Positions 1 through 64,000 of a DNA stretch of 64,000 nucleotides are shown in pieces (position 1 is the stretch's first letter; every line of letters begins with the position of its first letter). A program made the translations under genes and the position numbers. The notes under the pieces are model-generated. The model did no database searches, was not told the origin of the DNA, and was given only the letters and a program-made list of their open reading frames with translations. The DNA is taken from assembly GCA_002300355.1 (NCBI GenBank), contig NSGV01000001.1:310001-374000 (forward strand), written 5' to 3'. Source of the DNA: Streptomyces sp. TLI_235 (GTDB lineage: Bacteria > Actinomycetota > Actinomycetes > Streptomycetales > Streptomycetaceae).

Positions 1-2
1 CC

Positions 3-266
3 GTCGGCCGCCTCACCGGCCCCGCCGAGATCAGCACCACCAAGGGCGACATCCGGATCACCGAGGCCGTCCGCGGCGCGGTCGTGCTGCGCACCGAGGC
101 CGGCGGGATCGAGGTCGGCGCCGCCCGCGGCGTCTCCGCCTCGCTGGACGCCGGCACCGCCTACGGCCGGATCCACAACGCGCTGAAGAACGCCGACGGC
201 GCCGCCGCGGCCCTGACCGTCCGCGCCACCACCGCCTACGGCGACATCACCGCCCGCAGCCTCTGA
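3..266 (+). CDS. DUF4097-type beta-strand repeat protein, 3' end only
   Basis: Only the last 87 codons lie in the window; the reading frame is open from base 3 to a TGA at 264-266. The peptide is a ladder of short beta-strand repeats (G-D-I, Y-G-R-I, Y-G-D-I spaced about 20 residues apart). This is the pattern of DUF4097 proteins, which form a right-handed beta-solenoid and usually sit beside regulators or small transporters in Streptomyces. The function of the family is not established. The start is outside the window, so neither length nor localisation can be judged. Codon use is typical of its neighbours. Confidence 0.7.
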   Translation, partial: VGRLTGPAEISTTKGDIRITEAVRGAVVLRTEAGGIEVGAARGVSASLDAGTAYGRIHNALKNADGAAAALTVRATTAYGDITARSL

Positions 267-356
267 CCGTCCAGGTGCGCGGCCACTCCTCGTACGGCCG
301 CGCACCTCACCGCCCACCGCCACCGATCCACGTCCGACCCTGCAGAAAGACAGACC

Positions 357-1160
357 TTGACCATCGAGCAGCCCGTCTGGACCGGCATGGTGCCGGTCGA
401 CGACACCGCACTGGCCGTCACCGACACCCGCGGGCCCGGCCGTCCCGTGGTCTACCTCAACGGCTCCTACGCCGACCAGTCGCACTGGCGGCGCGTCATC
501 ACCGACCTCGGCGGGGACTTCCGGCACATCACCTACGACGAGCGCGCCCGCGGCAGGTCGCAGTGTTCGGCGGACTACTCGTTCGAGGCGTGCGTCCGCG
601 ATCTGGACGCCGTCCTCGATGCGCGGGGCGTGGAGCGACCGATCCTGGTGGGCTGGTCCTACGGCGCGGCACTCGCGATGCACTGGGCCGCCCGGAGTCC
701 GGACCGCGTCCTGGGGGCGGTGTCCGTGGACGGCGCCTTCCCGCACGACTGGCTCGACGACGCGGCCCGGGCACAGATCCGGAAGCTGTTCCGCCGGCTG
801 AGCCCGCTCTTCCCGGTCGCCCGCCGGCTCGGCCTGGCCGCGCGGATGAGCGCCGCGCAGCATGCCGAGATCAACATCGAGGCCAACGAGCTCTGCGCGC
901 CCGGCGCCCTCAACCCGGTCTTCGACCGGGTGACCGCACCCGTCCGGTACGTGGTCGCCACCGGCGGCAACCTGGGCGGCGACGCGACGTTGATGGAGGA
1001 GATCCGGGCCAATCTCGACCCGGTGCTCGCCCGTAACCCGAACTTCAAGGTCAGCGCGAAGGTCGCGAGCAACCACTCCAAGATCCTGCGCAAGGACTTC
1101 CGGGCCGTCGCCGACGCGGTGCGCGAACTCGCCGGCGACCGCGAGCGCACCATCGGCTGA
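357..1160 (+). CDS. alpha/beta hydrolase
   Basis: A 267-residue alpha/beta-hydrolase-fold protein. The nucleophile elbow G-W-S-Y-G lies near residue 100 (nucleophile Ser). A G-S-Y motif that could form the oxyanion hole lies near residue 39, and a His in S-N-H-S near residue 240 is the probable catalytic His. There is no signal peptide, so it should be cytoplasmic. The start is TTG at 357, preceded by a GAAAGA-like ribosome site; no in-frame ATG fits the fold better. The substrate cannot be inferred; esterases, thioesterases and C-C hydrolases share these motifs. It is convergent with the regulator gene at 1211. Confidence 0.8.
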   Translation: MTIEQPVWTGMVPVDDTALAVTDTRGPGRPVVYLNGSYADQSHWRRVITDLGGDFRHITYDERARGRSQCSADYSFEACVRDLDAVLDARGVERPILVGWSYGAALAMHWAARSPDRVLGAVSVDGAFPHDWLDDAARAQIRKLFRRLSPLFPVARRLGLAARMSAAQHAEINIEANELCAPGALNPVFDRVTAPVRYVVATGGNLGGDATLMEEIRANLDPVLARNPNFKVSAKVASNHSKILRKDFRAVADAVRELAGDRERTIG

Positions 1161-1210
1161 GCCACGGACGGTGTCACCGGCACGGGCCGGACGGTCCGTA
1201 CCGGCCGAGG

Positions 1211-2614
1211 TCAGGCGTCCGTCTCCGGCCGCACCGGGTACGGGACGAAGGTGCTGGTGTGCTCGTCGACGGCCAGCGGGCGGCCGATGGCGGGGGCGGC
1301 GCGCTGCGGGCAGGCCGGGCGTTCGCAGACCTTGCAGCCGAGGCCGATCGGGGTGGCGGCGGCCTCGTCGCCCAGGTCGAGGCCGGCGGAGTACACCAGC
1401 CGTGCGGCGTGCCGGAGTTCGCAGCCGAGCCCGACGGCGAAGGTCTTCCCGGGCCGCCCCCAGCCGCCCGGCGAGCGGGAAACGGTGCGGGCCGTCCACA
1501 GGTGCCGCCGCCCGTCGGGCATGGCGGTGATCTGGACGTGCACCCGGCCGGGGGCTGCGAAGGCCTCGTAGACGTTCCAGAGCGGGCAGGTGCCGCCGGT
1601 GCGGGAGAAGTGGAAGTCGGTGGCGGACTGGCGCTTGGACACGTTGCCCGCGCGGTCGACCCGGACGAAGGAGAACGGCACCCCGCGCAGCCGCGGCCGC
1701 TGCAGGGTGCTCAGCCGGTGGCAGACCGTCTCGTAGCCCACGCCGAAGTGGTCGGCGAGGTGCTCGATGTCGTAGCGGGAGCGCTCCGCCTCGGCGTGGA
1801 ACGCGGTGTAGGGCAGCACCAGCGCGGCGGCGAAGTAGTTGGCGAGCCCGATCCGGGTGAGCGACCGGGCGGTGGAACCCTCCGGGCTGTCCTGGGCGGC
1901 GAGTTCGGACAGCAGCGGGTCGTGCTCCAGGTAGGCCAGCTGGGTGGCCATCCGGAAGGCCTGCTGGCCCGGCCGCAGCCGGTCCGACAGGTGCAGTACC
2001 CGGGTGTGCGGGTCGTACCGGTGCAGGTGGTCTCCCCCGGTGGTGAGCCGGACGCCGTTCCGGGCGGTGAGCCGTTCCGCCAGCACCTCCCGGACACCGC
2101 CGCGCCGCAGACCGGTGGCCTCGGCCAACTCCTCGGCAGCGGTGTCGAGTTCGTGGAGGTAGTTCCGCCTGCGGTAGAAGAACTCGCGGACCTGCTCGTG
2201 CGGGGTGAGGGTGTCGGCGGCCGGGCCGCGTTCACCGGCGAGGACGGCCAACTGCTCGGCGACGGCGCGCCGCTCGCGGTTCAGGTCCATCAGCAGCCGG
2301 GCCACGGCGGGCAGTCGGGCGGCGACCTCGTCGAGGTCGCCCGGGGTGACGCGGCCGGCGGCGGTCTCCTCTCCGAGGGAGTCGCGCAGTTCGGCGGTGA
2401 GCCGGGCGGTCTCCGGCGGGGCGAACCAGCCGGCGTCGACGCCGAAGGCCTCGGTGAGTCGGAGCAGGACGGGGACGGTGAGCGGGCGGGCGTCGTGCTC
2501 CAACTGGTTGAGGTAGCTCGGCGAGAGGTCGAGCAGCCGGGCCGTCGCGGCCTGGCTGAGTCCGCGTTCCTCCCGCAGCCGGCGCAGCCGCGCCCCGGCG
2601 AAGGCCTTGCCCAT
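1211..2614 (-). CDS. ramB: RamB-like short-chain fatty acyl-CoA regulator (XRE family)
   Basis: A 467-residue regulator of the RamB/ScfR type. It has an N-terminal XRE helix-turn-helix (about residues 8-62, including the L-S-Q-A-A-T-A-R-L-L recognition region), a central IrrE/ImmA-like domain and a C-terminal domain with the cysteine motif C-K-V-C-E-R-P-A-C. In Corynebacterium and Mycobacterium, RamB controls acetate-metabolism genes including isocitrate lyase and malate synthase, and this gene is divergent from exactly those two. I chose ATG 2614 because a GGGGAG ribosome site precedes it; the frame runs further upstream but without a site. The pairing with aceA/aceB makes local control likely, though not proven. 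Confidence 0.85.
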   Translation of the reverse strand: MGKAFAGARLRRLREERGLSQAATARLLDLSPSYLNQLEHDARPLTVPVLLRLTEAFGVDAGWFAPPETARLTAELRDSLGEETAAGRVTPGDLDEVAARLPAVARLLMDLNRERRAVAEQLAVLAGERGPAADTLTPHEQVREFFYRRRNYLHELDTAAEELAEATGLRRGGVREVLAERLTARNGVRLTTGGDHLHRYDPHTRVLHLSDRLRPGQQAFRMATQLAYLEHDPLLSELAAQDSPEGSTARSLTRIGLANYFAAALVLPYTAFHAEAERSRYDIEHLADHFGVGYETVCHRLSTLQRPRLRGVPFSFVRVDRAGNVSKRQSATDFHFSRTGGTCPLWNVYEAFAAPGRVHVQITAMPDGRRHLWTARTVSRSPGGWGRPGKTFAVGLGCELRHAARLVYSAGLDLGDEAAATPIGLGCKVCERPACPQRAAPAIGRPLAVDEHTSTFVPYPVRPETDA

Positions 2615-2955
2615 CGTCCCGCTCCCCCGTTGCCGCCGCATGCCGCTGCCGCGTGTCGGTGCCAGCGTAGCCGCGCGGCAGCCCGGGTGGGCGTCTTCGC
2701 AGTCTTCGCCGATTCGCATCCGGGGCTTCGCAGAAGTTGGCGTCGGTCCAGCGGTGACGGCGGCCGCCGGGGCTGCCAGAGTCGGTGCTGCGGCCGGCGG
2801 CCGGCGGACAAGTCCCCTGTCGGAGCAGGTCCGTGGGCGGCGCGGGCAGAACCTGGTGGCCCCCTGCCGTCGCTGCCCCGGCGCCGGGACGGCGTCTGCG
2901 CATCGCGGGGCGTCCGGGCCTCACATCCTTCGCAACGAGCACCCCTGGAGCCATC
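2615..2955. promoter_or_regulatory. ramB-aceA divergent control region with clustered TTCGCA motifs
   Basis: This 341-bp region between two divergent genes holds no other gene. TTCGCA occurs at 2696-2701, 2713-2718 and 2727-2732, and TTCGCC at 2705-2710. TTCGCAA occurs at 2929-2935, just before the aceA ribosome site. The third copy sits in the near-palindrome CTTCGCAGAAG (2726-2736). Known RamB sites contain TTTGCAAA, and TTCGCA looks like a GC-shifted version. Recognition by the divergent RamB-like protein is my inference. Confidence 0.5.
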
Positions 2956-4314
<1,359 letters not shown>

Positions 4315-4364
4315 GGGACGAAGCCCCGGGCCCGCCGCCCCGAAGAGCCCTCTTGGAGAACCGG

Positions 4365-5987
<1,623 letters not shown>

Positions 5988-6013
5988 GCCGCCCCCACTA
6001 CGGAGGCACCACC

Positions 6014-6880
6014 ATGAACGAGATCCGACGGGTCGCCGTGGTCGGCGCGGGGCAGATGGGCTCCGGCATCGCCGAGGTGTTCGCCCGCGCCGGTCTGGAC
6101 ACCGTCATCTGCGAGCGGGACGCGACCGCGCTGCGGGCCGCCCGGGAGCGGATCGACCGATCCCTGCGGCGCGCGGTCGACCGCGGCCGGCTCGACCCGG
6201 CCCGCGGCGAGGACGCCCGGGCTCGCCTGCTGTTCGCCGACGACCTGGAGGCCCTGGCCGACCGTCAACTCGTCGTCGAGGCGGTCGTCGAGGACGAGAC
6301 CGTCAAGACCGGCGTGCTCGCCCGCCTCGACGAGATCCTCGCCGACGACGGCGCCGTCCTCGCCACCAACACCTCCGCCATCCCGGTCACCAGGCTGGGC
6401 ATCGCCACCACCCGCGCCTCGCACGTGCTGGGCCTGCACTTCTTCAACCCGGCACCCGTGATGCCGCTGGTGGAGGTGGTCTCCTCGCTGCACACCGGCC
6501 CGGACGTGCTGCGGCGCATCGAGGCCTTCGCCGCCGACACCCTCGGCAAGCACGTCGTCCGCTCCCGCGACCGGGCCGGCTTCGTCGTCAACGCCCTGCT
6601 CGTGCCCTACCTGCTCGCCGCGGTCCGGATGGCCGAGGCAGGCCACGCGAGCCCGGAGGACATCGACGCCGGCATGGTGCACGGCTGCGCGCACCCCATG
6701 GGCCCGCTCCGACTCGCCGACCTGATCGGCCTGGACACCGTCGAGGCGATCGCGAACTCGCTGTACGAGGAGTACAAGGAGCCGCTGTACGCGCCGCCGC
6801 CGCTGCTCTCCCGGATGGTCGAGGCGGGCCTGCTCGGCCGCAAGACCGGCCGCGGATTCCACCCCTACCGGGAGGTGTGA
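6014..6880 (+). CDS. hbd: 3-hydroxybutyryl-CoA (3-hydroxyacyl-CoA) dehydrogenase
   Basis: A 288-residue NAD(P)-dependent 3-hydroxyacyl-CoA dehydrogenase of the short single-function type. The Rossmann motif G-A-G-Q-M-G is at residues 11-16 and the signature H-F-F-N-P-A-P-V-M-P-L-V-E-V near 140 contains the catalytic His. The C-terminal dimerisation domain ends G-R-K-T-G-R-G-F. It interconverts acetoacetyl-CoA and 3-hydroxybutyryl-CoA in fatty-acid or polyhydroxybutyrate metabolism. ATG 6014 follows GGAGG. Its place behind aceA-aceB suggests a shared response to fatty acyl or acetate substrates: beta-oxidation yields acetyl-CoA that the shunt assimilates. Confidence 0.92.
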   Translation: MNEIRRVAVVGAGQMGSGIAEVFARAGLDTVICERDATALRAARERIDRSLRRAVDRGRLDPARGEDARARLLFADDLEALADRQLVVEAVVEDETVKTGVLARLDEILADDGAVLATNTSAIPVTRLGIATTRASHVLGLHFFNPAPVMPLVEVVSSLHTGPDVLRRIEAFAADTLGKHVVRSRDRAGFVVNALLVPYLLAAVRMAEAGHASPEDIDAGMVHGCAHPMGPLRLADLIGLDTVEAIANSLYEEYKEPLYAPPPLLSRMVEAGLLGRKTGRGFHPYREV

Positions 6881-6954
6881 CCCGCCGTCTCCCGCAGAAG
6901 CGCGCCCCGGTCCGGGCCAGGCACGGGACACCACGGGCCGACCGTCGGTGCGGG

Positions 6955-7677
6955 TCACCGGGTGGTGGTGCCCCGCTGCCGGCGCCACCACCACGCACCG
7001 GCGGCAGCGATCACCACCACGGCGGCGGCCACGGCGATGGCCGCGCCGGCGGAGTTGCCGCCGTCGGTCGAGGAGGCGGGGGCGGAGGACGACGGAGTCG
7101 CCTCCGGGGTGGCCGCGACGCTCGCCGAGGCGGTCGGGCTCGCGGGGGTCGGGCTGCCGGCCGTCGTGGTCGGTGAGAGCATGCCGGCTCCGGGGGCGGC
7201 CGGGGCCAGTTCGAGGACGGGCGCCGGGTGTTCGGGCGTGGCGCCGTTCTGCGGCAGTTCGATCCAGCGGTCGATGTGGCCGTCGCTGTAGGTCTCCAGG
7301 GTCTTGAAGACCAGTTCCTTGGCGTTCGGCAGCTGCCGCACGGTGATCTTGTGGACGGCGTCCTCGCCGGGCGCGAGCGCCGGGCCGCCGACCGTGTAGC
7401 CGTCGGCGGTGGCGGTGAAGGCCCATCCCTGCGGCGCCTGGGCCAGGGTGACGTCCGCCGGGGTGATCCCCTCGGGCAGCACGACCTGGACCTTGGCGAT
7501 ACCCGCGCTCTGCGACTCCGCCTCGCCGGAGAAGGTGACCACCGCATTGGTGGCCAGCGCCTGCGCCGGCTGCGCCTGGACCTCGACATGGGCGAAGGCC
7601 GGCCCGGCGAGGAGGAGTGTCCCGGCCAGGGCGGCCGCGACCGCGGCGGCGCGGCCGAGCGGGCGAGTGGCGTTCAT
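6955..7677 (-). CDS. ycnI: YcnI-family (DUF1775) copper-binding membrane protein
   Basis: A 240-residue exported protein. It has an N-terminal signal peptide (about 1-29), a DUF1775/YcnI domain (about 30-160), a Ser/Thr/Pro-rich spacer and a C-terminal membrane helix ending in W-W-R-R (about 205-235). Cleavage after A-F-A would leave H-V-E-V as the mature N-terminus. In Bacillus YcnI the N-terminal His with acidic and Trp residues binds Cu(II) at a mono-histidine site, and the His is retained here. Proteins of this family act outside the membrane in copper acquisition or delivery. The gene is divergent from copZ-copA, which supports a copper role. ATG 7677 starts just before the hydrophobic segment. 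Confidence 0.85.
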   Translation of the reverse strand: MNATRPLGRAAAVAAALAGTLLLAGPAFAHVEVQAQPAQALATNAVVTFSGEAESQSAGIAKVQVVLPEGITPADVTLAQAPQGWAFTATADGYTVGGPALAPGEDAVHKITVRQLPNAKELVFKTLETYSDGHIDRWIELPQNGATPEHPAPVLELAPAAPGAGMLSPTTTAGSPTPASPTASASVAATPEATPSSSAPASSTDGGNSAGAAIAVAAAVVVIAAAGAWWWRRQRGTTTR

Positions 7678-7992
7678 CGGTCCGTGCTCCGCTCTCGGAC
7701 GGCCTCCGGCCCGAACAGGCCGCAGCGGTCGGTGTCGTGGGGTGGTCGGTGTCACGGGGTGATCGCGTCCCATCATGCCCGATCCGCCCCCCGCGGCCGA
7801 TACGCGGCCGTTGGAGACATGTCACGGGAACCGGGGCGGCCTCGGCAACGACCACCTGGGGCGAGCCCGCGTTCCGGGCCGGACCGCGCCCTTCCGCCGG
7901 ACCTTGATCGGACGTGCCGAGGGGCGTCTGTCGGTGCTTCCGGCCTGCGGGGCCGGGTGCGACGATGGGCCGGCCGGACAGACGGGGGCGCG
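7678..7992. other. intergenic region between ycnI and the copper export genes
   Basis: About 315 bp between divergent copper genes. It must hold promoters for both directions, but I found no clear CsoR-type inverted repeat and no convincing -35/-10 pair. No gene is supported here. Confidence 0.4.
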
Positions 7993-8091
7993 ATGCGGAC
8001 GGGACGGGCCGTGCTGTTCGCGGCCGTCTGCGTGCTGCTCGCGGCCCTCGGGCACGTTCCCCAGGAGGATCTGAATGTCCGTCACCATTGA
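7993..8091 (+). CDS. possible 32-residue hydrophobic leader peptide overlapping copZ
   Basis: ATG 7993 follows a GGGGG tract and opens a 32-residue frame: basic N-terminus, one hydrophobic helix (about 6-20), then a polar tail ending R-H-H. It overlaps the start of copZ (8075) by 17 bases in another frame, so its translation would unmask or mask the copZ ribosome site AGGAGG within it. It could be a small membrane peptide, a translational leader controlling copZ, or a chance frame. One Cys and two His are too few to assert copper sensing. Low confidence. Confidence 0.3.
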   Translation: MRTGRAVLFAAVCVLLAALGHVPQEDLNVRHH

Positions 8092-8296
8092 CTACGCCGT
8101 CGAGGGCATGAGCTGCGGCCACTGCGAGAAGACGGTGAGCGCCGAGCTCGCGGCCGGCCCCGGGGTCGCCGGCGTCGCCGCCGATGCCGGGGCCGGCCGG
8201 GTCGCCGTCACCGTCGCGGCCGATCACGCACTCGACGAGGACCTCGTCCGCACGGCGGTCGACGAGGCCGGCTTCACGCTCGTCGGCCGGATCTGA
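8075..8296 (+). CDS. copZ: CopZ-type heavy-metal-associated copper chaperone
   Basis: A 73-residue single HMA-domain protein with the metal-binding loop G-M-S-C-G-H-C (Cys 14 and Cys 17). It should bind Cu(I) in the cytoplasm and hand it to the CopA ATPase encoded 300 bp downstream. It starts at ATG 8075 with AGGAGG 7 bases upstream. The His inside the C-x-x-C loop is common in actinobacterial chaperones. Length and fold are normal. Confidence 0.93.
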
Positions 8297-8341
8297 CGCA
8301 GGCGCGGGAACTCACGGCCGCCCGGCTCCGACTCCTGAGGT

Positions 8342-8605
8342 GTGGAAGCAACGGAGCCGGGCACCCGGCCGCAACTCGTCCTCGCGGGGTTCGCCCTGCT
8401 GCTCGTCCTCGTGTTCGGCGGGGCGTTCGTCCTCGGGAGGGCCGTCGGGCCGGTGGCGCCGGGGCTGCGGCCGCCGGCGGGCCCCGGTCACCCCGGAAGT
8501 CCGTCCGACGGCTCCTTGGGCGGCTCCACGGACGGCTCCTCGGGTGGCTCCTTCGACGGCGACATGCCGGGGATGTCGGGCCATGTGAGGGGGGCGGGGC
8601 GATGA
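8342..8605 (+). CDS. small membrane protein preceding CopA
   Basis: An 87-residue protein starting at GTG 8342. It has one membrane helix (about residues 11-32) and then a Gly/Ser/Pro-rich external tail ending near G-D-M-P-G-M-S-G-H, a Met/His motif like those of copper-binding tails. Its stop overlaps the copA start (ATGA at 8602-8605), indicating translational coupling. I know of no established name for it. A role in copper binding at the membrane is inferred only from position and the Met/His tail. The GTG has a weak, closely spaced GAGG. Confidence 0.6.
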
Positions 8606-10827
8606 GCACGGCGACGGAACGCGCGGTCACCGACCTGACCGTCGGCGGCATGACCTGTGCCGCCTGCGTCGGGCGGGTCGAGAAGCGGCTGGCCCGGATC
8701 GACGGCGTCATGGCGACGGTGAACCTCGCCACCGGCCGCGCCCGGGTCGTGCACCCGGTCGCCGTCGCACCGGCCGACCTGGTGTCCGCGGTCGAACGCG
8801 CCGGCTACACCGCCGCACCGGTCCCCGACGAACCGGTGGACGCCGAGCCCGCCGAGGACGGCGACGGCCTGCTCCGCCCGGCCGTCACGGCCGCCCTCGC
8901 GCTGCCGGTGCTGGTCGTGTCGATGGTGCCCGCGCTGCAGTTCCGGGCCTGGCAGTGGGTGTGCTTCCTGTTGGCCGTCCCGGTGGTGACCTGGGGCGCG
9001 TCCGGGTTCCACCGGCGGGCCTGGCGGAACCTGCGGCATGCGGCCGCCACCATGGACACCCTGGTGAGCCTGGGCGTCCTGGCCTCCTTCGGCTGGTCGG
9101 CGTACGCGCTGTTCTTCGGCGGCGCCGGCGCGATGGACATGCGGATGCCGTTCTCGCTCACCGCGGACGGCGGCGGGGCGGCCCACGTCTACCTGGAGGC
9201 GGCGGTCGGTGTGCCGTTGTTCGTGCTGTGCGGCCGCTTCCTGGAGGGCCGGGCCCGGCGCCGCGGCGGGTCGGCGCTGCGGGCGCTCGCCGAACTGGGC
9301 GCCAAGGAGGTCTGTGTACGGGAGGCCGGTGTCGAACGCCGGATCCCGGTCCGCCAGTTGCTGCCCGGCCAGGAGTTCGTGGTGCGGCCGGGCGAGAAGG
9401 TCGCCACGGACGGCGTCGTCGTCGAGGGCGGCTCGGCCCTGGACGCGAGCCTGCTGACGGGTGAGAGCGTCCCGGTGGAGGTCGGTCCGGGCGACCGGGT
9501 CGCCGGGGCCACGGTCAACGTCGGCGGGGCGCTCCTGGTGCGGGCCACCGCGGTCGGTGCGGACACCCAACTGGCCAGGATCACCGCGCTGGTGGTCGAG
9601 GCGCAGGCCGGAAAGGCCCGGGCGCAGCGGGTCGCCGACGCGGTGGCCGGCGGGTTCGTGCCGTGCGTGCTGGCGGTGGCGGCCTGTGTGCTGGGCTTCT
9701 GGCTGGGCGCGGGCGGTGATCCGCAGGCGGCGGTCACGGCGGCGGTGGCGGTGCTGGTGGTGGCGTGTCCGTGCGCGCTCGGTCTGGCGACGCCGACGGC
9801 GCTGCTGGCGGCGACGGGCCGGGGCGCCGAACTGGGGGTGCTGGTACGGGGACCGCAGGTGCTGGAGAGTCTGCGCCGGGTGGACACCGTGCTGCTCGAC
9901 AAGACCGGCACGCTGACCACCGGCCGGATGGCGTTGGCGGAGACCACCGTCGCGCCTGGTGTCGACGAGGCCGACGTCCTGCGGCTGGCCGGGGCGGTGG
10001 AGGACGGGTCGGAGCATCCGGTGGGCCGGGCCGTCGCGGCGGCGGCCCGGCGGCGCGGCGGGTCCGCGCTGCCTGCGGTCGACGGCTTCACGGCGACGGC
10101 GGGCCTCGGCGTCCGGGGGACGGTGGAGGGCCGACAGGTGCGGGTGGTGCGCCCCGACCGGGTGCCGGAGCTGCCCGCCGTGCTGCGGGAGGCGCTGGCC
10201 CGGGCGGACGCGGACGGGCGGACGGCCGTGGTGGTGGAGCTCGACGGCCGGGCGGCGGCCGTGCTGGCGGTCGGTGACACGGTGCGGCCGGGCAGTTGGC
10301 GGACGGTGCGGCTGCTGCGGTCCCTGGGGCTGGAGCCCGTGCTGCTGACCGGTGACCGGCCGGCCGCGGCCCGGGCGGTCGCGGCGCAGTTGGGCATCAC
10401 CGCGGTGCATGCCGGGGCGTCGCCGGAGCGCAAGGCCGAGGTCGTCGCGGAGCTGCAGGCGGCGGGTCGGTGCGTGGCGATGGTCGGGGACGGTGTGAAC
10501 GACGCGGTGGCGCTGGCCTCGGCGGACCTCGGCGTCGCCCTCGCGGGCGGCACGGACGCGGCGATCGGCGCGGCCGGGCTGACCCTGGTCCGCGGCGACA
10601 TCGAGTCCCTGGTGGTGGCGGTGCGGCTCGCCCGGCGCACCATGGCGGCGATCCGCACCAATCTGGTCTGGGCGTTCGGCTACAACGCGGTGCTGCTGCC
10701 GATGGCCGCCCTGGGCCTGCTCAATCCGATGCTCGCCGCCGTGGCGATGTCGGCGAGTTCACTGCTGGTGGTCGCCAACAGTCTGCGGCTGCGCACCTGG
10801 CGGCCGTCCGCGCGGGGCGTGCGGTGA
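8602..10827 (+). CDS. copA: copper-translocating P1B-type ATPase
   Basis: A 741-residue copper-exporting ATPase. It has one N-terminal HMA domain with G-M-T-C-A-A-C (about residue 14) and paired membrane helices from about 90. The actuator motif T-G-E-S is near 289, the ion-binding C-P-C in helix 6 near 393, and the phosphorylation site D-K-T-G-T-L-T near 433. S-E-H-P-V-G carries the P1B-specific His-Pro pair, and the hinge G-D-G-V-N-D is near 630. These motifs define Cu(I)-specific P1B-1 pumps. It is coupled by overlap to the small gene before it (ATGA) and to the PCuAC-like gene after it (GTGA), making a copper-efflux operon with copZ. Confidence 0.96.
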
Positions 10828-11294
10828 GGTGGGCGGCGGTGCTCCCGCCGACGGCCGCCGCGGCGGCGGCGCTGGCGCTGCTCTGCGGCTGGACGTCTGC
10901 CGGCGGCGCCGGGCGGGCCGCACCGGTGGAGGCGGGCGAGGGCCGCATCCTGGTGTCGGCCACGGGCGTGGCGACCGCGGCCTTCTTCGTGCTGCGCAAC
11001 CCGGGCGACGTGCCCGACGAGCTGACCGGGGCGAGCTGGGGACCGGCCGGCCGCGTGGTGCTGAAGCGGCATGTGCACCGTGGTGCGACGGGCAGTTGGG
11101 AGCCGGTGGCGGAGCTGGCCGTGCCGGCCCGGGCAGAGCTCCGGATGTCCCCCGAGGGGGCGGACCTGCTGGTCGTCCGGCCGCCGGCGCTGCGCGTCGG
11201 GCAGCGGGTGGAGTTCACGCTGCACTTCCGGCGCGGCCCGGACGTCCGGGTGCGTGCCGTGGCGGTGACGCCGGGGGGCCCGGGACGGCGGTAG
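10824..11294 (+). CDS. PCu(A)C-like periplasmic copper chaperone with degenerate metal site
   Basis: A 156-residue exported protein. Start GTG 10824 overlaps the copA stop. It has an Ala-rich signal peptide (about 1-30) and then a cupredoxin-like beta domain resembling PCu(A)C/DUF461. It keeps the G-D-x-x-D-E-L-T-G-A-S pattern, an R-V-V-L-K-R-H-V-H strand and a final T-L-H-F strand. Canonical PCu(A)C binds Cu(I) through His and Met residues. Here the H-x-M of the second half reads A-D-L-L-V-V and the usual Met after the first His is missing. It may bind copper differently or have lost binding. It is placed in the copper operon by coupling. Confidence 0.65.
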
Positions 11295-11717
11295 CGGCAG
11301 TGCGCCTTCCCGGCACGGCGCTCCGGAATTCGCGGAGGAATTCGCCGAGAACTCGGCGGGCCGGCGGTCCGACCGCCTCGTCGTGGCGCACAGAACGGAT
11401 CACGGCGCGGTCGTGGCGCCTCGAAGAACCCCGGAAGCGGCCGGACTTGAGGTCCGCCTGCGCGACGAGCCTGGGCCCGAGGGCGCCGAGGAGGAACAGC
11501 TGCAGCATCGAGAACGCCATGGTGCAGGTCAGCAGGGACCGTTACCGCCGTGCCTGCGCGGGGTGTCCCGCCTCCGTCCGCCGCCGTCCGCACGACAGTC
11601 CTCTCCCGACCCCGAGCCGTCCCGGCTGTTCGTCGGGGAGTCGGACGGGCACCGCGCCGAGTTCCCTCCGATCGGCCACCCCGGCCGGCCCCGCGGCGCG
11701 TCGTCGGGCCACCCGCG
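11295..11717. other. region between convergent copper genes
   Basis: About 420 bp without a gene I can support. GGAATTCGC occurs twice close together (near 11325-11350), and GGCGGTCCGACCGCC (from about 11366) could form a short hairpin ending transcription from either side. A hydrophobic-start frame on the minus strand (11215-11520) has no recognisable family and overlaps the previous gene. Confidence 0.35.
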
Positions 11718-12662
11718 TCAGGCCACTCGCAGGGTGAGGGCCGCGGTGTGCAGCTGCCCGGCGGTCTGGAACTGCAGGTGGACGCGCCAGTTCCCGGGCT
11801 TGGCGAGCATGGCGTGGAAGGTCAGGGTGGGGCCGCCGCCACCCGCCCTGACCGGGGTGATCGGGTGGAGGTGGGCCAGCGCCAGGTCGCCCTCGTGGAA
11901 GGCGCTGAGGTGGGCGTAGCTGCCGAGGTACGGCTGGAGGTCGGTGACCGGCCGCCCGTCCGGGGCGGTGACGGTGACGGTGAGCGGGAAGGCCTCCTCC
12001 GCCGTCGGGTCCGCCTGAACGGTGACGGTATGGCCGTCGACCTCGGTGCTCGCCGCCGCGGCGGGCAGCGGCACCGCGGTGGCCGGGCCGGGCACGGTGA
12101 CGGTGCGGCCGAGGACGTACTCGGTGCCCCGGTGCGGCCCGCCGGCCGGCGTGAACTCGGTGTACAGCCGCCAGGTGCCTGGTCCGAGGGCGGCGAGGTC
12201 GGCCGTCCAGGTGCCGTCGGCGGCCATCGCCGGGTGCAGGTGCCGGTACCCGGTGAGGTCCGAGCGGATCGCGTAGAAGTGGAGCCGCTTCGTCTGGGAT
12301 TCCGCGAAGTCGGTGACCGGCCGACCGTCCGGGCCTGTCACGGTGAACGCATAGCCGGCCGGCCCGCCCGCCGGGAGGGTCGTCATGCGGGAGTCCAGTC
12401 GGTAGCCGTCGCGTTCGGCGGCGAGGCCGTCGGTGCCCGCGGTGCCGGCCATGCCGTGCCTGCCGGACCTCCCCGGCGACGCCGCCGCACCGTGGTCCAT
12501 GCCCGGCATGGCGGCGTGCTCGGCCTGCGCGGACTGGCCCTGCCCTGCCGGGCTCTCGGCGGACGACCCCTGCGCGGACACCCCCAGCAGGGCGACGGAA
12601 CCGATCGCCAGGGCGAGGGAGCAGGCGAGGAGCGGGCGGTGGCCCTTCCAGTCTCGTGTCAC
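11718..12662 (-). CDS. secreted/anchored Met-His-rich protein of the copper island
   Basis: A 314-residue exported protein. GTG 12662 follows GAAAGG. An N-terminal membrane helix or signal (about 10-30) precedes a low-complexity stretch with M-P-G-M-D-H and H-G-M motifs (about 45-75). Two beta-rich repeats follow, each containing G-P/A-P-D-G-R-P-V-T-D (about 108 and 238) and His-rich strands such as Y-R-H-L-H-P and A-H-L-H-P. Proteins of this layout are usually annotated as hypothetical, often next to copper genes. The Met/His motifs and context suggest extracytoplasmic copper binding. No enzyme motif was seen. Confidence 0.65.
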   Translation of the reverse strand: MTRDWKGHRPLLACSLALAIGSVALLGVSAQGSSAESPAGQGQSAQAEHAAMPGMDHGAAASPGRSGRHGMAGTAGTDGLAAERDGYRLDSRMTTLPAGGPAGYAFTVTGPDGRPVTDFAESQTKRLHFYAIRSDLTGYRHLHPAMAADGTWTADLAALGPGTWRLYTEFTPAGGPHRGTEYVLGRTVTVPGPATAVPLPAAAASTEVDGHTVTVQADPTAEEAFPLTVTVTAPDGRPVTDLQPYLGSYAHLSAFHEGDLALAHLHPITPVRAGGGGPTLTFHAMLAKPGNWRVHLQFQTAGQLHTAALTLRVA

Positions 12663-12785
12663 GGTGAGCCTTTCGAGCGTTCGGGGCGCCCGGTCTTCGG
12701 GCCGCCCCACCCAGGAGATCCGCGGGGGCCGCTCCGATAACGGAAAAGTCGACCGGTCTTCCCCGCCCGGGCCGAGACCGTCGGA

Positions 12786-12823
12786 CCGCGGCGGCCGCTC
12801 CCGTTCGGGGACGGCCGCCGCGG
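12786..12823 (-). terminator. 12-bp perfect stem-loop downstream of the superoxide dismutase gene
   Basis: CCGCGGCGGCCG (12786-12797) pairs perfectly with CGGCCGCCGCGG (12812-12823) around a 14-base loop. It lies about 40 bp past the sodF stop on that gene's strand and before the start of the Met/His-rich gene, so it probably ends the sodF transcript. Confidence 0.6.
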
Positions 12824-12861
12824 CCCGGTGGCGGCAGCACTGCTCGACGGCCGCCGCACGG

Positions 12862-13464
12862 TCAGCCCCGGGTGGCGGCGGCGTAGCGCGCGGTGACGTC
12901 CTGCCAGTTGACGACGTCCCACAGGCGCTCGACGTAGTCCGGGCGGACGTTCCTGTACTGCAGGTAGTAGGCGTGCTCCCAGGCGTCGAAGGCCAGCAGC
13001 GGGGTGGTGCCCTGGCCGACGTTGCCGTGGTGGTCGTAGACCTGCTCGACGATCAGGCGCTTGCCGAGCGGCTCCCAGGAGAGGATGCCCCAGCCGCTGC
13101 CCTGGACGCCGACGGTGGCGGTGGTCAGCTGCTTCCTGAACGCCTCGAAGGAGCCGAAGTGCTCGGTGATGGCGTCGGCCAGGACCCCGTCCGGGCGGTC
13201 GCCGCCCTCCGGCGAGAGGTTCTCCCAGAAGAGCGAGTGCAGGACGTGGCCGGAAAGGTTGAAGGCCAGCGCCTTCTGCAGGCCGACCAGGCCGCCGAGC
13301 TGCTCCTTGTCGCGGGCCTCGGCGAGCTGCTCCAGCGTCAGGTTCGCACCGTTGACGTAGGCCTGGTGGTGCTTGGAGTGGTGCAGCTCCAGGATCTCGG
13401 CGGACATGGCGCGCTCGAGCGCGGAGTAGTCGTACGGCAGGTCGGGAAGCGAGTAGGTGCTCAT
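12862..13464 (-). CDS. sodF: superoxide dismutase, Fe/Mn family
   Basis: A 200-residue Fe/Mn superoxide dismutase. Metal ligands visible are His28 in E-L-H-H-S-K-H-H, the His of G-H-V-L-H-S-L-F-W near residue 80, and Asp and His in [11 protein letters not shown] near 162-166. It dismutates superoxide in the cytoplasm. ATG 13464 follows GAAAGGGG. In Streptomyces the iron enzyme is repressed by the nickel regulator Nur when nickel is plentiful, and a Nur-like repeat lies just upstream. Iron rather than manganese is therefore inferred from the promoter as well as the family; the sequence alone does not settle the metal. Confidence 0.93.
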
Positions 13465-13507
13465 GGCGGACACGGCCCCTTTCGACGATGGTGGTGATCG
13501 TGCCGGG

Positions 13508-13533
13508 GCAACACTATTGCGCAATACTTGCAA
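13508..13533 (-). promoter_or_regulatory. Nur-like box upstream of sodF
   Basis: TTGCGCAATACTTGCAA (13517-13533) contains two TTGC half-sites 11 bp apart, preceded by an inverted GCAA at 13508-13511. Paired TTGC half-sites of this kind are the recognition element of the Fur-family nickel regulator Nur in front of Streptomyces sodF. It lies 44-69 bp upstream of the ATG, a suitable operator position. The nur gene is not in the window. Confidence 0.6.
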
Positions 13534-13726
13534 CAGAGAAAGCAGGGCTTCAGCATGTTCAGTGCGGGACGTGGGCCAGTCGGCTGCGCGGGGCGCCTGC
13601 CCTTCCGCCGACGACCGGACCGACGTTCACCGGTTCGGGGCGGCCCGCCCGCCCGCACCCACACCCGCCGGGGTGGCCGAACAGACATGCGGCAGGCGGT
13701 CGTCGGACGCGGGAGCCGCCGGACCG

Positions 13727-14578
13727 TCAGCCGTGACCGAACCTGAGCACCACGATGCCGGCCAGCACCGCGGCACCGGCGGCCAGCCGGGACCGGCCGA
13801 GGGGTTCCCGCAGGACGAACGCGCCGATCAGGGCGGCGATCAGGATGCTGGTCTCCCGCAGGGCGGCGATCGCGGCCAGGTCACCGACCGTCTGGGCCCA
13901 CACGACCAGCCCGTACGCGGCCAGCGACATCACCCCACCGGCCAGGCCCGGCCACGGCCGTCGGCGCATCGCGGCGAGCAGCGGCCGCCCGCGGACGGCG
14001 AACGCGACCAGCAGCATCGCCGCGCTCTGGGCGAGGAACATCCAGGCCAGGTAGCCCGCGGTGCCGTCCGCCCGGCGGACGCCGGTGCCGTCCACCACCG
14101 TGTATCCGGCGATCAGCAGGCCGGTGCCCAGCGCGGCGGCGATGGCGGGCAGTTGGGCACGCCCGGGCGGGCCGCCGGCGAACGCCAGCCCGGCCAGACC
14201 GAGCGAGATCACCAGCACACCGGCTGCCTGCCCGGCGGGCAGCGGCCGGCCGAGCACCGTGACCGACAGCAGCGCGACGACCAGCGGCGAGGTGCCACGG
14301 GCGATCGGATACATCTGCCCGAAATCGCCCAGCCGGTAGGCCTGGAGCAGCAGCAACTGGTAGCCGACCTGGAGTGCGGTCGATGCGGCGATGAACGGCC
14401 AGGCCGCCGGATCCGGCAGCGGAACGAGACAGGCGAGCAGTGCGCCACAGCCGAGCGTGGCGGTGTTCATCAGCGCGAACCCGGCCAGTCTGTCGACGGT
14501 GCGGTGCGCCATGGCATTCCACAGCGCGTGCAGCAGGGCGGCGGCGAGGACGACGAACGGAACCGCTTCCCGCGCCAC
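13727..14578 (-). CDS. EamA/DMT-superfamily membrane transporter
   Basis: A 283-residue integral membrane protein with about ten helices arranged as two EamA repeats (roughly 5-140 and 145-282). R-G-T-S-P-L-V-V in the first half and R-E-T-S-I-L-I-A in the second are the matching repeat motifs. Drug/metabolite transporters of this size export metabolites or small drugs; the substrate cannot be read from sequence. GTG 14578 follows a GGGGG site. It lies upstream of the sodF control region on the same strand, with no evident link to it. Confidence 0.85.
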   Translation of the reverse strand: MAREAVPFVVLAAALLHALWNAMAHRTVDRLAGFALMNTATLGCGALLACLVPLPDPAAWPFIAASTALQVGYQLLLLQAYRLGDFGQMYPIARGTSPLVVALLSVTVLGRPLPAGQAAGVLVISLGLAGLAFAGGPPGRAQLPAIAAALGTGLLIAGYTVVDGTGVRRADGTAGYLAWMFLAQSAAMLLVAFAVRGRPLLAAMRRRPWPGLAGGVMSLAAYGLVVWAQTVGDLAAIAALRETSILIAALIGAFVLREPLGRSRLAAGAAVLAGIVVLRFGHG

Positions 14579-14823
14579 AGGACCCCCTTCCAGGCCAAAG
14601 ATGTATAGCCAACTTCACCCATCCAACCGGCCCGAACGGCACCCCGTCAACCGACCGGCCCGCCCGCACCCCTAGGAGGCGCCCCACCCGGGGATGCGTG
14701 GGTCACCTAGGGACTTGCCCTGATGCCCGCACCGAGGTCGCTCCCCTACCGTCGTGCGTAGTGCCGGGCCTCCGGCCGGCCGGTCCGGATCGCACCGCAC
14801 TCGCGCACCACAGGGGGATTTCG

Positions 14824-15798
14824 ATGAAGGCGATTGTCCAGGACGGCTACGGCTCACCCGATGTCTTGAAGCTCAGGGAGGTCGACAGACCGGTTGTCGC
14901 GGATCACGAGGTTCTGGTGCGGGTCCACGCGGCCTCGCTCAATGCCCGGGACTGGCACATCATGCGCGGCGATCCGTACCTGGCACGCCTGGCGTTCGGA
15001 CTGGGCGGGCCGAAGGCGAGGATTCGGGGCTCGGACTTCGCAGGTCGGGTGGAAGCAGTGGGCAGGAGCGTGACGCGCTTCCGTCCCGGTGACGAGGTGT
15101 TCGGCGAAGCCGACGGGGCATTCGCCGAGTACGTGTGTGCTCCGGACACCGTGGTGGAGCCGAAGCCGGCCGGCCTGTCGTTTGAGCAGGCAGCCGCGAT
15201 GCCGCTGGCGGGGAACACCGCCCTGATCGGCCTGCGGGACCTGGGGCGGGTGGGGCCGGGGCAGCAGGTGCTGATCAATGGCGCGTCAGGCGGTGTCGGC
15301 ACCTTCGCCGTGCAGATCGCCAAGGCGCTCGGCGCGGAGGTGACCGGCGTCTGCAGTACAAGGAACCTCGAACTGGTCGGGTCCATGGGCGCGGATCACC
15401 TCATCGACTACACCCAGGAGGACTTCACCCGGAACGGACGACAGTACGACGTCGTGTTCGACCTGGTGGGGAACCGTTCACTGACCGAGTGCCGACGGGC
15501 GCTGACACCCGAGGGAAGGCTCGTCCTCTCCGGCGGAGGCGTGTCGGAGGGCGGGAGTCTCGTCGGGCCGATGGGTCTCATCATCAAGGGCAAGGCGATG
15601 TCCCCCTTCGTCCGCCACCGGCTGCTCGTTCTGACGGCGAAGCCGGCCAAGGAGAACCTGGCTGCGCTGCGGGAGTTCGCCGAATCCGGGAAGCTCACCC
15701 CGGTCATCGACCGGACCTACCCCTTGAGCGAGGTACCCGATGCCATCGGGTACCTCGAAGTGGAGCACGCGCGCGCGAAGGTCGTCGTCACCGTGTGA
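14824..15798 (+). CDS. NAD(P)-dependent alcohol dehydrogenase / quinone oxidoreductase (zinc-free MDR)
   Basis: A 324-residue medium-chain dehydrogenase/reductase. It has an N-terminal GroES-like domain (about 1-125) and a Rossmann domain with G-A-S-G-G-V-G-T-F-A-V-Q near residue 158. The zinc-binding cysteines of classical alcohol dehydrogenases are absent and the quinone-oxidoreductase pattern N-G-A-S-G-G-V-G is present, so a zinc-independent NADPH reductase of quinones or enones is most likely. ATG 14824 starts directly before the GroES-like fold. It is divergent from the EamA gene. Confidence 0.88.
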   Translation: MKAIVQDGYGSPDVLKLREVDRPVVADHEVLVRVHAASLNARDWHIMRGDPYLARLAFGLGGPKARIRGSDFAGRVEAVGRSVTRFRPGDEVFGEADGAFAEYVCAPDTVVEPKPAGLSFEQAAAMPLAGNTALIGLRDLGRVGPGQQVLINGASGGVGTFAVQIAKALGAEVTGVCSTRNLELVGSMGADHLIDYTQEDFTRNGRQYDVVFDLVGNRSLTECRRALTPEGRLVLSGGGVSEGGSLVGPMGLIIKGKAMSPFVRHRLLVLTAKPAKENLAALREFAESGKLTPVIDRTYPLSEVPDAIGYLEVEHARAKVVVTV

Positions 15799-15944
15799 CG
15801 ACCTCTGGGCCCGCCATCTACGGACGTCCACGGCACCTCCCGCCGACGAACCTGCTGCACCGCGCCGGCGGGGAACCCGTCCGGACGCGGACGACGTCAT
15901 TGAGGCCGATGACGGACGGACAGCACGGACAGCGAGGACAGCGC

Positions 15945-16085
15945 ATGAAGCGGTTCACGAGAAGCGTGGCAGGGCAGTTCACCATCTCTGCGGTCGCCTG
16001 CCTGGTGCTCTTCACCGTCCTGTGGACGCTCGCAGCATGGGTGGTCGGTGAGTTCGTCGACGACCTGCCTCCCCTCCAGAAGTAG
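15945..16085 (+). CDS. small single-helix membrane protein
   Basis: A 46-residue protein from ATG 15945, preceded by GAGG. It has a basic N-terminus (K-R-F-T-R), one hydrophobic helix (about 13-36) and an acidic tail (E-F-V-D-D-L-P). An in-frame ATG at 15909 would add 12 polar residues with no better ribosome site. No family is recognised. It lies 147 bp after the oxidoreductase gene on the same strand. Confidence 0.45.
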   Translation: MKRFTRSVAGQFTISAVACLVLFTVLWTLAAWVVGEFVDDLPPLQK

Positions 16086-16265
16086 CAGCCCCGGCGCACT
16101 CGCCCGGCCATACCTCCACCGCCTGCCCGGCCTGGCGCGGGAGCGGTCAGGGCCGGCTGCGGCGCCATGGCTTGTCGTACGTACCGCCGCAGGTCCGGCA
16201 TCTCCTTGCACCGCTATCCGCGGGGGTAACGGTGCGAGGAACCGGGCCGGGCCGGACCGCGGCGG

Positions 16266-16490
16266 CTACACGTCGCACCTCTGCAGTAGCAGGCCCCCTG
16301 CCGGCAGGGCGAACGCGGACCACGCGGCGAGCGTGCCCGGGCCGGCCCATGGGCCGATGGGCAACCCGGGCAGATTGACGGTGGCTTGGATCGCGAGGCC
16401 GGCGGTCATCGGCGCGATCTGCTGAAGGTGGCGCTGCCACTCCGGATGACGGACCACCCGGGTGATGACCGGGAAGAGGTAGAGCAGCCC
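16266..16490 (-). pseudogene. C-terminal remnant of an ABC-2 type transporter permease
   Basis: The last 74 codons of a frame read like the end of an ABC-2 permease: a helix, then H-P-E-W-Q-R-H-L, P-M-T-A-G-L-A-I-Q-A-T and L-P-I-G-P-W-A-G, then a last helix ending L-L-L-Q-R-C-D-V. Upstream of L-Y-L-F the same frame turns into low-complexity sequence with no membrane helices, so the rest of the permease is missing. The break at about 16490 coincides with the end of an unrelated fragment. Confidence 0.55.
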
Positions 16491-16642
16491 AGGTTCTGCT
16501 GGCCGGACGGGAGCAGCACCAGCGTTGAGGTGGGCCGGCCGGGGAAGCGGGCGCGGACCCGTTCCTGCCGGGCGCGGATCAGCGCGGCGGTCGACTGGTG
16601 GATGGGCAGCTCGCGCCCGATCCGCTCGTCCGACCCTGTTCT
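16487..16642 (-). pseudogene. possible integrase/recombinase fragment abutting the permease remnant
   Basis: In a second minus-strand frame about 52 codons encode a segment with R-E-L-P-I-H-Q-S-T-A and R-V-R-A-R-F-P-G, ending L-V-L-L-P-S-G-Q-Q-N. This resembles the core of Streptomyces tyrosine-recombinase-like integrases, though no catalytic Arg-His-Arg-Tyr set is present. The similarity stops exactly where the permease remnant begins. Assignment from memory of the family; modest confidence. Confidence 0.35.
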
Positions 16643-16750
16643 CCGGGCCGCGCCCGCTACCGTGCGCCTGCCCCGGTCCCCTCCGGGCATTCCCGCTGAC
16701 CGGTGGAGACGTACCGGAGGCCGGAACTCGGCGGGAAGTCCGGCCCGCCC

Positions 16751-16899
16751 TCACCCGCCGGGAGTCTCGTCCCACACGATCCGCTGCACGGACCCCGCCG
16801 CGATCCACATCTCCGCCCCGCCACCCGTCCGGACCCGCACCCACCGGCCCGTCACCCGCACCCGCCCGCTCACGTGCGCCGCCGCCGTCTCGACACCCG
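16751..16899 (-). pseudogene. 3' part of a 70-residue gene split by the IS21-family element
   Basis: Reading the minus strand from 16894 to the TGA at 16751 gives 47 codons containing T-A-A-A-H-V-S-G-R-V, M-W-I-A-A-G-S-V-Q-R-I-V-W and a final D-E-T-P-G-G. Joined to 19255-19187 with one copy of the 5-bp duplication, it forms an uninterrupted 70-codon gene. No function is recognised. The intact peptide has a Lys-rich start and an R-V-R-V-T-G-R-W-V-R-V strand pattern. Confidence 0.75.
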
Positions 16900-16917
16900 T
16901 GTCGGCAACGGCTGAAA
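16900..16917 (+). repeat. left terminal inverted repeat of the IS21-family element
   Basis: Eighteen bases starting TGTCGGC, matching the reverse complement of 19169-19186 at 16 positions. ACCCG immediately outside is repeated at the other end. Confidence 0.85.
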
Positions 16918-16964
16918 TCGGGCCGGTCTGATCGGGTCAATCGTGGGCCATCGTGCGGTCTTGT

Positions 16965-17809
16965 TCAGTCGTTGCTGGTGGTCGGGGTGCGGCCGAGTTC
17001 GCGGCCGCGCATGCGGTAGGACTCGCCTTTGAGGGAGTGGACCTCGGCGTGGTGGACGAGTCGGTCGATCATGGCGGCGGCGACGGTCTCGTCACCGAAG
17101 GTCTCTCCCCAGCGCCCGAAGGGCTTGTTCGAGGTGACGATCACGCTGGCCCTCTCGTAGCGGTTCGAGATCAGCTGGAAGAACAGGTTCGCGGCCTCCG
17201 GTTCGAACGGGATGTAGCCGACCTCGTCGATCACGATCAGCGGGTAACGGCCGAGCCTGACCAGTTCGTCCTGGAGCCGGCCGGCCTGGTGGGCTGCGGC
17301 GAGACGGTCGACCCACTGGGAGGCGGTGGCGAACGCGACCCGGTGCCCGGCCTGGCAGGCCCGGACCGCGAGTCCGGTGGCGAGGTGGGTCTTGCCGGTG
17401 CCCGGCGGTCCGAGGAAGACCACGTTCTCCTTGGCCGCTATGAAGTCCAATGTTCCCAGATGGGCGAGTTGTTGGCGCGTCATGCCCGCAGATGGGCGAG
17501 GTCGAGCTCCTCGATGGTCTTGACCGCCGGGAAGCGGGCCGCGCGGATGCGGCCCTCGCCGCCGTGGCTGTCCCGGGCCGAGACCTCGCGCTGCAGGCAG
17601 GCGACCAGGTACTCGGTGTGGGTCCAGGACTCCGCTTGGGCGCGCTCGGCCAGGCGCTCGGCGGCGTCGAGCAGCGCGGGGGCCTTCATCGCGCGGGCGA
17701 GGAAGGCCAGGTCGGCGGCGGTCTGCCGGCCCGTTCGGGCCGCCTGGCCGTTCTGCTTGGCCGTGTCGGTCGTGGTGGTGCGACTGGTGGCGGTCGCGGT
17801 GCGGGTCAT
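16965..17809 (-). pseudogene. istB: IS21-family helper ATPase IstB, interrupted by a frameshift
   Basis: IstB is the AAA+ ATPase that assists the IstA transposase. The N-terminal part (17809-17480, from an ATG overlapping the istA stop as TGATG) ends K-T-I-E-E-L-D-L-A-H-L-R-A-stop. The remainder (17483-16965) starts at an overlapping ATG and carries Walker A G-P-P-G-T-G-K-T-H and Walker B L-I-V-I-D-E-V. Adding one base at about 17482 would fuse both into a normal IstB of about 281 residues. It is therefore a 1-base deletion, a sequencing error, or a coupled two-protein arrangement through ATGA. No obvious slippery heptamer is present. Confidence 0.8.
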
Positions 17810-19077
17810 CAGGTGTCCTCCTTTCCGGCGCCGCCCTCGATGAGGGTGAACATGCGGTCGTAGGAGTGGAGTTCGCGTTGCTCGACCTCGATGCCGAGGC
17901 TGTCCGGGGCCAGGAGTGCGGCCCGGGCGGCGTGCGCGCGGGCGGCCTGCTGGTGGGTGACCTCGCCTCGCAGGGCGTTGGCCGCGGCGGCGTGCTCGGG
18001 GTCGGTCAGGGTCTGGTGTCTGGCCCAGCAGCGGGTGTGCCGGGCGACGATGTCGTTGCCGCAGGTGACGGTGATCTCCTCGTTGTCTGCGCGGACCATG
18101 ACGCGGTGGCCGATCGCGCGGGGGTGGACGGAGTAGTCGCAGGTGTCGACGCGGATGTAGTGGTCGCGGCCGAGGCGGGTGTGGAAACGCCACCAGTTGG
18201 GCGGGGTGACGGGCGGGACGGTGAGCATCGCGGCCCGGTCGGCCTCCCAGCGGTCCGCCGGCCGGGCGTCGATCGAGCGGTGCTGCCTGCGGTTGGCGAC
18301 CTGCAGCCAGGCGGTCAGCTGGGCGTTGAAGTCGTCAGGGCCGGTGAAGGTGCGGCCGGGCAGGAAACTGGTCTCCAGGTAGCCGTTCGCGCGCTCGACC
18401 AGGCCCTTCGCCTCGGGGTCGCGGGGCCGGCAGAGATGCACCCTGACCGCGAGCAGGCCGGCGAACGCGGCGAACTCGCTGGTCGGTCTGCCTTTGCCGA
18501 CCCCCGGCTCGTTGTCCCAGACCAGCATCTTGGGAACGGCGCCCCAGCCGTCGGCCAATAGCCGCCAGTGGCCGTCGATCAGGTCGCCGCTCTGCCTCGA
18601 GGGCAGCATCCGGGCGGTGATCACCCGCGAATACCCGGAGACGATGACCAGAACCGGCGGCCGCCCGCACTGCCCATAGCCCACCGGGATGTCCACCGGC
18701 GGGAACCACAGGTCGCACTGGGCGAGCTCGCCCGGCTGATAGACCGTCCGCGAGACCGGATCAACGGGCAGGTAGGCCGGCCGCAGCTCGCGGACCCGTT
18801 CACGCAGGATCGTCAGGCCGCGCTCCCAGCCGATCCGCTCCGCGATCACCGTGACCGGCATCGTCGGAGTCTGCTTCAACAGCTCCCGGACTGCCGGCTC
18901 CACCGCGTCCACCGCCGAGCCCTTCAGCGGCCGCTGGTACTTCGGCGGTCGGTCCGAGGCCAGCGCCCGCGACACCGTGCCCCGAGAGATCCCCAGCTGC
19001 CGGGCCACAGCCCGGGCCGACAACCCCTCCGACCGGTGCAACCGGCGAATCTCGGCCCAGTCCTCCACACGGATCAC
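17809..19077 (-). CDS. istA: IS21-family transposase IstA
   Basis: A 422-residue DDE transposase. It has an N-terminal helix-turn-helix (S-A-R-A-V-A-R-Q-L-G-I-S-R-G-T-V, about 20-40). The catalytic triad is readable as D in C-D-L-W-F-P, D in V-W-D-N-E-P-G and E in G-L-V-E-R-A-N-G-Y-L-E. A C-terminal beta domain follows. I chose GTG 19077 because AGGAGG lies 8 bases upstream; the frame extends 15 codons further without a site. The stop overlaps the istB start. It mediates transposition of the surrounding 2.3-kb element and appears intact. Confidence 0.92.
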   Translation of the reverse strand: MIRVEDWAEIRRLHRSEGLSARAVARQLGISRGTVSRALASDRPPKYQRPLKGSAVDAVEPAVRELLKQTPTMPVTVIAERIGWERGLTILRERVRELRPAYLPVDPVSRTVYQPGELAQCDLWFPPVDIPVGYGQCGRPPVLVIVSGYSRVITARMLPSRQSGDLIDGHWRLLADGWGAVPKMLVWDNEPGVGKGRPTSEFAAFAGLLAVRVHLCRPRDPEAKGLVERANGYLETSFLPGRTFTGPDDFNAQLTAWLQVANRRQHRSIDARPADRWEADRAAMLTVPPVTPPNWWRFHTRLGRDHYIRVDTCDYSVHPRAIGHRVMVRADNEEITVTCGNDIVARHTRCWARHQTLTDPEHAAAANALRGEVTHQQAARAHAARAALLAPDSLGIEVEQRELHSYDRMFTLIEGGAGKEDT

Positions 19078-19168
19078 CCTCTCTTCCTCCTGACCTCCGA
19101 GCATTGAAGTCAGGATGATCAAGAGATCGCAGAGCGACCCTCTTTTGATCCGCCGTCCGTGGTCCTCG

Positions 19169-19186
19169 TTTCACCCGTCGCCGACA
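19169..19186 (-). repeat. right terminal inverted repeat of the IS21-family element
   Basis: On the minus strand it reads TGTCGGCGACGGGTGAAA. It differs from the left end at two of 18 positions and is followed outside by the duplicated ACCCG. Confidence 0.85.
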
Positions 19187-19255
19187 ACCCGCAACCGACC
19201 CCGGCCGGCAGTGCACCACCGCCGACGCCCATTTCGTCTTCTTCTTCGCACCCAT
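19187..19255 (-). pseudogene. 5' part of the 70-residue gene split by the IS21-family element
   Basis: ATG 19255 follows GGAGG nine bases upstream and opens 23 codons (M-G-A-K-K-K-T-K-W-A-S-A-V-V-H-C, then R-P-G-S-V-A-G) that run into the insertion point. Removing the element and one ACCCG joins this in frame to 16894-16751. The function is unknown. Confidence 0.75.
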
Positions 19256-19575
19256 ACCCACCAGCCTCCGGCCCGGCACGGACCGCCACCACCGCAGGGC
19301 CGCGCGCGCCGCGTCGCGCCGTGTGACGACCCCGACAGGCACGACCCCACGGGCACCGACTACCGGGAGGCCTACGCCGCCTCCCATGGACATCGCCCAC
19401 TGCAAGGACGGCGTCATCGTCGAGCTGTACACCTTCGTCAACGGGAGCAGCCAGCCCTCCCAGTCGGTCGGCGTGCAGCCGTCCGAGTGCCTTCCGGACG
19501 TCGCACGCGCAAAAGCAGCCCGGCCGGGGATGTCGTCCCGCACGAGAAGACCTCGCGACCACGAAGGAGACCAGC
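19256..19575. other. gene-poor stretch with a possible SnoaL-like fossil
   Basis: No intact gene. On the plus strand around 19350-19450, T-D-Y-R-E-A-Y-A-A lies in one frame and D-I-A-H-C-K-D-G-V-I-V-E-L in another. Together they faintly resemble the end of a SnoaL-like protein broken by a frameshift. This is weak evidence only. Confidence 0.25.
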
Positions 19576-19860
19576 GTGTACGCAGCTGTGCGGAGGTACG
19601 AAGGCGTGACCGATCCCGCGGAGGCGGGACGCCGAGTGGCCGAGGAGTTCCTGCCGCTCCTTCGCCGGGTTCCGGGGTTCGTCGCCTATTACTGGGTCGA
19701 TGCCGGGGACGGGGTCATGGCGTCCACCAGCGTCTTCGAGGACGAGGCCGGGGCCGAGCGCTCGATCGCGGAGGCAGCGGACTTCGTGCGGGACAACCTG
19801 GCGTCGCTGCTCCCCAACCCCCCTCAGGTCACGGCGGGTCAGGTGGTGGCTGCCGGGTAG
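19576..19860 (+). CDS. small ABM/dimeric alpha-beta barrel protein
   Basis: A 94-residue protein from GTG 19576, preceded by AAGGAG. The layout (V-R-R-Y-E-G-V strand, long helix, P-G-F-V-A-Y-Y-W strand, S-T-S-V-F-E-D-E-A-G-A strand-helix) is that of dimeric alpha/beta-barrel proteins, the fold of antibiotic-biosynthesis-type monooxygenases. No cofactor or catalytic residue is diagnostic, so it could be a quinol oxygenase or a stress protein. It lies downstream of the insertion sequence and appears intact. Confidence 0.6.
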   Translation: MYAAVRRYEGVTDPAEAGRRVAEEFLPLLRRVPGFVAYYWVDAGDGVMASTSVFEDEAGAERSIAEAADFVRDNLASLLPNPPQVTAGQVVAAG

Positions 19861-19954
19861 CGGCCCCGGGCCGGGGTCCTACGTCCTTCGCAGGAGACGG
19901 GACGAGGCCTCTGCCCCACGCCCGGGTGGTCGAAAGGCGCCTACGTTGATCCGC

Positions 19955-20080
19955 ATGGAGATCCCCGAGCACTACAGGAACGCGGTCATCGCCCATGTCA
20001 TGGTCGACGGGGCCGCCGAAGCGATCACGTTCTACGGAGCGGTCTGGACACGGGCGCGTCCGGCTACGGATCGCGCCTGA
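19955..20080 (+). pseudogene. truncated VOC (glyoxalase-like) protein
   Basis: ATG 19955 begins M-E-I-P-E-H-Y-R-N-A-V-I-A-H-V-M-V-D-G-A and continues A-A-E-A-I-T-F-Y, the first strand-helix of PhnB-like vicinal-oxygen-chelate proteins. After about 30 residues the similarity stops and the frame ends in unrelated Arg/Ala residues. At 41 codons it is under a third of a normal gene, and its end overlaps the next gene. Clearly a remnant. Confidence 0.6.
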
Positions 20081-20802
20081 CGTCGGTGACCTGCACGTCC
20101 TCCCGTTCCGAGACCCCGAACGCCTCGACGGACGCGCCGCCGGTGGTGCCGGTGATCTCCAGGGCCAGGTTGTCGCCCATGAAGCGCAGGTCGAGCCTCA
20201 CCAGGGGCGCGCCTGCGCGGTCCGAGGTGCGGTGGATCCGCGAGACGGGGTAGTCCAGGCCGGTCAGGGTGGTGCGCATCGCCTCGAAGGTGCTCGCCCC
20301 ACCGGTCCTGAACGCCTCCCTGATGCGCTTGGCGTGCTCGGCGCCCGCGCAGGCGTCGACGGCGGTCAACGGCACCTCCTCGGCTGGGCCCGGCCCAACC
20401 GGGCCGGGCGTCGACGGCGGCGGCTCGGGAAAGTCCGAGGGCCGCGGGACCGGTATGTCACCGTCACCGTTCGCCACCCCCGGCGGGGTCCGGCCGGGCC
20501 CGTGTCTCGGCGTGGCCGGTCCCCCGCTCAGCAGGTCCTCGGGCCGGGGAACCGCGCCGCCGCCCTTGTCACCGGGCGACTCGGCGGCACCCGCCTGCGT
20601 GATGCGGGTGATCAGCGCGAGGAAGCGCTGCTGCGGGTCGCCGGACGTCGACAGGGCATCGGCCGGGTTCGTCGCCGACACGGCACTGCCCGCGAGGGTG
20701 TCAGCGGTGGCGGTGGCCGCCCGGCCGGGGAGCGCAGGCGGACAGGACGACGCAGCCGAACGCGGCCGCGAGCAGGGGCTTGGGGAGGGGGATCGATCGC
20801 AT
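20064..20802 (-). pseudogene. putative lipoprotein with a frameshift after the signal peptide
   Basis: From ATG 20802 one frame encodes a classic lipoprotein signal (K-P-L-L-A-A-A-F-G-C-V-V-L-S-A-C, lipobox Cys23), then stops after R-H-R. The neighbouring frame continues from about 20735 with A-D-T-L-A-G-S-A-V, a Pro-rich linker and a C-terminal domain (V-R-L-D-L-R-F-M-G-D-N-L-A-L-E-I) to the stop at 20064. The span is one base longer than a multiple of three, so a single-base change would restore a lipoprotein of about 245 residues. This is either a real frameshift mutation or a sequence error. The C-terminal domain is not recognised. Confidence 0.6.
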
Positions 20803-20953
20803 GCCCGTAATCCTGGCGACCGGCGATCTTCGTGACCATGAGTACGCGTACTCACCCCACCCCTGACCGACACTCAGCGCACGTGGTGATCACCGAGCAG
20901 TCGGCCGGGGCCGGCGGGCCGGGTCGTGGGCTGCGCCCGGCCCGCCGGCGGGG

Positions 20954-22369
20954 TCAGGCCGGGTCGCCCACGCGGCCCAGGGCCTCGATCTGTGTCTCCG
21001 GTACATACGCGGGTGGGACCTCGCGCCCGCGGCCCAGGTGGTTGAAGAGCAGGTTCAGGGTGACGGCCAGCAGGCAGCCCGCCGAGATGCCGGAGTGCAG
21101 CACGGTGGCGACCTGCTCGGGGAATGCCTGGTAGAAGGCCGGGTAGGCGATCGGGAAGATGCCGAAGGCGAGGCTGACCGCGACGATGATCGCGTTCGAG
21201 CCGACGCTCAGATCCGCCTTGCCGAGGGTGCGGATGCCCGCGACCGCCACCGAGCCGAACAGCACGACGCCCGCTCCTCCGAGCACCGGCTGCGGCACCA
21301 GCGAGACCAGCCCGCCGACGACCGGCAGCAGGCCCATCACCACGAGGAGGATTCCGGCCAGGGCCACCACGAAGCGGCTGCGGATCCTGGTCAGTGCCAC
21401 CAGCCCGATGTTCTGGGCGAAGGCCGAACAGATGAAGCCGTTGAACACTCCGCCGAAGGCCGTCGCGATGCCGTCCGCCCGCAGGCCGCCGGCGATCGTG
21501 CGGTCGTCCGCGGGCCGCTCCACGACCTCACCGAGCGCGATCATGTCGGCGGTGGACTCGGTCATCGAGACCACCATCACCACCAGCATCGAGATGATCG
21601 ACGCGACCTCGAACCGAGGCGCGCCGAACGCGAACGGGTGCGGCAGCTCGAAGAGCGGCAGGCTGCTGAGCGCATGGGCGTCCACCTTCCCGAACGGGAT
21701 CGCCACCAGGGTGCCCACGAGCAGCCCGAGGAGGATCGAGATCCGCTGCAGGAAGCCGCGCAGGAAGCGGTGGAAGAGCAGCACGGAGACCAGGGTGACC
21801 CCGGCGAGGCCCAGGTTGGCCACGGAACCGTAGCCCGGCGCCTGGGAATTGCCGCCCTGTGCCCAGTTCCCGGCGACCGGGAGCAGGGAGACACCGATCA
21901 GCGTGATCACCGTGCCGCTGACGACCGGGGGGAAGAATCTGACGAGCCGGCAGAAGACCGGTGCCAGGAAGAAGCAGAAGAGGCCCGCGACCAGGGTGGA
22001 GCCGAAGATCAGCGGCAGCGCCGCGCCCTTCTTCGCCTCGATCACGGCGAGGATCGGCGAGACGGTGGCGAAGGAGACGCCGTTCACGAAGGGGAGCCGC
22101 GAGCCGATCCGCCAGAACCCCAGGGTCTGCAGCAGGGTGGCGATGCCGGCGATGAACAGACTGGCGGCCAGCAGCGTGGTGAGCTGGGCCGGGGTCAGGC
22201 CGGCTGCGGCACCGATGATCAGCGGCGGCGCGGCGACCCCGGCGTACATGCTGGCGACGTGCTGGAGAGCGACGGTCGCCATCCGGCCGGGCGGCAGCAT
22301 CTCGTCGACGGGGTGCGGCGGCGTTGCGGTCTTCAGGGGTGTCTTCAGGGGTGTTACGCGTCGCCCCAT
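20954..22369 (-). CDS. NCS2-family xanthine/uracil permease
   Basis: A 471-residue transporter with about 14 membrane helices of the nucleobase-cation symporter-2 family. T-E-S-T-A-D-M-I-A-L-G-E near residue 280 and N-G-F-I-C-S-A-F-A-Q-N-I-G near 320 are the substrate-site motifs. The Q-N-I-G motif is typical of xanthine/urate members. It imports purine bases with a cation. ATG 22369 follows GGAGGG. A tandem 12-bp repeat early in the gene duplicates T-P-L-K at the N-terminus. A good sigma-70-type promoter lies about 190 bp upstream. No purine-catabolism genes are adjacent. Confidence 0.9.
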   Translation of the reverse strand: MGRRVTPLKTPLKTATPPHPVDEMLPPGRMATVALQHVASMYAGVAAPPLIIGAAAGLTPAQLTTLLAASLFIAGIATLLQTLGFWRIGSRLPFVNGVSFATVSPILAVIEAKKGAALPLIFGSTLVAGLFCFFLAPVFCRLVRFFPPVVSGTVITLIGVSLLPVAGNWAQGGNSQAPGYGSVANLGLAGVTLVSVLLFHRFLRGFLQRISILLGLLVGTLVAIPFGKVDAHALSSLPLFELPHPFAFGAPRFEVASIISMLVVMVVSMTESTADMIALGEVVERPADDRTIAGGLRADGIATAFGGVFNGFICSAFAQNIGLVALTRIRSRFVVALAGILLVVMGLLPVVGGLVSLVPQPVLGGAGVVLFGSVAVAGIRTLGKADLSVGSNAIIVAVSLAFGIFPIAYPAFYQAFPEQVATVLHSGISAGCLLAVTLNLLFNHLGRGREVPPAYVPETQIEALGRVGDPA

Positions 22370-22533
22370 GTGCTGTCCCTCCACATCCGAGGTGGTTTCG
22401 GGCCCGGGAACGGCGGCCGGAGCGGGACCCGGCGACGTCGGGACGACCCTGGCGGACGGCGGTGCCGTCGCCCACCTGCCGGGACCCGCGGCGAACAGGC
22501 CCGACCCATGAGTGGATCCGCGATGCGGAACTG

Positions 22534-22587
22534 TCGTTCCACGATTCGATTTCCACAGAATGTAGAAAGCGCAGCCCGGATGGTCAA
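22534..22587 (-). promoter_or_regulatory. promoter for the NCS2 permease with repeated TTCCAC half-sites
   Basis: On the minus strand -35 TTGACC (22582-22587) and -10 TACATT (22559-22564) are separated by 17 bp. Downstream, within the likely transcript start region, the plus strand reads TTCCACGATTCGATTTCCAC (about 22537-22556), two TTCCAC half-sites 14 bp apart. They may be an operator; the regulator is unknown. Confidence 0.55.
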
Positions 22588-22695
22588 GTCCTCCGGCTCG
22601 GCTCTCCCGCTCCGCGGCAGAATCTGTGACTTCCTCCAGCCGGGACCGCAGGCCGGAAGCGAGGGCGGTGCTGGCGGCGGAAATGGGCGTGGCGC

Positions 22696-22725
22696 GGCCG
22701 GCGGCAGGACGTCCTGCCGCCGGCC
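22696..22725 (-). terminator. 30-bp perfect palindrome after the SnoaL-like gene
   Basis: Bases 22696-22710 are the exact reverse complement of 22711-22725. It lies 21 bp past the stop of the minus-strand gene at 22747 and should form a long GC hairpin ending that transcript. Confidence 0.6.
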
Positions 22726-22746
22726 GGGGGTGTTCCGGGGTTCCGG

Positions 22747-23250
22747 TCAGGGGGTGGGCGGGGTCCAGTCGGCGGGCAGGCCGGACTGGGCGAGGACGGT
22801 GGCGAGGCTGTAGTGGTCCACGTCGGAGGTGATCCGGCCGCGGTTGTCGAGGTCGAGAAGGGTCGTCATGGGAACGGCGAAGGGCGTGGGCGCGCCCTTG
22901 AGGTGGCCGGCGTAGACGGCGTCGACGGTGATGCGGCCGGCGTGGCGGTGGGCGGCGCGGACGGTGACGTGGACGTTGTCGATGACGCTGTCCGCGCGGG
23001 CCTTCCAGCCGGCGATGTCCTGACGGCCGTGGAAGGTGACGCCCACGGCCAGGTCGGTGTAGGTGCCGTCCGGGCTGAACAGGGCGCCGAGCGCCCGGGG
23101 GTCGGTGCCGTTCCAGGCACAGGCCCAGTCGGTGACGATCCTGGGCGGGCGCCAGTGTGCGTCCTGTGCCTCCGAGGCGGAGGCGGCGGGCGCGGTGCAC
23201 AGGGCCGCGGCGGCGATCAGCGTGACCGTGGCGCGGGAGGGACGGGACAT
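22747..23250 (-). CDS. secreted SnoaL-like (NTF2-fold) protein
   Basis: A 167-residue protein with a cleavable signal peptide (about 1-26, A-A-S-A-S). The NTF2-like domain shows W-N-G-T-D-P-R-A-L-G-A-L-F-S-P-D-G-T-Y and F-H-G-R-Q-D-I-A-G-W. SnoaL-type proteins bind or isomerise small hydrophobic molecules; export is unusual for the family. ATG 23250 follows GAAGGAG. It lies downstream of the carotenoid oxygenase gene on the same strand (104-bp gap), so the two may be co-transcribed and act on related substrates. No catalytic residue can be named. Confidence 0.75.
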   Translation of the reverse strand: MSRPSRATVTLIAAAALCTAPAASASEAQDAHWRPPRIVTDWACAWNGTDPRALGALFSPDGTYTDLAVGVTFHGRQDIAGWKARADSVIDNVHVTVRAAHRHAGRITVDAVYAGHLKGAPTPFAVPMTTLLDLDNRGRITSDVDHYSLATVLAQSGLPADWTPPTP

Positions 23251-23354
23251 GATGGTGGCTCCTTCGGGCGGGGGTGTGTCGGGCGGTGGATCCGCGGCTC
23301 CCGGCGGGTGGGCCCTCGGTCGGGCCGGCCTGTGGCGGGGTCCGCGGGCGGTGC

Positions 23355-24716
23355 TCAGCCGCTGGTGGTGTCCAGGGGGTTGTCGGGGATCCAGGAGCCG
23401 TGGATTCCGGCGGGGACCCGGCGCGGGAGGTGGACGGTGGCTATCCGGTCGAGGCCGGACGCGTCGAGGACCAGGAGCTGGGAGGCGTCCTGCTTGAGGT
23501 CGGAGACGACGGTCAGGAGGTAGCCGTCGTCCTCTCGGGTCGCTCCGGCGGCGGGGACGAAGACGGCTTCGCCGGGCAGGCGGGCGTCGCCGGCCTGGTG
23601 GATGCGGCGGGCGCCGGTGGTGCGGTCGTACTTGACCACGCCGTAGGTGCCGAAGCCCTTCTCGTCGGGGAAGGAGACGGCGTACTGGTAGCGGTTCTCG
23701 GAGCCGAGGTAGGCCTCGTTGAGGGTCGGGAACTCCACCGGCAGGTCGTCGATGATCTGCTCGTCGACGGTGCCGGCCGCCGTGTCGATCACCCAGCGGC
23801 GGGTGTAGGAACGGGCGTTGGGCTCGGCGCCGCGGCCGGGGGCGCCCACCCACCAGTTCCAGGAGAGGTGGAAGCCCTCGCGGTCCACGGTGGGACCCTC
23901 CAGGACGATGCGGCCCCGGCCGTCCTCGTAGGCGTTGGCGACGTGCAGCATGTTGCCCGGTTCGATGGAGAACCAGCGCACCTGCCGGGCGCCGTCCGCT
24001 CCGCGCGGCATGACACCGATGCGAGCGGGCTGGGCATCGCTCCAGCCGTAGGGGATACCGGAGTGCTCGTTCGGGTCGAAGGTGACGTTGCCCTCGACGA
24101 ACACGACGTGGCGGCGGGTGATCGCGAAGTCGTGCTTGAGCGAGGCGGTCGCGCCGGGGACCTCCGTGCTGTGGACGATCTCCCCCTTGGCGTCGGCGAC
24201 GTAGTACACCAGGTGGGGCGGGAAGGGCGAGGACCCGAAGAAGTGGAGCTCCCCCGTCACCGGGTCCTCCTTGGGGTGGGCGGTCATCGCGGTGCGCAGC
24301 TTGCCGTCGAAGTCGAAGGCGCCGACGGTGTCCAGCTCCCGGGTGAGCTCGAAGGGGAAGTTCGACTCGCACAGGGCGAGCAGCCGGCCGGCGTGCTCGA
24401 TGACGTGGGTGCCGGCGGCGCTGGCGGTCAGGTCGGGTCCGTGCTCGGTCATGTAGGGGGCGCCGTCGAGGGCGGGGGTGTGCACCCAGCGGTTGCGGTA
24501 CCACTCGGCGCGGCCCTCGCGCAGGCGGATGCCGTGGACCATGCCGCTGCCCTTGAACCAGTGGGTGGGGGTGACGCCGGGCTTGGGGTTGTGGCCGTTG
24601 CGGAGCAGCCGTCCCGTCAGCTCCGGGGGCAGGGTTCCCTCGACGGTGAGTTCGGTGGCGGTGATCTCGTCGGCGACGGGGGTGTAGTGGCCGGTCAGGT
24701 AGGGCTTGCCGGTCAT
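23355..24716 (-). CDS. carotenoid oxygenase family protein
   Basis: A 453-residue non-haem iron dioxygenase of the carotenoid-cleavage / lignostilbene type. The seven-blade propeller pattern is evident. Candidate iron-ligand His residues occur in K-H-D-F-A-I-T (about 178), M-L-H-V-A-N-A-Y (about 245) and the terminal G-I-H-G-S-W-I-P (about 444), with another around P-P-H-L-V-Y-Y. It cleaves a conjugated double bond to two carbonyl products; whether the substrate is a carotenoid, apocarotenoid or stilbene is not visible. ATG 24716 precedes the MFS stop side of the cluster. It may be co-transcribed with the SnoaL-like gene. Confidence 0.88.
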   Translation of the reverse strand: MTGKPYLTGHYTPVADEITATELTVEGTLPPELTGRLLRNGHNPKPGVTPTHWFKGSGMVHGIRLREGRAEWYRNRWVHTPALDGAPYMTEHGPDLTASAAGTHVIEHAGRLLALCESNFPFELTRELDTVGAFDFDGKLRTAMTAHPKEDPVTGELHFFGSSPFPPHLVYYVADAKGEIVHSTEVPGATASLKHDFAITRRHVVFVEGNVTFDPNEHSGIPYGWSDAQPARIGVMPRGADGARQVRWFSIEPGNMLHVANAYEDGRGRIVLEGPTVDREGFHLSWNWWVGAPGRGAEPNARSYTRRWVIDTAAGTVDEQIIDDLPVEFPTLNEAYLGSENRYQYAVSFPDEKGFGTYGVVKYDRTTGARRIHQAGDARLPGEAVFVPAAGATREDDGYLLTVVSDLKQDASQLLVLDASGLDRIATVHLPRRVPAGIHGSWIPDNPLDTTSG

Positions 24717-24797
24717 GGCGGGTCTCCTTCGGTGGGCGACGGTTCGTCGAACGGGGTGTCGTGTCGTCAGGCAGGTGTGTGGGGCCGTGCGGCCGGT

Positions 24798-26288
24798 TCA
24801 CCGGGTCCGCGAGGCCGTGCGGGGCCGCGGGGCCGGCGGGTCGGGCGCCGGGCGCGCGGGTGTGGAGCGGTCCGCGGTGCGGCGGGTGAGGAGCGCCGCG
24901 AGGAGGGCCGTTGCGGCCAGGACGGCGGCCGAGGCGGTGAACGCGGCCCGGTAGCCGGCGGTGAGCGCCTCCAGGTGGGGCTGGTGCGTGGCGGCGTGGG
25001 CGGTGACGGATCCGGCGAGGGTCGCCAGGGCGGCGAGGCCGACCGCACCGCCGACCTGGCGGGTGGTGTTGACCAGTCCGCCGGCCAGGCCTGCATCCTG
25101 GGGCGGGAGGCCGTCCACGGCGAACGCGGTGAGCTGGACGAAAGCGATGCTCAGGCCGAGACCGACCAGGATGCTCGGACCCAGGACGTCGGCGAGGTAG
25201 CTCCCGTCGGCGCCGACCCGTGACAGCCACAGCAGGCCCGCGGCCTCGGTGAGCAGGGCGGCGGCCACGGTCGCGGCGGCGCCGATGCGCCGGGAGACGC
25301 GCGGGGCGAGCGCGGATCCGAGCATGTTCGCCGCAGCGAGCGGGAGTTGGCCGGCCCCGGTGGCCAGTGGACCGGAGCCGAGCACCTGCTGCTGGTAGAG
25401 CGGCAGGAAGAAGAACAGGGCGATCCACACCGACCCCAGCAGGGCCATCAGCAGGTTCCCGGCGGCCACCCGGCCGACGGTGAGCAGCCGCGGCGGTATC
25501 AGCGCGTTCGGCCGGCGGAGCTCGATCACCGCGAAGGCGGCGAGCAGGACGGCGGCGGCGCCGAGGGCGCCCAGCACCCGGACGTCGCCCCAGCCGGCGT
25601 CGCGTGCGGTGGTCAGCCCCCAGACCAGGCAGGTCAGGGCAAGGGTGACGGTGGCAGTGCCCAGCAGGTCGAACCGCCCCGCCCTGACGCCGGCCGCCGG
25701 TGGGACGAGCACCACGGCGGCGGCCAGGACCAGCACCGTACCGAACCCGACACAGTGGAAGATCCAAGGCCAGCCCCATGCCTGGGTCAGCACGCCGCCC
25801 AGCAGGACACCGCCCGCTCCTCCCGCGCCGGAGACCGCGCCCCACACCCCCAGGGCGCGGCCGCGCCCGGGACCGGCCGGGAACAGGTTCATCGCCAGGG
25901 CGAGCGCGGCCGGCGCGATGGCGGCGGCGCCGAGGCCCTGCACCGCGCGGGCAGCGATCAGCACCCCCGGCGCGTGGGCCAGTCCCGCTGCCGTCGAGCC
26001 GGCCGCGAACAGCCCGAGGCCGGCGATCAGCACCCGGCGGCGACCGAACAGGTCACCCGCCCGTCCGCCCGCCAGGAGCAGCGCTCCGAACGCCAGACCA
26101 TAGGCGTTGACCACCCAGGTGGTGCCGCCCTCCGACAGGCCGACACCGGCGCGGATCTGCGGCAGCGCGACGTTCACGATCGAGGTGGCGAGCATGACGG
26201 TGAACTGGGCTGCGGCGAGGACCGTGAGCACGGCCGCCGGCCGCCGGGCGGGCGGCGTCCGCCCCGGCTGTGTGCGTGGGAGGTTCAT
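24798..26288 (-). CDS. MFS transporter, DHA2 (EmrB/QacA) family
   Basis: A 496-residue efflux protein with about 14 helices. V-N-V-A-L-P-Q-I in helix 1, G-R-A-G-D-L-F-G-R-R-R after helix 2 and the antiporter motif C around G-A-V-S-G-A-G-G-A-G-G-V-L-L-G-G place it in the proton-driven DHA2 drug exporters. ATG 26288 lacks a clear ribosome site, but the first helix begins 18 residues later. It lies 81 bp upstream of the carotenoid oxygenase gene on the same strand and could export its product. No neighbouring TetR/MarR regulator was found. Confidence 0.88.
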   Translation of the reverse strand: MNLPRTQPGRTPPARRPAAVLTVLAAAQFTVMLATSIVNVALPQIRAGVGLSEGGTTWVVNAYGLAFGALLLAGGRAGDLFGRRRVLIAGLGLFAAGSTAAGLAHAPGVLIAARAVQGLGAAAIAPAALALAMNLFPAGPGRGRALGVWGAVSGAGGAGGVLLGGVLTQAWGWPWIFHCVGFGTVLVLAAAVVLVPPAAGVRAGRFDLLGTATVTLALTCLVWGLTTARDAGWGDVRVLGALGAAAVLLAAFAVIELRRPNALIPPRLLTVGRVAAGNLLMALLGSVWIALFFFLPLYQQQVLGSGPLATGAGQLPLAAANMLGSALAPRVSRRIGAAATVAAALLTEAAGLLWLSRVGADGSYLADVLGPSILVGLGLSIAFVQLTAFAVDGLPPQDAGLAGGLVNTTRQVGGAVGLAALATLAGSVTAHAATHQPHLEALTAGYRAAFTASAAVLAATALLAALLTRRTADRSTPARPAPDPPAPRPRTASRTR

Positions 26289-26624
26289 GACGCACAGCCT
26301 GCTGCGGGGCGCTGTCCACTCTCCAGGCCCGGCAGGAGCGGTGAGTGTCCACTCCTGTCCGCACCTGTCCACCCGCTCGTGCCGGTGGCCTGCGCCGCGG
26401 AGCTACTGTCGACGGCCGTGCAGCTCCTGCTGCCGCAGGGCTCCGCCGAGCAGGTCCGGGCCCTGGCTCAGGTGGCTCAGGTGGCGCCGGTAGCTGCGCA
26501 GGGAAGGCCGAGGCGGCGGACGGCGGCTTCCCGGGTGGCGCCGGAGACGTGACCGGGCCTCAGGGCGTCGCGGACCGCATGCCGCCCGGGTCGTGGGTCC
26601 GGACCGGCCGGGCCGCCGACGGCC
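26289..26624. other. intergenic, no gene supported
   Basis: About 335 bp upstream of the MFS gene. Frames in it have no recognisable domain. GGTGGCTCAGGTGGC-like short repeats occur near 26470. No promoter or operator stands out. Confidence 0.35.
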
Positions 26625-26879
26625 TCAGCCCCACCAGGCGCTGGCCTCGTTGCCCTCGCCGGGTTCATCGCGCTCGGCCCGGGCCCGATCGACTTCCAGC
26701 AGGACGTTCAGCGCAGCCGCTGCGGCCGCCGCCACCGGCATCGCCTCGTTCACCGCGCCGAACGCACCCTGCAGGTCCCCGGCATGCCAGGCCCGGGCCG
26801 CCCTCGCCGCCAGCTCGCCGAGTTCGGTGATCTTCCCCAGGGCGGCCTCGGGCACTGCGGCCTCGTCAGATGCGTTCAT
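26625..26879 (-). CDS. small helical hypothetical protein
   Basis: An 84-residue, Ala/Glu-rich and probably all-helical protein (A-A-R-A-A-R-A-W-H-A-G-D-L, then V-A-A-A-A-A-A-A-L-N-V-L-L-E-V-D-R) ending in Trp-Trp-Gly. The start could be ATG 26879 or GTG 26903; neither has a convincing ribosome site. No family is recognised. Coding bias matches neighbouring genes. Confidence 0.5.
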   Translation of the reverse strand: MNASDEAAVPEAALGKITELGELAARAARAWHAGDLQGAFGAVNEAMPVAAAAAAALNVLLEVDRARAERDEPGEGNEASAWWG

Positions 26880-26998
26880 CCGGTCATCATCGCCGCCCCG
26901 CACCCCCCGAGTACGGCAGCCGGGGGCCCGTGTCGGCCACGGACGCAGTCACCAGGTCGTGCTTCCTGCGCAGCACGCAACGGTGGGAGTGCCTCGGG

Positions 26999-27946
26999 TC
27001 AGCTGGGAGGACCGGACCAGATGACGTTCTTGTGCTGCAGCCCGGCGCCGTAGTTGAACTCGACGGAGAACGGGTCGGCCGCGCTGTTGGGCAGGGCGTA
27101 CGCCGACAGGCTGGTGGCCTCCTGCCCGGGAGCGAGAGAGCCGGCGAGGAATTTCATCCGTCCGCTTCCGTCGATCAGCGTGAAGACGAGGTTGCCCTCG
27201 GCGTCCCTCACGAACGGCGACCCCGACCCGTAGAGCGAGAGCTCCTTCGATCCGGTGTTGACGACGGTGATCCTCACCTGGATGATCTCGGCGTTCTTGG
27301 GGGCCTCGAACACGGTTTCGTCCGGAACGTACGGCTCCGGCCTGGCCGTCGTGACCTTCAGCCCGTCCTCGTACGTGTAGGACTGGCCGAACGACAGGCG
27401 CCGGGCCCGCTCGTCCGCAGCCTTCTTCTCCCGCTCGGCCTCGATCCTCCTGTTCTCGGCCTCGATCCGCTCCTTCTGCTTCGCCACCAGTTGCTCTGCG
27501 CGAGCGCGGGCGGCGTCCGCCTCTGCCCGTCGCTCCTCGTTGACCGCCTGCACGTGCGCCACGACGAACACCCCGGCGCCGGCCGAGACCAGCAGGCCCG
27601 CGACGCCCAGGATCACGCCCGCGAGCGCCATCGCCCGGTTGGTCGCCAGGCCCTTTCGTGCATGGCCCAGCCCGATGGCACCGAAGATCACGGCAAGCAG
27701 GGCCGGCAGCCAGGACAGCCAGAACAGGACGATGACGAGGCTGAGGACGGCACCGACGATCCCGAGCACCATGGCCGCGACGCCCAGGCCGTTACGAGGC
27801 TGCGGCGCCGGCATCCCGTACGGCGGCCAGTACGGCACACCCTGCCCGTGACCCTCACCCTGGCCCGGACCCGGCGGGGCCCACGGGTTGGCATCGGCCG
27901 ATCCCCCGGCGGACTGCGGGCTGTCGGGCGGGGCAGGAATGGTCAT
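26999..27946 (-). CDS. DUF4190-containing membrane protein with coiled coil and DUF4352-like domain
   Basis: A 315-residue protein: a Pro/Gly-rich cytoplasmic N-terminus (1-50), two membrane helices in a DUF4190 unit (about 52-125, G-L-G-V-A-A-M-V-L-G-I-V-G), a charged coiled coil rich in E-R/A-E/A-K (about 135-175), then an extracytoplasmic beta domain (about 185-315) like DUF4352, an immunoglobulin-type fold in exported lipoproteins. ATG 27946 follows GAAGGA. The function is unknown. The architecture suggests a surface-exposed sensor or stabiliser. Confidence 0.8.
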   Translation of the reverse strand: MTIPAPPDSPQSAGGSADANPWAPPGPGQGEGHGQGVPYWPPYGMPAPQPRNGLGVAAMVLGIVGAVLSLVIVLFWLSWLPALLAVIFGAIGLGHARKGLATNRAMALAGVILGVAGLLVSAGAGVFVVAHVQAVNEERRAEADAARARAEQLVAKQKERIEAENRRIEAEREKKAADERARRLSFGQSYTYEDGLKVTTARPEPYVPDETVFEAPKNAEIIQVRITVVNTGSKELSLYGSGSPFVRDAEGNLVFTLIDGSGRMKFLAGSLAPGQEATSLSAYALPNSAADPFSVEFNYGAGLQHKNVIWSGPPS

Positions 27947-28217
27947 GCGAAATCCTTCAAGCACGTTGCGACGATGAGCGGCCGTTTCAGCCCCGACGCC
28001 GAAGTCTGTCCTGACCACTCGGCGACAGCGACCCGATTTCCGCAGAGCAGCCACCGGCCCCACCCGGACCCGCGCATCGACACTCCGGGACGGGACACCG
28101 ACAGGTGCGGCGGATGATCAACATACAGGTGCCCGGCGACGGCCCCGACAACGGCTGACGACGCGCCATGAGGCACGGCCGGCACAGGTCACCGACCAAA
28201 GGAATGCCGAGAAACAC

Positions 28218-28250
28218 GGTAGGCCCGGCACCTGGGGTGCCGGGCCTACC
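28218..28250 (-). terminator. terminator of the initiator tRNA gene
   Basis: A 14-bp perfect stem (28218-28231 with 28237-28250) and a 5-base loop lie 5 bp past the tRNA 3' end on the same strand, followed by a short T-containing run. A standard tRNA terminator. Confidence 0.8.
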
Positions 28251-28255
28251 GAGGT

Positions 28256-28332
28256 TGGTAGCGGGGACAGGATTTGAACCTGCGACCTCTGGGTTATGAG
28301 CCCAGCGAGCTACCGAGCTGCTCCACCCCGCG
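28256..28332 (-). tRNA. initiator tRNA-fMet (anticodon CAT)
   Basis: The minus strand folds into a 77-base cloverleaf including an encoded CCA (28256-28258). The anticodon loop is CTCATAA, flanked by the three consecutive G-C pairs (GGG/CCC) of initiator tRNAs. The first and last acceptor bases (C1 and U72) do not pair, which is also initiator-specific. The T-loop GGTTCAAATCC is standard. It starts nearly all translation in the cell if it is the main copy. Confidence 0.95.
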
Positions 28333-28466
28333 TCGGTAGGCACGACTGTACGGCACTGTGGCCGGGCATGGGAAATCCGTTACCGCCCGGCACTCCGCAC
28401 CGGTGCCGCCCCGCCGTGCCGGGACAGGCGCGGCTGGCCCGTCAGGGTTGTTCGCGCCGCTGCCGG

Positions 28467-29141
28467 TCAGGAACGCAGCTTGGGGAGCAGCGCCCGGACG
28501 GTTTCCGCCATCGCCGGCCAGGCACCCGTCACCTGCCGCTCCGTCAGGGCGTTGAGGCTCTGCACCTGGACCTCGCACTCCAGATTGCTGTCCCGGACCA
28601 GCAGCCGCAGGTCGTTGCGGAACGGCTCGGCCTCCTTGAGGTTCTCGTAGCGGAAGGCCGCCCGGCCCGGACCCGGCTCCTGCTCCACCGCGCCGCGGGC
28701 CTCCTTCGGCGCCGAGGACAGCCGGAACTCGTACTGCTTGATCGCGGTGGCCACGTCCTTCCAGGCGGTGCACTGGACGATGGACCGGCCGTCCCCCTTC
28801 GTCCCGGCCGTGGCGAAGCCCTGCAGGCAGGCGGCGCCGCTGCCGGTCGCCGGATCGGAGCCGGTCTCCCGTCCCTTCGGCGGATCGGCCGTCGGAGCGA
28901 CGGCGGCGGTCAGCGGGCCGAAGTCGACCTTCGGGCAGAGGTCCGACGGCGGACGGTAGTCGCCCGGCCCGTCCGTCGGCCCGGCCGCCGCACTGCCGGA
29001 CGCCCCCCTCGCACCCTTGCCGTCGGCGGACGCCTTCCCGCCCCCTCCGCTGCACCCCGACAGCGAACCCAGGACGAGCACCGTGCCCGCCGCGACCGCA
29101 CCCACCTTCACTGCCCAAACATCCATACCCGCACGGCTCAT
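28467..29141 (-). CDS. DUF3558-type lipoprotein
   Basis: A 224-residue lipoprotein. The signal helix (about 10-29) ends in the lipobox L-S-G-C (Cys near 30), followed by a Gly/Ser-rich linker and a compact domain beginning P-P-S-D-L-C-P-K-V-D. Cys residues in A-C-L-Q-G, Q-C-T-A-W and E-C-E-V-Q would form disulfides. This arrangement is typical of DUF3558, a family of exported actinobacterial lipoproteins of unknown function. ATG 29141 follows GGAGGGGG. It is a stand-alone gene between the tRNA and the sigma-factor gene. Confidence 0.78.
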   Translation of the reverse strand: MSRAGMDVWAVKVGAVAAGTVLVLGSLSGCSGGGGKASADGKGARGASGSAAAGPTDGPGDYRPPSDLCPKVDFGPLTAAVAPTADPPKGRETGSDPATGSGAACLQGFATAGTKGDGRSIVQCTAWKDVATAIKQYEFRLSSAPKEARGAVEQEPGPGRAAFRYENLKEAEPFRNDLRLLVRDSNLECEVQVQSLNALTERQVTGAWPAMAETVRALLPKLRS

Positions 29142-29853
29142 GACGCCCCCTCCGGAAATCCGGGCCGGTTCCTGGGAGTACAGGCTAGATGGCCGGGCCG
29201 ACAGGGCGCCGGGGCCGACCCACCCATCGGCGCCGGCGAGGCCGTGCATCCTCTGCCAACTCGCTGTCGTGGGCAGCGGTGTCGGGGCGGAAGGGGCCAG
29301 GGCGTTCGGTCGAGGGCCCACGCGGTGTGGCGCCGACTGCTGTTCCTGCAGGACAGCTGTCTGCCGCCGAGGCGTGCCCGATCCCGTTCCGGTGGGCCGC
29401 CGTGCGGCCCTGCCCTCTCGCCGGTGCTCTCGCACTGGGCGACCTTGGCCCAGGTCGCGACGCCGGCGGCACCGCAGCCCTGCCCACCACCGTCTGACCG
29501 CACCTCTCCCGAAGGTCCCGGCGGCCCGCCTCCACCACACCGTGGCGGAGACGCGACCACCTGGCCCTTCGGACGTCCACCCGTCCAGAGACGGACCGTC
29601 AGGCACACGGGCCGGTCGAGGACTTGAAGGTGAGGGGCCGCCGTGCCGGCCGACCGTTCCACCGCGGGCCGGAGGGCTTCAGTACCCGGTCGGCCGTGGC
29701 CCGTTCGGCCGCGGCCGCCGAACGGGCCGCGGCTGCCGGACCGGGGTCTTCGCCGCATGCTCCGTCCCTTCTCCGCGCGGAGCGGAACCGTGGCCGGGGG
29801 CGGTGGCGGCGGCGGGGGCGGCGGCGCACCGGCCGCCACTCCGCCGGCAGCGA
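29142..29853. other. gene-free stretch, includes out-of-frame tail of the sigma-factor gene
   Basis: About 710 bp with no supported intact gene. Just past the sigma-factor stop, another minus-strand frame encodes a hydrophobic segment A-V-L-L-I-A-A-G-G-V-A-A-G followed by a polyproline run (29795-29865), as though the gene once continued. The rest is low-complexity GC-rich sequence. Confidence 0.4.
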
Positions 29854-30840
29854 TCAGCAGGACGGCACCGCCGCCGGGCGGGTGGGGATCAGCGGCGAGG
29901 CCACGACGCGGCGGCGGTTGGCCTGGCGGAACTCCTCGGCCACCCGTCCGCAGCCGGCGCACTCGTCCAGGTGCCGGGCCAGCTCCCGTCCGCGCCGTCG
30001 GCCGGGCCGCCGCACGGCGCCGGTCAGCAGCGAGGTGAAGTAGCCGCACTCCAGGGCAGTGCCCTCGTCGACGTTCGCCCGCAGGTACGCCTCGCGGAGG
30101 CCCGCGCGGGCACGGGCGGCCAGCGAGCGAACCCCGCTCGGCGTCATGCTCATCCGCTGGGCGACGACGGCGGCCGACTCGCCCTCCACCACGAAGAACC
30201 AGAGCAGCACCTGCCACCGCTCGGGCAGGGACCGGTAGGCCTTGGCGACCAGCGACGCCTCCTCGGCGGCGAGCAGGGCACCCTCGGTCTCCGCCTCGTC
30301 GGCGAGGTGCTCGGCCCAGCTGTGGAAGTCCTCGGGCAGCAGGACGCGGTCGGTGGTCTGGGCGCTCCACTCCATCGCGGTGCGGCGGACGCAGGCCTTC
30401 AGGTACGGGCGCCAGGCGTGCCGGGGGCCGCGTCCGCGGGCGACGGAGAGGTAGGTGCTGGCGTAGGCCTCGGCGGCGAGGTCCTGGGCGGTCTGCGGGT
30501 CGCGGCAGAAGCGGCGGGCGTAGGCGAGGACGGCGCCGTGGTGGCGGGTGAACACCTCGGCCATCACCTCCCGGATCCGGGAGCCGCCGGTGGTGGTCGG
30601 GTTGGCGGCGAGCGCCGCCGCGAGTTCGGCGTCGCTCAGCGCGCTCAGCTCTGCGTCGCCCCGCTCGGCGTCGTTCGGCGCGCTCGGCTCTGCGGCGCTC
30701 GGCGCACTCGGTCCGGTGTCGTTCGGCGCGCTCGGCTCTGCGGCGCTCGGCGCACTCGATCCGGTGTCGCTCGCCGCACTCGGTCCGGCGGCGCTCAGCG
30801 CGCTCGGACCGCTCTTGCGGGTGCTGGTTCGAAGGGTCAC
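29854..30840 (-). CDS. ECF-type sigma factor with C-terminal anti-sigma-like zinc finger
   Basis: A 328-residue protein: an acidic Ser/Pro/Ala repeat N-terminus (1-85), sigma region 2 (about 95-165, R-R-F-C-R-D-P-Q-T-A-Q-D-L-A-A-E-A-Y) and region 4 (about 205-265, S-L-P-E-R-W-Q-V-L-L-W; H-T-H around A-A-V-V-A-Q-R-M-S-M-T). The tail contains H-L-D-E-C-A-G-C, the H-x3-C-x2-C motif of zf-HC2 anti-sigma domains. GTG 30840 follows GAGGAGG. A built-in zinc finger suggests self-inhibition or redox control. The adjacent out-of-frame hydrophobic segment suggests a lost membrane anchor. Confidence 0.82.
   Translation of the reverse strand: MTLRTSTRKSGPSALSAAGPSAASDTGSSAPSAAEPSAPNDTGPSAPSAAEPSAPNDAERGDAELSALSDAELAAALAANPTTTGGSRIREVMAEVFTRHHGAVLAYARRFCRDPQTAQDLAAEAYASTYLSVARGRGPRHAWRPYLKACVRRTAMEWSAQTTDRVLLPEDFHSWAEHLADEAETEGALLAAEEASLVAKAYRSLPERWQVLLWFFVVEGESAAVVAQRMSMTPSGVRSLAARARAGLREAYLRANVDEGTALECGYFTSLLTGAVRRPGRRRGRELARHLDECAGCGRVAEEFRQANRRRVVASPLIPTRPAAVPSC
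30673..30768 (-). repeat. tandem 48-bp repeat in the sigma-factor N-terminus
   Basis: Two 48-bp units (30673-30720 and 30721-30768) differ at one base; degenerate copies follow to about 30810. Each unit encodes 16 residues with the pattern A-P-S-A-A-E-P-S-A-P-N-D. A slippage-prone, probably disordered segment. Confidence 0.8.
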
Positions 30841-31311
30841 CTGGTTCCTCCTCAGCTCTGGCCTTCTCACGGTGGGGAGTTCGCGGGCCTGGCCGGCGTG
30901 TCGGCCGCGCGGGCCGGGACGGGGAACTGCCTGGATGAAGGGCATCGACGGCGTTCTGCTGCTGGGGCCGCCGGGACGGTGTGGCAGGAAGGGCCACAGC
31001 ACACCAGTCCCATGGGTTTCAGGGCAACACTCTTCAAACCGGCCGTGCGCCCGGTGATTCCGGATCCGAATGTGGGGAAACCGCGTGCAAGGCGACACAG
31101 TGGCGCACAGATCGCGCCGTACCGGCCAGTATGGCCCCTTGCCGCCACTCCCAAAGCCCTGGCGGGACCGCGTCAAGTGCAGGGGCGGCGAAATAACAGG
31201 AAATCTCATACGGCATTCGCATGGTTGGACGACCGCCCCGGCCCGCCTTCGTGACACTCTGTCAGTTCGTGCTACTGCCCTTCCGGCCCTGTGGGAGGGT
31301 GGAAGAGCGAT
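30841..31311. other. upstream region of the sigma-factor gene
   Basis: About 470 bp. It carries the ribosome site for the sigma factor at its lower end and presumably its promoter. Frames on either strand show no domain. I saw no convincing promoter pair. Confidence 0.35.
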
Positions 31312-31362
31312 ACAGGGCGAGGGTTCCCGCCGGCCCCGTGCCGGTGGGAACCCTCGCCCTGT
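31312..31362. terminator. strong 17-bp stem-loop at the end of the redox operon
   Basis: Bases 31312-31328 pair perfectly with 31346-31362, with an extra inner GCCGG/CCGG stem. It lies 19 bp past the stop at 31381 and ends the six-gene minus-strand operon. It would work in both directions. Confidence 0.8.
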
Positions 31363-31380
31363 CGTCGTTGTTGTCCCTGG

Positions 31381-31857
31381 TCACCCGCTTCCGCTGTGCG
31401 TGTGTGCTCCGGTGTGGTCGGCCCCACCGACCACCGAACCGCCGAGCAGACCGTGCAGGAGGTCAGCCGTGGCGTCCGAGAGGACGACCACCCATCCGTC
31501 ACCGACGAGGTACGAACCCCCGTACGCCTTCGCCTCGGTGAGCCAGGCGTCCTGGGCCGGGCCGGCCGGGAAGGTGGCGATCCAGATCTCCTCCCCGCCC
31601 GAGGTGCACAGGCCCTGCCTGAGGTCGGCCGCGTCGGCGGTGATCTCGGCCGTGCAGCCGATCCGCTTGGCCAGGTCCTCGACCGAGCTCCGTGCGGGGC
31701 GCTGCGCCGCCTGTGACGGCGCAGCCAGCCCGCCTGCTCCCCAGAGGAGTTCCGCGCTCCCCAGGAGGAGCAGGACGAGCAGCGCGGCCCATTTCAGCCC
31801 GGTTCGGAGGGTGCGCTCGCTGCCGACCGGTGCGAGGGCGGCGGCGTGCGACCTCAC
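31381..31857 (-). CDS. small anchored extracytoplasmic protein at the end of the redox operon
   Basis: A 158-residue protein. A hydrophobic helix (about 20-43, W-A-A-L-L-V-L-L-L-L-G) is followed by a compact external domain (about 60-145) with two Cys, in R-I-G-C-T-A-E and G-L-C-T-S, that could form a disulfide. It ends in a His/Gly/Ser tail. Start GTG 31857 overlaps the stop of the secreted repeat-protein gene (GTGA), so translation is coupled. I do not recognise the domain. Context implies a partner in the surface electron-transfer or redox system. Confidence 0.65.
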   Translation of the reverse strand: MRSHAAALAPVGSERTLRTGLKWAALLVLLLLGSAELLWGAGGLAAPSQAAQRPARSSVEDLAKRIGCTAEITADAADLRQGLCTSGGEEIWIATFPAGPAQDAWLTEAKAYGGSYLVGDGWVVVLSDATADLLHGLLGGSVVGGADHTGAHTHSGSG

Positions 31858-32873
31858 TTGCCGGACGCCGCCTTGCCCTGCGGGTTGATGGCCGTCCACG
31901 CCCCGTTGCCCATGCCGTTGCCGAGGGCGTCGCCGTAGCCCTGGTCACCGGTGTAGAGGTAGGCCGGGGTGCAGTTGATGCTCAGCTGCCAGCTGCCGTC
32001 CGACCGCTGCATCTTGCCGATCAGCTTCGGGTCGACGCCCTTGATCTTCTTGGGGTCCACGGGGGGCGCGGGCGTCCAGGTCTTGAGGCACTCGCCCTCG
32101 CAGTTGGAGCGCATCGGCCAGGCGGTGTCCTTGCCGAAGTGGTAGAGGGTGCGGCCGTAGGCGTCCACCATGATCGGGCCAAGCTGGGGGTGGACGAAGA
32201 CGGAGATCTGCATGCCCGCCGGGGGCTGCTGGGTGGGCTGCGCCATGGTGGTGGCCGGGGCGGGGGCGGTCGGGGCGGTGGACGTCTGGGTGCCGGTGCC
32301 GCCGGCCTTGGCCTTGGAGCCGTCGGGCGCCAGGGCGTGCCAGGTGCCGCCCACGCCTTCGCCCTTGGTGTCGCCGGGTGCGCTGTCCTGTGCGTAGCGG
32401 TAGGCGGGCCATCCGCCGACCGTCAGCTGGCGGCTGCCGTCGGCGCGGGTGATCTCGCCGAGCTTGCTCGCGTCGACGCCGGTGCCCGCGGAGGTGCTGT
32501 CGTCGTTGAGGACCGGCGGCCAGGTGGTGGCGCAGGTGCCGGAGCAGTTGGACGCCGGCGGCTTGGCGGTGTCCTTGTCGAACCGGTAGAGGGTGAAGCC
32601 CTGGCCGTCCGTCAGGACGGAGCCGAGCTTCTCGTCGACCCGGACGGAGAGTTGTCCGCCGGGCTTGCCGGCGGTGCCGCTGCCGGAAGCGCCGGTGGAG
32701 CCGTAGTCGCCGTAGGCGCCGGCGGGGGCGGGCGTCGCCCCGGCCAGCTGGCTGGTGTCGGACTTGCCGTTGGACGGGCTCGCACTGCTGTTGGCACTGC
32801 CGAAGGCCGCCATGAGGACGAGGCCCGCGAGCAGGAGGCAGACCGCCACGAGGCCGTATCGTTTCATCGTCAA
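31854..32873 (-). CDS. secreted two-repeat protein, SCO0930 / COG4315 (Lipoprotein_15) family
   Basis: A 339-residue exported protein. A signal peptide (about 3-25) and flexible linker precede two copies of the 'secreted repeat of unknown function' (about 75-180 and 218-325). Each has a G-x-T-L-Y-x-F start, a Cys pair followed by a Trp (N-C-S-G-T-C-A-T-T-W-P-P and N-C-E-G-E-C-L-K-T-W-T-P) and a G-x-x-Y-L/R-Y end. Homologues are normally lipoproteins, but no lipobox Cys follows the signal here (L-M-A-A-F-G-S-A). Biochemical role unknown. It sits beside a membrane cytochrome and an NADH-binding subunit, which suggests redox work. Confidence 0.85.
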   Translation of the reverse strand: MTMKRYGLVAVCLLLAGLVLMAAFGSANSSASPSNGKSDTSQLAGATPAPAGAYGDYGSTGASGSGTAGKPGGQLSVRVDEKLGSVLTDGQGFTLYRFDKDTAKPPASNCSGTCATTWPPVLNDDSTSAGTGVDASKLGEITRADGSRQLTVGGWPAYRYAQDSAPGDTKGEGVGGTWHALAPDGSKAKAGGTGTQTSTAPTAPAPATTMAQPTQQPPAGMQISVFVHPQLGPIMVDAYGRTLYHFGKDTAWPMRSNCEGECLKTWTPAPPVDPKKIKGVDPKLIGKMQRSDGSWQLSINCTPAYLYTGDQGYGDALGNGMGNGAWTAINPQGKAASGK

Positions 32874-32986
32874 GATCTTCCTTGCCTTTCCATCGGTTGA
32901 GCCTGGGCTTGTCGAGGGATCGCTGGGTCAAGATCGGTGGGTGAAGGGGTGGTTCGAGGGAGTGGGCGGCCCGGGACGGGCGGCGC

Positions 32987-34423
32987 TCACTGGATCCGCA
33001 GCGCCAGTGCGGGGCACCGGTCGACCGCGCGGGCGGCCTGCTGGAGCAGCTGCGGCGGGACGGGCATCACGGCGGCGGAGGGAAAGCCGTCCGCCGCCAG
33101 GCTGATGACCTCGGGCAGCACGCTGGTGCACAGCCCGTGGGCCTCGCAGAGGGTCCAGTCCACGACGATGGTTCCGGCGCTCTCCATGACCGGCATCGGG
33201 AGCACGTCCTGGACGGGCCGGCCGCAGCCGTACTGGTAGGAGTGCATCTGGAGGTCGTCGTCGAAGACTTCCAGGGCGGAGGCGACGAAGCGGGAGGCGG
33301 CGTCGGGGTGGCTGCACGCGCCCCGCTTGGTGACCGCCCGCATCCGGGTCTCGACCCGGTCGAGGGCTGCCCGGCCGCCGCCCCGGACGACCTCCTCCAG
33401 TTCCTTGACCAGGGCGGGCAGTCCGAGGTAGCACGGTCCGCACTGGCCGGCGGTCTCGTCGGCCATCCAGCGGGCGACCCGGAGTGCTTCGCCCAGCGGG
33501 CAGGTGGTGGCCGGCAGCGGCAGGATCGCGCCGGCGCCGAGCGCACCGCCGAGGCTCTGCAGGGACTGGCGGGACACCTGGGCCGTCCGGGCCGCCTCGG
33601 GGGTCAGCCAGGTGCCGTGGTAGCCGCCGGTCAGGACGCCCTGGCCGACGTCCATGTCGAACAGTGCGAGCAGGTCGACGAGCGGGACACCGGTGGGTGT
33701 CTCCACGACTTGGGAGCCGGCCAGGGTGAGCAGGACCGTCCCGGGCTCGGACGGGGTTCCGACCTCGCGGTAGGGCAGTGCCCCGAGCCGGGCCGCGACC
33801 GCGAGTTGCGCGTACGTCTCGGCGTTGGACAGCAGGGTGGGCAGTCCCCCGACTCCGCTGTCGCTGGTCCGTACGCCGCCGCCGCGCGGCAGGGCGATCC
33901 CGCTGGTAATGCCGCGGGCCAGCGAGCTCCCCTCGCCGGAGACGAAGCGCTCGGGCAGCCGGGCGACGGAGACCGGCAGCCGGGTGGACCGCCGTTCGTC
34001 CAGTGCCCTGCGCAGGGACTGCTCGGTGTCGGCGCGGGTGACGCCCAGCACCACCTGTTCGGCGTCCAGTGCCTCGGCGGCCAGCAGGGCGCCGTCCAGC
34101 ACGAGGTGGGGGGTGCGCAGCAGCAGTGCCGCGTCCTTCAGACAACTCGGTTCTCCTTCCGTTCCGTTGACCACCACGACCGGGCGGGCCCGGCGCCGGG
34201 CGGCCGACTTGACGACGGCCCGGATCTTCCTGGCGAACGGGAAGCCGGCCCCGCCGCGGCCGCGCAGGTTGACGTTCTCGGACAGTTCGGCGACCTCCTC
34301 GGCGGACATGGCCGGCATCCCGCCGTGGACGACCAGGTGTGCCCGGTGATCGAGCCGCTCGCTGTGTTCCAGGCCTGCGAACAGCACCGGTCGGCCGATC
34401 CAGGCGATGGGTGCGCCGCTCAT
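32987..34423 (-). CDS. NuoF-like NADH/FMN-binding protein fused to a ferredoxin
   Basis: A 478-residue cytoplasmic protein. Its N-terminal two-thirds resemble the FMN/NADH-binding subunit of complex I: G-R-G-G-A-G-F-P (residues 55-62), N-G-T-E-G-E-P (86-92) and an SLBB-like middle. The iron-sulfur region reads A-G-Q-C-G-P-C (Cys 328, 331) plus Cys 370. The first of the four N3-cluster cysteines of NuoF is Ala here. A C-terminal ferredoxin follows (C-E-A-H-G-L-C, Cys 426/432, and D-R-C-P, Cys 470), a 3Fe-4S-like single-cluster pattern. It probably oxidises NAD(P)H and passes electrons to the overlapping membrane cytochrome gene product (ATGA at 34420-34423). Confidence 0.85.
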   Translation of the reverse strand: MSGAPIAWIGRPVLFAGLEHSERLDHRAHLVVHGGMPAMSAEEVAELSENVNLRGRGGAGFPFARKIRAVVKSAARRRARPVVVVNGTEGEPSCLKDAALLLRTPHLVLDGALLAAEALDAEQVVLGVTRADTEQSLRRALDERRSTRLPVSVARLPERFVSGEGSSLARGITSGIALPRGGGVRTSDSGVGGLPTLLSNAETYAQLAVAARLGALPYREVGTPSEPGTVLLTLAGSQVVETPTGVPLVDLLALFDMDVGQGVLTGGYHGTWLTPEAARTAQVSRQSLQSLGGALGAGAILPLPATTCPLGEALRVARWMADETAGQCGPCYLGLPALVKELEEVVRGGGRAALDRVETRMRAVTKRGACSHPDAASRFVASALEVFDDDLQMHSYQYGCGRPVQDVLPMPVMESAGTIVVDWTLCEAHGLCTSVLPEVISLAADGFPSAAVMPVPPQLLQQAARAVDRCPALALRIQ

Positions 34424-35271
34424 CCGTCCTGCCGTCGTCGTCCGGTTCCGGCGCCGACCACGGGCCGGCCGGGGGGCTCGGGCCGGACCTGCGCGGCGGT
34501 CCGGCGCGGGGCGCCGCGGTCCTGGAGGGCCATCCGCAGGCCGAGGACGGCGATCACGCCCACCACGGCCACGCTGTAGAGGACGGACACCCAGGGGGCG
34601 GGCAGCCGGCCCGCGTTCAGGCCGTGGACCAGTGCGGCGCCCCAGGCCGGGTAGGCGCAGATGTGGATGATCCGCCACCGGCGTGCCGAGCCCGTCCGGG
34701 CCAGCAGGCCGCGGGCCGCCCCGGCGAGGGCCACGGCCAGCAGCACGTATCCGGCCAGCACGCCCAGTCCGAACACCACCGGCTTGTTCGGGTCGGTGAA
34801 GGGGACGAAGGCCGCGAGTGCGCCGATCTGGTCCTGGATGAGGTTCATCCACACGTGCAGGACGAGGAAGACCACGCCGGCGACGCCCATCGTCCGGTGG
34901 ATCGTCTGGGCGACCAGGCGGTGGACCGGGTGCAGCAGCAGCCGGTCGGTCGCCGCGAGCCCCCACAGGACGGCGGAGGAGAACGACACCAGGGCGATCA
35001 CCCCGGCCGCCACACCGAGGAACGCCTGCAGTGCGCCGTTGACGGTCACGGCCACCAGGCCCAGGCCCACCGCGAACAGCGGGAGGACGGCCCGCACCAT
35101 CGGTTTGCGCCGGCCGCCGCCTTCCGGCCGGTCGCCCGCGGCACCGCGCGGCGCCTGCCGCCCGGGGCCGGCCAGGCCTGGCCGGACCGCGCGGTCCGCC
35201 CGCCGTGCCCGCCGCGCTCGCGCCGGCCCGGCGGCCGAATGCCACGATCGGCGTCCTTGACCTGTCAACAT
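34420..35271 (-). CDS. ferric-reductase-like transmembrane b-type cytochrome
   Basis: A 283-residue membrane protein. An Arg/Gly-rich cytoplasmic start (1-57) precedes six predicted helices (about 60-245). Helix-borne His pairs (H-R-L-V-A-Q-T-I-H-R and V-L-H-V-W in the first half; I-I-H-I-C-A-Y and L-V-H-G-L in the second) are spaced as in haem b ligands of ferric-reductase-like (FRD/YedZ-type) proteins. There is no FAD or NADPH domain, so it must receive electrons from a partner, most plausibly the overlapping NuoF-ferredoxin protein. ATG 35271 has GGAGGG 7 bases upstream; ATG 35295 is a weaker alternative. Electrons would leave on the outer face. Confidence 0.82.
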   Translation of the reverse strand: MLTGQGRRSWHSAAGPARARRARRADRAVRPGLAGPGRQAPRGAAGDRPEGGGRRKPMVRAVLPLFAVGLGLVAVTVNGALQAFLGVAAGVIALVSFSSAVLWGLAATDRLLLHPVHRLVAQTIHRTMGVAGVVFLVLHVWMNLIQDQIGALAAFVPFTDPNKPVVFGLGVLAGYVLLAVALAGAARGLLARTGSARRWRIIHICAYPAWGAALVHGLNAGRLPAPWVSVLYSVAVVGVIAVLGLRMALQDRGAPRRTAAQVRPEPPGRPVVGAGTGRRRQDG

Positions 35272-35392
35272 CGCTGAGCCCTCCGGCCTCGTCATTGCCC
35301 TGCTCGAAAGGGGCGCCCGGGTGTTCCGGGCGGGCCGCGCGCGACGGGCGGCGGCCCCGGCCGCCCGGGTCTCTCCCGGCGGCCTGTGCGGG

Positions 35393-36778
35393 TCAGCCGC
35401 AGCGGCGACCCTCGTTGATGCAGCTCACCATCTGGTCCAGCAGGTTCCGGTTCATCACGTTGATGAAGTCCCCGTGGTCGGTGACCGGGTTGTGCAGCTG
35501 CTCGGGGAAGCTGTCGACGGCGAACTTCACCCCGGACGGCACGTCGTAGGCGACGCGCTCCACCAGCTGCGGGATGTTCCGGAAGTTCTTCGGGCAGCTG
35601 CCGTTCTTGGAGAACGCGGTGTGGCTGCGGTGGTTGGCGCTGTCGATGTTCTTGCCGTCCCAGCAGTCCGGGAACTTCAGGGTCCGCACCACCCGGCTGC
35701 CGTTCGGGCAGATCGGGTACTTGTCGGCGAGCTGGCGGTCCTCGAAGCCGGTGCAGCTCCACGAGGCGTGGGCGTTGGCCGGGCCGTTGGTGAGGGCCTT
35801 GGCGTCGCCGGTGATGATCCGCAGGAAGCGCGTCATCGGCTGGACGGGCTTCCCGTTGGGCGAGTTGTAGGTGATGCCGGCCTCGGCGGGCTGCAGGATG
35901 CGTCCCACATTGCGGTCCTTGCCGCCGCCGGGTGCCTTGGCGTCCTTGTCGTTGGTGCCGTCGAGGAGCCGCAGCACGGGCCAGTAGTAGGCGGACTGGT
36001 CGCCGTTGGAGCAGGTGGTGCCGGCGCCGGCGAGCCGGTTGTTGGAGGAGAAGCCGTCGGTGATGCGGTTGCCCACGTAGTCGTGCATGTGGTGGGCGCC
36101 GTTGCTCACCCCGGGGGCGACGATCACGTTGTCGGGGTTGAGGTGGCGGTTCTCGTTGCGTCCGCAGCGGGAGGTGAAGGTGCCGGTGGCCGACCCGCTG
36201 CGGGCGGGCTTGGCGGTGTTCGGGGCGACGGACCTGATGTCGACGAAGCCGCGGCCGAGGTTCTGCTTCCCGCCGGACGAGGACTTGCTGCGGTCGGCCG
36301 CTGCGCTCTGCGACTCGGGGGTGAAGTCCCGGGCGGAGGCGTCGACCACCAGGTCGCGCCGGATCGCGCAGTTCGCCAGGGCGGAGACGTCCTGGGGCAG
36401 GCCGGCGTCCGGCCCGGCGCTCGCCTTGATCTTCTGCAGGGTCGCGGAGCGCTTGGCGGCCAGGTCGCCCATGACACGCTTCTCGCTGCCGGAGCCCTGC
36501 TCCGAGAGGCTGCGGTACGCGTCGGCGACCTGGACGTCGAGGTCGGCGAGGTTGCGGTCGACGTCCGGCTGGGCGGTCTCCGGGACCGTCTCCAGGCTCG
36601 CGCCGACGTCCGCGCAGGCCACGGTGCCCATCTGGGCGGAGGCCTGCTGCGAGCGCCACGGGCGCTGCCCGGCGAAGGCCGCCGCGGCGACCACCGACGC
36701 ACCGCCGACCGCCAGTACCCCGGCGAGCAGCAGGGCGAGCATTCTCCGCCCGGCCGTGTCACGTTTGTGAATCCTCAT
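35393..36778 (-). CDS. secreted DUF1996 protein
   Basis: A 461-residue exported protein with a signal peptide (about 10-36). An N-terminal helical region (about 50-165) precedes a DUF1996 domain (about 200-455). The family motif N-P-D-N-V-I-V-A-P-G then G-A-H-H-M-H-D-Y-V-G-N is intact, and P-D-C-W-D-G-K-N near 380 and several Cys pairs are present. DUF1996 is common in fungi and actinomycetes and has no proven activity; its conserved His/Asp residues suggest metal binding or hydrolysis. It is second in the same-strand run feeding into the redox genes, with a 121-bp gap to the cytochrome gene. Confidence 0.85.
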   Translation of the reverse strand: MRIHKRDTAGRRMLALLLAGVLAVGGASVVAAAAFAGQRPWRSQQASAQMGTVACADVGASLETVPETAQPDVDRNLADLDVQVADAYRSLSEQGSGSEKRVMGDLAAKRSATLQKIKASAGPDAGLPQDVSALANCAIRRDLVVDASARDFTPESQSAAADRSKSSSGGKQNLGRGFVDIRSVAPNTAKPARSGSATGTFTSRCGRNENRHLNPDNVIVAPGVSNGAHHMHDYVGNRITDGFSSNNRLAGAGTTCSNGDQSAYYWPVLRLLDGTNDKDAKAPGGGKDRNVGRILQPAEAGITYNSPNGKPVQPMTRFLRIITGDAKALTNGPANAHASWSCTGFEDRQLADKYPICPNGSRVVRTLKFPDCWDGKNIDSANHRSHTAFSKNGSCPKNFRNIPQLVERVAYDVPSGVKFAVDSFPEQLHNPVTDHGDFINVMNRNLLDQMVSCINEGRRCG

Positions 36779-36847
36779 ATTGGCACCTTCGAAACGGGAT
36801 CGGGCCTGTCGGACAGGCCGTGGACATCGTTCTCTCTGTGGCAGGTA

Positions 36848-37579
36848 TCATCTCCGTGTCGCCCCGGCCGCCGGACTCGGCGAGGCCGATCCGGCCGGAA
36901 ATCCGGAAAGGCCGCCGTAATTCACCAGACGGGTGTCCTCCAGGACCGTCATGTGGTCCAGGACGGTGGTGTTGGCCATCGTTGCGAGATCGCGGACCGT
37001 CGAATTCTGTGTACTGGCCCGCACCTGGGCCACGACGGCGAATACCTGGCCGTGGGCATTGCGCACGATGTTGGCGAACTGCCGGTCGAACTCGGGGCCC
37101 TGGGCCTCGTCCAGCTGTTTCAGCCAGGCCTTCTGCTGGGCGGACGGCTCGTCCGGGACCTCCAGTCCGAGCGTCGCGGCCGCCTCCAGCGTCGCCCGGT
37201 CGAGGTCGGTGTGCCCCTCGATCAGGTGCTCGCCGGCGGTCTTGACCTCGGGCGTTCCGCCCTTGGCGAGGGCCATCCGTCCTGCGGGTATCTCCCACAG
37301 GCCGGCCAGCCGGACCCGTTTGACGAAGTCCCGGTCGAGCGGCGTCAGCGGGCCGGTCGGTGTCTGCATCGTTCCCGGCGCGTCGTCCGCCCGTGGCACG
37401 CGGTACGAGCCCGCCGAGCGCACGACGGGGACGACCAGGGCCGCTGCGGTGGACATCATGGCCAGAATCAGGAGAAGAGTGGCGAACGACCGCGGAAATC
37501 GGCTCACCTTCGGAATTCCGTAGGCAGCTGTTCCGAGTCCGCGTTTCTTCCTCGAAGATGACATCGGCTTCCTCATCAT
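36848..37579 (-). CDS. DUF4142 ferritin-like exported protein
   Basis: A 243-residue protein. A membrane/signal helix (about 33-55) is followed by a four-helix DUF4142 domain (about 75-220) with L-D-R-D-F-V-K-R-V, G-E-H-L-I-E-G-H-T-D-L and N-T-T-V-L-D-H-M-T-V-L-E-D. The His residues in the second and fourth helices resemble ferritin-like metal or haem sites, but full iron ligands are not evident. The usual role (cell-surface stress protein) is unproven. There are tandem in-frame ATGs at 37579/37576 and an ATG at 37564 with a close AGGAAG; I kept the first. It is the promoter-proximal gene of the six-gene run. Confidence 0.78.
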   Translation of the reverse strand: MMRKPMSSSRKKRGLGTAAYGIPKVSRFPRSFATLLLILAMMSTAAALVVPVVRSAGSYRVPRADDAPGTMQTPTGPLTPLDRDFVKRVRLAGLWEIPAGRMALAKGGTPEVKTAGEHLIEGHTDLDRATLEAAATLGLEVPDEPSAQQKAWLKQLDEAQGPEFDRQFANIVRNAHGQVFAVVAQVRASTQNSTVRDLATMANTTVLDHMTVLEDTRLVNYGGLSGFPAGSASPSPAAGATRR

Positions 37580-37771
37580 GCCAGGACGGGCGACCGCGCC
37601 GGCCAGCCGCCGCAGAAACGCCGTTCCGGCGGTCGGCGGTAGCCCCGGTGAAGACCCTACGGAAACGCACGGGTGCCCGTCGGAGAATTCATCGGGAAGT
37701 GACAGATCTCAGTGGTCGCAGGTCCCGGTCGAATGTCACGGGAATCTCGGGCGGCCGGAGCCGGGCACGGC

Positions 37772-38638
37772 TCAGCTACCGATGGAGCGGGCGTCCCGCC
37801 GGGGCTCGGACGCCGCGCGGGCGGGCAGTTCCTCCGCCCGGTGGCGCAGCCGGGCGCATTCGGCCGCCATGCCGTGGATCTTCAGTGCCAGCAGGATCTC
37901 GAACCGTGCCTGCGGGGTGCGCAGGCTGCCGCCGAAGATCCGCTCCAGCTTCCGGAGCCGGTAGCGGACGGTCTGCGGGTGGATGCGCAGCAGTTGGGCC
38001 GCCTCGGCCGCACCGCCGCCCTCCAGCCAGGCGAGCAGGGTCTGCTCCATCCGCTCGCGCTGGCGTGGCGTCATGTCGCTCAGTCTGCCGAGCCATTTGG
38101 CGGACAGGTGGCCGGCCAGCAGCGGGTCCTGGAAGAGCACCACCTTGGCCAGATGGTCCTCGACGAAGAGGAGTTCGCCGGCGGTGCCCCACTGCGGGGT
38201 GAGCGCCAGCAGGGTGCGGGCCCACCGCAGCGAGGCTCCGGCGTCGGTGCGCGCCACCACGGGGCCGGCCACCGCCTGCCTGCCCTGGAGCCAGCGGACG
38301 AGCGCCTGGTGCGTTCCCGGTGTCGGGTCCGGGATCAGCAGGTACGGTTCCGGTCCGTGCAGGTAGGCGACGATCTTCGCGGCGGAGAGCCCCGGCGGGG
38401 GCGGGCCCGGTGCGGTGGAGAGCGCCACCGCCTGGACGGTCGCCGGGCCGCCCCGGGGAGCGACGCTGTTGACCGGGCGGGGTGCCCGGCGGACCGCTGG
38501 CTCGCCGCGCCCCCCGCGGCGTCCGGTTCCCGCGCGGCTTCCGGTTCCCGCGCTGCCGCCGCTGCCCCCGCGACCGCCGTGTCCGGCGCGACCGCTCGGT
38601 GCGGCACGGCCGCCGCCGGGATGGGTCAGCGCATCCAC
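37772..38638 (-). CDS. PucR/CdaR-type helix-turn-helix regulator
   Basis: A 288-residue regulator from GTG 38638, which has GGGGGAGG upstream. The N-terminus (1-60) is Gly/Arg-rich and disordered. A middle domain (about 70-200, G-P-E-P-Y-L-L-I-P-D-P-T) precedes a C-terminal PucR-type HTH (about 205-265: L-L-A-W-L-E-G-G-G-A-A-E-A-A-Q-L-L-R-I-H-P-Q-T-V-R-Y-R-L). Such regulators respond to purines, amino acids or unknown signals. It lies 192 bp upstream of the DUF4142 gene on the same strand and is divergent from the LysR gene, so it is a candidate controller of the redox operon. Confidence 0.8.
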   Translation of the reverse strand: MDALTHPGGGRAAPSGRAGHGGRGGSGGSAGTGSRAGTGRRGGRGEPAVRRAPRPVNSVAPRGGPATVQAVALSTAPGPPPPGLSAAKIVAYLHGPEPYLLIPDPTPGTHQALVRWLQGRQAVAGPVVARTDAGASLRWARTLLALTPQWGTAGELLFVEDHLAKVVLFQDPLLAGHLSAKWLGRLSDMTPRQRERMEQTLLAWLEGGGAAEAAQLLRIHPQTVRYRLRKLERIFGGSLRTPQARFEILLALKIHGMAAECARLRHRAEELPARAASEPRRDARSIGS

Positions 38639-39138
38639 GGCGCCTCCCCCCACCGCACGCCCGGGCGGGAGCACCGGGGAGGGGCGTCGGGCTTCGCGGT
38701 CGCGGAGCCGCCGAACACGGGCGGGACGGGGCCGGACGGGGCGGGCGACCGCCGCGCGGAAACGCCGGACGGAGCATGTGCCGCGGGTCGACCGCTGGGG
38801 CAAGGATGCACCGGAACACCTCCCGGGAACTGCCGGCCGCTGGCGGGCCGGTCACCGAGGAAAGAGGCCCGAATCGAGGTTTCGTCCCGCGCCTTTGCAC
38901 ATCCTTTACCATTCGGCGGGCGCGCCTCCCGCACCACCGGCAGCGCCCGTTCCGCGGCCCGACCGACCGTCAACAGGCCCGGGAGCAGCGGACAACGGGC
39001 GCACACGTCCAAGAAGGCCCCAGGTGGAAGAGCCTGTGACACGGGCCCGCCGCACGGTACATTGCCCTACCGGCCGGGCCCGCGCGGCGCCGCGCCGGCC
39101 CCTGTGTCCCACACCCCCCGGACGCGAGCGAGGCCACG
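38639..39138. promoter_or_regulatory. divergent regulator region with a promoter for the LysR gene
   Basis: Five hundred bp with no gene. On the plus strand GTGACA (39036-39041) and TACATT (39058-39063) are 16 bp apart, about 75 bp before the LysR start, and form a plausible sigma-70-type promoter. No LysR T-N11-A palindrome was obvious. Confidence 0.45.
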
Positions 39139-40041
39139 ATGCGACTGAACCTCAATCAACTGGCGATTTTCGCGAAGGTCATCGAATGCGGAGGGTTCTC
39201 GGCCGCGGGCCAAGTCCTGTTCCTGAGCCAGTCGTCGGTGTCGAAACAGGTGCAGAACCTGGAAATAGCCCTGCGGACCCAGTTGGTGGACCGCTCCGGC
39301 CCGAAGATCCGGCCCACGCTGGCCGGCGAGGTCCTGCTGGCGCAGAGCAGGGAGGTGCTGGCACTGGCCGACCAGGCCGTGGAGGCCGTGCACGCGGCGA
39401 CGCTGCTGCGCCAGGAGCCGCTGGTGATCGGCTGCACGAGCACCGTCGGCGGGCACTTCCTGCCGTCCGTCCTGCGGGAGCTGCGGCGCCGGGAGCCCAC
39501 GGCGCAGTTCAGCGTCGCCGTCGGGACGGCCGACGGGCTCGCCGAGGCGCTGGAGGAGGGCAGGACGGGCATCGCCCTGAGCGGCGGCCCGCTGCCACCG
39601 GGCCGGTACCGGTCGGAGCGGCTCGCCGAGGAGGAGATGGTGCTGGTCTGCCCGGCCGACCATCCGCTGGCGGGACGGGACGTGGCTCCCGACGACCTCG
39701 CGGGCGAGACCTTCCTGCTGCGCGAGGCCGGCTCGCAGACCCGCCGTCAGCTGGCGGACCTGCTGCACCGCTGGGAGCTGACCGGCGCCCGGACCCTCGA
39801 CCTGTGGGGCACCGAGGGGGTCAGGGAGGCGGTGCGGATCGGCCTGGGGGTGGGGCTGGTGCCGCGCCGGGCCGTGCGCCTGGAGCTCCGGCACGGCGAG
39901 CTGGCCGAGCTGACCCTCCACCCGGCGCCCGATCGCCGCACGGTGCTGGCGAGTTGGACCCTGGCCCGCCCGCTGACGGCCTACGAGCAGGTGCTGCTGC
40001 CGCTCCTCCGGGAGGCGGCCCGGGTGACCGCGGGGGTGTGA
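39139..40041 (+). CDS. LysR-family transcriptional regulator
   Basis: A 300-residue LysR regulator. An N-terminal winged helix-turn-helix (about 3-62: L-A-I-F-A-K-V-I-E-C-G-G-F-S-A-A, S-Q-S-S-V-S-K-Q-V) precedes a linker helix and a periplasmic-binding-like effector domain (about 92-295) with I-G-C-T-S-T-V-G-G near 97. It is close in style to CbbR/CysB-like activators; the effector is unknown. ATG 39139 sits directly before the HTH. It is divergent from the PucR-type gene. LysR proteins often control the adjacent divergent gene, so cross-regulation is possible. Confidence 0.9.
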   Translation: MRLNLNQLAIFAKVIECGGFSAAGQVLFLSQSSVSKQVQNLEIALRTQLVDRSGPKIRPTLAGEVLLAQSREVLALADQAVEAVHAATLLRQEPLVIGCTSTVGGHFLPSVLRELRRREPTAQFSVAVGTADGLAEALEEGRTGIALSGGPLPPGRYRSERLAEEEMVLVCPADHPLAGRDVAPDDLAGETFLLREAGSQTRRQLADLLHRWELTGARTLDLWGTEGVREAVRIGLGVGLVPRRAVRLELRHGELAELTLHPAPDRRTVLASWTLARPLTAYEQVLLPLLREAARVTAGV

Positions 40042-40112
40042 CGGGAGGGAGGACGACCCCGCGCCGTCGGCGGCCGGCCGCACTCCGGCTGGGGTCGGTA
40101 TCTGACGAGACG

Positions 40113-40159
40113 TCAGGTCGCGGGCTGCTGCTGGGTGACGCAGTGGATGCCGCCCCGGA
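40113..40159 (-). pseudogene. C-terminal fossil of agmatine deiminase
   Basis: The minus strand ending at a TGA (40115-40113) reads V-R-G-G-I-H-C-V-T-Q-Q-Q-P-A-T. This is the conserved tail of agmatine deiminase (G-G-G-I-H-C-x-T-Q-Q), including the catalytic Cys. Nothing upstream continues the homology; sequence from about 40160 belongs to a different, oppositely oriented fragment. About 45 bp of a roughly 1-kb gene survive. Confidence 0.6.
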
Positions 40160-40416
40160 CGGCGGGCGAACTCCTCGTCGCCGACACCAACGACACCTAC
40201 ATCGGCCAGGACGTCCGCCTGGACACGGCCGACTGCCTCAAGGGCCTCGACACCTGCCCGGCAACCCGCCTCGACCTCGCCGGCCTCACCGGCAGGGCTT
40301 TCTGCGTCAGGAGCCAGGACGGCCGGGACATCGCGATCGTCCGCCTGCTCTCCGCCGCCCCCGGCGACGGCCCGGTCAGACTCTCCGTCGACCACTACCG
40401 CCACGGCGACGGCTGA
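40135..40416 (+). pseudogene. N-terminally truncated hypothetical protein fused to the agmatine deiminase fossil
   Basis: A 93-codon frame from GTG 40135. Its first ten codons fall inside the antisense agmatine deiminase fossil, so the start is not original. From about 40164 it reads as a genuine coding tail (A-D-T-N-D-T-Y-I-G-Q-D-V-R-L-D, C-P-A-T-R-L-D-L-A-G-L-T) with two Cys and normal codon bias, resembling extracytoplasmic tails of Streptomyces membrane proteins. Probably a relic created by a deletion joining two genes. Confidence 0.45.
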
Positions 40417-40616
40417 TCCCAACCCCGCGGAGATTGCCACCGAGCACGTGCGGGGAGGCTGCCCAGCCGGGATCAGCCCCGGCCGGACAGGGCCTCCCGG
40501 GCGCGTCCGGCCGTGTCTGCCGGGGTTGGCAGGGCGGCGTTGCGTACGGTCGACGGTGTCGCCGCCGAACCCCGGCCGGCGGAGCTCGCGAACCTCGTCG
40601 AAGGAGACCGGCTGCC

Positions 40617-42134
40617 GTGCAACGCAAGTGGTGGACGCTGATCGCCGTCTCGGTCGCGACGTTCATGCTGCTGCTCGACATCACCGTGGTCAATGTCGCC
40701 CTGCCGTCCATCCGCGAGGACCTGGGGGCGAGCTTCACCGACCTGCAGTGGGTGTTCGACGCCTACGCCCTCTCGCTGGCCGCATTGGTGCTGACGGCCG
40801 GTTCACTGGCCGACCGGCTCGGGCGGCGCCGGATCTTCGCCGCGGGGCTGGTGATCTTCTCGGGTGCCTCGCTGCTCTGCGCGCTGGCACCGAACCCGGT
40901 CTTCCTCAACGTCTCCCGCGCGGTGCAGGGAGTCGGCGGCGCGGCGATGTTCGCGGTCTCGCTGGCCCTGGTCGCGCAGGAGTTCCCGCCCGGCCGCGAG
41001 CGCGGCACCGCGATGGGCATCTACGGGGCGACGATCGGCGTGGCGGTCGCGGTCGGCCCGCTGATCGGCGGGGCGCTCACGGACTCGCTCGGCTGGGAGT
41101 GGATCTTCTACCTCAACGTGCCGATCGGAGGGGCGGCCCTGGTCGTCACCTACCTCAGGCTGGCCGAGAGCCGTGACCCGAACGCCACCCGGATCGACTG
41201 GGCCGGGGTCGCGGCCTTCAGCAGCGGCCTGTTCCTGCTCGTCCTGGCGCTGGTGCGGGGCAACGCCGAGGGCTGGGGCAGTGCGCTGATCGTGGCGCTG
41301 TTCGCCGGCGCGGCGGTGCTGCTCGCCGTCTTCGTGCTGATCGAACGCCGCGTCCCGGAGCCGATGCTGCCGCTCGACCTGTTCCGCCGGCACGCGTTCA
41401 CCGGGGTGCAGCTGGCCGCGTTCGCGGTCTCCAGCTCGCTGTTCGCCCTCTTCCTCTATCTGACGCTGTACCTGCAGAACTATCTGGGCCTCTCGCCGTT
41501 CGCGGCGGGTGTCCGCTATCTGCCGATCACCGTGCTCAGCTTCGTCGTGGCGCCGCTGGCCGGAATTCTGCTCTCCCGGGTTCCGGCCCGGCTGATGCTC
41601 TGCGTCGGCCTCGTCGCGGTCGGCGTGGGCATGCTGCTGATGGGCGACATCCAGCCCGACGACACCTGGACCGGCCTGCTGCCCGGCTTCCTTGTCGGCG
41701 GCGCGGGCGTCGGTCTGATCAACCCGGTGATCGCCGATGTCGCGGTGAGCGTGGTGCCCAAGGAGAACAGCGGCATGGCGGCCGGCATCAACGACACCTT
41801 CCGGCAGGTCGGCATCGCGGTCGGCATCGCCGTCTGGGGGGCGATCTTCGTCGGCCGGGGCTCCCAGAAGGTCCGCGAGCTGGCGGCGGGCACGCCGATC
41901 GCGGAGGGAGCCCGTCCGCGCGAACTGATCGAGGCCACCTCCTCCGGCAGCCTGCCGCAGGCACTCGCCGCCCTCCCCGAGCCGGCCCGGGCGGCAGCGT
42001 CGGCCGCCGCCCGGGCCGGCTTCATCGACGGCCTCAACATCGTGCTGCTGCTCGGCGGACTGGTCAGCCTGGCCGGCGCAGCCCTCGCACTCTGGCTGGT
42101 CCGGGAGGACGAGATCGACCGTCAGGAGGCCTAG
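40617..42134 (+). CDS. MFS transporter, DHA2 (EmrB/QacA) family
   Basis: A 505-residue, 14-helix drug-proton antiporter. D-I-T-V-V-N-V-A-L-P-S-I in helix 1, G-S-L-A-D-R-L-G-R-R-R in the first loop and motif C around G-A-T-I-G-V-A-V-A-V-G-P-L-I-G-G are intact. GTG 40617 follows AAGGAG at a suitable distance. It likely exports an antibiotic or other hydrophobic compound. It stands alone, with no adjacent TetR/MarR regulator; the region upstream is fossil sequence. Confidence 0.9.
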   Translation: MQRKWWTLIAVSVATFMLLLDITVVNVALPSIREDLGASFTDLQWVFDAYALSLAALVLTAGSLADRLGRRRIFAAGLVIFSGASLLCALAPNPVFLNVSRAVQGVGGAAMFAVSLALVAQEFPPGRERGTAMGIYGATIGVAVAVGPLIGGALTDSLGWEWIFYLNVPIGGAALVVTYLRLAESRDPNATRIDWAGVAAFSSGLFLLVLALVRGNAEGWGSALIVALFAGAAVLLAVFVLIERRVPEPMLPLDLFRRHAFTGVQLAAFAVSSSLFALFLYLTLYLQNYLGLSPFAAGVRYLPITVLSFVVAPLAGILLSRVPARLMLCVGLVAVGVGMLLMGDIQPDDTWTGLLPGFLVGGAGVGLINPVIADVAVSVVPKENSGMAAGINDTFRQVGIAVGIAVWGAIFVGRGSQKVRELAAGTPIAEGARPRELIEATSSGSLPQALAALPEPARAAASAAARAGFIDGLNIVLLLGGLVSLAGAALALWLVREDEIDRQEA

Positions 42135-42300
42135 AACCCTTGCCGCGGCCGCGGATTCGGCGCCGAGGGCCGTCTTCTCCTCGCTGTGCGAGTCCCGGAC
42201 CGGCCCGTCGGGCGGGCGTACCGGGTGGTGGGCAGCACGACCACCTCTCCCCGTGCGGCAGACTGGGGCCGAATACTCGACGATCCGGAGGACGGTTCAA

Positions 42301-43134
42301 ATGGCTGACCGACCCTTGACGCTGATGGCGGTGCACGCCCACCCCGACGACGAGGCCACCGGAACGGGGGGTGTGCTTGCGCGGTACGCGGCGGAGGGCA
42401 TCCGCACGGTCCTCGTCACGTGTACCGACGGTGCTTGCGGCGACGGCCCGGGAGGCGTCAAGCCGGGCGACCCCGGGCACGACCCGGCGGGCGTCGCAGC
42501 GATGCGTCGCCGGGAACTCGAAGCGAGCTGCGAAGTCCTGAAGGTCGATCATCTCGAACTGCTCGAGTACGCCGACTCCGGGATGATGGGCTGGCCGGCC
42601 AACGACGCGCCCGGCTCGTTCTGGCGGACGCCCGTGGAGGAGGGCGCCGCCCGCCTCGCCGAGCTGCTGCGGCGCTACGAGCCCGATGTGGTCGTGACCT
42701 ACGACGAGAACGGGTTCTACGGCCACCCCGACCACATCCAGGCGAACCGGATCACCACGGCGGCGCTGGCGATGACCGGGATGACCCCGAAGGTGTACTG
42801 GACGACGGCGCCGCGTTCGATGATGCAGCGCTTCGGCGAGGTCATGCGCGAGTTCGGCGCGGACTGGGAGGAGCCGGATCCGGCGGAGGCCGCCGCGATG
42901 GCCGAGATCGGTCTGCCCGACGAGGAGATCACCACCTGGGTGGACACCACCGAGTTCGGCGGCCAGAAGTTCGACGCCCTGGCCGCGCACGCCAGCCAGG
43001 GCGAGAACATCTTCTTCCTGAAGATGGGCAAGGAGAGGTTCACCGAGCTGATGGGCGTGGAGACCTTCGTCCGGGTCCAGGACACCACCGGCGCGGCCGT
43101 GCCCGAGAACGACCTCTTCGCCGGGCTACGCTGA
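42301..43134 (+). CDS. PIG-L family deacetylase
   Basis: A 277-residue metal-dependent N-deacetylase. The zinc-binding A-H-P-D-D-E is at residues 14-19 and the later ligand motif G-H-P-D-H-I-Q-A-N near 141. The family includes MshB and Mca of mycothiol metabolism and natural-product deacetylases. Full-length organisation resembles Mca/MshB, but I cannot assign the substrate. Start ATG 42301. A perfect bidirectional hairpin follows at 43157. Confidence 0.88.
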   Translation: MADRPLTLMAVHAHPDDEATGTGGVLARYAAEGIRTVLVTCTDGACGDGPGGVKPGDPGHDPAGVAAMRRRELEASCEVLKVDHLELLEYADSGMMGWPANDAPGSFWRTPVEEGAARLAELLRRYEPDVVVTYDENGFYGHPDHIQANRITTAALAMTGMTPKVYWTTAPRSMMQRFGEVMREFGADWEEPDPAEAAAMAEIGLPDEEITTWVDTTEFGGQKFDALAAHASQGENIFFLKMGKERFTELMGVETFVRVQDTTGAAVPENDLFAGLR

Positions 43135-43156
43135 CCCCGACACGGATCATTCCTCG

Positions 43157-43194
43157 CCGTCGGCCGGACCCGGGCGACCGGGTCCGGCCGACGG
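43157..43194. terminator. 17-bp perfect bidirectional stem-loop
   Basis: Bases 43157-43173 pair perfectly with 43178-43194 around a GCGA tetraloop, between the convergent PIG-L and arabinofuranosidase genes. It should terminate both. Confidence 0.85.
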
Positions 43195-43298
43195 CCGACC
43201 CCCGGCGGTCCCGGCCGACCCGTCCTCGGTGCCGGCCCCCGCCCGGGGCCTCGGCGAGTGCCCGGGACGTCCGCCCGGTGAGGTTCGCCCGGTGGAGG

Positions 43299-44849
43299 TC
43301 AGGACCAGGGCTGGGCGGCGAGCCAGCTGGTGTCCTCGCTCCAACTGTTGGCGTTGTCCCACGCGTTGCTGCCGCCGTCGCCGGCGAGGTAGCCGGTGTA
43401 GGCGTAGTGGCGCAGGTACTTGTTGGGGTAGTTGGCGGACTGGAAGGAGAAGCCCTGCCCGCTGTGTCCTGCCCGGGGGCAGAAGGTGGCGTCCTTCGTG
43501 AACAGCGCGGTGCCGTTGTCGGCCGCGGTGTAGAGCTGGAAGCCGGAGTGGCGCAGGTACTGGCCGGGGGTGCCGGCGGACTCGAAGGACAGGCAGGTGC
43601 TGTCGGCCAGTCCGGCACGGACGGTCCAGGTGGCGGAGGCCTTGTCGGCGGCCGAACTGCCGGCGGTGATCGGTGAGATGGCCACGCTGCTGTCGGTGTT
43701 GCGGCGGAGGTAGTCGGCGGTGCAGCAGGCGGTCGTCGCCCGGAGCGAGATGCGGGAGCCGGGGGTGAGCGAGCTCGACGTCACGGCGGCGGTCTGGTAG
43801 CCGACGGCGTTGATGTTGGCCTGCACGGCGTTCTCGGTGGCGTCCGAGGGGTAGCCGGCGGTCATCACGCCTTCGTAGAAGGTGCCGCTGGAGGACTTGC
43901 TGTTGTCGCCGCCGATGCCGAGGATGATGGCGCCCTCCTTGTGCATCGGGTTGTAGCCGGACGCGTTGGGGCGGGGCCCGCTGTAGTAGGTGGACAGTCC
44001 GCCGGACTGGGCGTTGCCGGCGCGGAGGACCCACTGGTTCGGGCCGCCCTTGACGAGGGCGGTCAGGAAGCGGTGGCTGACGCTCGGGTCGTTGGCGTTG
44101 TGGCCGACGTTGGCGCCGGAGAAGAGGCCGTTCTCGAGGTCGGCCATCACCCAGGGTCCGTTTCCGGCTCCGGTGCCCCAGATCGTGCTGTCGCCGAAGT
44201 GGACGGCCTCCATGTGGCCGTTGCCGGTGTCCAGGTTGTTCGTCTCGGCGTCGCCGTAGTCGAAGCAGCACCCGCCGCCGAAGTGCGTTCCGTCGAAGAT
44301 CGCGTACATGCCCTCGGGCTGGTCGCCGGTGGCGATCCCGGAGGTGTGGTTGTTGCGGTAGCCGGTGCCGGCGGCCACGTAGACGCCGTAGGCCGGGTGG
44401 GCGCCGGCCCTGACGGATGCGGCCGTGGCCGGGGCGAGGTTGTCGGGGCCGCCCGCGGCGCCGCCCGCGGGCGCCTGGGTGAGGCCGTTGCCCCGTCCCG
44501 ACTGGTCGTAGATGACCGTGATCAGACAGGTCGTGCCGGTGCAGAACGCGTCCTGGGCGGCGGCGTCGGCGTAGCCGCCGGCGCTCAGCAGACCGACGTC
44601 CTTGGTCGCGCCGTCCGAGGCGCGCCGGACCTGGTAGAGCGCACCGTTGTAGGCGCCGAAGAGGGCGCGGGTGGCGCTGTGGGCCGCCACGCAGGGTGTG
44701 CCGCCCGCGGCGTAGATGTCGCACGGCCCCTGGGTGGCGGCCTGCGAGGTCGCTTCCGTGCCGGCGAGCAGTGCGGCGGCGAGGACTGCGGTGGTTCTGG
44801 TGGCGAGCAGGGGGTGCCGCGCACGGCGCAGCCGTGTTCGACCAGCCAA
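43299..44849 (-). CDS. abfB: alpha-L-arabinofuranosidase B, GH54 with CBM42
   Basis: A 516-residue secreted enzyme: signal peptide (about 1-38), GH54 catalytic domain (about 40-350) and C-terminal arabinose-binding CBM42 (about 375-516). The GH54 nucleophile region C-C-F-D-Y-G-D-A-E-T (Glu in A-E-T) and the acid/base region G-I-G-G-D-N-S (Asp) are both present. It releases L-arabinofuranose from arabinan and arabinoxylan. Start TTG 44849 is chosen because GAGG lies just upstream and the signal peptide begins there. A LacI-type palindrome at 44955-44968 lies downstream of a candidate promoter, and the divergent furanose importer carries a similar box, so enzyme and uptake are probably co-regulated by arabinose. 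Confidence 0.9.
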   Translation of the reverse strand: MAGRTRLRRARHPLLATRTTAVLAAALLAGTEATSQAATQGPCDIYAAGGTPCVAAHSATRALFGAYNGALYQVRRASDGATKDVGLLSAGGYADAAAQDAFCTGTTCLITVIYDQSGRGNGLTQAPAGGAAGGPDNLAPATAASVRAGAHPAYGVYVAAGTGYRNNHTSGIATGDQPEGMYAIFDGTHFGGGCCFDYGDAETNNLDTGNGHMEAVHFGDSTIWGTGAGNGPWVMADLENGLFSGANVGHNANDPSVSHRFLTALVKGGPNQWVLRAGNAQSGGLSTYYSGPRPNASGYNPMHKEGAIILGIGGDNSKSSSGTFYEGVMTAGYPSDATENAVQANINAVGYQTAAVTSSSLTPGSRISLRATTACCTADYLRRNTDSSVAISPITAGSSAADKASATWTVRAGLADSTCLSFESAGTPGQYLRHSGFQLYTAADNGTALFTKDATFCPRAGHSGQGFSFQSANYPNKYLRHYAYTGYLAGDGGSNAWDNANSWSEDTSWLAAQPWS

Positions 44850-44954
44850 GGGTGAGCTCCTCTGCTGGTCAGGGGTCGGGGCGACCCGGTGGCGGCCGTC
44901 CCGAGTCGGCTGGAACTGCCGGCCGTCGGCGGCCCGAGCGGGGCCCACTCTACA

Positions 44955-44968
44955 TGTTAGCGCTAACA
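44955..44968 (-). promoter_or_regulatory. LacI-type operator in the arabinofuranosidase promoter
   Basis: TGTTAGCGCTAACA is a perfect 14-bp palindrome with the central CG of LacI/GalR-family operators. On the minus strand it lies 12-25 bases past a candidate -10 (TATCGC, 44980-44985; -35 TTGATC, 45003-45008; spacer 17), a repressing position. The repressor is not encoded in the window. Confidence 0.75.
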
Positions 44969-45209
44969 ATTTCTCCCGAGCGATACCCAAGCAGGCTGGG
45001 GTGATCAAGAGTTCGGCTCAGTGACGGCCGGGCATCACTATGAAGACTCGATATGCCCCCGTCAAGGGTTCCGATGCGCCTCGGCACGACCGAAAGGGGC
45101 GGCAGCGGCGGCGACCCGGGCCCGATGACCGCCCTTGGCCGCGCCGACAGCGGGACCGGCCCGGCCGGATCCACCGGCGGTCAAGATTCGATAAAGCAGT
45201 GCACCGCTC

Positions 45210-45238
45210 TTGCACCCGTCATATGTGAACGCTAACAA
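45210..45238 (+). promoter_or_regulatory. promoter of the furanose importer overlapped by a LacI-type operator
   Basis: -35 TTGCAC (45210-45215) and -10 TAACAA (45233-45238) are 17 bp apart. The box TGTGAACGCTAACA (45224-45237) covers the spacer and -10, and matches the palindrome in the arabinofuranosidase promoter at 12 of 14 positions. A repressor bound here would block the promoter. The rest of the 598-bp divergent region shows no gene. Confidence 0.65.
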
Positions 45239-45447
45239 TCATCGGGTCGAAGGGGTCGGCACCCCACAACCCCACGCGGTGCGTGGCGCTCCGGGTGTCA
45301 ACCCGCCGCCGAAACATTGTCTCTGACGACCAATCTGATCCTTTGAACGGCCGATCCGCCGGCCGACCTGCACACCCGTACCCTCCGGCGCGCGCTGCCC
45401 GCTCCGCAGCCCCCGGCCGCAAGGGACCACCCGAGAGGAAGACCCAA

Positions 45448-46428
45448 ATGTTCAAGAGAGCCGCCGCCGCCGCGCTCGCCGGCGCCATGATCGTCGGCCT
45501 GTCCGCCTGTTCCTCGGCCGGAGGTTCGTCGGACGGCAAGAGCCCGGGCGGAAAGATCGTCCTCGGCTTCGCCCAGGTCGGCGCCGAGAGCGGGTGGCGC
45601 ACCGCGAACACGAAGTCCGTCCAGGAGGCTGCGAAGAAGGCCGGCATCACCCTCAAGTTCTCCGACGCGCAGCAGAAGCAGGAGAACCAGATCAAGGCGA
45701 TCCGGTCGTTCATCCAGCAGAAGGTCGATGTGATCGCCTTCTCCCCGGTGGTCGAGTCCGGTTGGGACACCGTCCTGAAGGAGGCCAAGGCCGCGCACAT
45801 CCCGGTGATCCTCACCGACCGCGCGATCGACTCCGAGGACACCTCCCTCTACGAGACCTTCCTCGGCTCGGATTTCGTCGAGGAGGGCAAGAAGGCCGGC
45901 GACTGGCTGGTCAAGGAGTACCAGGGCAAGCCGGGCGAGGTGAACATCGTCCAGTTGGAGGGCACCACCGGCTCCGCCCCGGCGAACGACCGCAAGTCGG
46001 GCTTCGCCGACGTGATCAAGGGCGAGCCGAAGTTCAAGGTCGTCGCCTCGCAGACGGGCGACTTCACCCGGGCCAAGGGCAAGGAGGTCATGCAGGCCTT
46101 CCTGAAGGCGCAGCCGAAGATCGACGTCCTCTACGCGCACAACGACGACATGGCGCTCGGCGCGATCCAGGCGATCGAGGAGGCCGGGAAGAAGCCCGGC
46201 ACCGACATCAGGATCGTCTCCGTCGACGGCGTCAAGGACGCCTTCACCGCCATGTCCCAGGGCAAGATCAACTTTGATGTGGAGTGCAACCCGCTCCTCG
46301 GCGACCAGCTGATGGAGCTGGCGAAGAAGGTCAAGAACGGCGAGAGCGTCGAGCGCCGGATCAAGACCGTCGAGGGCACCTTCACCCCCGAGCAGGCCAC
46401 CGCCGCACTGCCGACCCGTCAGTACTGA
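45448..46428 (+). CDS. YtfQ-like furanose-binding lipoprotein of an ABC importer
   Basis: A 326-residue periplasmic-binding-protein-type lipoprotein. The signal peptide with lipobox L-S-A-C (Cys near 21) is followed by a two-lobe sugar-binding fold (about 36-320) with F-S-P-V-V-E-S-G-W, D-R and H-N-D-D-M-A-L-G-A-I. It belongs to the ribose/galactofuranose (YtfQ-type) group. ATG 45448 follows GAGAGGAAG. It is the first gene of a four-gene importer (binding protein, ATPase, two permeases), the order of E. coli ytfQ-ytfR-ytfT-yjfF. With a GH54 enzyme divergent, L-arabinofuranose or arabino-oligomers are the likely ligands (inferred). Confidence 0.88.
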   Translation: MFKRAAAAALAGAMIVGLSACSSAGGSSDGKSPGGKIVLGFAQVGAESGWRTANTKSVQEAAKKAGITLKFSDAQQKQENQIKAIRSFIQQKVDVIAFSPVVESGWDTVLKEAKAAHIPVILTDRAIDSEDTSLYETFLGSDFVEEGKKAGDWLVKEYQGKPGEVNIVQLEGTTGSAPANDRKSGFADVIKGEPKFKVVASQTGDFTRAKGKEVMQAFLKAQPKIDVLYAHNDDMALGAIQAIEEAGKKPGTDIRIVSVDGVKDAFTAMSQGKINFDVECNPLLGDQLMELAKKVKNGESVERRIKTVEGTFTPEQATAALPTRQY

Positions 46429-46443
46429 CCGGTCCGGGCTCCC

Positions 46444-46483
46444 GGCCGCCCGCCGCGTCGCATCCCCGACGGGCGGGCGGCCC
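46444..46483 (+). other. hairpin between binding-protein and ATPase genes
   Basis: An imperfect stem of about 16 bp (46444-46460 with 46467-46483) follows the binding-protein stop by 15 bp. Such hairpins commonly stabilise the upstream message or attenuate, giving more binding protein than membrane components. Confidence 0.5.
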
Positions 46484-46513
46484 CGGGCCCGACCGACCAC
46501 GAAAGGAGGACCG

Positions 46514-48037
46514 ATGCAGCAACCGGTCCTGGAAGTACGCGGGCTCCGCAAGGAGTTCCCCGGCGTGCTGGCACTCGACGGCGTCGACTTCCGGCTCTTC
46601 CCGGGTGAGGTGCACGCGCTGATGGGCGAGAACGGCGCGGGCAAGTCCACCCTCATCAAGGTCCTCACCGGCGTCCACCCGGCGGACGGCGGCCAGGTCA
46701 CCATGGCCGGCCGCCCGCTGCGGATCACCGGGCCGCTCCAGGCGCAGCAGGCCGGCATCTCGACCGTCTACCAGGAGGTCAACCTCTGCCCGAATCTGTC
46801 GGTGGCGGAGAACCTGTTCATCGGCCGCGAGCCCCGCCGCCGCGGCCTGATCCACTGGTCCGAGCTGCGGCGCCGCGCCGCGGACTCCGTCGCCGAACTC
46901 GACCTGGACATCGACGTCACCGCCCGCCTGGACAGCTTCTCGATCGCCGTCCAGCAGCTGGTCGCCATCGCCCGGGCGGTCGACGTCGACGCCAAGGTGC
47001 TCGTCCTGGACGAGCCGACCTCCAGCCTCGACCGCGATGAGGTCGCCCAACTGTTCACCGTCATGCGGCGGTTGCGCGAGCGGGGTACGGCGATCCTGTT
47101 CGTCTCCCACTTCCTCGACCAGATCTACGAGATCTGCGACCGCATGACGATCCTGCGCAACGGCCGGCTCGAGGGCGAGTACCTCACCCGGGATATCGGC
47201 CAGGTCCAGCTGGTCTCCCGCATGATCGGCGCGGAACTCGTCGGCCTCGAAAGCCTGGGGGCCGGTGGGCGGCGGACGGAGGGGCCCGCGCCGGAGCTCA
47301 CGCAGCCGTTCCTGAGGGCGGAGAAGCTCGGCCGCCGCGGCGCGATCGAACCCTACGACCTGACCGTCCGGCCCGGCGAGGTGGTGGGTCTCGCCGGACT
47401 GCTCGGCTCCGGCCGCACCGAGGCCGCACGACTGCTGTTCGGGGCCGACCACGCAGACAGCGGCACCGTGCGGGTGGACGGCAGGCCTGCCGCGCTGCGC
47501 AGCCCGCAGGCCGCCATCGGCCACGGCATCGCGTTCTGCTCGGAGAACCGCAAGGCCGAGGGCCTCATCGGCGAGCTCACCGTGCGCGAGAACATCGTCC
47601 TGGCCCTCCAGGCGTCCCGCGGCTGGCTCCGCCCCCTGTCGCGCACCGCCCAGGACGACTTCGCGCTGCGGTGGATCCGGGCGCTGAACATCCGCCCCGG
47701 CGACCCCGAGGCACTGGTGCGCAACCTTTCCGGCGGCAACCAGCAGAAGGTGCTGCTCGCCCGCTGGCTGATCACGGACCCGAAGCTGCTCATCCTGGAC
47801 GAACCGACCCGCGGCATCGACGTCGGCGCGAAGGCCGAGATCCAGAAGCTGGTCGCCGGCCTGGCCGAGAAGGGCATGGCCGTGCTGTTCATCTCCGCCG
47901 AACTGGAGGAGGTCCTGCGCCTCAGCCACCGGATCGGCGTGCTGCGCGACCACCGCGTCGTCGCCCAGCTGGCCAACGACGGATCGCTCACCCCGGAGCA
48001 CCTCATGGAAACCATCGCGAGCGGAGCCCGGCGATGA
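46514..48037 (+). CDS. sugar ABC transporter ATPase, YtfR type
   Basis: A 507-residue tandem-domain ATPase energising furanose import. The first half has Walker A G-E-N-G-A-G-K-S-T (about 38) and Walker B V-L-V-L-D-E-P-T-S. The second half has a degenerate Walker A (G-L-L-G-S-G-R-T-E near 290, no Lys), then L-S-G-G-N-Q-Q-K and L-I-L-D-E-P-T-R-G-I-D. Degeneracy of the second site is normal for the CUT2/ribose-type family. ATG 46514 follows AAAGGAGG. Its stop overlaps the first permease start (ATGA). Confidence 0.93.
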   Translation: MQQPVLEVRGLRKEFPGVLALDGVDFRLFPGEVHALMGENGAGKSTLIKVLTGVHPADGGQVTMAGRPLRITGPLQAQQAGISTVYQEVNLCPNLSVAENLFIGREPRRRGLIHWSELRRRAADSVAELDLDIDVTARLDSFSIAVQQLVAIARAVDVDAKVLVLDEPTSSLDRDEVAQLFTVMRRLRERGTAILFVSHFLDQIYEICDRMTILRNGRLEGEYLTRDIGQVQLVSRMIGAELVGLESLGAGGRRTEGPAPELTQPFLRAEKLGRRGAIEPYDLTVRPGEVVGLAGLLGSGRTEAARLLFGADHADSGTVRVDGRPAALRSPQAAIGHGIAFCSENRKAEGLIGELTVRENIVLALQASRGWLRPLSRTAQDDFALRWIRALNIRPGDPEALVRNLSGGNQQKVLLARWLITDPKLLILDEPTRGIDVGAKAEIQKLVAGLAEKGMAVLFISAELEEVLRLSHRIGVLRDHRVVAQLANDGSLTPEHLMETIASGARR

Positions 48038-49080
48038 CGAAACACCGGCTCTTCTGGCCCGCGGCGGTCCTCGTCGTCATGCTGCTGGCCAACCTGCTGT
48101 TCACACCGGACTTCTTCGCCGTCCACACCAAGGAGGGGCACCTCTACGGCAGCCTGATCGACATCCTGCACTTCGGCGCGCCGCTCGTGCTCGTCTCCCT
48201 GGGCATGACGCCGGTCGTCGCGACCGGCGGGATCGACCTGTCGGTGGGCTCCACGGTCGCCATCGCCGGCGCCCTGGCCTGCCTGCACATCAGCGAGGCC
48301 GCCGACCCGGGCAGCATCTCCACCGTCCTCGTCGCCGTGGCGCTGGCGCTGGCCGTCGCGCTCGTCCTCGGTGCGGTCAACGGCCTGCTGGTCACCCGCA
48401 TCGGCGTGCAGCCGATCGTCGCCACGCTCATCCTCATGGTCGCCGGCCGCGGCGTCGCCCAGCTGATCACCGACGGCCAGATCATCACCGTCACCAGCGA
48501 CCCGTACCGGCTCATCGGCGGCGGCTACTGGCTCACCGTCCCGTTCTCCGTGCTGCTGGCGGGGGCCGTGGTCGTGCTGGCCCTGCTGCTCACCCGCTCC
48601 ACGGCGCTGGGCCTGTTGCTGGAGTCGGTCGGCGGCAACCCGGTGGCCAGCCGTCTCGTCGGCATCCGGGCCGGCCGACTGGTCACCCTGGTCTACGTGG
48701 CCAGCGCCGTGTGCGCGGCCGTCGCCGGACTCATGATCAGCTCCAACGTCTCGGCCGCCGACGGCAACAACGCCGGCCTGTGGATCGAGCTCGACGCCAT
48801 CCTGGCCGTCGTCATCGGCGGCACCTCGCTGAACGGCGGGCGGTTCTCGATCGGCGGCACGGTGCTCGGCGCGCTGGTCATCCAGACCCTGTCCACCACC
48901 ATCTACACGATCGGCATCCCGCCGGAGACCACCCTGGTCTTCAAGGCCGCCGTGGTGATCACCGTGTGCCTGATCCAGTCGCCGCAGTTCCGCTCCAAGG
49001 TCGCCCGTCGGCGGACCTCCGCCCACGGCAGCCCGCAGGCACAGCCCGCGGCGCCGGCCGACCTGGAGGTGGGCGCGTGA
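48034..49080 (+). CDS. sugar ABC transporter permease, YtfT type
   Basis: A 348-residue inner-membrane permease with about ten helices. The family motif T-G-G-I-D-L-S-V-G-S is near residue 66, and the late motif A-V-V-I-G-G-T-S-L-N-G-G-R-F-S-I-G-G-T-V-L-G-A near 255. It is one half of the heterodimeric furanose channel. ATG 48034 overlaps the ATPase stop; its own stop overlaps the next permease start (GTGA at 49077-49080), so stoichiometric translation is likely. Confidence 0.92.
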   Translation: MTKHRLFWPAAVLVVMLLANLLFTPDFFAVHTKEGHLYGSLIDILHFGAPLVLVSLGMTPVVATGGIDLSVGSTVAIAGALACLHISEAADPGSISTVLVAVALALAVALVLGAVNGLLVTRIGVQPIVATLILMVAGRGVAQLITDGQIITVTSDPYRLIGGGYWLTVPFSVLLAGAVVVLALLLTRSTALGLLLESVGGNPVASRLVGIRAGRLVTLVYVASAVCAAVAGLMISSNVSAADGNNAGLWIELDAILAVVIGGTSLNGGRFSIGGTVLGALVIQTLSTTIYTIGIPPETTLVFKAAVVITVCLIQSPQFRSKVARRRTSAHGSPQAQPAAPADLEVGA

Positions 49081-50051
49081 GCACCACTCACTCCGCCGGA
49101 CTGCGCGGCCATGTGCCGCTGCTGGTCACCTCCGTCCTGCTCGTCGCGATGTTCGGTGTCGGCTCGGTGCAGTACGAGGGCTTCTTCTCGGGCCAGGTCC
49201 TGCTCAACCTCCTGATCGACAACGCCTTTCTCCTGGTCGTCGCCGTCGGGATGACCTTCGTGATCCTCACCGGCGGGATCGACCTGTCGGTCGGCGCGGT
49301 CGTCGCCCTGTCGACGATGGTCTCGGCCTGGCTGGTGGAGCAGCACCACTGGCCGGTCCTGGTCGTCGTCCCCCTGGTGCTGGCCATCGGCACGGGGCTG
49401 GGATGGGCCATGGGCTGGGTCGTCCACACCTTCGAGATCCAGCCGTTCATCGTGACGCTCGCCGGCATGTTCCTGGCCCGCGGCCTCTGCTACACGATCA
49501 GCGTCGAATCGATCTCCATCACCGATCCGTCGTACACCGCGATGGCGCAGACCCGCGTCCCGCTGCCCGGCGACACGTTCCTCTCCCCCAGCGCCGTCAT
49601 CGCCGTGCTGGTCGCCGCCGTGGCCTTCGTGGTCCTGCACCACACCCGGTTCGGCCGCAACGTGTACGCGCTGGGCGGCAGCGAGCAGTCCGCGCTGCTG
49701 ATGGGCCTGCCGGTGGCCCGCACCAGGATCACCGTCTACGCCGTCAGCGGTTTCTGCTCCGCCCTCGGCGGCGTCCTGCTGACGTTCTACATGCTCTCCG
49801 GCTACGGCCTGCACGCCGTCGGCCTGGAGCTCGACGCCATCGCCGCCGTGGTCATCGGCGGCACCCTCCTCACCGGTGGGTCCGGCTACCTGATCGGCAC
49901 GGTCCTGGGCGTGGCGGTCCTCGGCCTCATCCAGACGATCATCAGCTTCCAGGGCACGCTCAGCTCCTGGTGGACGAGGATCGTCATCGGCGCCCTGCTG
50001 TTCGTCTTCATCGTGCTCCAACGCCTCATCACCGCACGTCGCCGGGTGTAG
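49077..50051 (+). CDS. sugar ABC transporter permease, YjfF type
   Basis: A 324-residue second permease of the importer, with T-G-G-I-D-L-S-V-G-A near residue 60 and A-V-V-I-G-G-T-L-L-T-G-G-S-G-Y near 258. Two different permeases after one dual ATPase is the YtfT/YjfF arrangement and separates this system from ribose importers that use one permease gene. GTG 49077 overlaps the preceding stop. A perfect hairpin ends the operon at 50072. Confidence 0.92.
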   Translation: MSTTHSAGLRGHVPLLVTSVLLVAMFGVGSVQYEGFFSGQVLLNLLIDNAFLLVVAVGMTFVILTGGIDLSVGAVVALSTMVSAWLVEQHHWPVLVVVPLVLAIGTGLGWAMGWVVHTFEIQPFIVTLAGMFLARGLCYTISVESISITDPSYTAMAQTRVPLPGDTFLSPSAVIAVLVAAVAFVVLHHTRFGRNVYALGGSEQSALLMGLPVARTRITVYAVSGFCSALGGVLLTFYMLSGYGLHAVGLELDAIAAVVIGGTLLTGGSGYLIGTVLGVAVLGLIQTIISFQGTLSSWWTRIVIGALLFVFIVLQRLITARRRV

Positions 50052-50071
50052 GCCCGCCCGACCACGGCATG

Positions 50072-50105
50072 GTGCCCGCACCGGACCCCCGGCCGGTGCG
50101 GGCAC
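50072..50105 (+). terminator. terminator of the furanose importer operon
   Basis: A 13-bp perfect stem (50072-50084 with 50093-50105) with an 8-base loop, 20 bp past the last permease stop. Confidence 0.8.
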
Positions 50106-50154
50106 GTGCGTCGAGCAGCCGTCGGTCCGTGCCCGACATCACCCGCGCGACTCC

Positions 50155-50190
50155 GGCGGGCGGGGCGCCCTCCTGGACGCCCCGCCCGCC
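50155..50190 (-). terminator. terminator of the Atg22-like transporter gene
   Basis: A 13-bp perfect stem (50155-50167 with 50178-50190) lies directly beside the stop at 50192 on the minus strand. Confidence 0.75.
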
Positions 50191-50191
50191 G

Positions 50192-51592
50192 TCACAGCTT
50201 CTCGGGGACGGGGTTGCCGACGGCCTCGACGGCCCGGCGGAGGGGGACCTTCACCAGCACGGCGAAGCCGATCACGAAGAACACCAGCAGGGAGATGATC
50301 GCCGAGCGGTAGCTGCCGGTGATCTGGTACGCGAGGCCGAAGACCAGCGGGCCCATCCAACTGGTGCCGCGGTCGCTGACCTTGTAGACGCTGAAGTACT
50401 CGGCCTCCCGGCCGGCCGGGATCAGGTGGGAGAACAGCGAGCGGGAGAGAGCCTGGCTGCCGCCGAGCACCAGGCCGATCATGCAGGCCAGGGCGAAGAA
50501 CCAGATCGGCCGGTGAGCGGGCATGACGTACCCCAGGGCGAGCGTGAACACCCAGGCGACCAGCGAGCCGAGGACGGTCCGCTTGGCGCCGTACCGGCCG
50601 GCGATCCGGCCGAGGAGCAGTGCGCCGCAGATCGCCACGATCTGGACCAGCAGCACGGCGGCGACCAGCGAGGTCTGGTCCATGCCGAGCTCCTCGCTGC
50701 CGTAGAGCGAGGCCTGGGAGACGACGGTCTGGATGCCGTCGTTGTAGCACAGGAAGGCGCCCAGGTAGAGCAGTGTGAGCGGGTACTGGCGCATGCCCCG
50801 CAGGGTGCGGGCGAGTTCGCGCAGGCTGCCGGCGGCGGGCCGGTCGGGCACGGCTGCGGCACGGTCGGGGGCCACGCCGGCCCGGGAGGGCAGCCGCAGC
50901 ATCGGGACGATCGTGAACAGCGCCCACCACAGGCCGGCCGAGGCCAGGCAGATCCGCACGGCCGTGCCGGAGGAAAGGCCGAGCGCGTCGTGGCCCTCGA
51001 ACAGCGCCAGGTTGGCGATCAGCAGCAGTCCGCCTCCCGCGTAGCCGTAGGCCCAACCCTTGGAGGAGACCGCGTCGCGCTCGTCGGGGGCGGCCAGGCC
51101 CGGAAGGTAGGCGTACGAGAGCGCGACCGACACCGCGTACGCGATGTTGGCGACCACCAGCAGCGCGCCGCCGAGCAGGTAGCGGTCACCGCCGAGGAAG
51201 AACATCCCCATCGTGGTGATCGCGCCGACGTAGGCGAAACCGCACATCAGCTCCTTGTGCCGCCCGGTTCGGTCCGCGACCGTGCCGGTCAGCAGCATCA
51301 CCGCGACCGACACCAGCACGGAGAAGGAGACCGTGTACGGGAAGAACGAGCCCGCGCGGATCGAGAGGCCGAGCGGGTGCACGTCGCCGGCCGCGTCGGC
51401 GGCGTTCTTGGCGACGGAGGTCAGGTACGGTCCGAGGAACACCGTCAGGACGGTCGCCGAGAACGCGGCGTTGGCCCAGTCGTTGATGTACCAGCCGAAC
51501 TGCATCCGGCGCAGGGTGCGGCCGGCGGCGGTCGCCGGGGTGTCCGGGGCCTGGTCCGGCGCCTGGTCCGGCAGAGGGGCAGCGGTGCTCAT
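50192..51592 (-). CDS. Atg22/UMF1-like MFS transporter
   Basis: A 466-residue MFS-type permease with about 12 helices. The first helix motif F-G-W-Y-I-N-D-W-A-N-A-A-F-S near residue 32 is the hallmark of the Atg22/UMF1 group, and G-T-V-A-D-R-T-G-R-H-K is the loop-2 motif. Bacterial members have unassigned substrates. ATG 51592 overlaps the stop of the glycerophosphodiesterase gene (ATGA), so the two are translated together. A transporter of phosphodiester-derived products, for example amino alcohols or sugar alcohols, is a reasonable guess. Confidence 0.85.
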   Translation of the reverse strand: MSTAAPLPDQAPDQAPDTPATAAGRTLRRMQFGWYINDWANAAFSATVLTVFLGPYLTSVAKNAADAAGDVHPLGLSIRAGSFFPYTVSFSVLVSVAVMLLTGTVADRTGRHKELMCGFAYVGAITTMGMFFLGGDRYLLGGALLVVANIAYAVSVALSYAYLPGLAAPDERDAVSSKGWAYGYAGGGLLLIANLALFEGHDALGLSSGTAVRICLASAGLWWALFTIVPMLRLPSRAGVAPDRAAAVPDRPAAGSLRELARTLRGMRQYPLTLLYLGAFLCYNDGIQTVVSQASLYGSEELGMDQTSLVAAVLLVQIVAICGALLLGRIAGRYGAKRTVLGSLVAWVFTLALGYVMPAHRPIWFFALACMIGLVLGGSQALSRSLFSHLIPAGREAEYFSVYKVSDRGTSWMGPLVFGLAYQITGSYRSAIISLLVFFVIGFAVLVKVPLRRAVEAVGNPVPEKL

Positions 51593-52392
51593 GGGGCTCC
51601 TGTCTCCGTGCTGGAGCCGGTGCTGCCGTCGTTCCAGCAGCCGCGCTCACCGAGGACGTCCCGCAGGACGTCGATGCGATCGGCCATGATGCCATCCACA
51701 CCGAGGTCGAGGAGAGCCCCGATCCGGATGGGATCGTCCACCGTCCAGACGTGCACCTGCAGGCCGAGGCGGTGGGCGGCGCGGACGAAGGCCCGGTCGA
51801 CGACCCGCACGCCCAGGTGCCGCTCCGGCACCTGCGCGCACACCCCGGCGAACGGCGCCCCGCGCCCCCGCAGCAGCGGCCCGGCCAGCGAGAGAAGCCG
51901 CAGCCGGGCCACCTCGCGCGGGCCGAGCGAGGTGGCCAGCCGGGGGCCGGCGGCGGCGCGGACGGCAGCGAGGCGGCTGTCGGAGAAGCCGCCGACGCAG
52001 ACCCGGTCCCAGGCGTCGGTCCGGCGAATCGCCTCGACCAGCGGCCCGACGGCCGGCGCCGCCTTGACGTCGACGTTGAAGCGGGCCGCGGGGAACGCGC
52101 CGAGCAGGTCCTCCAGCAGCGGCACTGGCTCGGTGCCACCGATCCGGGCCTGCCTGACGGTGTCCCAGGGCAGTTCGGCCACCGCCCCGGTGCAGTCGGT
52201 GACCCGGTCGAGGCGGGAGTCGTGGAAGGCCACGAGCACACCGTCGCGGGTGGCGTGCACGTCCGTCTCGAGGTAGCGGTACCCGAGGGCGACGGCCGCC
52301 TCGAAGGCGGCGAGCGAGTTCTCGGGATGGCCGAGGTCACCACCGCGGTGCGCGAAGGCGAGCGGCCCCGGTTGGTCGAGGAAGGGGTGCAT
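51589..52392 (-). CDS. glycerophosphodiester phosphodiesterase
   Basis: A 267-residue GDPD-family hydrolase with a TIM-barrel fold. A-H-R-G-G near residue 14, P-E-N-S-L-A-A-F, E-T-D-V-H-A-T-R-D-G and F-H-D-S-R-L-D-R provide the metal ligands and catalytic His pair, and the C-terminal strands end H-V-W-T-V-D-D and G-V-D-G-I-M-A-D. It hydrolyses glycerophosphodiesters to glycerol-3-phosphate and an alcohol. No signal peptide, so it is cytoplasmic. ATG 52392 is chosen; the 13 extra upstream codons have no ribosome site. It is coupled to the downstream Atg22-like transporter. Confidence 0.9.
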   Translation of the reverse strand: MHPFLDQPGPLAFAHRGGDLGHPENSLAAFEAAVALGYRYLETDVHATRDGVLVAFHDSRLDRVTDCTGAVAELPWDTVRQARIGGTEPVPLLEDLLGAFPAARFNVDVKAAPAVGPLVEAIRRTDAWDRVCVGGFSDSRLAAVRAAAGPRLATSLGPREVARLRLLSLAGPLLRGRGAPFAGVCAQVPERHLGVRVVDRAFVRAAHRLGLQVHVWTVDDPIRIGALLDLGVDGIMADRIDVLRDVLGERGCWNDGSTGSSTETGAP

Positions 52393-52503
52393 GACGTGCT
52401 CCGAGGTGCGGAGAGAGGGACCGACGGGCACACGTGGCCAGGCGGTGCTGCCCGCTCCGACGGCGTCTCGGATCGCGCGCGCGTTACAGTATGACGCAAC
52501 CTG

Positions 52504-53637
52504 TCAAGCAGTAACGTCCGCTGCGCCGGACCGGGCCCCGAGAGCGGCGTCCGCGGGCCGGGAGGCCGTGAGACGCGGATCGGCGGCCGGCGACGCCGTA
52601 CGCGGCGAACGCCGGACCGCGGCCTGGCGGGTGCGCCGGACGAGGCCGTGCAGACGCTGGACGACCACGAAGCCGCGCATCCGATCGGCCAGCGTCAGGC
52701 GGTACTTGAGCCGCAGCTGCAGGCTCAACCCGGCGAGCCGCTCGGGGCCGATGTCCTGGAGCAGTCGGCCGACATGCCGCTGGTAGGCCTCGCGGAAGGC
52801 ACGGTCGCCGTCCGGGACGGACCAGAAGAACATCGGCACCTCCTCGACCAGGCAGTTCCGGTCGTAGGCGCGCAGGTGCCCGGCGAACGCGGGCTCGGGG
52901 CGGGCGAGCAGCCACTCCCGGACCAGTTCCATCGAGCGGACCCGGTCGACCAGGCCCCGCGGGTCGGTCTTCTTCTGGGTGATGGACAGCTCGCCGTCCT
53001 CGCGGACCCGCCAGTGGTAGATCGGCTCGGCGAGCACGTCGACCCGCTCGGCGAGGAAATGGAGGGGCACACTGACCGGGGCGTCCTCGTACAGGATGCC
53101 CTCGGGGTAGCGGATGCCCGCAGAATCGAAGAAGGAGCGCCGGTAGACCTTGTTCCAGGCCGTGCGGTCGGTGACCAGGGCAGGCAGCTCGCTGACGTGG
53201 GTGCGCAGCCGGGTCTCGCGGAACGGGCGCCGGTGGGCGTGCGAGGGGGCGAGGCCGCCCGTGCGCAGGCGCATCGCGTTGCCGGCGGCGAAGTCGGATC
53301 CGGTCTCGTCCAGCGTGCGGATCATCAGCTGGTACGCGTGCGGCGGCAGGGTGTCGTCGCTGTCGACGAAGGCCAGGTACTCGGTTCCCGGGGTGAGGTG
53401 GCGCCAGCCGGTGTTGCGGGCGGCGCCGAGGCCCTTGTTCTCCTGCCGGACCAGCCGGAAGCGCGGGTCCTCGGCGGCGTACGCCTTGGCGATGACGGGG
53501 CCGTCGTCGGTCGAGCCGTCGTCGACCATGACGCACTCGAAATCCTCGAAGGTCTGGGCCGCGATCGAGTCCAGGCACTCCTTGAGATAGCGCTGGACGT
53601 TGTAGATCGGAACGACGACGGAGAGGCGCGGGGCCAT
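52504..53637 (-). CDS. glycosyltransferase family 2
   Basis: A 377-residue GT-A-fold glycosyltransferase. The N-terminal S-V-V-V-P-I-Y-N-V (6-14), D-D-G-S-T-D-D-G near 39, G-L-G-A-A-R-N-T-G near 70 and the metal-binding D-S-D-D near 91 are all present. W-N-K-V-Y-R-R-S-F-F and Y-E-D-A-P are the acceptor-side motifs of teichoic-acid or capsule-type enzymes. It probably adds sugar or polyol phosphate units to a wall polymer. ATG 53637 is directly at the fold start. It lies 111 bp upstream of the glycerophosphodiesterase gene on the same strand, and a wall teichoic-acid link is possible. Confidence 0.88.
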   Translation of the reverse strand: MAPRLSVVVPIYNVQRYLKECLDSIAAQTFEDFECVMVDDGSTDDGPVIAKAYAAEDPRFRLVRQENKGLGAARNTGWRHLTPGTEYLAFVDSDDTLPPHAYQLMIRTLDETGSDFAAGNAMRLRTGGLAPSHAHRRPFRETRLRTHVSELPALVTDRTAWNKVYRRSFFDSAGIRYPEGILYEDAPVSVPLHFLAERVDVLAEPIYHWRVREDGELSITQKKTDPRGLVDRVRSMELVREWLLARPEPAFAGHLRAYDRNCLVEEVPMFFWSVPDGDRAFREAYQRHVGRLLQDIGPERLAGLSLQLRLKYRLTLADRMRGFVVVQRLHGLVRRTRQAAVRRSPRTASPAADPRLTASRPADAALGARSGAADVTA

Positions 53638-53810
53638 CGGACGGCCTTTCGCTCAGGGACGGGCGCGCCGGAAGGCGCCGACCACGGATCACCGAAGGTG
53701 ACTGGTCGCCACCGGTGGCGGGCCCGAGCGTAGGGAAGGCACACAGCGGCAGGGTGAACGGCGGTTGGCGTCGAACCTGCGGCTTGGTGCGCCGGCCGCA
53801 CCCGGTCCCG

Positions 53811-54410
53811 TCAGAGTGCCGCGACCGGTCGTGCCTCGGTCTGCCCCGCGGCGATCTGCCCGACCTGAGCGGCGGTGATCTCCCTGATCACCAGGAACAG
53901 CATGATCCCGGATGCGGCGGCGAGCAGGACGACGTACGGGGAGAACATCGGATTCGGCAGGGACCGGGCGCAGACCAGCGCCACGAGAACCTTGACCAGC
54001 CGAATCCACCACCATCCCTCGACCAGCCAGGCCCGGTCGGTGAGTCCGCTCGCGCGGCGGACGTCGAGGGTGACCCGGCGCGGTATCCACAGCATGGCCA
54101 CCGGGATGAACCACCCCCCGATCGCGAAGCCCGGGGCATACCGGTGGGTGCCGGGCGCGAACGCCTCCGCATTGAGTCTGCAACGGCGGAGCCAGCAGAT
54201 CACCGCGACCAGCGCGACCGCGGCGAGCAAGGACACGATCGACACGGCCCGGACGGAGACTCCCGCCGCGCTGCGACCGGTCGTCGCCAACGCCACCTGC
54301 GCCAACAGCTCGACCACGATCACCGCTTGCGCGACCGTCGCCGACCGTCTCGGGTCGCGCACCGCCTGCGGGGCGGGCTTGGGTACCGCGCCGAGTGTGT
54401 CGTTCTGCAT
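53811..54410 (-). CDS. DUF4328 membrane protein
   Basis: A 199-residue integral membrane protein with about four to five helices. The DUF4328 pattern is visible: G-W-F-I-P-V-A-M-L-W-I-P-R-R (about 98-111), W-W-W-I-R-L and late hydrophobic segments. These proteins are widespread in actinomycetes and of unknown function. ATG 54410 has a poor ribosome site; a TTG 14 codons upstream is the only other option. It is a single gene between the glycosyltransferase and chitinase genes. Confidence 0.75.
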   Translation of the reverse strand: MQNDTLGAVPKPAPQAVRDPRRSATVAQAVIVVELLAQVALATTGRSAAGVSVRAVSIVSLLAAVALVAVICWLRRCRLNAEAFAPGTHRYAPGFAIGGWFIPVAMLWIPRRVTLDVRRASGLTDRAWLVEGWWWIRLVKVLVALVCARSLPNPMFSPYVVLLAAASGIMLFLVIREITAAQVGQIAAGQTEARPVAAL

Positions 54411-54650
54411 GATGGCCCGTCGGAGAAGGACTGCGGTGCTGGTCACGCGCAATGAGGGGAGAAACTTAGCGGCGATCTGGCGGCCTCGTCCACGGACTTG
54501 ATCACGGTGCGGTTTCCCTGGGCTGGTGGTCGTCGTCCTGCTGTCCCCGAGCGACAGCCCGCGCCCCGGGCTCGGACCCGAGTGCAGTTCCGGTCGGTGA
54601 CCGACTGCAGATCGAGACCGTGTACCGGGGCGCGGGAGGTCAGCGGGAGA

Positions 54651-56384
54651 TCAACGGCCTTGGAGGGACTTGACGTTGTCGCCGAAGGTCCAGCCCTTTG
54701 AGCCGTCCCAGTTGATCGACCACGTCATGAGCCCCTTAAGCGAACCACCGAAGGCGTTCCACGACTGGCTGACCAGGCTCGGCGCCATGTAGCCACCACC
54801 CGCGCCGGACTGGGCCGGCAGGCCGGGCACCTGCTTGTCGTAGGGCACCTTGATGGTGGTGCCCTGGATGACCAGTCCGTTGTTCAGGCAGGTGGTCTGC
54901 GCGGTGAAGCCCTGGACGGTGCCGGCCTGGTAGGAGTCACCGGAGCAGCCGTACATGCTGCCGTTGTAGTACTGCATGTTCAGCCACCACAGGCGGCCGT
55001 TGTCGGCGTACTTCTTGATGATCGGCAGGTAGGCGCCCCAGATCGACCCGTAGGTGACGCTTCCGCCGGTGACGTACGCGGTTTCGGGGGCCATCGTCAG
55101 GCCGAATCCGGCGGGCATCTGGGCCAGCACGCCGTCGATGATGCGCACCAGGTTGGCCTGGGAGGCGGACAGCGTGTTGATGCTGCCGCTTCCGGAGAGG
55201 CCGGTCTCGATGTCGATGTCGATTCCGTCGAAGTTGTACTTCTTGAGGATCGGGACGACGGTCGCGACGAACTTGTCGGCGACGGCACTGGAGCTCAGGT
55301 CGATGCCTGCGGTGGCGCCGCCTATCGACATCAGGATCGTCGCCCCGGCAGCCTTCGCCTGGCACATCTCGGCGGGGGTCGAGACCTTGACGCCGGCGTC
55401 CATGCCGTCCTGCCACAGGACGGTGCCGTCCGAGAGGATCACCGGGAAGGCCGCGTTGATGACGTTGTAGCCGTGCGCGGCGATCCGGCTGTCCGTGATC
55501 GGGACCCATCCCATGCCGGGGTGGACGCCGTTGGAGGCGCCGTCCCAGTTCTCCCAGTAGCCCTGCAGGACCTTGCCCGACGGCCTGGGCTTCGTGGGGC
55601 AGGTGTCGCCCGTCGGGCTGGTGCTCGGCGAGGCGCTGGTCGACGGGCTGCTGCTCGGCGAAGCGCTGCTCGACGGGCTGGCGGTCGGCGAGGGACTACT
55701 GCCGCCGGGGCCGGTGAGCGACACGTCGTCCGCGTAGTACGCGGGCTGCCCGTACCAGCCGTGCACGTAGACGGTCACCGAGGTGGTGTTCGCCCCGGTG
55801 GTGAAGCTGACGCTGAGCTGGCCGTACGACGGGTTGTTCGGCGTCCAGGTGGACGGGGCGCTGGTGAGGCCGCTGCCGGTGGCGCCGAGGTAGACGTAGC
55901 TGCCCTGGACGTAGGCGCTCAGCGTGTACTGGGAGTTGGGCTGCACGCTGACGGTCTGCGCGCACTGGGCGTTGTCCTGGCCGGTCGGCGTGGCCTTGAG
56001 CGCGGAGGCGCCGGCGTGGACCGGACTGCTGACGGCGGTGCCGGAGCCGCTGGAGCAGGTCCAGCCGGAGAGTCCGTTCTCGAAGCCGGAGTTGGCCACC
56101 AGGTTGGGGGTGGCGGCCCCGGCCGTGACGGAGCCGGCCACGGCGATGCCGGCACCGATGACCGCGGCGGCGCTCACCCCCGCGATCGAGCGCCTCAGGA
56201 CGGTTCGCCCGTGCTTGGCCCTGCTGGTTCGGTTCACCTGCGATGCGCGTTCGACGGTCGACCCGTGCGGACGAGGAGCCCGGGGCGGCTCGCTCCCTGC
56301 CTGGTCGCCTTCGAGGCGGCCGGGACCCGGGCAGGCGCTGACATCGCCCGACGGACGTGGAGTACGCGACCTTCGACGGAACAT
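54651..56384 (-). CDS. chitinase, GH18 with N-terminal carbohydrate-binding module
   Basis: Up to 577 residues: a signal segment (about 62-91, I-A-G-V-S-A-A-A-V-I-G-A-G), a CBM16/CBM4-like beta-sandwich (about 95-225, N-L-V-A-N-S-G-F-E), a Ser/Pro linker (about 227-265) and a GH18 barrel (about 275-575). The catalytic D-G-I-D-I-D-I-E is intact. It hydrolyses chitin outside the cell. ATG 56384 has AAGGGAG seven bases upstream and lies about 95 bp from a strong promoter. However, the first 49 codons have low GC at third positions and precede the signal peptide, so GTG 56237 may be the true start. A DasR-like element abuts the promoter. Confidence 0.9.
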   Translation of the reverse strand: MFRRRSRTPRPSGDVSACPGPGRLEGDQAGSEPPRAPRPHGSTVERASQVNRTSRAKHGRTVLRRSIAGVSAAAVIGAGIAVAGSVTAGAATPNLVANSGFENGLSGWTCSSGSGTAVSSPVHAGASALKATPTGQDNAQCAQTVSVQPNSQYTLSAYVQGSYVYLGATGSGLTSAPSTWTPNNPSYGQLSVSFTTGANTTSVTVYVHGWYGQPAYYADDVSLTGPGGSSPSPTASPSSSASPSSSPSTSASPSTSPTGDTCPTKPRPSGKVLQGYWENWDGASNGVHPGMGWVPITDSRIAAHGYNVINAAFPVILSDGTVLWQDGMDAGVKVSTPAEMCQAKAAGATILMSIGGATAGIDLSSSAVADKFVATVVPILKKYNFDGIDIDIETGLSGSGSINTLSASQANLVRIIDGVLAQMPAGFGLTMAPETAYVTGGSVTYGSIWGAYLPIIKKYADNGRLWWLNMQYYNGSMYGCSGDSYQAGTVQGFTAQTTCLNNGLVIQGTTIKVPYDKQVPGLPAQSGAGGGYMAPSLVSQSWNAFGGSLKGLMTWSINWDGSKGWTFGDNVKSLQGR

Positions 56385-56487
56385 GCTGTGCTCCCTTCCC
56401 GCCGAGCGTCATGGGCATGACCAGAGCGTGGGGGTGTGACGCTCGACTGTGGGTGAGGTGGGGACATACGGAGCTGTGCCGGACCGG

Positions 56488-56531
56488 ATCGTAGGAGGGG
56501 CGGAAAGGCCCGTCAATAGGTCTGGACCAAT
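56488..56531 (-). promoter_or_regulatory. chitinase promoter with DasR-like dre element
   Basis: On the minus strand -35 TTGACG (56511-56516) and -10 TACGAT (56488-56493) are exactly 17 bp apart. Directly upstream, touching the -35, is ATTGGTCCAGACCTAT (56516-56531). It contains TGGTCCAGACCT, the chitinase-promoter repeat that matches the DasR element (consensus core TGGTCTAGACCA) in Streptomyces. Induction by N-acetylglucosamine would follow. Confidence 0.8.
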
Positions 56532-56696
56532 GCCACGGGTGCGGCCGGTCGGGCAGGGGTGACCCGCGGGAGTTCCGCGTACAGGAAGACCGGCAACAGC
56601 CAGGCCTGGCCGCACCGGTCGAAGCGTCTGCCGAACCGGGCGAGCCGGTGCGGCCGTCAACGCTCTTGGCTCGGCCCGCTGTTGTACCGTCTGACG

Positions 56697-57632
56697 GTGA
56701 TCGGCTCCGCGCTCGTGCGCCTTGCGACCTTCAACGTCCTGCACGGGCGGCAGATCCTGGACGACGGCCGCCCCTCGCTGACGGCCTCCGGCACCGCCAC
56801 CGTGCACCCGCTCATCGACGCCGTCGCAACCCTGGACGCCGACGTGGTGGCGCTGCAGGAGCTCGACCGCTTCCAGGAGCGGTCGGGCCGCGTGGACCAG
56901 GCGCGGGCGATCGCCGAGGCGACCGGCGCCGTGGACTGGCGGTACGTCTCGGCGCTCCACGCCCGCTCCCTGCCCGGCCGGGGCTGGGTCCTCGACCGGT
57001 CCGAACCGGGGCTACGGGTGTACGGACCGCAGGGCGCGGGGCACGACGGAGAGGCTCCCTCGCACGGCGTGGCGCTGCTGTCCAGGCTGCCGGTCCTGAG
57101 CTGGCGGGCCCGGCGATTCACCGCGCCTCCCGTCGCCCTGCCGCTGCGGGTGGCCGGACGGACGGGCCTCACGGTGATCCGCGACCGGCCGCGCGCGGCA
57201 CTGGCCGCCGTACTGGAGGGGCGCCGTGGCCCGTTCACGGCGGTGGCACTGCACCTGTCGTTCGTCCCGGCGTGGAACGTCCGCCAACTCCTCGCCGTGC
57301 ACGGCTGGATCGCCGACCTGCCCCGGCCGCACATCCTGCTGGGCGACTTCAATCTCGTCGGCGCGATTCCCGCGGCCACGCTCGGCGCGGCCGAGTTGTT
57401 CTCCTCGTCGAGGCCCTCGACGCCCCGGCCCACCGTCGCACCACCCCGGCCCGGCTGGCGCGACCTGGCCCGCGTCCCGACCTTTCCGTCGCACCGCCCG
57501 TTGGTGCAGCTCGACCACATTCTCGCGTCCGGGCTCCCGGCCGGACTCGGGCCGCACCGGCCGGACTCGGTGCGGGCGCCCAGAATGCCGATCTCGGACC
57601 ACCGGCCCTTGGTGGTCGAGCTGCCGCTGTAG
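56697..57632 (+). CDS. endonuclease/exonuclease/phosphatase family protein
   Basis: A 311-residue EEP-fold metal-dependent hydrolase. R-L-A-T-F-N-V-L-H-G (6-15), the metal-binding Glu in A-L-Q-E-L-D near residue 59, G-D-F-N-L-V near 218 and the terminal I-S-D-H-R-P-L all fit. Members cleave DNA, phospholipids or other phosphodiesters. No signal peptide. The start GTG 56697 lacks a ribosome site; GTG 56715 is an alternative, and a leaderless transcript is possible. It is divergent from the chitinase gene. Confidence 0.85.
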   Translation: MIGSALVRLATFNVLHGRQILDDGRPSLTASGTATVHPLIDAVATLDADVVALQELDRFQERSGRVDQARAIAEATGAVDWRYVSALHARSLPGRGWVLDRSEPGLRVYGPQGAGHDGEAPSHGVALLSRLPVLSWRARRFTAPPVALPLRVAGRTGLTVIRDRPRAALAAVLEGRRGPFTAVALHLSFVPAWNVRQLLAVHGWIADLPRPHILLGDFNLVGAIPAATLGAAELFSSSRPSTPRPTVAPPRPGWRDLARVPTFPSHRPLVQLDHILASGLPAGLGPHRPDSVRAPRMPISDHRPLVVELPL

Positions 57633-57805
57633 GGGTGACGGCGTCCCGGTGTTGCCCGCCGGCACTGCCGGCATGCCGTTGAACGCGTTTCGCGGGGCGA
57701 GACGGATCACCGGCCCCGACGGCACCACCGGTAGCTTTCCCCTGCCGACACCCAGCACGCGGCGAGCAGCCCGCTCGTTCCCGCCCGTTCCCCGAGGGGA
57801 TGCCC

Positions 57806-58087
57806 ATGTTCAAGGTCAACGAATACTTCGACGGCACGGTCAAGTCGATCGCCTTCAACCAGGCGCACGGGCCGGCGACCATCGGTGTCATGGCCCCCGG
57901 CGACTACCGGTTCGACACCGCCGGCCCGGAAACCATGCACGTGATCAGCGGTGCCCTGACCGTCAGGCTGCCCGGCGCCGACGACTGGGAGACGTTCGCC
58001 GCCGGCGCCCGGTTCGACGTCCCGGGCAACAGCACGTTCCACCTCAAGGTCGACGGCGAAACCGCCTACCTCTGCGAATACCGCTGA
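57806..58087 (+). CDS. ppnP: pyrimidine/purine nucleoside phosphorylase (PpnP/YaiE family)
   Basis: A 93-residue single-domain cupin. F-K-V-N-E-Y-F-D-G at the start, [21 protein letters not shown] and the ending Y-L-C-E-Y-R match the PpnP family closely. PpnP phosphorolyses several nucleosides to base and ribose-1-phosphate. Two in-frame ATGs lie at 57800 and 57806; GAGGGG is 6 bases before the second, which is the family's usual start. Confidence 0.9.
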
Positions 58088-58237
58088 CCCCACCAACCAG
58101 CCGCATCCGGCCCCCGGCCGCCCACACCGGCCCGACGGGTGGCGCTCCACCGCGGTGGTCGCCTGCGCCCGTGCGACGGTCCTGAGGATCGTGGGAGACG
58201 GCTGCGCCGACGGCCTGCGGCATGCTTACGTGGTCTC

Positions 58238-59731
58238 ATGACGCACCCGAGAACGGTTGAGGAAGTCGGGGGCCGGTACCGGCTGGAACAGAAGCTGGGC
58301 GCGGGTGGCCAGGGGGAGGCATGGCTGGCGTACGACACACGTCTGCGACGCCGCGTGGTACTCAAGCGAGTCGCGGTTCCTGAGGGATCGCCGGGTGAGC
58401 CGGGCGAGATCCTCCTGGCGCGGGCGGAGCGGGAGGCGCGGGCGGCCGGGAATCTCCGTCATCCTGGCATCGTCACCGTGTTCGATCAGTTCTCCGACCA
58501 CAACGGTCTGCCGTGGATGGTGATGGAGTACGTGGAGGGGCGTTCCCTTCAACACGCCCTCGAATCAGGACCGCTCGCGGTCGTGGAGGCGGCACGAATC
58601 GGTGCACAGGTCGCTGCCGCCCTGGCCGCGGCGCATGCGGCCGGTGTGGTCCACCGGGACATCAAGCCGGCCAACATCCTCCTGGCGGACGACCGGGCGG
58701 TGCTCGCGGACTTCGGGATCGCCTCAGCACCGAACGAGGTGACGCTTACGGCCACAAGGACGGCGCCCGGGACACCACCGTTCATGGCCCCGGAGCAGAT
58801 CCACGACGGGCTGTCCTCACCTGCGTCGGACATGTGGTCGCTCGGCGTGACGCTGTACCGCGCTGTGGAGGGACGGCTGCCGTTCCCGGGAGAGTCCCTC
58901 CCACAGGTACTCCTGGCGGTCAGCCGCGGCGTTCCAGAACCGATGCGCAGGGCTGCCGCACTGACATCGTTGATCAGCCAGCTCCTGCGGCGGGAGCCGA
59001 GCGAGCGCCCCGCGGCAGCCGTCGCAGCCGCCTCCCTGAGAGACGTCGTCAAGAGCCTGGAGGCCACCGACTCGGGACCGGCCGACATCGACCAGTTGCT
59101 CACGCGGGCGACCCACGACCGCGACCACGGCGACGTGCAGCGCGCCGAGGACACCTACTGGTCGGCTCTCGACCTGGCGATCCAGCAGCATGCCCGGCAG
59201 CAGGAAGGCTGGGCCTGGGACGGCCTCGGTTCATGTCGCTCGCGCGCCGACGACCCGGACATGGCCATACGGTTCTTCGCCCGCGCCGCGCGCATCGCCG
59301 ACGAAACCGATGACGCGCTCCTGCAGGCCTGGAGCCTGCACAACTTCGGCACCTACCGGCGCAGAAAGGGTGAACCGGACGCGGCCAAGGACTACTTCGA
59401 ACAGGCCCTGGCGGTGGCGGAGACCCAGCACTTCGCGGCACCTGCGGGCTGGACCCACCACCAGATGGCCGAGCTGGCAGCCTGCGACGGCGATACCCAC
59501 CGCGAGAAGGAGCACTATAGGGCTGCCGTGCGCGTCGCCCTGGATTCCGGCGAGGACGAACTGGCCGGATGGAGCCTGTACAACGTCGCCAGGTGCGAGG
59601 AGCGCGCGGCTGATTTCCAGCAGGCACGAGAGCACTACGCGCGCACCCTGGAGATCGGCGCCCGAATCCCGAACCGGTGGATGATCGAGGAGGCCGAGGA
59701 CGGTCTACGGCGTACGGCCGGTCCCACCTGA
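58238..59731 (+). CDS. Ser/Thr protein kinase with TPR-like C-terminus
   Basis: A 497-residue soluble kinase. The kinase domain (about 14-270) has the glycine loop L-G-A-G-G-Q-G-E, catalytic Lys in V-V-L-K-R, H-R-D-I-K-P-A-N-I near 145, D-F-G-I-A-S near 162 and A-P-E-Q. There is no membrane helix or PASTA domain. Instead the C-terminal 220 residues form TPR-like helical repeats (A-E-D-T-Y-W-S-A-L-D, A-K-D-Y-F-E-Q-A-L, A-R-E-H-Y-A-R-T-L). Such soluble kinase-TPR proteins are probably signalling or scaffold proteins. ATG 58238 lacks a clear ribosome site; the frame is open upstream. Confidence 0.9.
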   Translation: MTHPRTVEEVGGRYRLEQKLGAGGQGEAWLAYDTRLRRRVVLKRVAVPEGSPGEPGEILLARAEREARAAGNLRHPGIVTVFDQFSDHNGLPWMVMEYVEGRSLQHALESGPLAVVEAARIGAQVAAALAAAHAAGVVHRDIKPANILLADDRAVLADFGIASAPNEVTLTATRTAPGTPPFMAPEQIHDGLSSPASDMWSLGVTLYRAVEGRLPFPGESLPQVLLAVSRGVPEPMRRAAALTSLISQLLRREPSERPAAAVAAASLRDVVKSLEATDSGPADIDQLLTRATHDRDHGDVQRAEDTYWSALDLAIQQHARQQEGWAWDGLGSCRSRADDPDMAIRFFARAARIADETDDALLQAWSLHNFGTYRRRKGEPDAAKDYFEQALAVAETQHFAAPAGWTHHQMAELAACDGDTHREKEHYRAAVRVALDSGEDELAGWSLYNVARCEERAADFQQAREHYARTLEIGARIPNRWMIEEAEDGLRRTAGPT

Positions 59732-60366
59732 GGCGAGCCGCCACGTGTGGCGGTGGTACCGAGGCCGGCGGCGGACAAGTCGGGGCAGCCCTGGACAGGA
59801 CCCCGGGCCCACGGCACGTTCACGGGCGTGTGCGGCAGTGGGCTCCGGTGGCGTGAGGTCGCGTCGGTCGTGAAGCGTGGAGCACGGCTTCGGTGGTGTT
59901 TCGACGCGCGGGGGTACAGGGCCTGGAGGGACGCGCGTCGTGCTGCCTCGGGGCCTGAATCGGCGCGCGGTGATTCGCGGGGGTCTCGGGTTCGGTCCCG
60001 GCGGCCCTCTGCCCTGTGCTCGGCACGGAGGCGGTCGGTATTCATCCGCGAGGCGCAGCAGGCGGGCCGGGCACAGCAGCTGCCGGGTGGTCGAGGTGAG
60101 GGTCCGCTCCAGTAGGCCCGGGGCCTGACGGCCCGCGCGTCGAAAACCACTCACGGCCCTGATTGCTCGCGCGTCGAAACCATCGTCCAGAGCTGGGGAC
60201 ACCAGCCGGTCCGGCCGAGCACCCGCCTCCCGAGTGCTTCAAGAGGCGTCGGGGGACACGGGAAAGCGGCCCCACCGGCGGCCGCCCGAGGCGCTGCAGC
60301 ACGGTGGCCGCCGGACCTTGGTCGGACCAGGGTGGTTCTGTCCGCCGGCCGAGCAGGCGGGCCGAA
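59732..60366. other. gene-free stretch with three CGCGCGTCGAAA copies
   Basis: About 635 bp with no supportable gene. CGCGCGTCGAAA occurs at 60134-60145 and 60168-60179, and inverted at 59899-59910. All are followed by A/C-rich bases, forming a direct and inverted set. The function is unknown. Confidence 0.4.
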
Positions 60367-60402
60367 CGACGAGGACCGGCCGTGGTTGGCCGGTCCTCGT
60401 CG
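60367..60402 (-). terminator. terminator of the ParB/Srx-like gene
   Basis: A 15-bp stem (60367-60381 with 60388-60402) with loop GTGGTT lies about 32 bp past the stop on the minus strand. Confidence 0.75.
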
Positions 60403-60434
60403 GGAGGCGTTCATCGCTTTCGGGGCTGGCCCGG

Positions 60435-61499
60435 TCAGCCCAGTGCGTGGACCCGCTTGTACTCGAGTGCGTAGGCGAGCTTGCCGGGCTTCGGGTCGGA
60501 GTACGGCTTGCTCAGCTTGTCGAACTCGCCCTTGTTGGCGGCCTTGCCCGCGTTCCACTGGTCCAGGGCGTCGAGGTCGGCGGCGCTGAAGCCGCTGTCG
60601 ACGACGGCGTCCTTCGGCAGCGCGGTCATCGCCCGGGTCAGGCTCTTGACGGTGGCCAGGTAGCTGCCGAGGTCGTTCGGGTCCCAGTCGGACAGGTCGA
60701 CCGGGTTCGCGTCGCGGACCCAGCTGCCCCAGTAGAACTCCTGGAACGGCAGGTCGTTCTGCGTGTAGCCGATGTCGCGGCCGAAGTAGAGCAGGCCGCG
60801 GTACTTGTCGTTGCTGAAGTTGGCCAGTCCGACGCCGGTCGGCAGCTTGTTCACCGCGACCGGGTTGCCCTCGGGGTCGCGCAGGTACACCCACTTGTGC
60901 GCCTGCATCTGGGCCCAGAACGCCTGGCGGGTGAGGTTGCTGAAATTGGCCAGCACCCGCAGTCGGACGTGCAGGTCGGCGCCGCCGTCGGGAGTCTCGT
61001 AGAAGGACGTGAGCGTGTGGTGCCCGTCGGTGAGGAACGGCTCGCCGTGCGGACCGATGACGACCGTCTTCATCGGCGCGATGCTGCCCGCCGTCTCGGC
61101 GCCGACGGGGAGTTGGCAGGTGAAGGAGGACGGGTCGTCCAGGCGCGCGCCGGGCAGGACCGTCGCCGCGTCGATGCGGCCGTCGGCCTCGCACCAGTCG
61201 CTGAACTTCTTGTTGACCGCGTCCTTGCCGAGGGTGTAGCGGCCGAGCTTGTAGTACACCTCGTCGTAGCCCAGCGAGGGCTGGGTCGGGTGCACGTCGC
61301 CGATGCGGACGTCGAGCAGCTCGCCGGGTTCGGCGCACAGGTACTGCGCGAACGGCGTGGAGCGGTTGTCGTGCTGGCAGAACGAGGGCCGGGTGCCCGG
61401 CGCGCCGGGGGCGGCGTGCGCGGCCGGCGCGGCCACGACGACCGTGACAACGGCTGTGCCGAGTGCGGCGGTACGGCGGGACGGGGGTCTGAGTCGCAT
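60435..61499 (-). CDS. secreted ParB/sulfiredoxin-like protein
   Basis: A 354-residue exported protein with a signal peptide (about 1-29). The domain resembles the ParB/Srx-like group (ParBc_2): an early L-L-D-V-R-I-G-D-V-H-P-T-Q strand, a long loop, then L-T-D-G-H-H-T-L-T-S-F near residue 160. That G-H-H-T motif matches the ParB/sulfiredoxin nucleotide-binding turn. These proteins are secreted by many Streptomyces with no proven function. ATG 61499 follows GAGGAG. It is single-gene, ended by its own hairpin. Confidence 0.75.
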   Translation of the reverse strand: MRLRPPSRRTAALGTAVVTVVVAAPAAHAAPGAPGTRPSFCQHDNRSTPFAQYLCAEPGELLDVRIGDVHPTQPSLGYDEVYYKLGRYTLGKDAVNKKFSDWCEADGRIDAATVLPGARLDDPSSFTCQLPVGAETAGSIAPMKTVVIGPHGEPFLTDGHHTLTSFYETPDGGADLHVRLRVLANFSNLTRQAFWAQMQAHKWVYLRDPEGNPVAVNKLPTGVGLANFSNDKYRGLLYFGRDIGYTQNDLPFQEFYWGSWVRDANPVDLSDWDPNDLGSYLATVKSLTRAMTALPKDAVVDSGFSAADLDALDQWNAGKAANKGEFDKLSKPYSDPKPGKLAYALEYKRVHALG

Positions 61500-61785
61500 G
61501 GCACTCCTCGCGTCAGGGCGGATCCGCCCGTGAGCGTGGCAGCGGTCGACCAACGCCGGCCGTCGCCCCTGCGGCTGCCGGGAGAACCCGGGGCGACGAT
61601 CGTGGTGCTGCGCCGGGTGCACGGTCCGGGCCATCGCGTCGTCGCGCCGACAGAGCGTCAGGCGAGTCACCCGGTGAGGGAGCATGTTCCCGTGCGACTC
61701 CCCCATCGACCATGCCAACGTCCCCAGGGGCGCGACGAACCACCAGCGGAACGGCATGTCAGTGCGGTGTGGGAGGTTCTCACCC

Positions 61786-63042
61786 GTGACGAGTGAGACC
61801 AATGACAGCGTGTTCGCAGGCCTGGACGCCATCGACTGGGCGTCGCTGGAGCACGCCTACGGGCCCGCGGGCGACGTCCCCGACCAGCTGCGCGCCCTGT
61901 GCGGCGAGGACCGGGAAGGGCGCGGCCGGGCCCTGCACGCCCTGTACGGCAACGTCTTCCACCAGGGCAGCCGCTACCAGGCCTCGGCCTTCGCGGTGCC
62001 CTTCCTGGCCCGGATGGCCGCGGACCGGTCCCTGCCCGGCCGGGCCGAGGCCCTGGAGCTTCTCTCCGCGCTGGCGATCGGCTACGACGAGGCGCACCTT
62101 CCCGACGGGGTGGCCGTCGCGGCCTGGCGGCACGGGATCGCGGAACTGCGGGCCCAGGACCCGGCCGAAACGATCGCCGAGTACGACGCCTGGGTCGCCC
62201 GGGCCGCCGACGAGGGCGAGCGCCGGGCCCGCGAGTTCCAGCGCAGGATGTTCGACTTCGACGGCCACCTCGCCGCGTGCGAGGCCGAACTGGCGGCCTA
62301 CGACGCCGTCAGGCGGGAGGTGCCCGCGCTGGCCGCGCTGCTGGCCGACGACGAACCCGCCGTCCGGGCCGCGACCTGCCGCGTGCTGGCCTGGTTCCCC
62401 GAGGAGGCCGCGGCGACCCTGCCGCAGCTGCTGGACCTCGCCGCACGCGAGCCGGTCCCGGCGGTCGCAGCCACCGCGCTGATCGCGGCCGGACTGCTCG
62501 GGGACGCGGCCGTCGTGGAGCGGCTCCGGCCGTTCCTGGCCGCCCAGGACCCGGCGGTGCGCTGGGGCGCCGCGATCGGCCTCGCCCGGCTCGGCAGCAC
62601 CGGTGCCGAGGCCGCCGTCGACGCGGCGGTGCTCGCCGAACTGGCCGCCGCCGAGACCGAGGAACAGGAAGGGGAGGATCTCGCGGTTCCGTTCCACGAC
62701 GGAGACCTGCGCGGGTACGCCGCCCTGGCCCTCACCCAGGTCGCCGACCGCTACCCGGCCGAAGCCCTCGACGCCGTGACCACCGGCCTCGCCCTGGCCG
62801 CCGGACCGGCCGCCTTCCCCGTCACCGCCGCGGCCCTCCGGCTGGCCTTCGGCGGCGGCCGGCAGGCCGCCCTCCCGCCGTTCGCCGAGCTGGACCACAG
62901 CCAGCAGCGCCTGGTGACCACCCTGGCCTCGCTCGGCGACGACACCTGGTGCTGGGGCAACTTCCTGGAGATCCTGCGCGGCTGGCACATCCCCGCCGAT
63001 CGGACCGAGCTGCGCACCTACGCCGGCCTGCCCACCGCCTGA
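61786..63042 (+). CDS. HEAT-repeat protein
   Basis: A 418-residue all-helical protein. Its N-terminus (W-A-S-L-E-H-A-Y-G-P-A, L-Y-G-N-V-F-H-Q-G-S-R-Y) is shared by a large group of actinobacterial HEAT-repeat proteins. HEAT units follow at about 190-330 (D-D-E-P-A-V-R-A-A, D-P-A-V-R-W-G-A-A). It has no enzyme motif and is probably a protein-binding scaffold; some relatives lie beside toxin genes as immunity proteins, but none is adjacent here. GTG 61786 follows GGGAGG. Confidence 0.8.
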   Translation: MTSETNDSVFAGLDAIDWASLEHAYGPAGDVPDQLRALCGEDREGRGRALHALYGNVFHQGSRYQASAFAVPFLARMAADRSLPGRAEALELLSALAIGYDEAHLPDGVAVAAWRHGIAELRAQDPAETIAEYDAWVARAADEGERRAREFQRRMFDFDGHLAACEAELAAYDAVRREVPALAALLADDEPAVRAATCRVLAWFPEEAAATLPQLLDLAAREPVPAVAATALIAAGLLGDAAVVERLRPFLAAQDPAVRWGAAIGLARLGSTGAEAAVDAAVLAELAAAETEEQEGEDLAVPFHDGDLRGYAALALTQVADRYPAEALDAVTTGLALAAGPAAFPVTAAALRLAFGGGRQAALPPFAELDHSQQRLVTTLASLGDDTWCWGNFLEILRGWHIPADRTELRTYAGLPTA

Positions 63043-63126
63043 GCCCGCACGCCACCGCCGGCCCCGCACCCGGGCCGGCCGGGACGCCACGGGCCACAGA
63101 CCGCTGAGCCATTGCTTGATGTGTCG

Positions 63127-63170
63127 CAACACTCTCCTCCTCCCCGTGCCGACGGGAAGGAGGAGAGTTG
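63127..63170. terminator. bidirectional hairpin between convergent genes
   Basis: CAAC-ACTCTCCTCC (from 63127) pairs with GGAGGAGAG-TTG (to 63170) with one small bulge, and a further CCCCGT/ACGGG inner stem. It separates the HEAT-repeat and monooxygenase genes. Confidence 0.65.
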
Positions 63171-63187
63171 CCGCCGGGCGGTGGCGG

Positions 63188-63541
63188 TCAGCCGATCGCC
63201 GCTCCGCGGACGAAGCCGGCGAAGCGGTCGGCGAACTCGGCGCTGACGTAGAGTCTGTTGTCGTTCTGGACGAACAGGTCGAGGTGCTTCTCCAGCCAGT
63301 CCGTGAAGATCTTGCCGTTCCGGTGGTCGTCGAAGGCCTGGCGGCTCGTCCAGGCTCCCATGAAGATCACCTCGTTCTGGGTGGGCGGCGGCAGGGAGCC
63401 CGCCACCTCGGCGGTGTGCAGGCAGTACATGAGGGTGTCGGGCTCACCGTCCTTCACCTGCTGCACCAGGTCCTTCAGGGCGGCCACCGCCTCCTGCTCA
63501 CGGCCGGGCACGTACCACCACTTCGTGACGATGGAGATCAC
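63188..63541 (-). CDS. ABM-domain (antibiotic biosynthesis monooxygenase-like) protein
   Basis: A 117-residue dimeric alpha/beta-barrel protein: V-T-K-W-W-Y-V-P-G strand, helix E-A-V-A-A-L-K-D-L-V, Y-C-L-H-T-A-E strand, V-I-F-M-G-A-W-T-S-R-Q-A-F-D-D-H strand-helix. ABM proteins oxidise polyketide or quinol substrates or degrade haem. GTG 63541 overlaps the stop of the upstream gene (GTGA at 63538-63541), so it is translated with it and probably works on the same substrate. Confidence 0.8.
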   Translation of the reverse strand: MISIVTKWWYVPGREQEAVAALKDLVQQVKDGEPDTLMYCLHTAEVAGSLPPPTQNEVIFMGAWTSRQAFDDHRNGKIFTDWLEKHLDLFVQNDNRLYVSAEFADRFAGFVRGAAIG

Positions 63542-64000
63542 CGGTCCTGCCCTCCTCGGCCCTCGACGCGCTGGACGAGCTTGTCCCGGTCTCCGCCCGG
63601 TGGCACGTAGGAGAACCGGGGGCAGAGCGTGTGCCCGGGCTTCGCCGGGTTCGGGATGCGCATCAGGGCGGTGGCCGCGTTCTTCAGCGCGTACATGGCG
63701 TGGACGGCCAGTCGCAGCGCCGGCCGGCCCCGGTCGGCGTACCGGTCGAGCGGGTCGACGACCTCCTTCGGCTCGCCCGCGAAGGCGAGGTAGACGTCGT
63801 CGACGAGCTGCGAGTACGCCAGGTCGAAGGCGTCCAGGGCGGAGCCTTCGGGGCTGTCGTCGGAGTCGCCGTTGCGCGGGGTGTACAGGGCCGGCTGGAC
63901 GGCGGTGTAGTCGACCAGCAGCATGGCTCCCTCGGGGTTCTGGTCGGCCAGCTGGTCGGTGCGGAACCGGCGGCCGGTCTGGAGTTCGCGGAAGCGGGCG
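63538..64000 (-). CDS. partial gene, possibly ferritin-like (VioB-type) protein
   Basis: The frame is open from the stop at 63538 to the window edge, at least 153 codons, so the first in-frame ATG (63924) is not the real start. Visible features include L-Q-T-G-R-R-F-R-T-D-Q-L, M-L-L-V-D-Y-T-A-V-Q-P-A-L, a helical segment A-L-R-L-A-V-H-A-M-Y-A-L-K-N-A-A-T-A-L-M and C-P-R-F-S-Y-V-P-P near the end. The last part recalls the end of ferritin-like iminophenyl-pyruvate-dimer-synthase (VioB) proteins, but this is a weak match from memory. It is coupled by GTGA overlap to the ABM gene. Confidence 0.55.
   Translation of the reverse strand, partial: ARFRELQTGRRFRTDQLADQNPEGAMLLVDYTAVQPALYTPRNGDSDDSPEGSALDAFDLAYSQLVDDVYLAFAGEPKEVVDPLDRYADRGRPALRLAVHAMYALKNAATALMRIPNPAKPGHTLCPRFSYVPPGGDRDKLVQRVEGRGGQDR

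Follow-up and report, generated by a model that had tools for sequence, protein, structure and literature searches.

A conserved gene set of Streptomycetaceae and its candidate role as an electron-exporting unit operating without ApbE

Six open reading frames, A to F, lie on the minus strand at positions 31381-37579 of the window (the whole stretch of 64,000 nucleotides of Streptomyces sp. TLI_235 DNA that was analysed). The first gene, A (36848-37579; alternative start 37459), encodes an exported or anchored DUF4142 protein; it is followed by B (35393-36778; alternative start 36742), a secreted DUF1996 protein with an HxH motif and 10 Cys, and by C (34420-35295; alternative start 35100), a putative membrane cytochrome resembling the Ferric_reduct family. 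D (32987-34423) combines a NuoF-like FMN/FeS domain with a ferredoxin, E (31854-32867) is a protein of the SCO0930 family, and F (31381-31857; a longer form would start at 31899) is a small membrane-anchored protein. Overlaps of 4 bases join C to D and, provided that F starts at 31857, E to F; the gaps are 69 bases between A and B, 119 bases between D and E, and at least 97 bases between B and C, where the start of C is uncertain. We saw a hydrophobic N-terminal segment in each of the window proteins A, B, E and F. The first-pass annotation had proposed six genes on one strand, a NuoF-like/ferredoxin fusion overlapping the cytochrome gene, and an anchored protein with a Cys pair overlapping E; all of these were borne out, the last with the start of F at 31857.

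On the 3′ side of F, a minus-strand hairpin at 31312-31362 has a folding energy of -58 kcal/mol (z -8.5 relative to 200 shuffled sequences). Earlier it had been described as a strong terminator; the strength of the fold stands, and we call it terminator-like, given a weak T tail and its absence from the list of a consensus terminator scan. Two more minus-strand genes, left out of the range first annotated, flank the set. S (29854-30840; frame open upstream to 31257) is an ECF-type sigma factor (Sigma70_r2, 34.3 bits versus a cut-off of 24; r4_2, 22.4 bits, below the cut-off of 25.7). R (37772-38428) corresponds to the C-terminal part of a PucR-type regulator (Pfam HTH_30, 62.6 bits); the R homologue of locus L068 matches the window only from its residue 225 onward, and the N-terminal part of the Streptomyces homologue was not found at the window locus. 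The palindrome TTGACCTGTCAA at 35257-35268 was considered as an operator and rejected: one occurrence within the window is what chance alone would give, and among the other operon loci searched just two, L090 and L092, have the exact form.

Family assignments of A and B were clear, as first annotated: A scores 83.8 bits against Pfam DUF4142 and B 90.1 bits against DUF1996, with a cut-off of 27 in both cases. One His and one Glu are invariant in the alignment of A; in that of B (53 rows, including loci devoid of C and D) the HxH motif and nine Cys are invariant, and one more Cys is nearly so. The structure model of B is weak (mean pLDDT 64.4); a structure search with it gave no match at an E-value of 0.001, and its VIA rows fell mainly on the N-terminal helices (residues 40-130) at chance level (Z ≤ 6.2). 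For A, B, C and E, phmmer brought up no convincing relative in the PDB.

Protein C scores 24.1 bits against Ferric_reduct (PF01794), below the cut-off of 28, and Pfam found no other domain in it at E-values up to 0.1, hence no FAD or NAD domain. Its histidines form two pairs, His133/His147 (14 residues apart) and His211/His224 (13 apart), with a spacing that we take to resemble that of NADPH oxidases; all four haem-type columns are invariant in the 25 aligned rows. Of the earlier claim of a haem-b cytochrome without a flavin domain of its own, the latter part agrees with the Pfam result; membership in the family is tentative, by a weak score together with the conserved histidines. As to the haem, whose absence had been named beforehand as a refutation of the proposal, the check covered the ligand residues, and their invariance makes it a prediction.

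The domains of D all exceed their Pfam cut-offs: Complex1_51K (99.3 bits versus 31.2), NADH_4Fe-4S (PF10589; 57.1 versus 23.5) and Fer4_15 (45.0 versus 22.4); the score against the NCBIfam NuoF equivalog, 137.2, falls far below its cut-off of 558.65. Like NuoF of complex I and HydB of hydrogenases, with which it aligns over residues 36-434 at most, D keeps the FMN-domain motifs GRGGAGFP and NGxEGEP; unlike them, it has three of the four Cys of cluster N3, the first of the four being replaced (AGQCGPC at the position of SCGKCxxC in HydB, present in at least 95% of 34 D rows), and a changed stretch at the NAD site, GGVR, aligned with KPPF of HydB 7p5h. This stretch presumably includes NADH-contact positions in NuoF-type proteins. 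Also, no other gene of the set codes for a complex I or hydrogenase subunit (Pfam). The ferredoxin part carries CxxHGxC...CP. Given the replaced Cys and the altered stretch, NADH is a doubtful electron donor of D, and the NAD(P)H donor proposed at first stays putative; however, HydB 8a6t, the best match to D, itself reads RPPRTNE at this place, so the alteration need not mean that NAD binding was lost.

Protein E, taken at first for a secreted protein with two repeats, does look exported, but its repeats number four and are arranged in two domains (four stretches matching Pfam Lipoprotein_15, 169.6 bits, cut-off 24.4). It belongs to the SCO0930 family of lipoproteins by its NCBIfam score (NF040526; 343.9, cut-off 275). 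CxxxC is present in all 34 E rows; E of the window has two such motifs, and its second domain contains one further Cys, the third there. The structure model is confident in both domains (blocks of 84-97), confidence being low in the stretches that precede and separate them; a Foldseek search with it gave no match at an E-value of 0.001, and VIA gave none among 794 chains at Z ≥ 2, which does not prove a new fold for the model. Protein F matched no Pfam family; it has a conserved Cys pair and a His-rich tail, with a mean of 4.04 His in the last 40 residues versus 0.89 expected (25 rows).

The SCO0930 family lipoproteins differ from E of the window’s clade in having a lipobox. A lipobox-like Cys was present in E in 0 of 15 distinct sequences of the window’s Kitasatospora clade versus 40 of 44 others, and in F in 0 of 15 versus 23 of 29; here the clade consists of L088-L101, L146-L148 and the window, with L102 dropped, and L103, from another branch of the same genus, is counted among the others. 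At L103 itself, E has an SAGC that the lipobox pattern missed, and F is without a box. A narrower pattern gave 15 of 47 others versus 0 of 18 in the clade for E, and 33 of 50 versus 0 of 18 for F (stand-alone F included). Several of the misses can be traced to late start calls or to boxes that narrowly escape the pattern. In the window’s clade the lipid anchor was lost from both E and F, leaving a hydrophobic N-terminal segment; such a joint loss is compatible with a shared role of the two proteins at the membrane.

The first-pass annotation further expected an exported acceptor, and we looked in the exported proteins for a cofactor that could be recognised. CxxCH did not occur in any row of A to F. 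The sequence [ST]GA[TS] is the core of the ApbE flavinylation motif; it was absent from all 33 A sequences and present in 8 of the 35 from B, 8 of the 34 from E and one of the 25 from F, with a longer form of the motif in 2 of 34 E. In E of the window, DYGSTGAS is situated in the linker preceding the first domain. As no conserved ApbE motif was seen in the aligned rows of A, B, E or F, and no CxxCH either, the outer half of the proposed path is without a known cofactor, and the expectation was not upheld in this respect.

Joint conservation of the genes had been named beforehand as decisive for the proposal, and it was found. Loci were gathered through matches to D, B or E, with repeats removed on D. 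There were 67 loci having C and a strong D match, 54 of them with flanks longer than 6.5 kb (before C) and 4.5 kb (after D); two of the 54 (L085, L086) belong to a leuS-linked class, and in the remaining 52 operon loci (15 from the window’s own genus, taken to be Kitasatospora in view of the D tree below) A, B, C, D and E are all present on the strand of D. F is present in 36 of the 52 and missing from 16. The 13 loci that were dropped end too near the gene set (L069 is without A at its left edge, L214 without E at its right edge); no gene of A-E is missing from them where the contig reaches far enough.

A similar picture emerged from 70 genomes of the genus, the sample covered by the genome-wide search for A. 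Matches to A were found in 17 genomes (E-value 1e-20), to B in 23 (1e-60), and to D in 30 (1e-60), 17 of these at ≥59% identity. Full or nearly full-length B was present in 17 genomes; the other six have a domain-length relative, from residue 157 on. A, B including its N-terminal part, and operon-type D thus share one identical group of 17 genomes out of 70, all or none (raw counts, with kinship ignored). In genome G168, B is in pieces, only residues 160-449 being in one piece; we set aside the idea that this broken copy (L102) is a sign of shared decay, as it may be a sequencing error. In 296 genomes across the phylum there were eight matches to B (E-value 1e-30), seven of them in Streptomycetaceae, some being stand-alone B.

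The usual order in the genus is R-A-B-C-D-E-F-S on one strand; outside it we mostly saw A-B(-S) followed by an oppositely oriented R and, after this, C-D-E(-F). R is near the gene set in 48 of the 52 operon loci, on the strand of D in 12 of these 48, and S is present in 22 of the 52. With the set mostly divided elsewhere into two units by R on the opposite strand, a single transcript may be a feature of Kitasatospora only. At two loci (L103, L218) the order was changed and yet all six genes were kept. In a tree of 58 D rows, operon-type D forms one weakly supported group (87/59; 88% of 200 bootstrap trees), and D of the ApbE-linked class described below is separate with full support; the nearest named rows to D of the window are from Kitasatospora. 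Presence in 52 of 52 loci, occurrence in the same 17 of 70 genomes and retention through reordering show that A-F are more than chance neighbours and make up a conserved set of at least five genes in Kitasatospora and many Streptomyces.

Parts of the set also exist on their own. Named genomes contain at least 540 relatives of B. Among the best 80 of these, a ranking by similarity to B that is biased towards operon copies, 34 have C and D, 42 are without them and four are at a contig edge; in 21 of the 42, B adjoins a convergent F, indicating that B and F are linked even there. Neighbours of stand-alone B (a two-component system, glutamine synthetase and others) gave no functional lead, nor did neighbours of SCO0930-type genes. 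The C-D pair without A, B, E and F was found beside a leuS cluster in nine loci read (L085, L086, L109-L113, L126, L127; leuS confirmed by Pfam in L086) and without leuS in L087 and L104-L108. In a more distant class of C-D relatives (L114-L125) D is ~40-45% identical and the ferredoxin is a separate match; 11 of these 12 loci (not L120) have an ApbE-cluster gene in the same stretch, assigned by blast clustering and confirmed by Pfam in L114 only.

The closest published systems are MsrQ-like flavinylation clusters. According to Meheust et al. 2021 (PMC8238504), 1797 such clusters are known, broadly conserved in Actinobacteria, and 31 include a NuoF-like protein. The likeness consists of a Ferric_reduct-type membrane protein adjoining a NuoF-like (PF10589) protein; differences are the ferredoxin fused to D and the exported partners, here DUF4142, DUF1996, an SCO0930-type protein and F. 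Regulators differ as well from those of the ApbE-linked class, being of the PucR and ECF types here, while several loci of that class have a two-component system. Pfam detected no ApbE among A-F or the scanned flanking genes and, up to an E-value of 0.1, no FMN-binding domain in the six proteins. In Streptomyces loci B and C are 2-3 kb apart, and we thought that this interval might contain genes for ApbE or FMN-binding proteins; in the loci read, what lies there is the PucR regulator and sometimes a sigma factor. Elsewhere in the genome, at C1:2.33 Mb, a single open frame accounts for the ApbE matches; ~1.3 kb before it is a strong match to Ferric_reduct, and this pair may be of the usual flavinylation kind.

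With these two defining features, ApbE and an FMN-binding protein, missing, we would not class the gene set with the MsrQ-like flavinylation clusters, though it is probably similar in its working. The claim of a new system has to be narrowed accordingly in its transmembrane part, since clusters of MsrQ-like and NuoF-like proteins are described in PMC8238504; what would be new is an ApbE-free variant with different exported partners. We found no description of this gene set in open-licence literature.

Expression data exist for SCO0930 by name. PMC3610822 gives it as up by 4.4 and 4.3 log2 units in the second mycelium of S. coelicolor at 48 and 72 h; it appears among the changed genes in the afsS work of PMC2267785 and is listed for the SigU regulon in PMC6295645. 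To use such data we considered whether E could be SCO0930 itself, and dropped the idea, as stand-alone SCO0930-type copies exist: all five such loci read (L134-L138) are without A-D or F. The data concern a relative that is by name of the stand-alone type and cannot be transferred to E.

We propose that the locus is one inherited unit for exporting electrons from D through C to the exported proteins A and E, with an outer carrier other than an ApbE-attached flavin; to this reading we give an even chance. Domain content, residue conservation and joint inheritance are established by the sequences; the route and direction of electron flow and the parts played by A, B, E and F are inferred. In the cytosol, D would take up electrons through its FMN and iron-sulphur domains, either from NAD(P)H or, as likely, from the ferredoxin pool via the fused ferredoxin domain. 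D would pass them to C, whose two His pairs would hold two b haems and carry electrons across the membrane. For these two steps domain knowledge and conserved residues argue; the outer step is more conjectural. Outside, E and A could receive the electrons or spend them on holding a disulphide or metal site in its reduced state, B and F being partner or substrate-binding surface proteins. The outer carrier would not be the ApbE-attached flavin of the related known clusters. Since B-F and C-D are also found apart from the other genes, the link among members of the set could be looser. One could speculate further that the role of outer carrier falls to E instead of a flavinylated protein or a c-type cytochrome, and that E represents a hitherto undescribed type of extracytoplasmic carrier, for redox equivalents or metal, feeding a lineage-specific DUF1996/DUF4142 surface complex; we regard this extension as unlikely.

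CxxxC is a copper motif in other families. A narrower form of the electron-export reading, which we consider possible but on balance improbable, makes the set a surface metal reductase: A, E and the tail of F would bind Fe(III) or Cu(II), to be reduced by the chain for uptake or detoxification. The His-rich tails of F and the invariant His and Glu of A are in line with it, although metal binding by all three proteins is putative and no metal transporter is present among the genes of the set. The iron transporter VIT1 does occur in some MsrQ-like clusters, as stated in PMC8238504. In PMC4738358, fungi with DUF1996 deletions are more sensitive to stress and to several metal ions; their sensitivity to Cu2+ was unaffected, a point against this reading.

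It is rather unlikely that there is no single system at all, i.e. that two distinct units, one of C-D-E and one of the surface proteins A-B(-F), come together for shared regulation only. Such a division would follow the two units and the divergent regulator of most non-Kitasatospora loci, as well as the occurrence of B-F and of C-D alone; all-or-none presence in 17 of 70 genomes and the retention of the set through reordering in L103 and L218 speak against it.

Thiol or methionine redox maintenance, in which Cys or Met of the exported B (10 Cys) and E (CxxxC) would be kept reduced in the manner of MsrPQ or DsbD, seems to us quite improbable. The many conserved Cys of B and the two CxxxC and third second-domain Cys of E would suit it, and MsrQ is homologous to the MsrQ-like proteins according to PMC8238504; yet the Cys of B are kept also in loci without C and D, and no methionine sulphoxide reductase or thioredoxin family was matched by Pfam in the six proteins. 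MsrQ shares the membrane-domain His pairs with C; no MsrP-like gene was seen among the genes scanned. Production of extracellular superoxide or peroxide is very improbable: C has His pairs like NADPH oxidase and ferric reductase (FRE), presumably with the spacing of the former, but no fused FAD or NAD domain was found in it by Pfam, and the exported proteins give no pointer to oxygen.

Should the electron-export reading be right, the DUF1996, DUF4142 and Lipoprotein_15 families would gain a common testable setting as exported partners of a defined electron source, and export of the MsrQ/NuoF type could operate without flavinylation by ApbE. One genus with members that carry the gene set (17 of 70) and members that are without it would offer natural comparisons.

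The structure model of E, the exported SCO0930-family protein (window 31854-32867), has two domains, both confidently predicted; none of the 794 aligned PDB chains matched it at Z 2. A palindrome, TTGACCTGTCAA, lies close to the start of C, the Ferric_reduct-like membrane protein (window 35257-35268), and its exact form was found in just two further operon loci.

Considering the homologous loci, we saw a second type of pair of C with D, the NuoF-like/ferredoxin fusion, in the leuS neighbourhood of nine Streptomyces-type loci (L085, L086, L109-L113, L126 and L127). C of this type has a long Pro/Gly-rich tail in L085 and L086; in D of L086 the GEGSS of the window's D is replaced by GAAAS. L114-L125 form a distant C-D class, where the ferredoxin is a separate match and an ApbE-cluster gene is usual; many of these loci also carry a b561-like membrane protein and a two-component system. 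In L114, L115 and L121, C is extended at its C terminus by an additional domain, for which a Pfam scan of the L114 protein gave no family.

In 21 Streptomyces loci without C-D, the DUF1996 protein B and the small anchored Cys-pair protein F form a convergent pair (L187, L188, L190-L192, L195-L198, L200, L201, L203-L208, L210-L212 and L223). The copy in L102 (genome G168) has B, D and E each in pieces, which may reflect decay or sequencing error.

Elsewhere in the window, an RPE65-family (carotenoid-oxygenase type) gene (23355-24716) adjoins an MFS transporter gene (24798-26231). A strong Ferric_reduct match in the same genome (G000 C1:2332972-2335325), with ApbE ∼1.3 kb downstream, is possibly the genome's ordinary flavinylation system.
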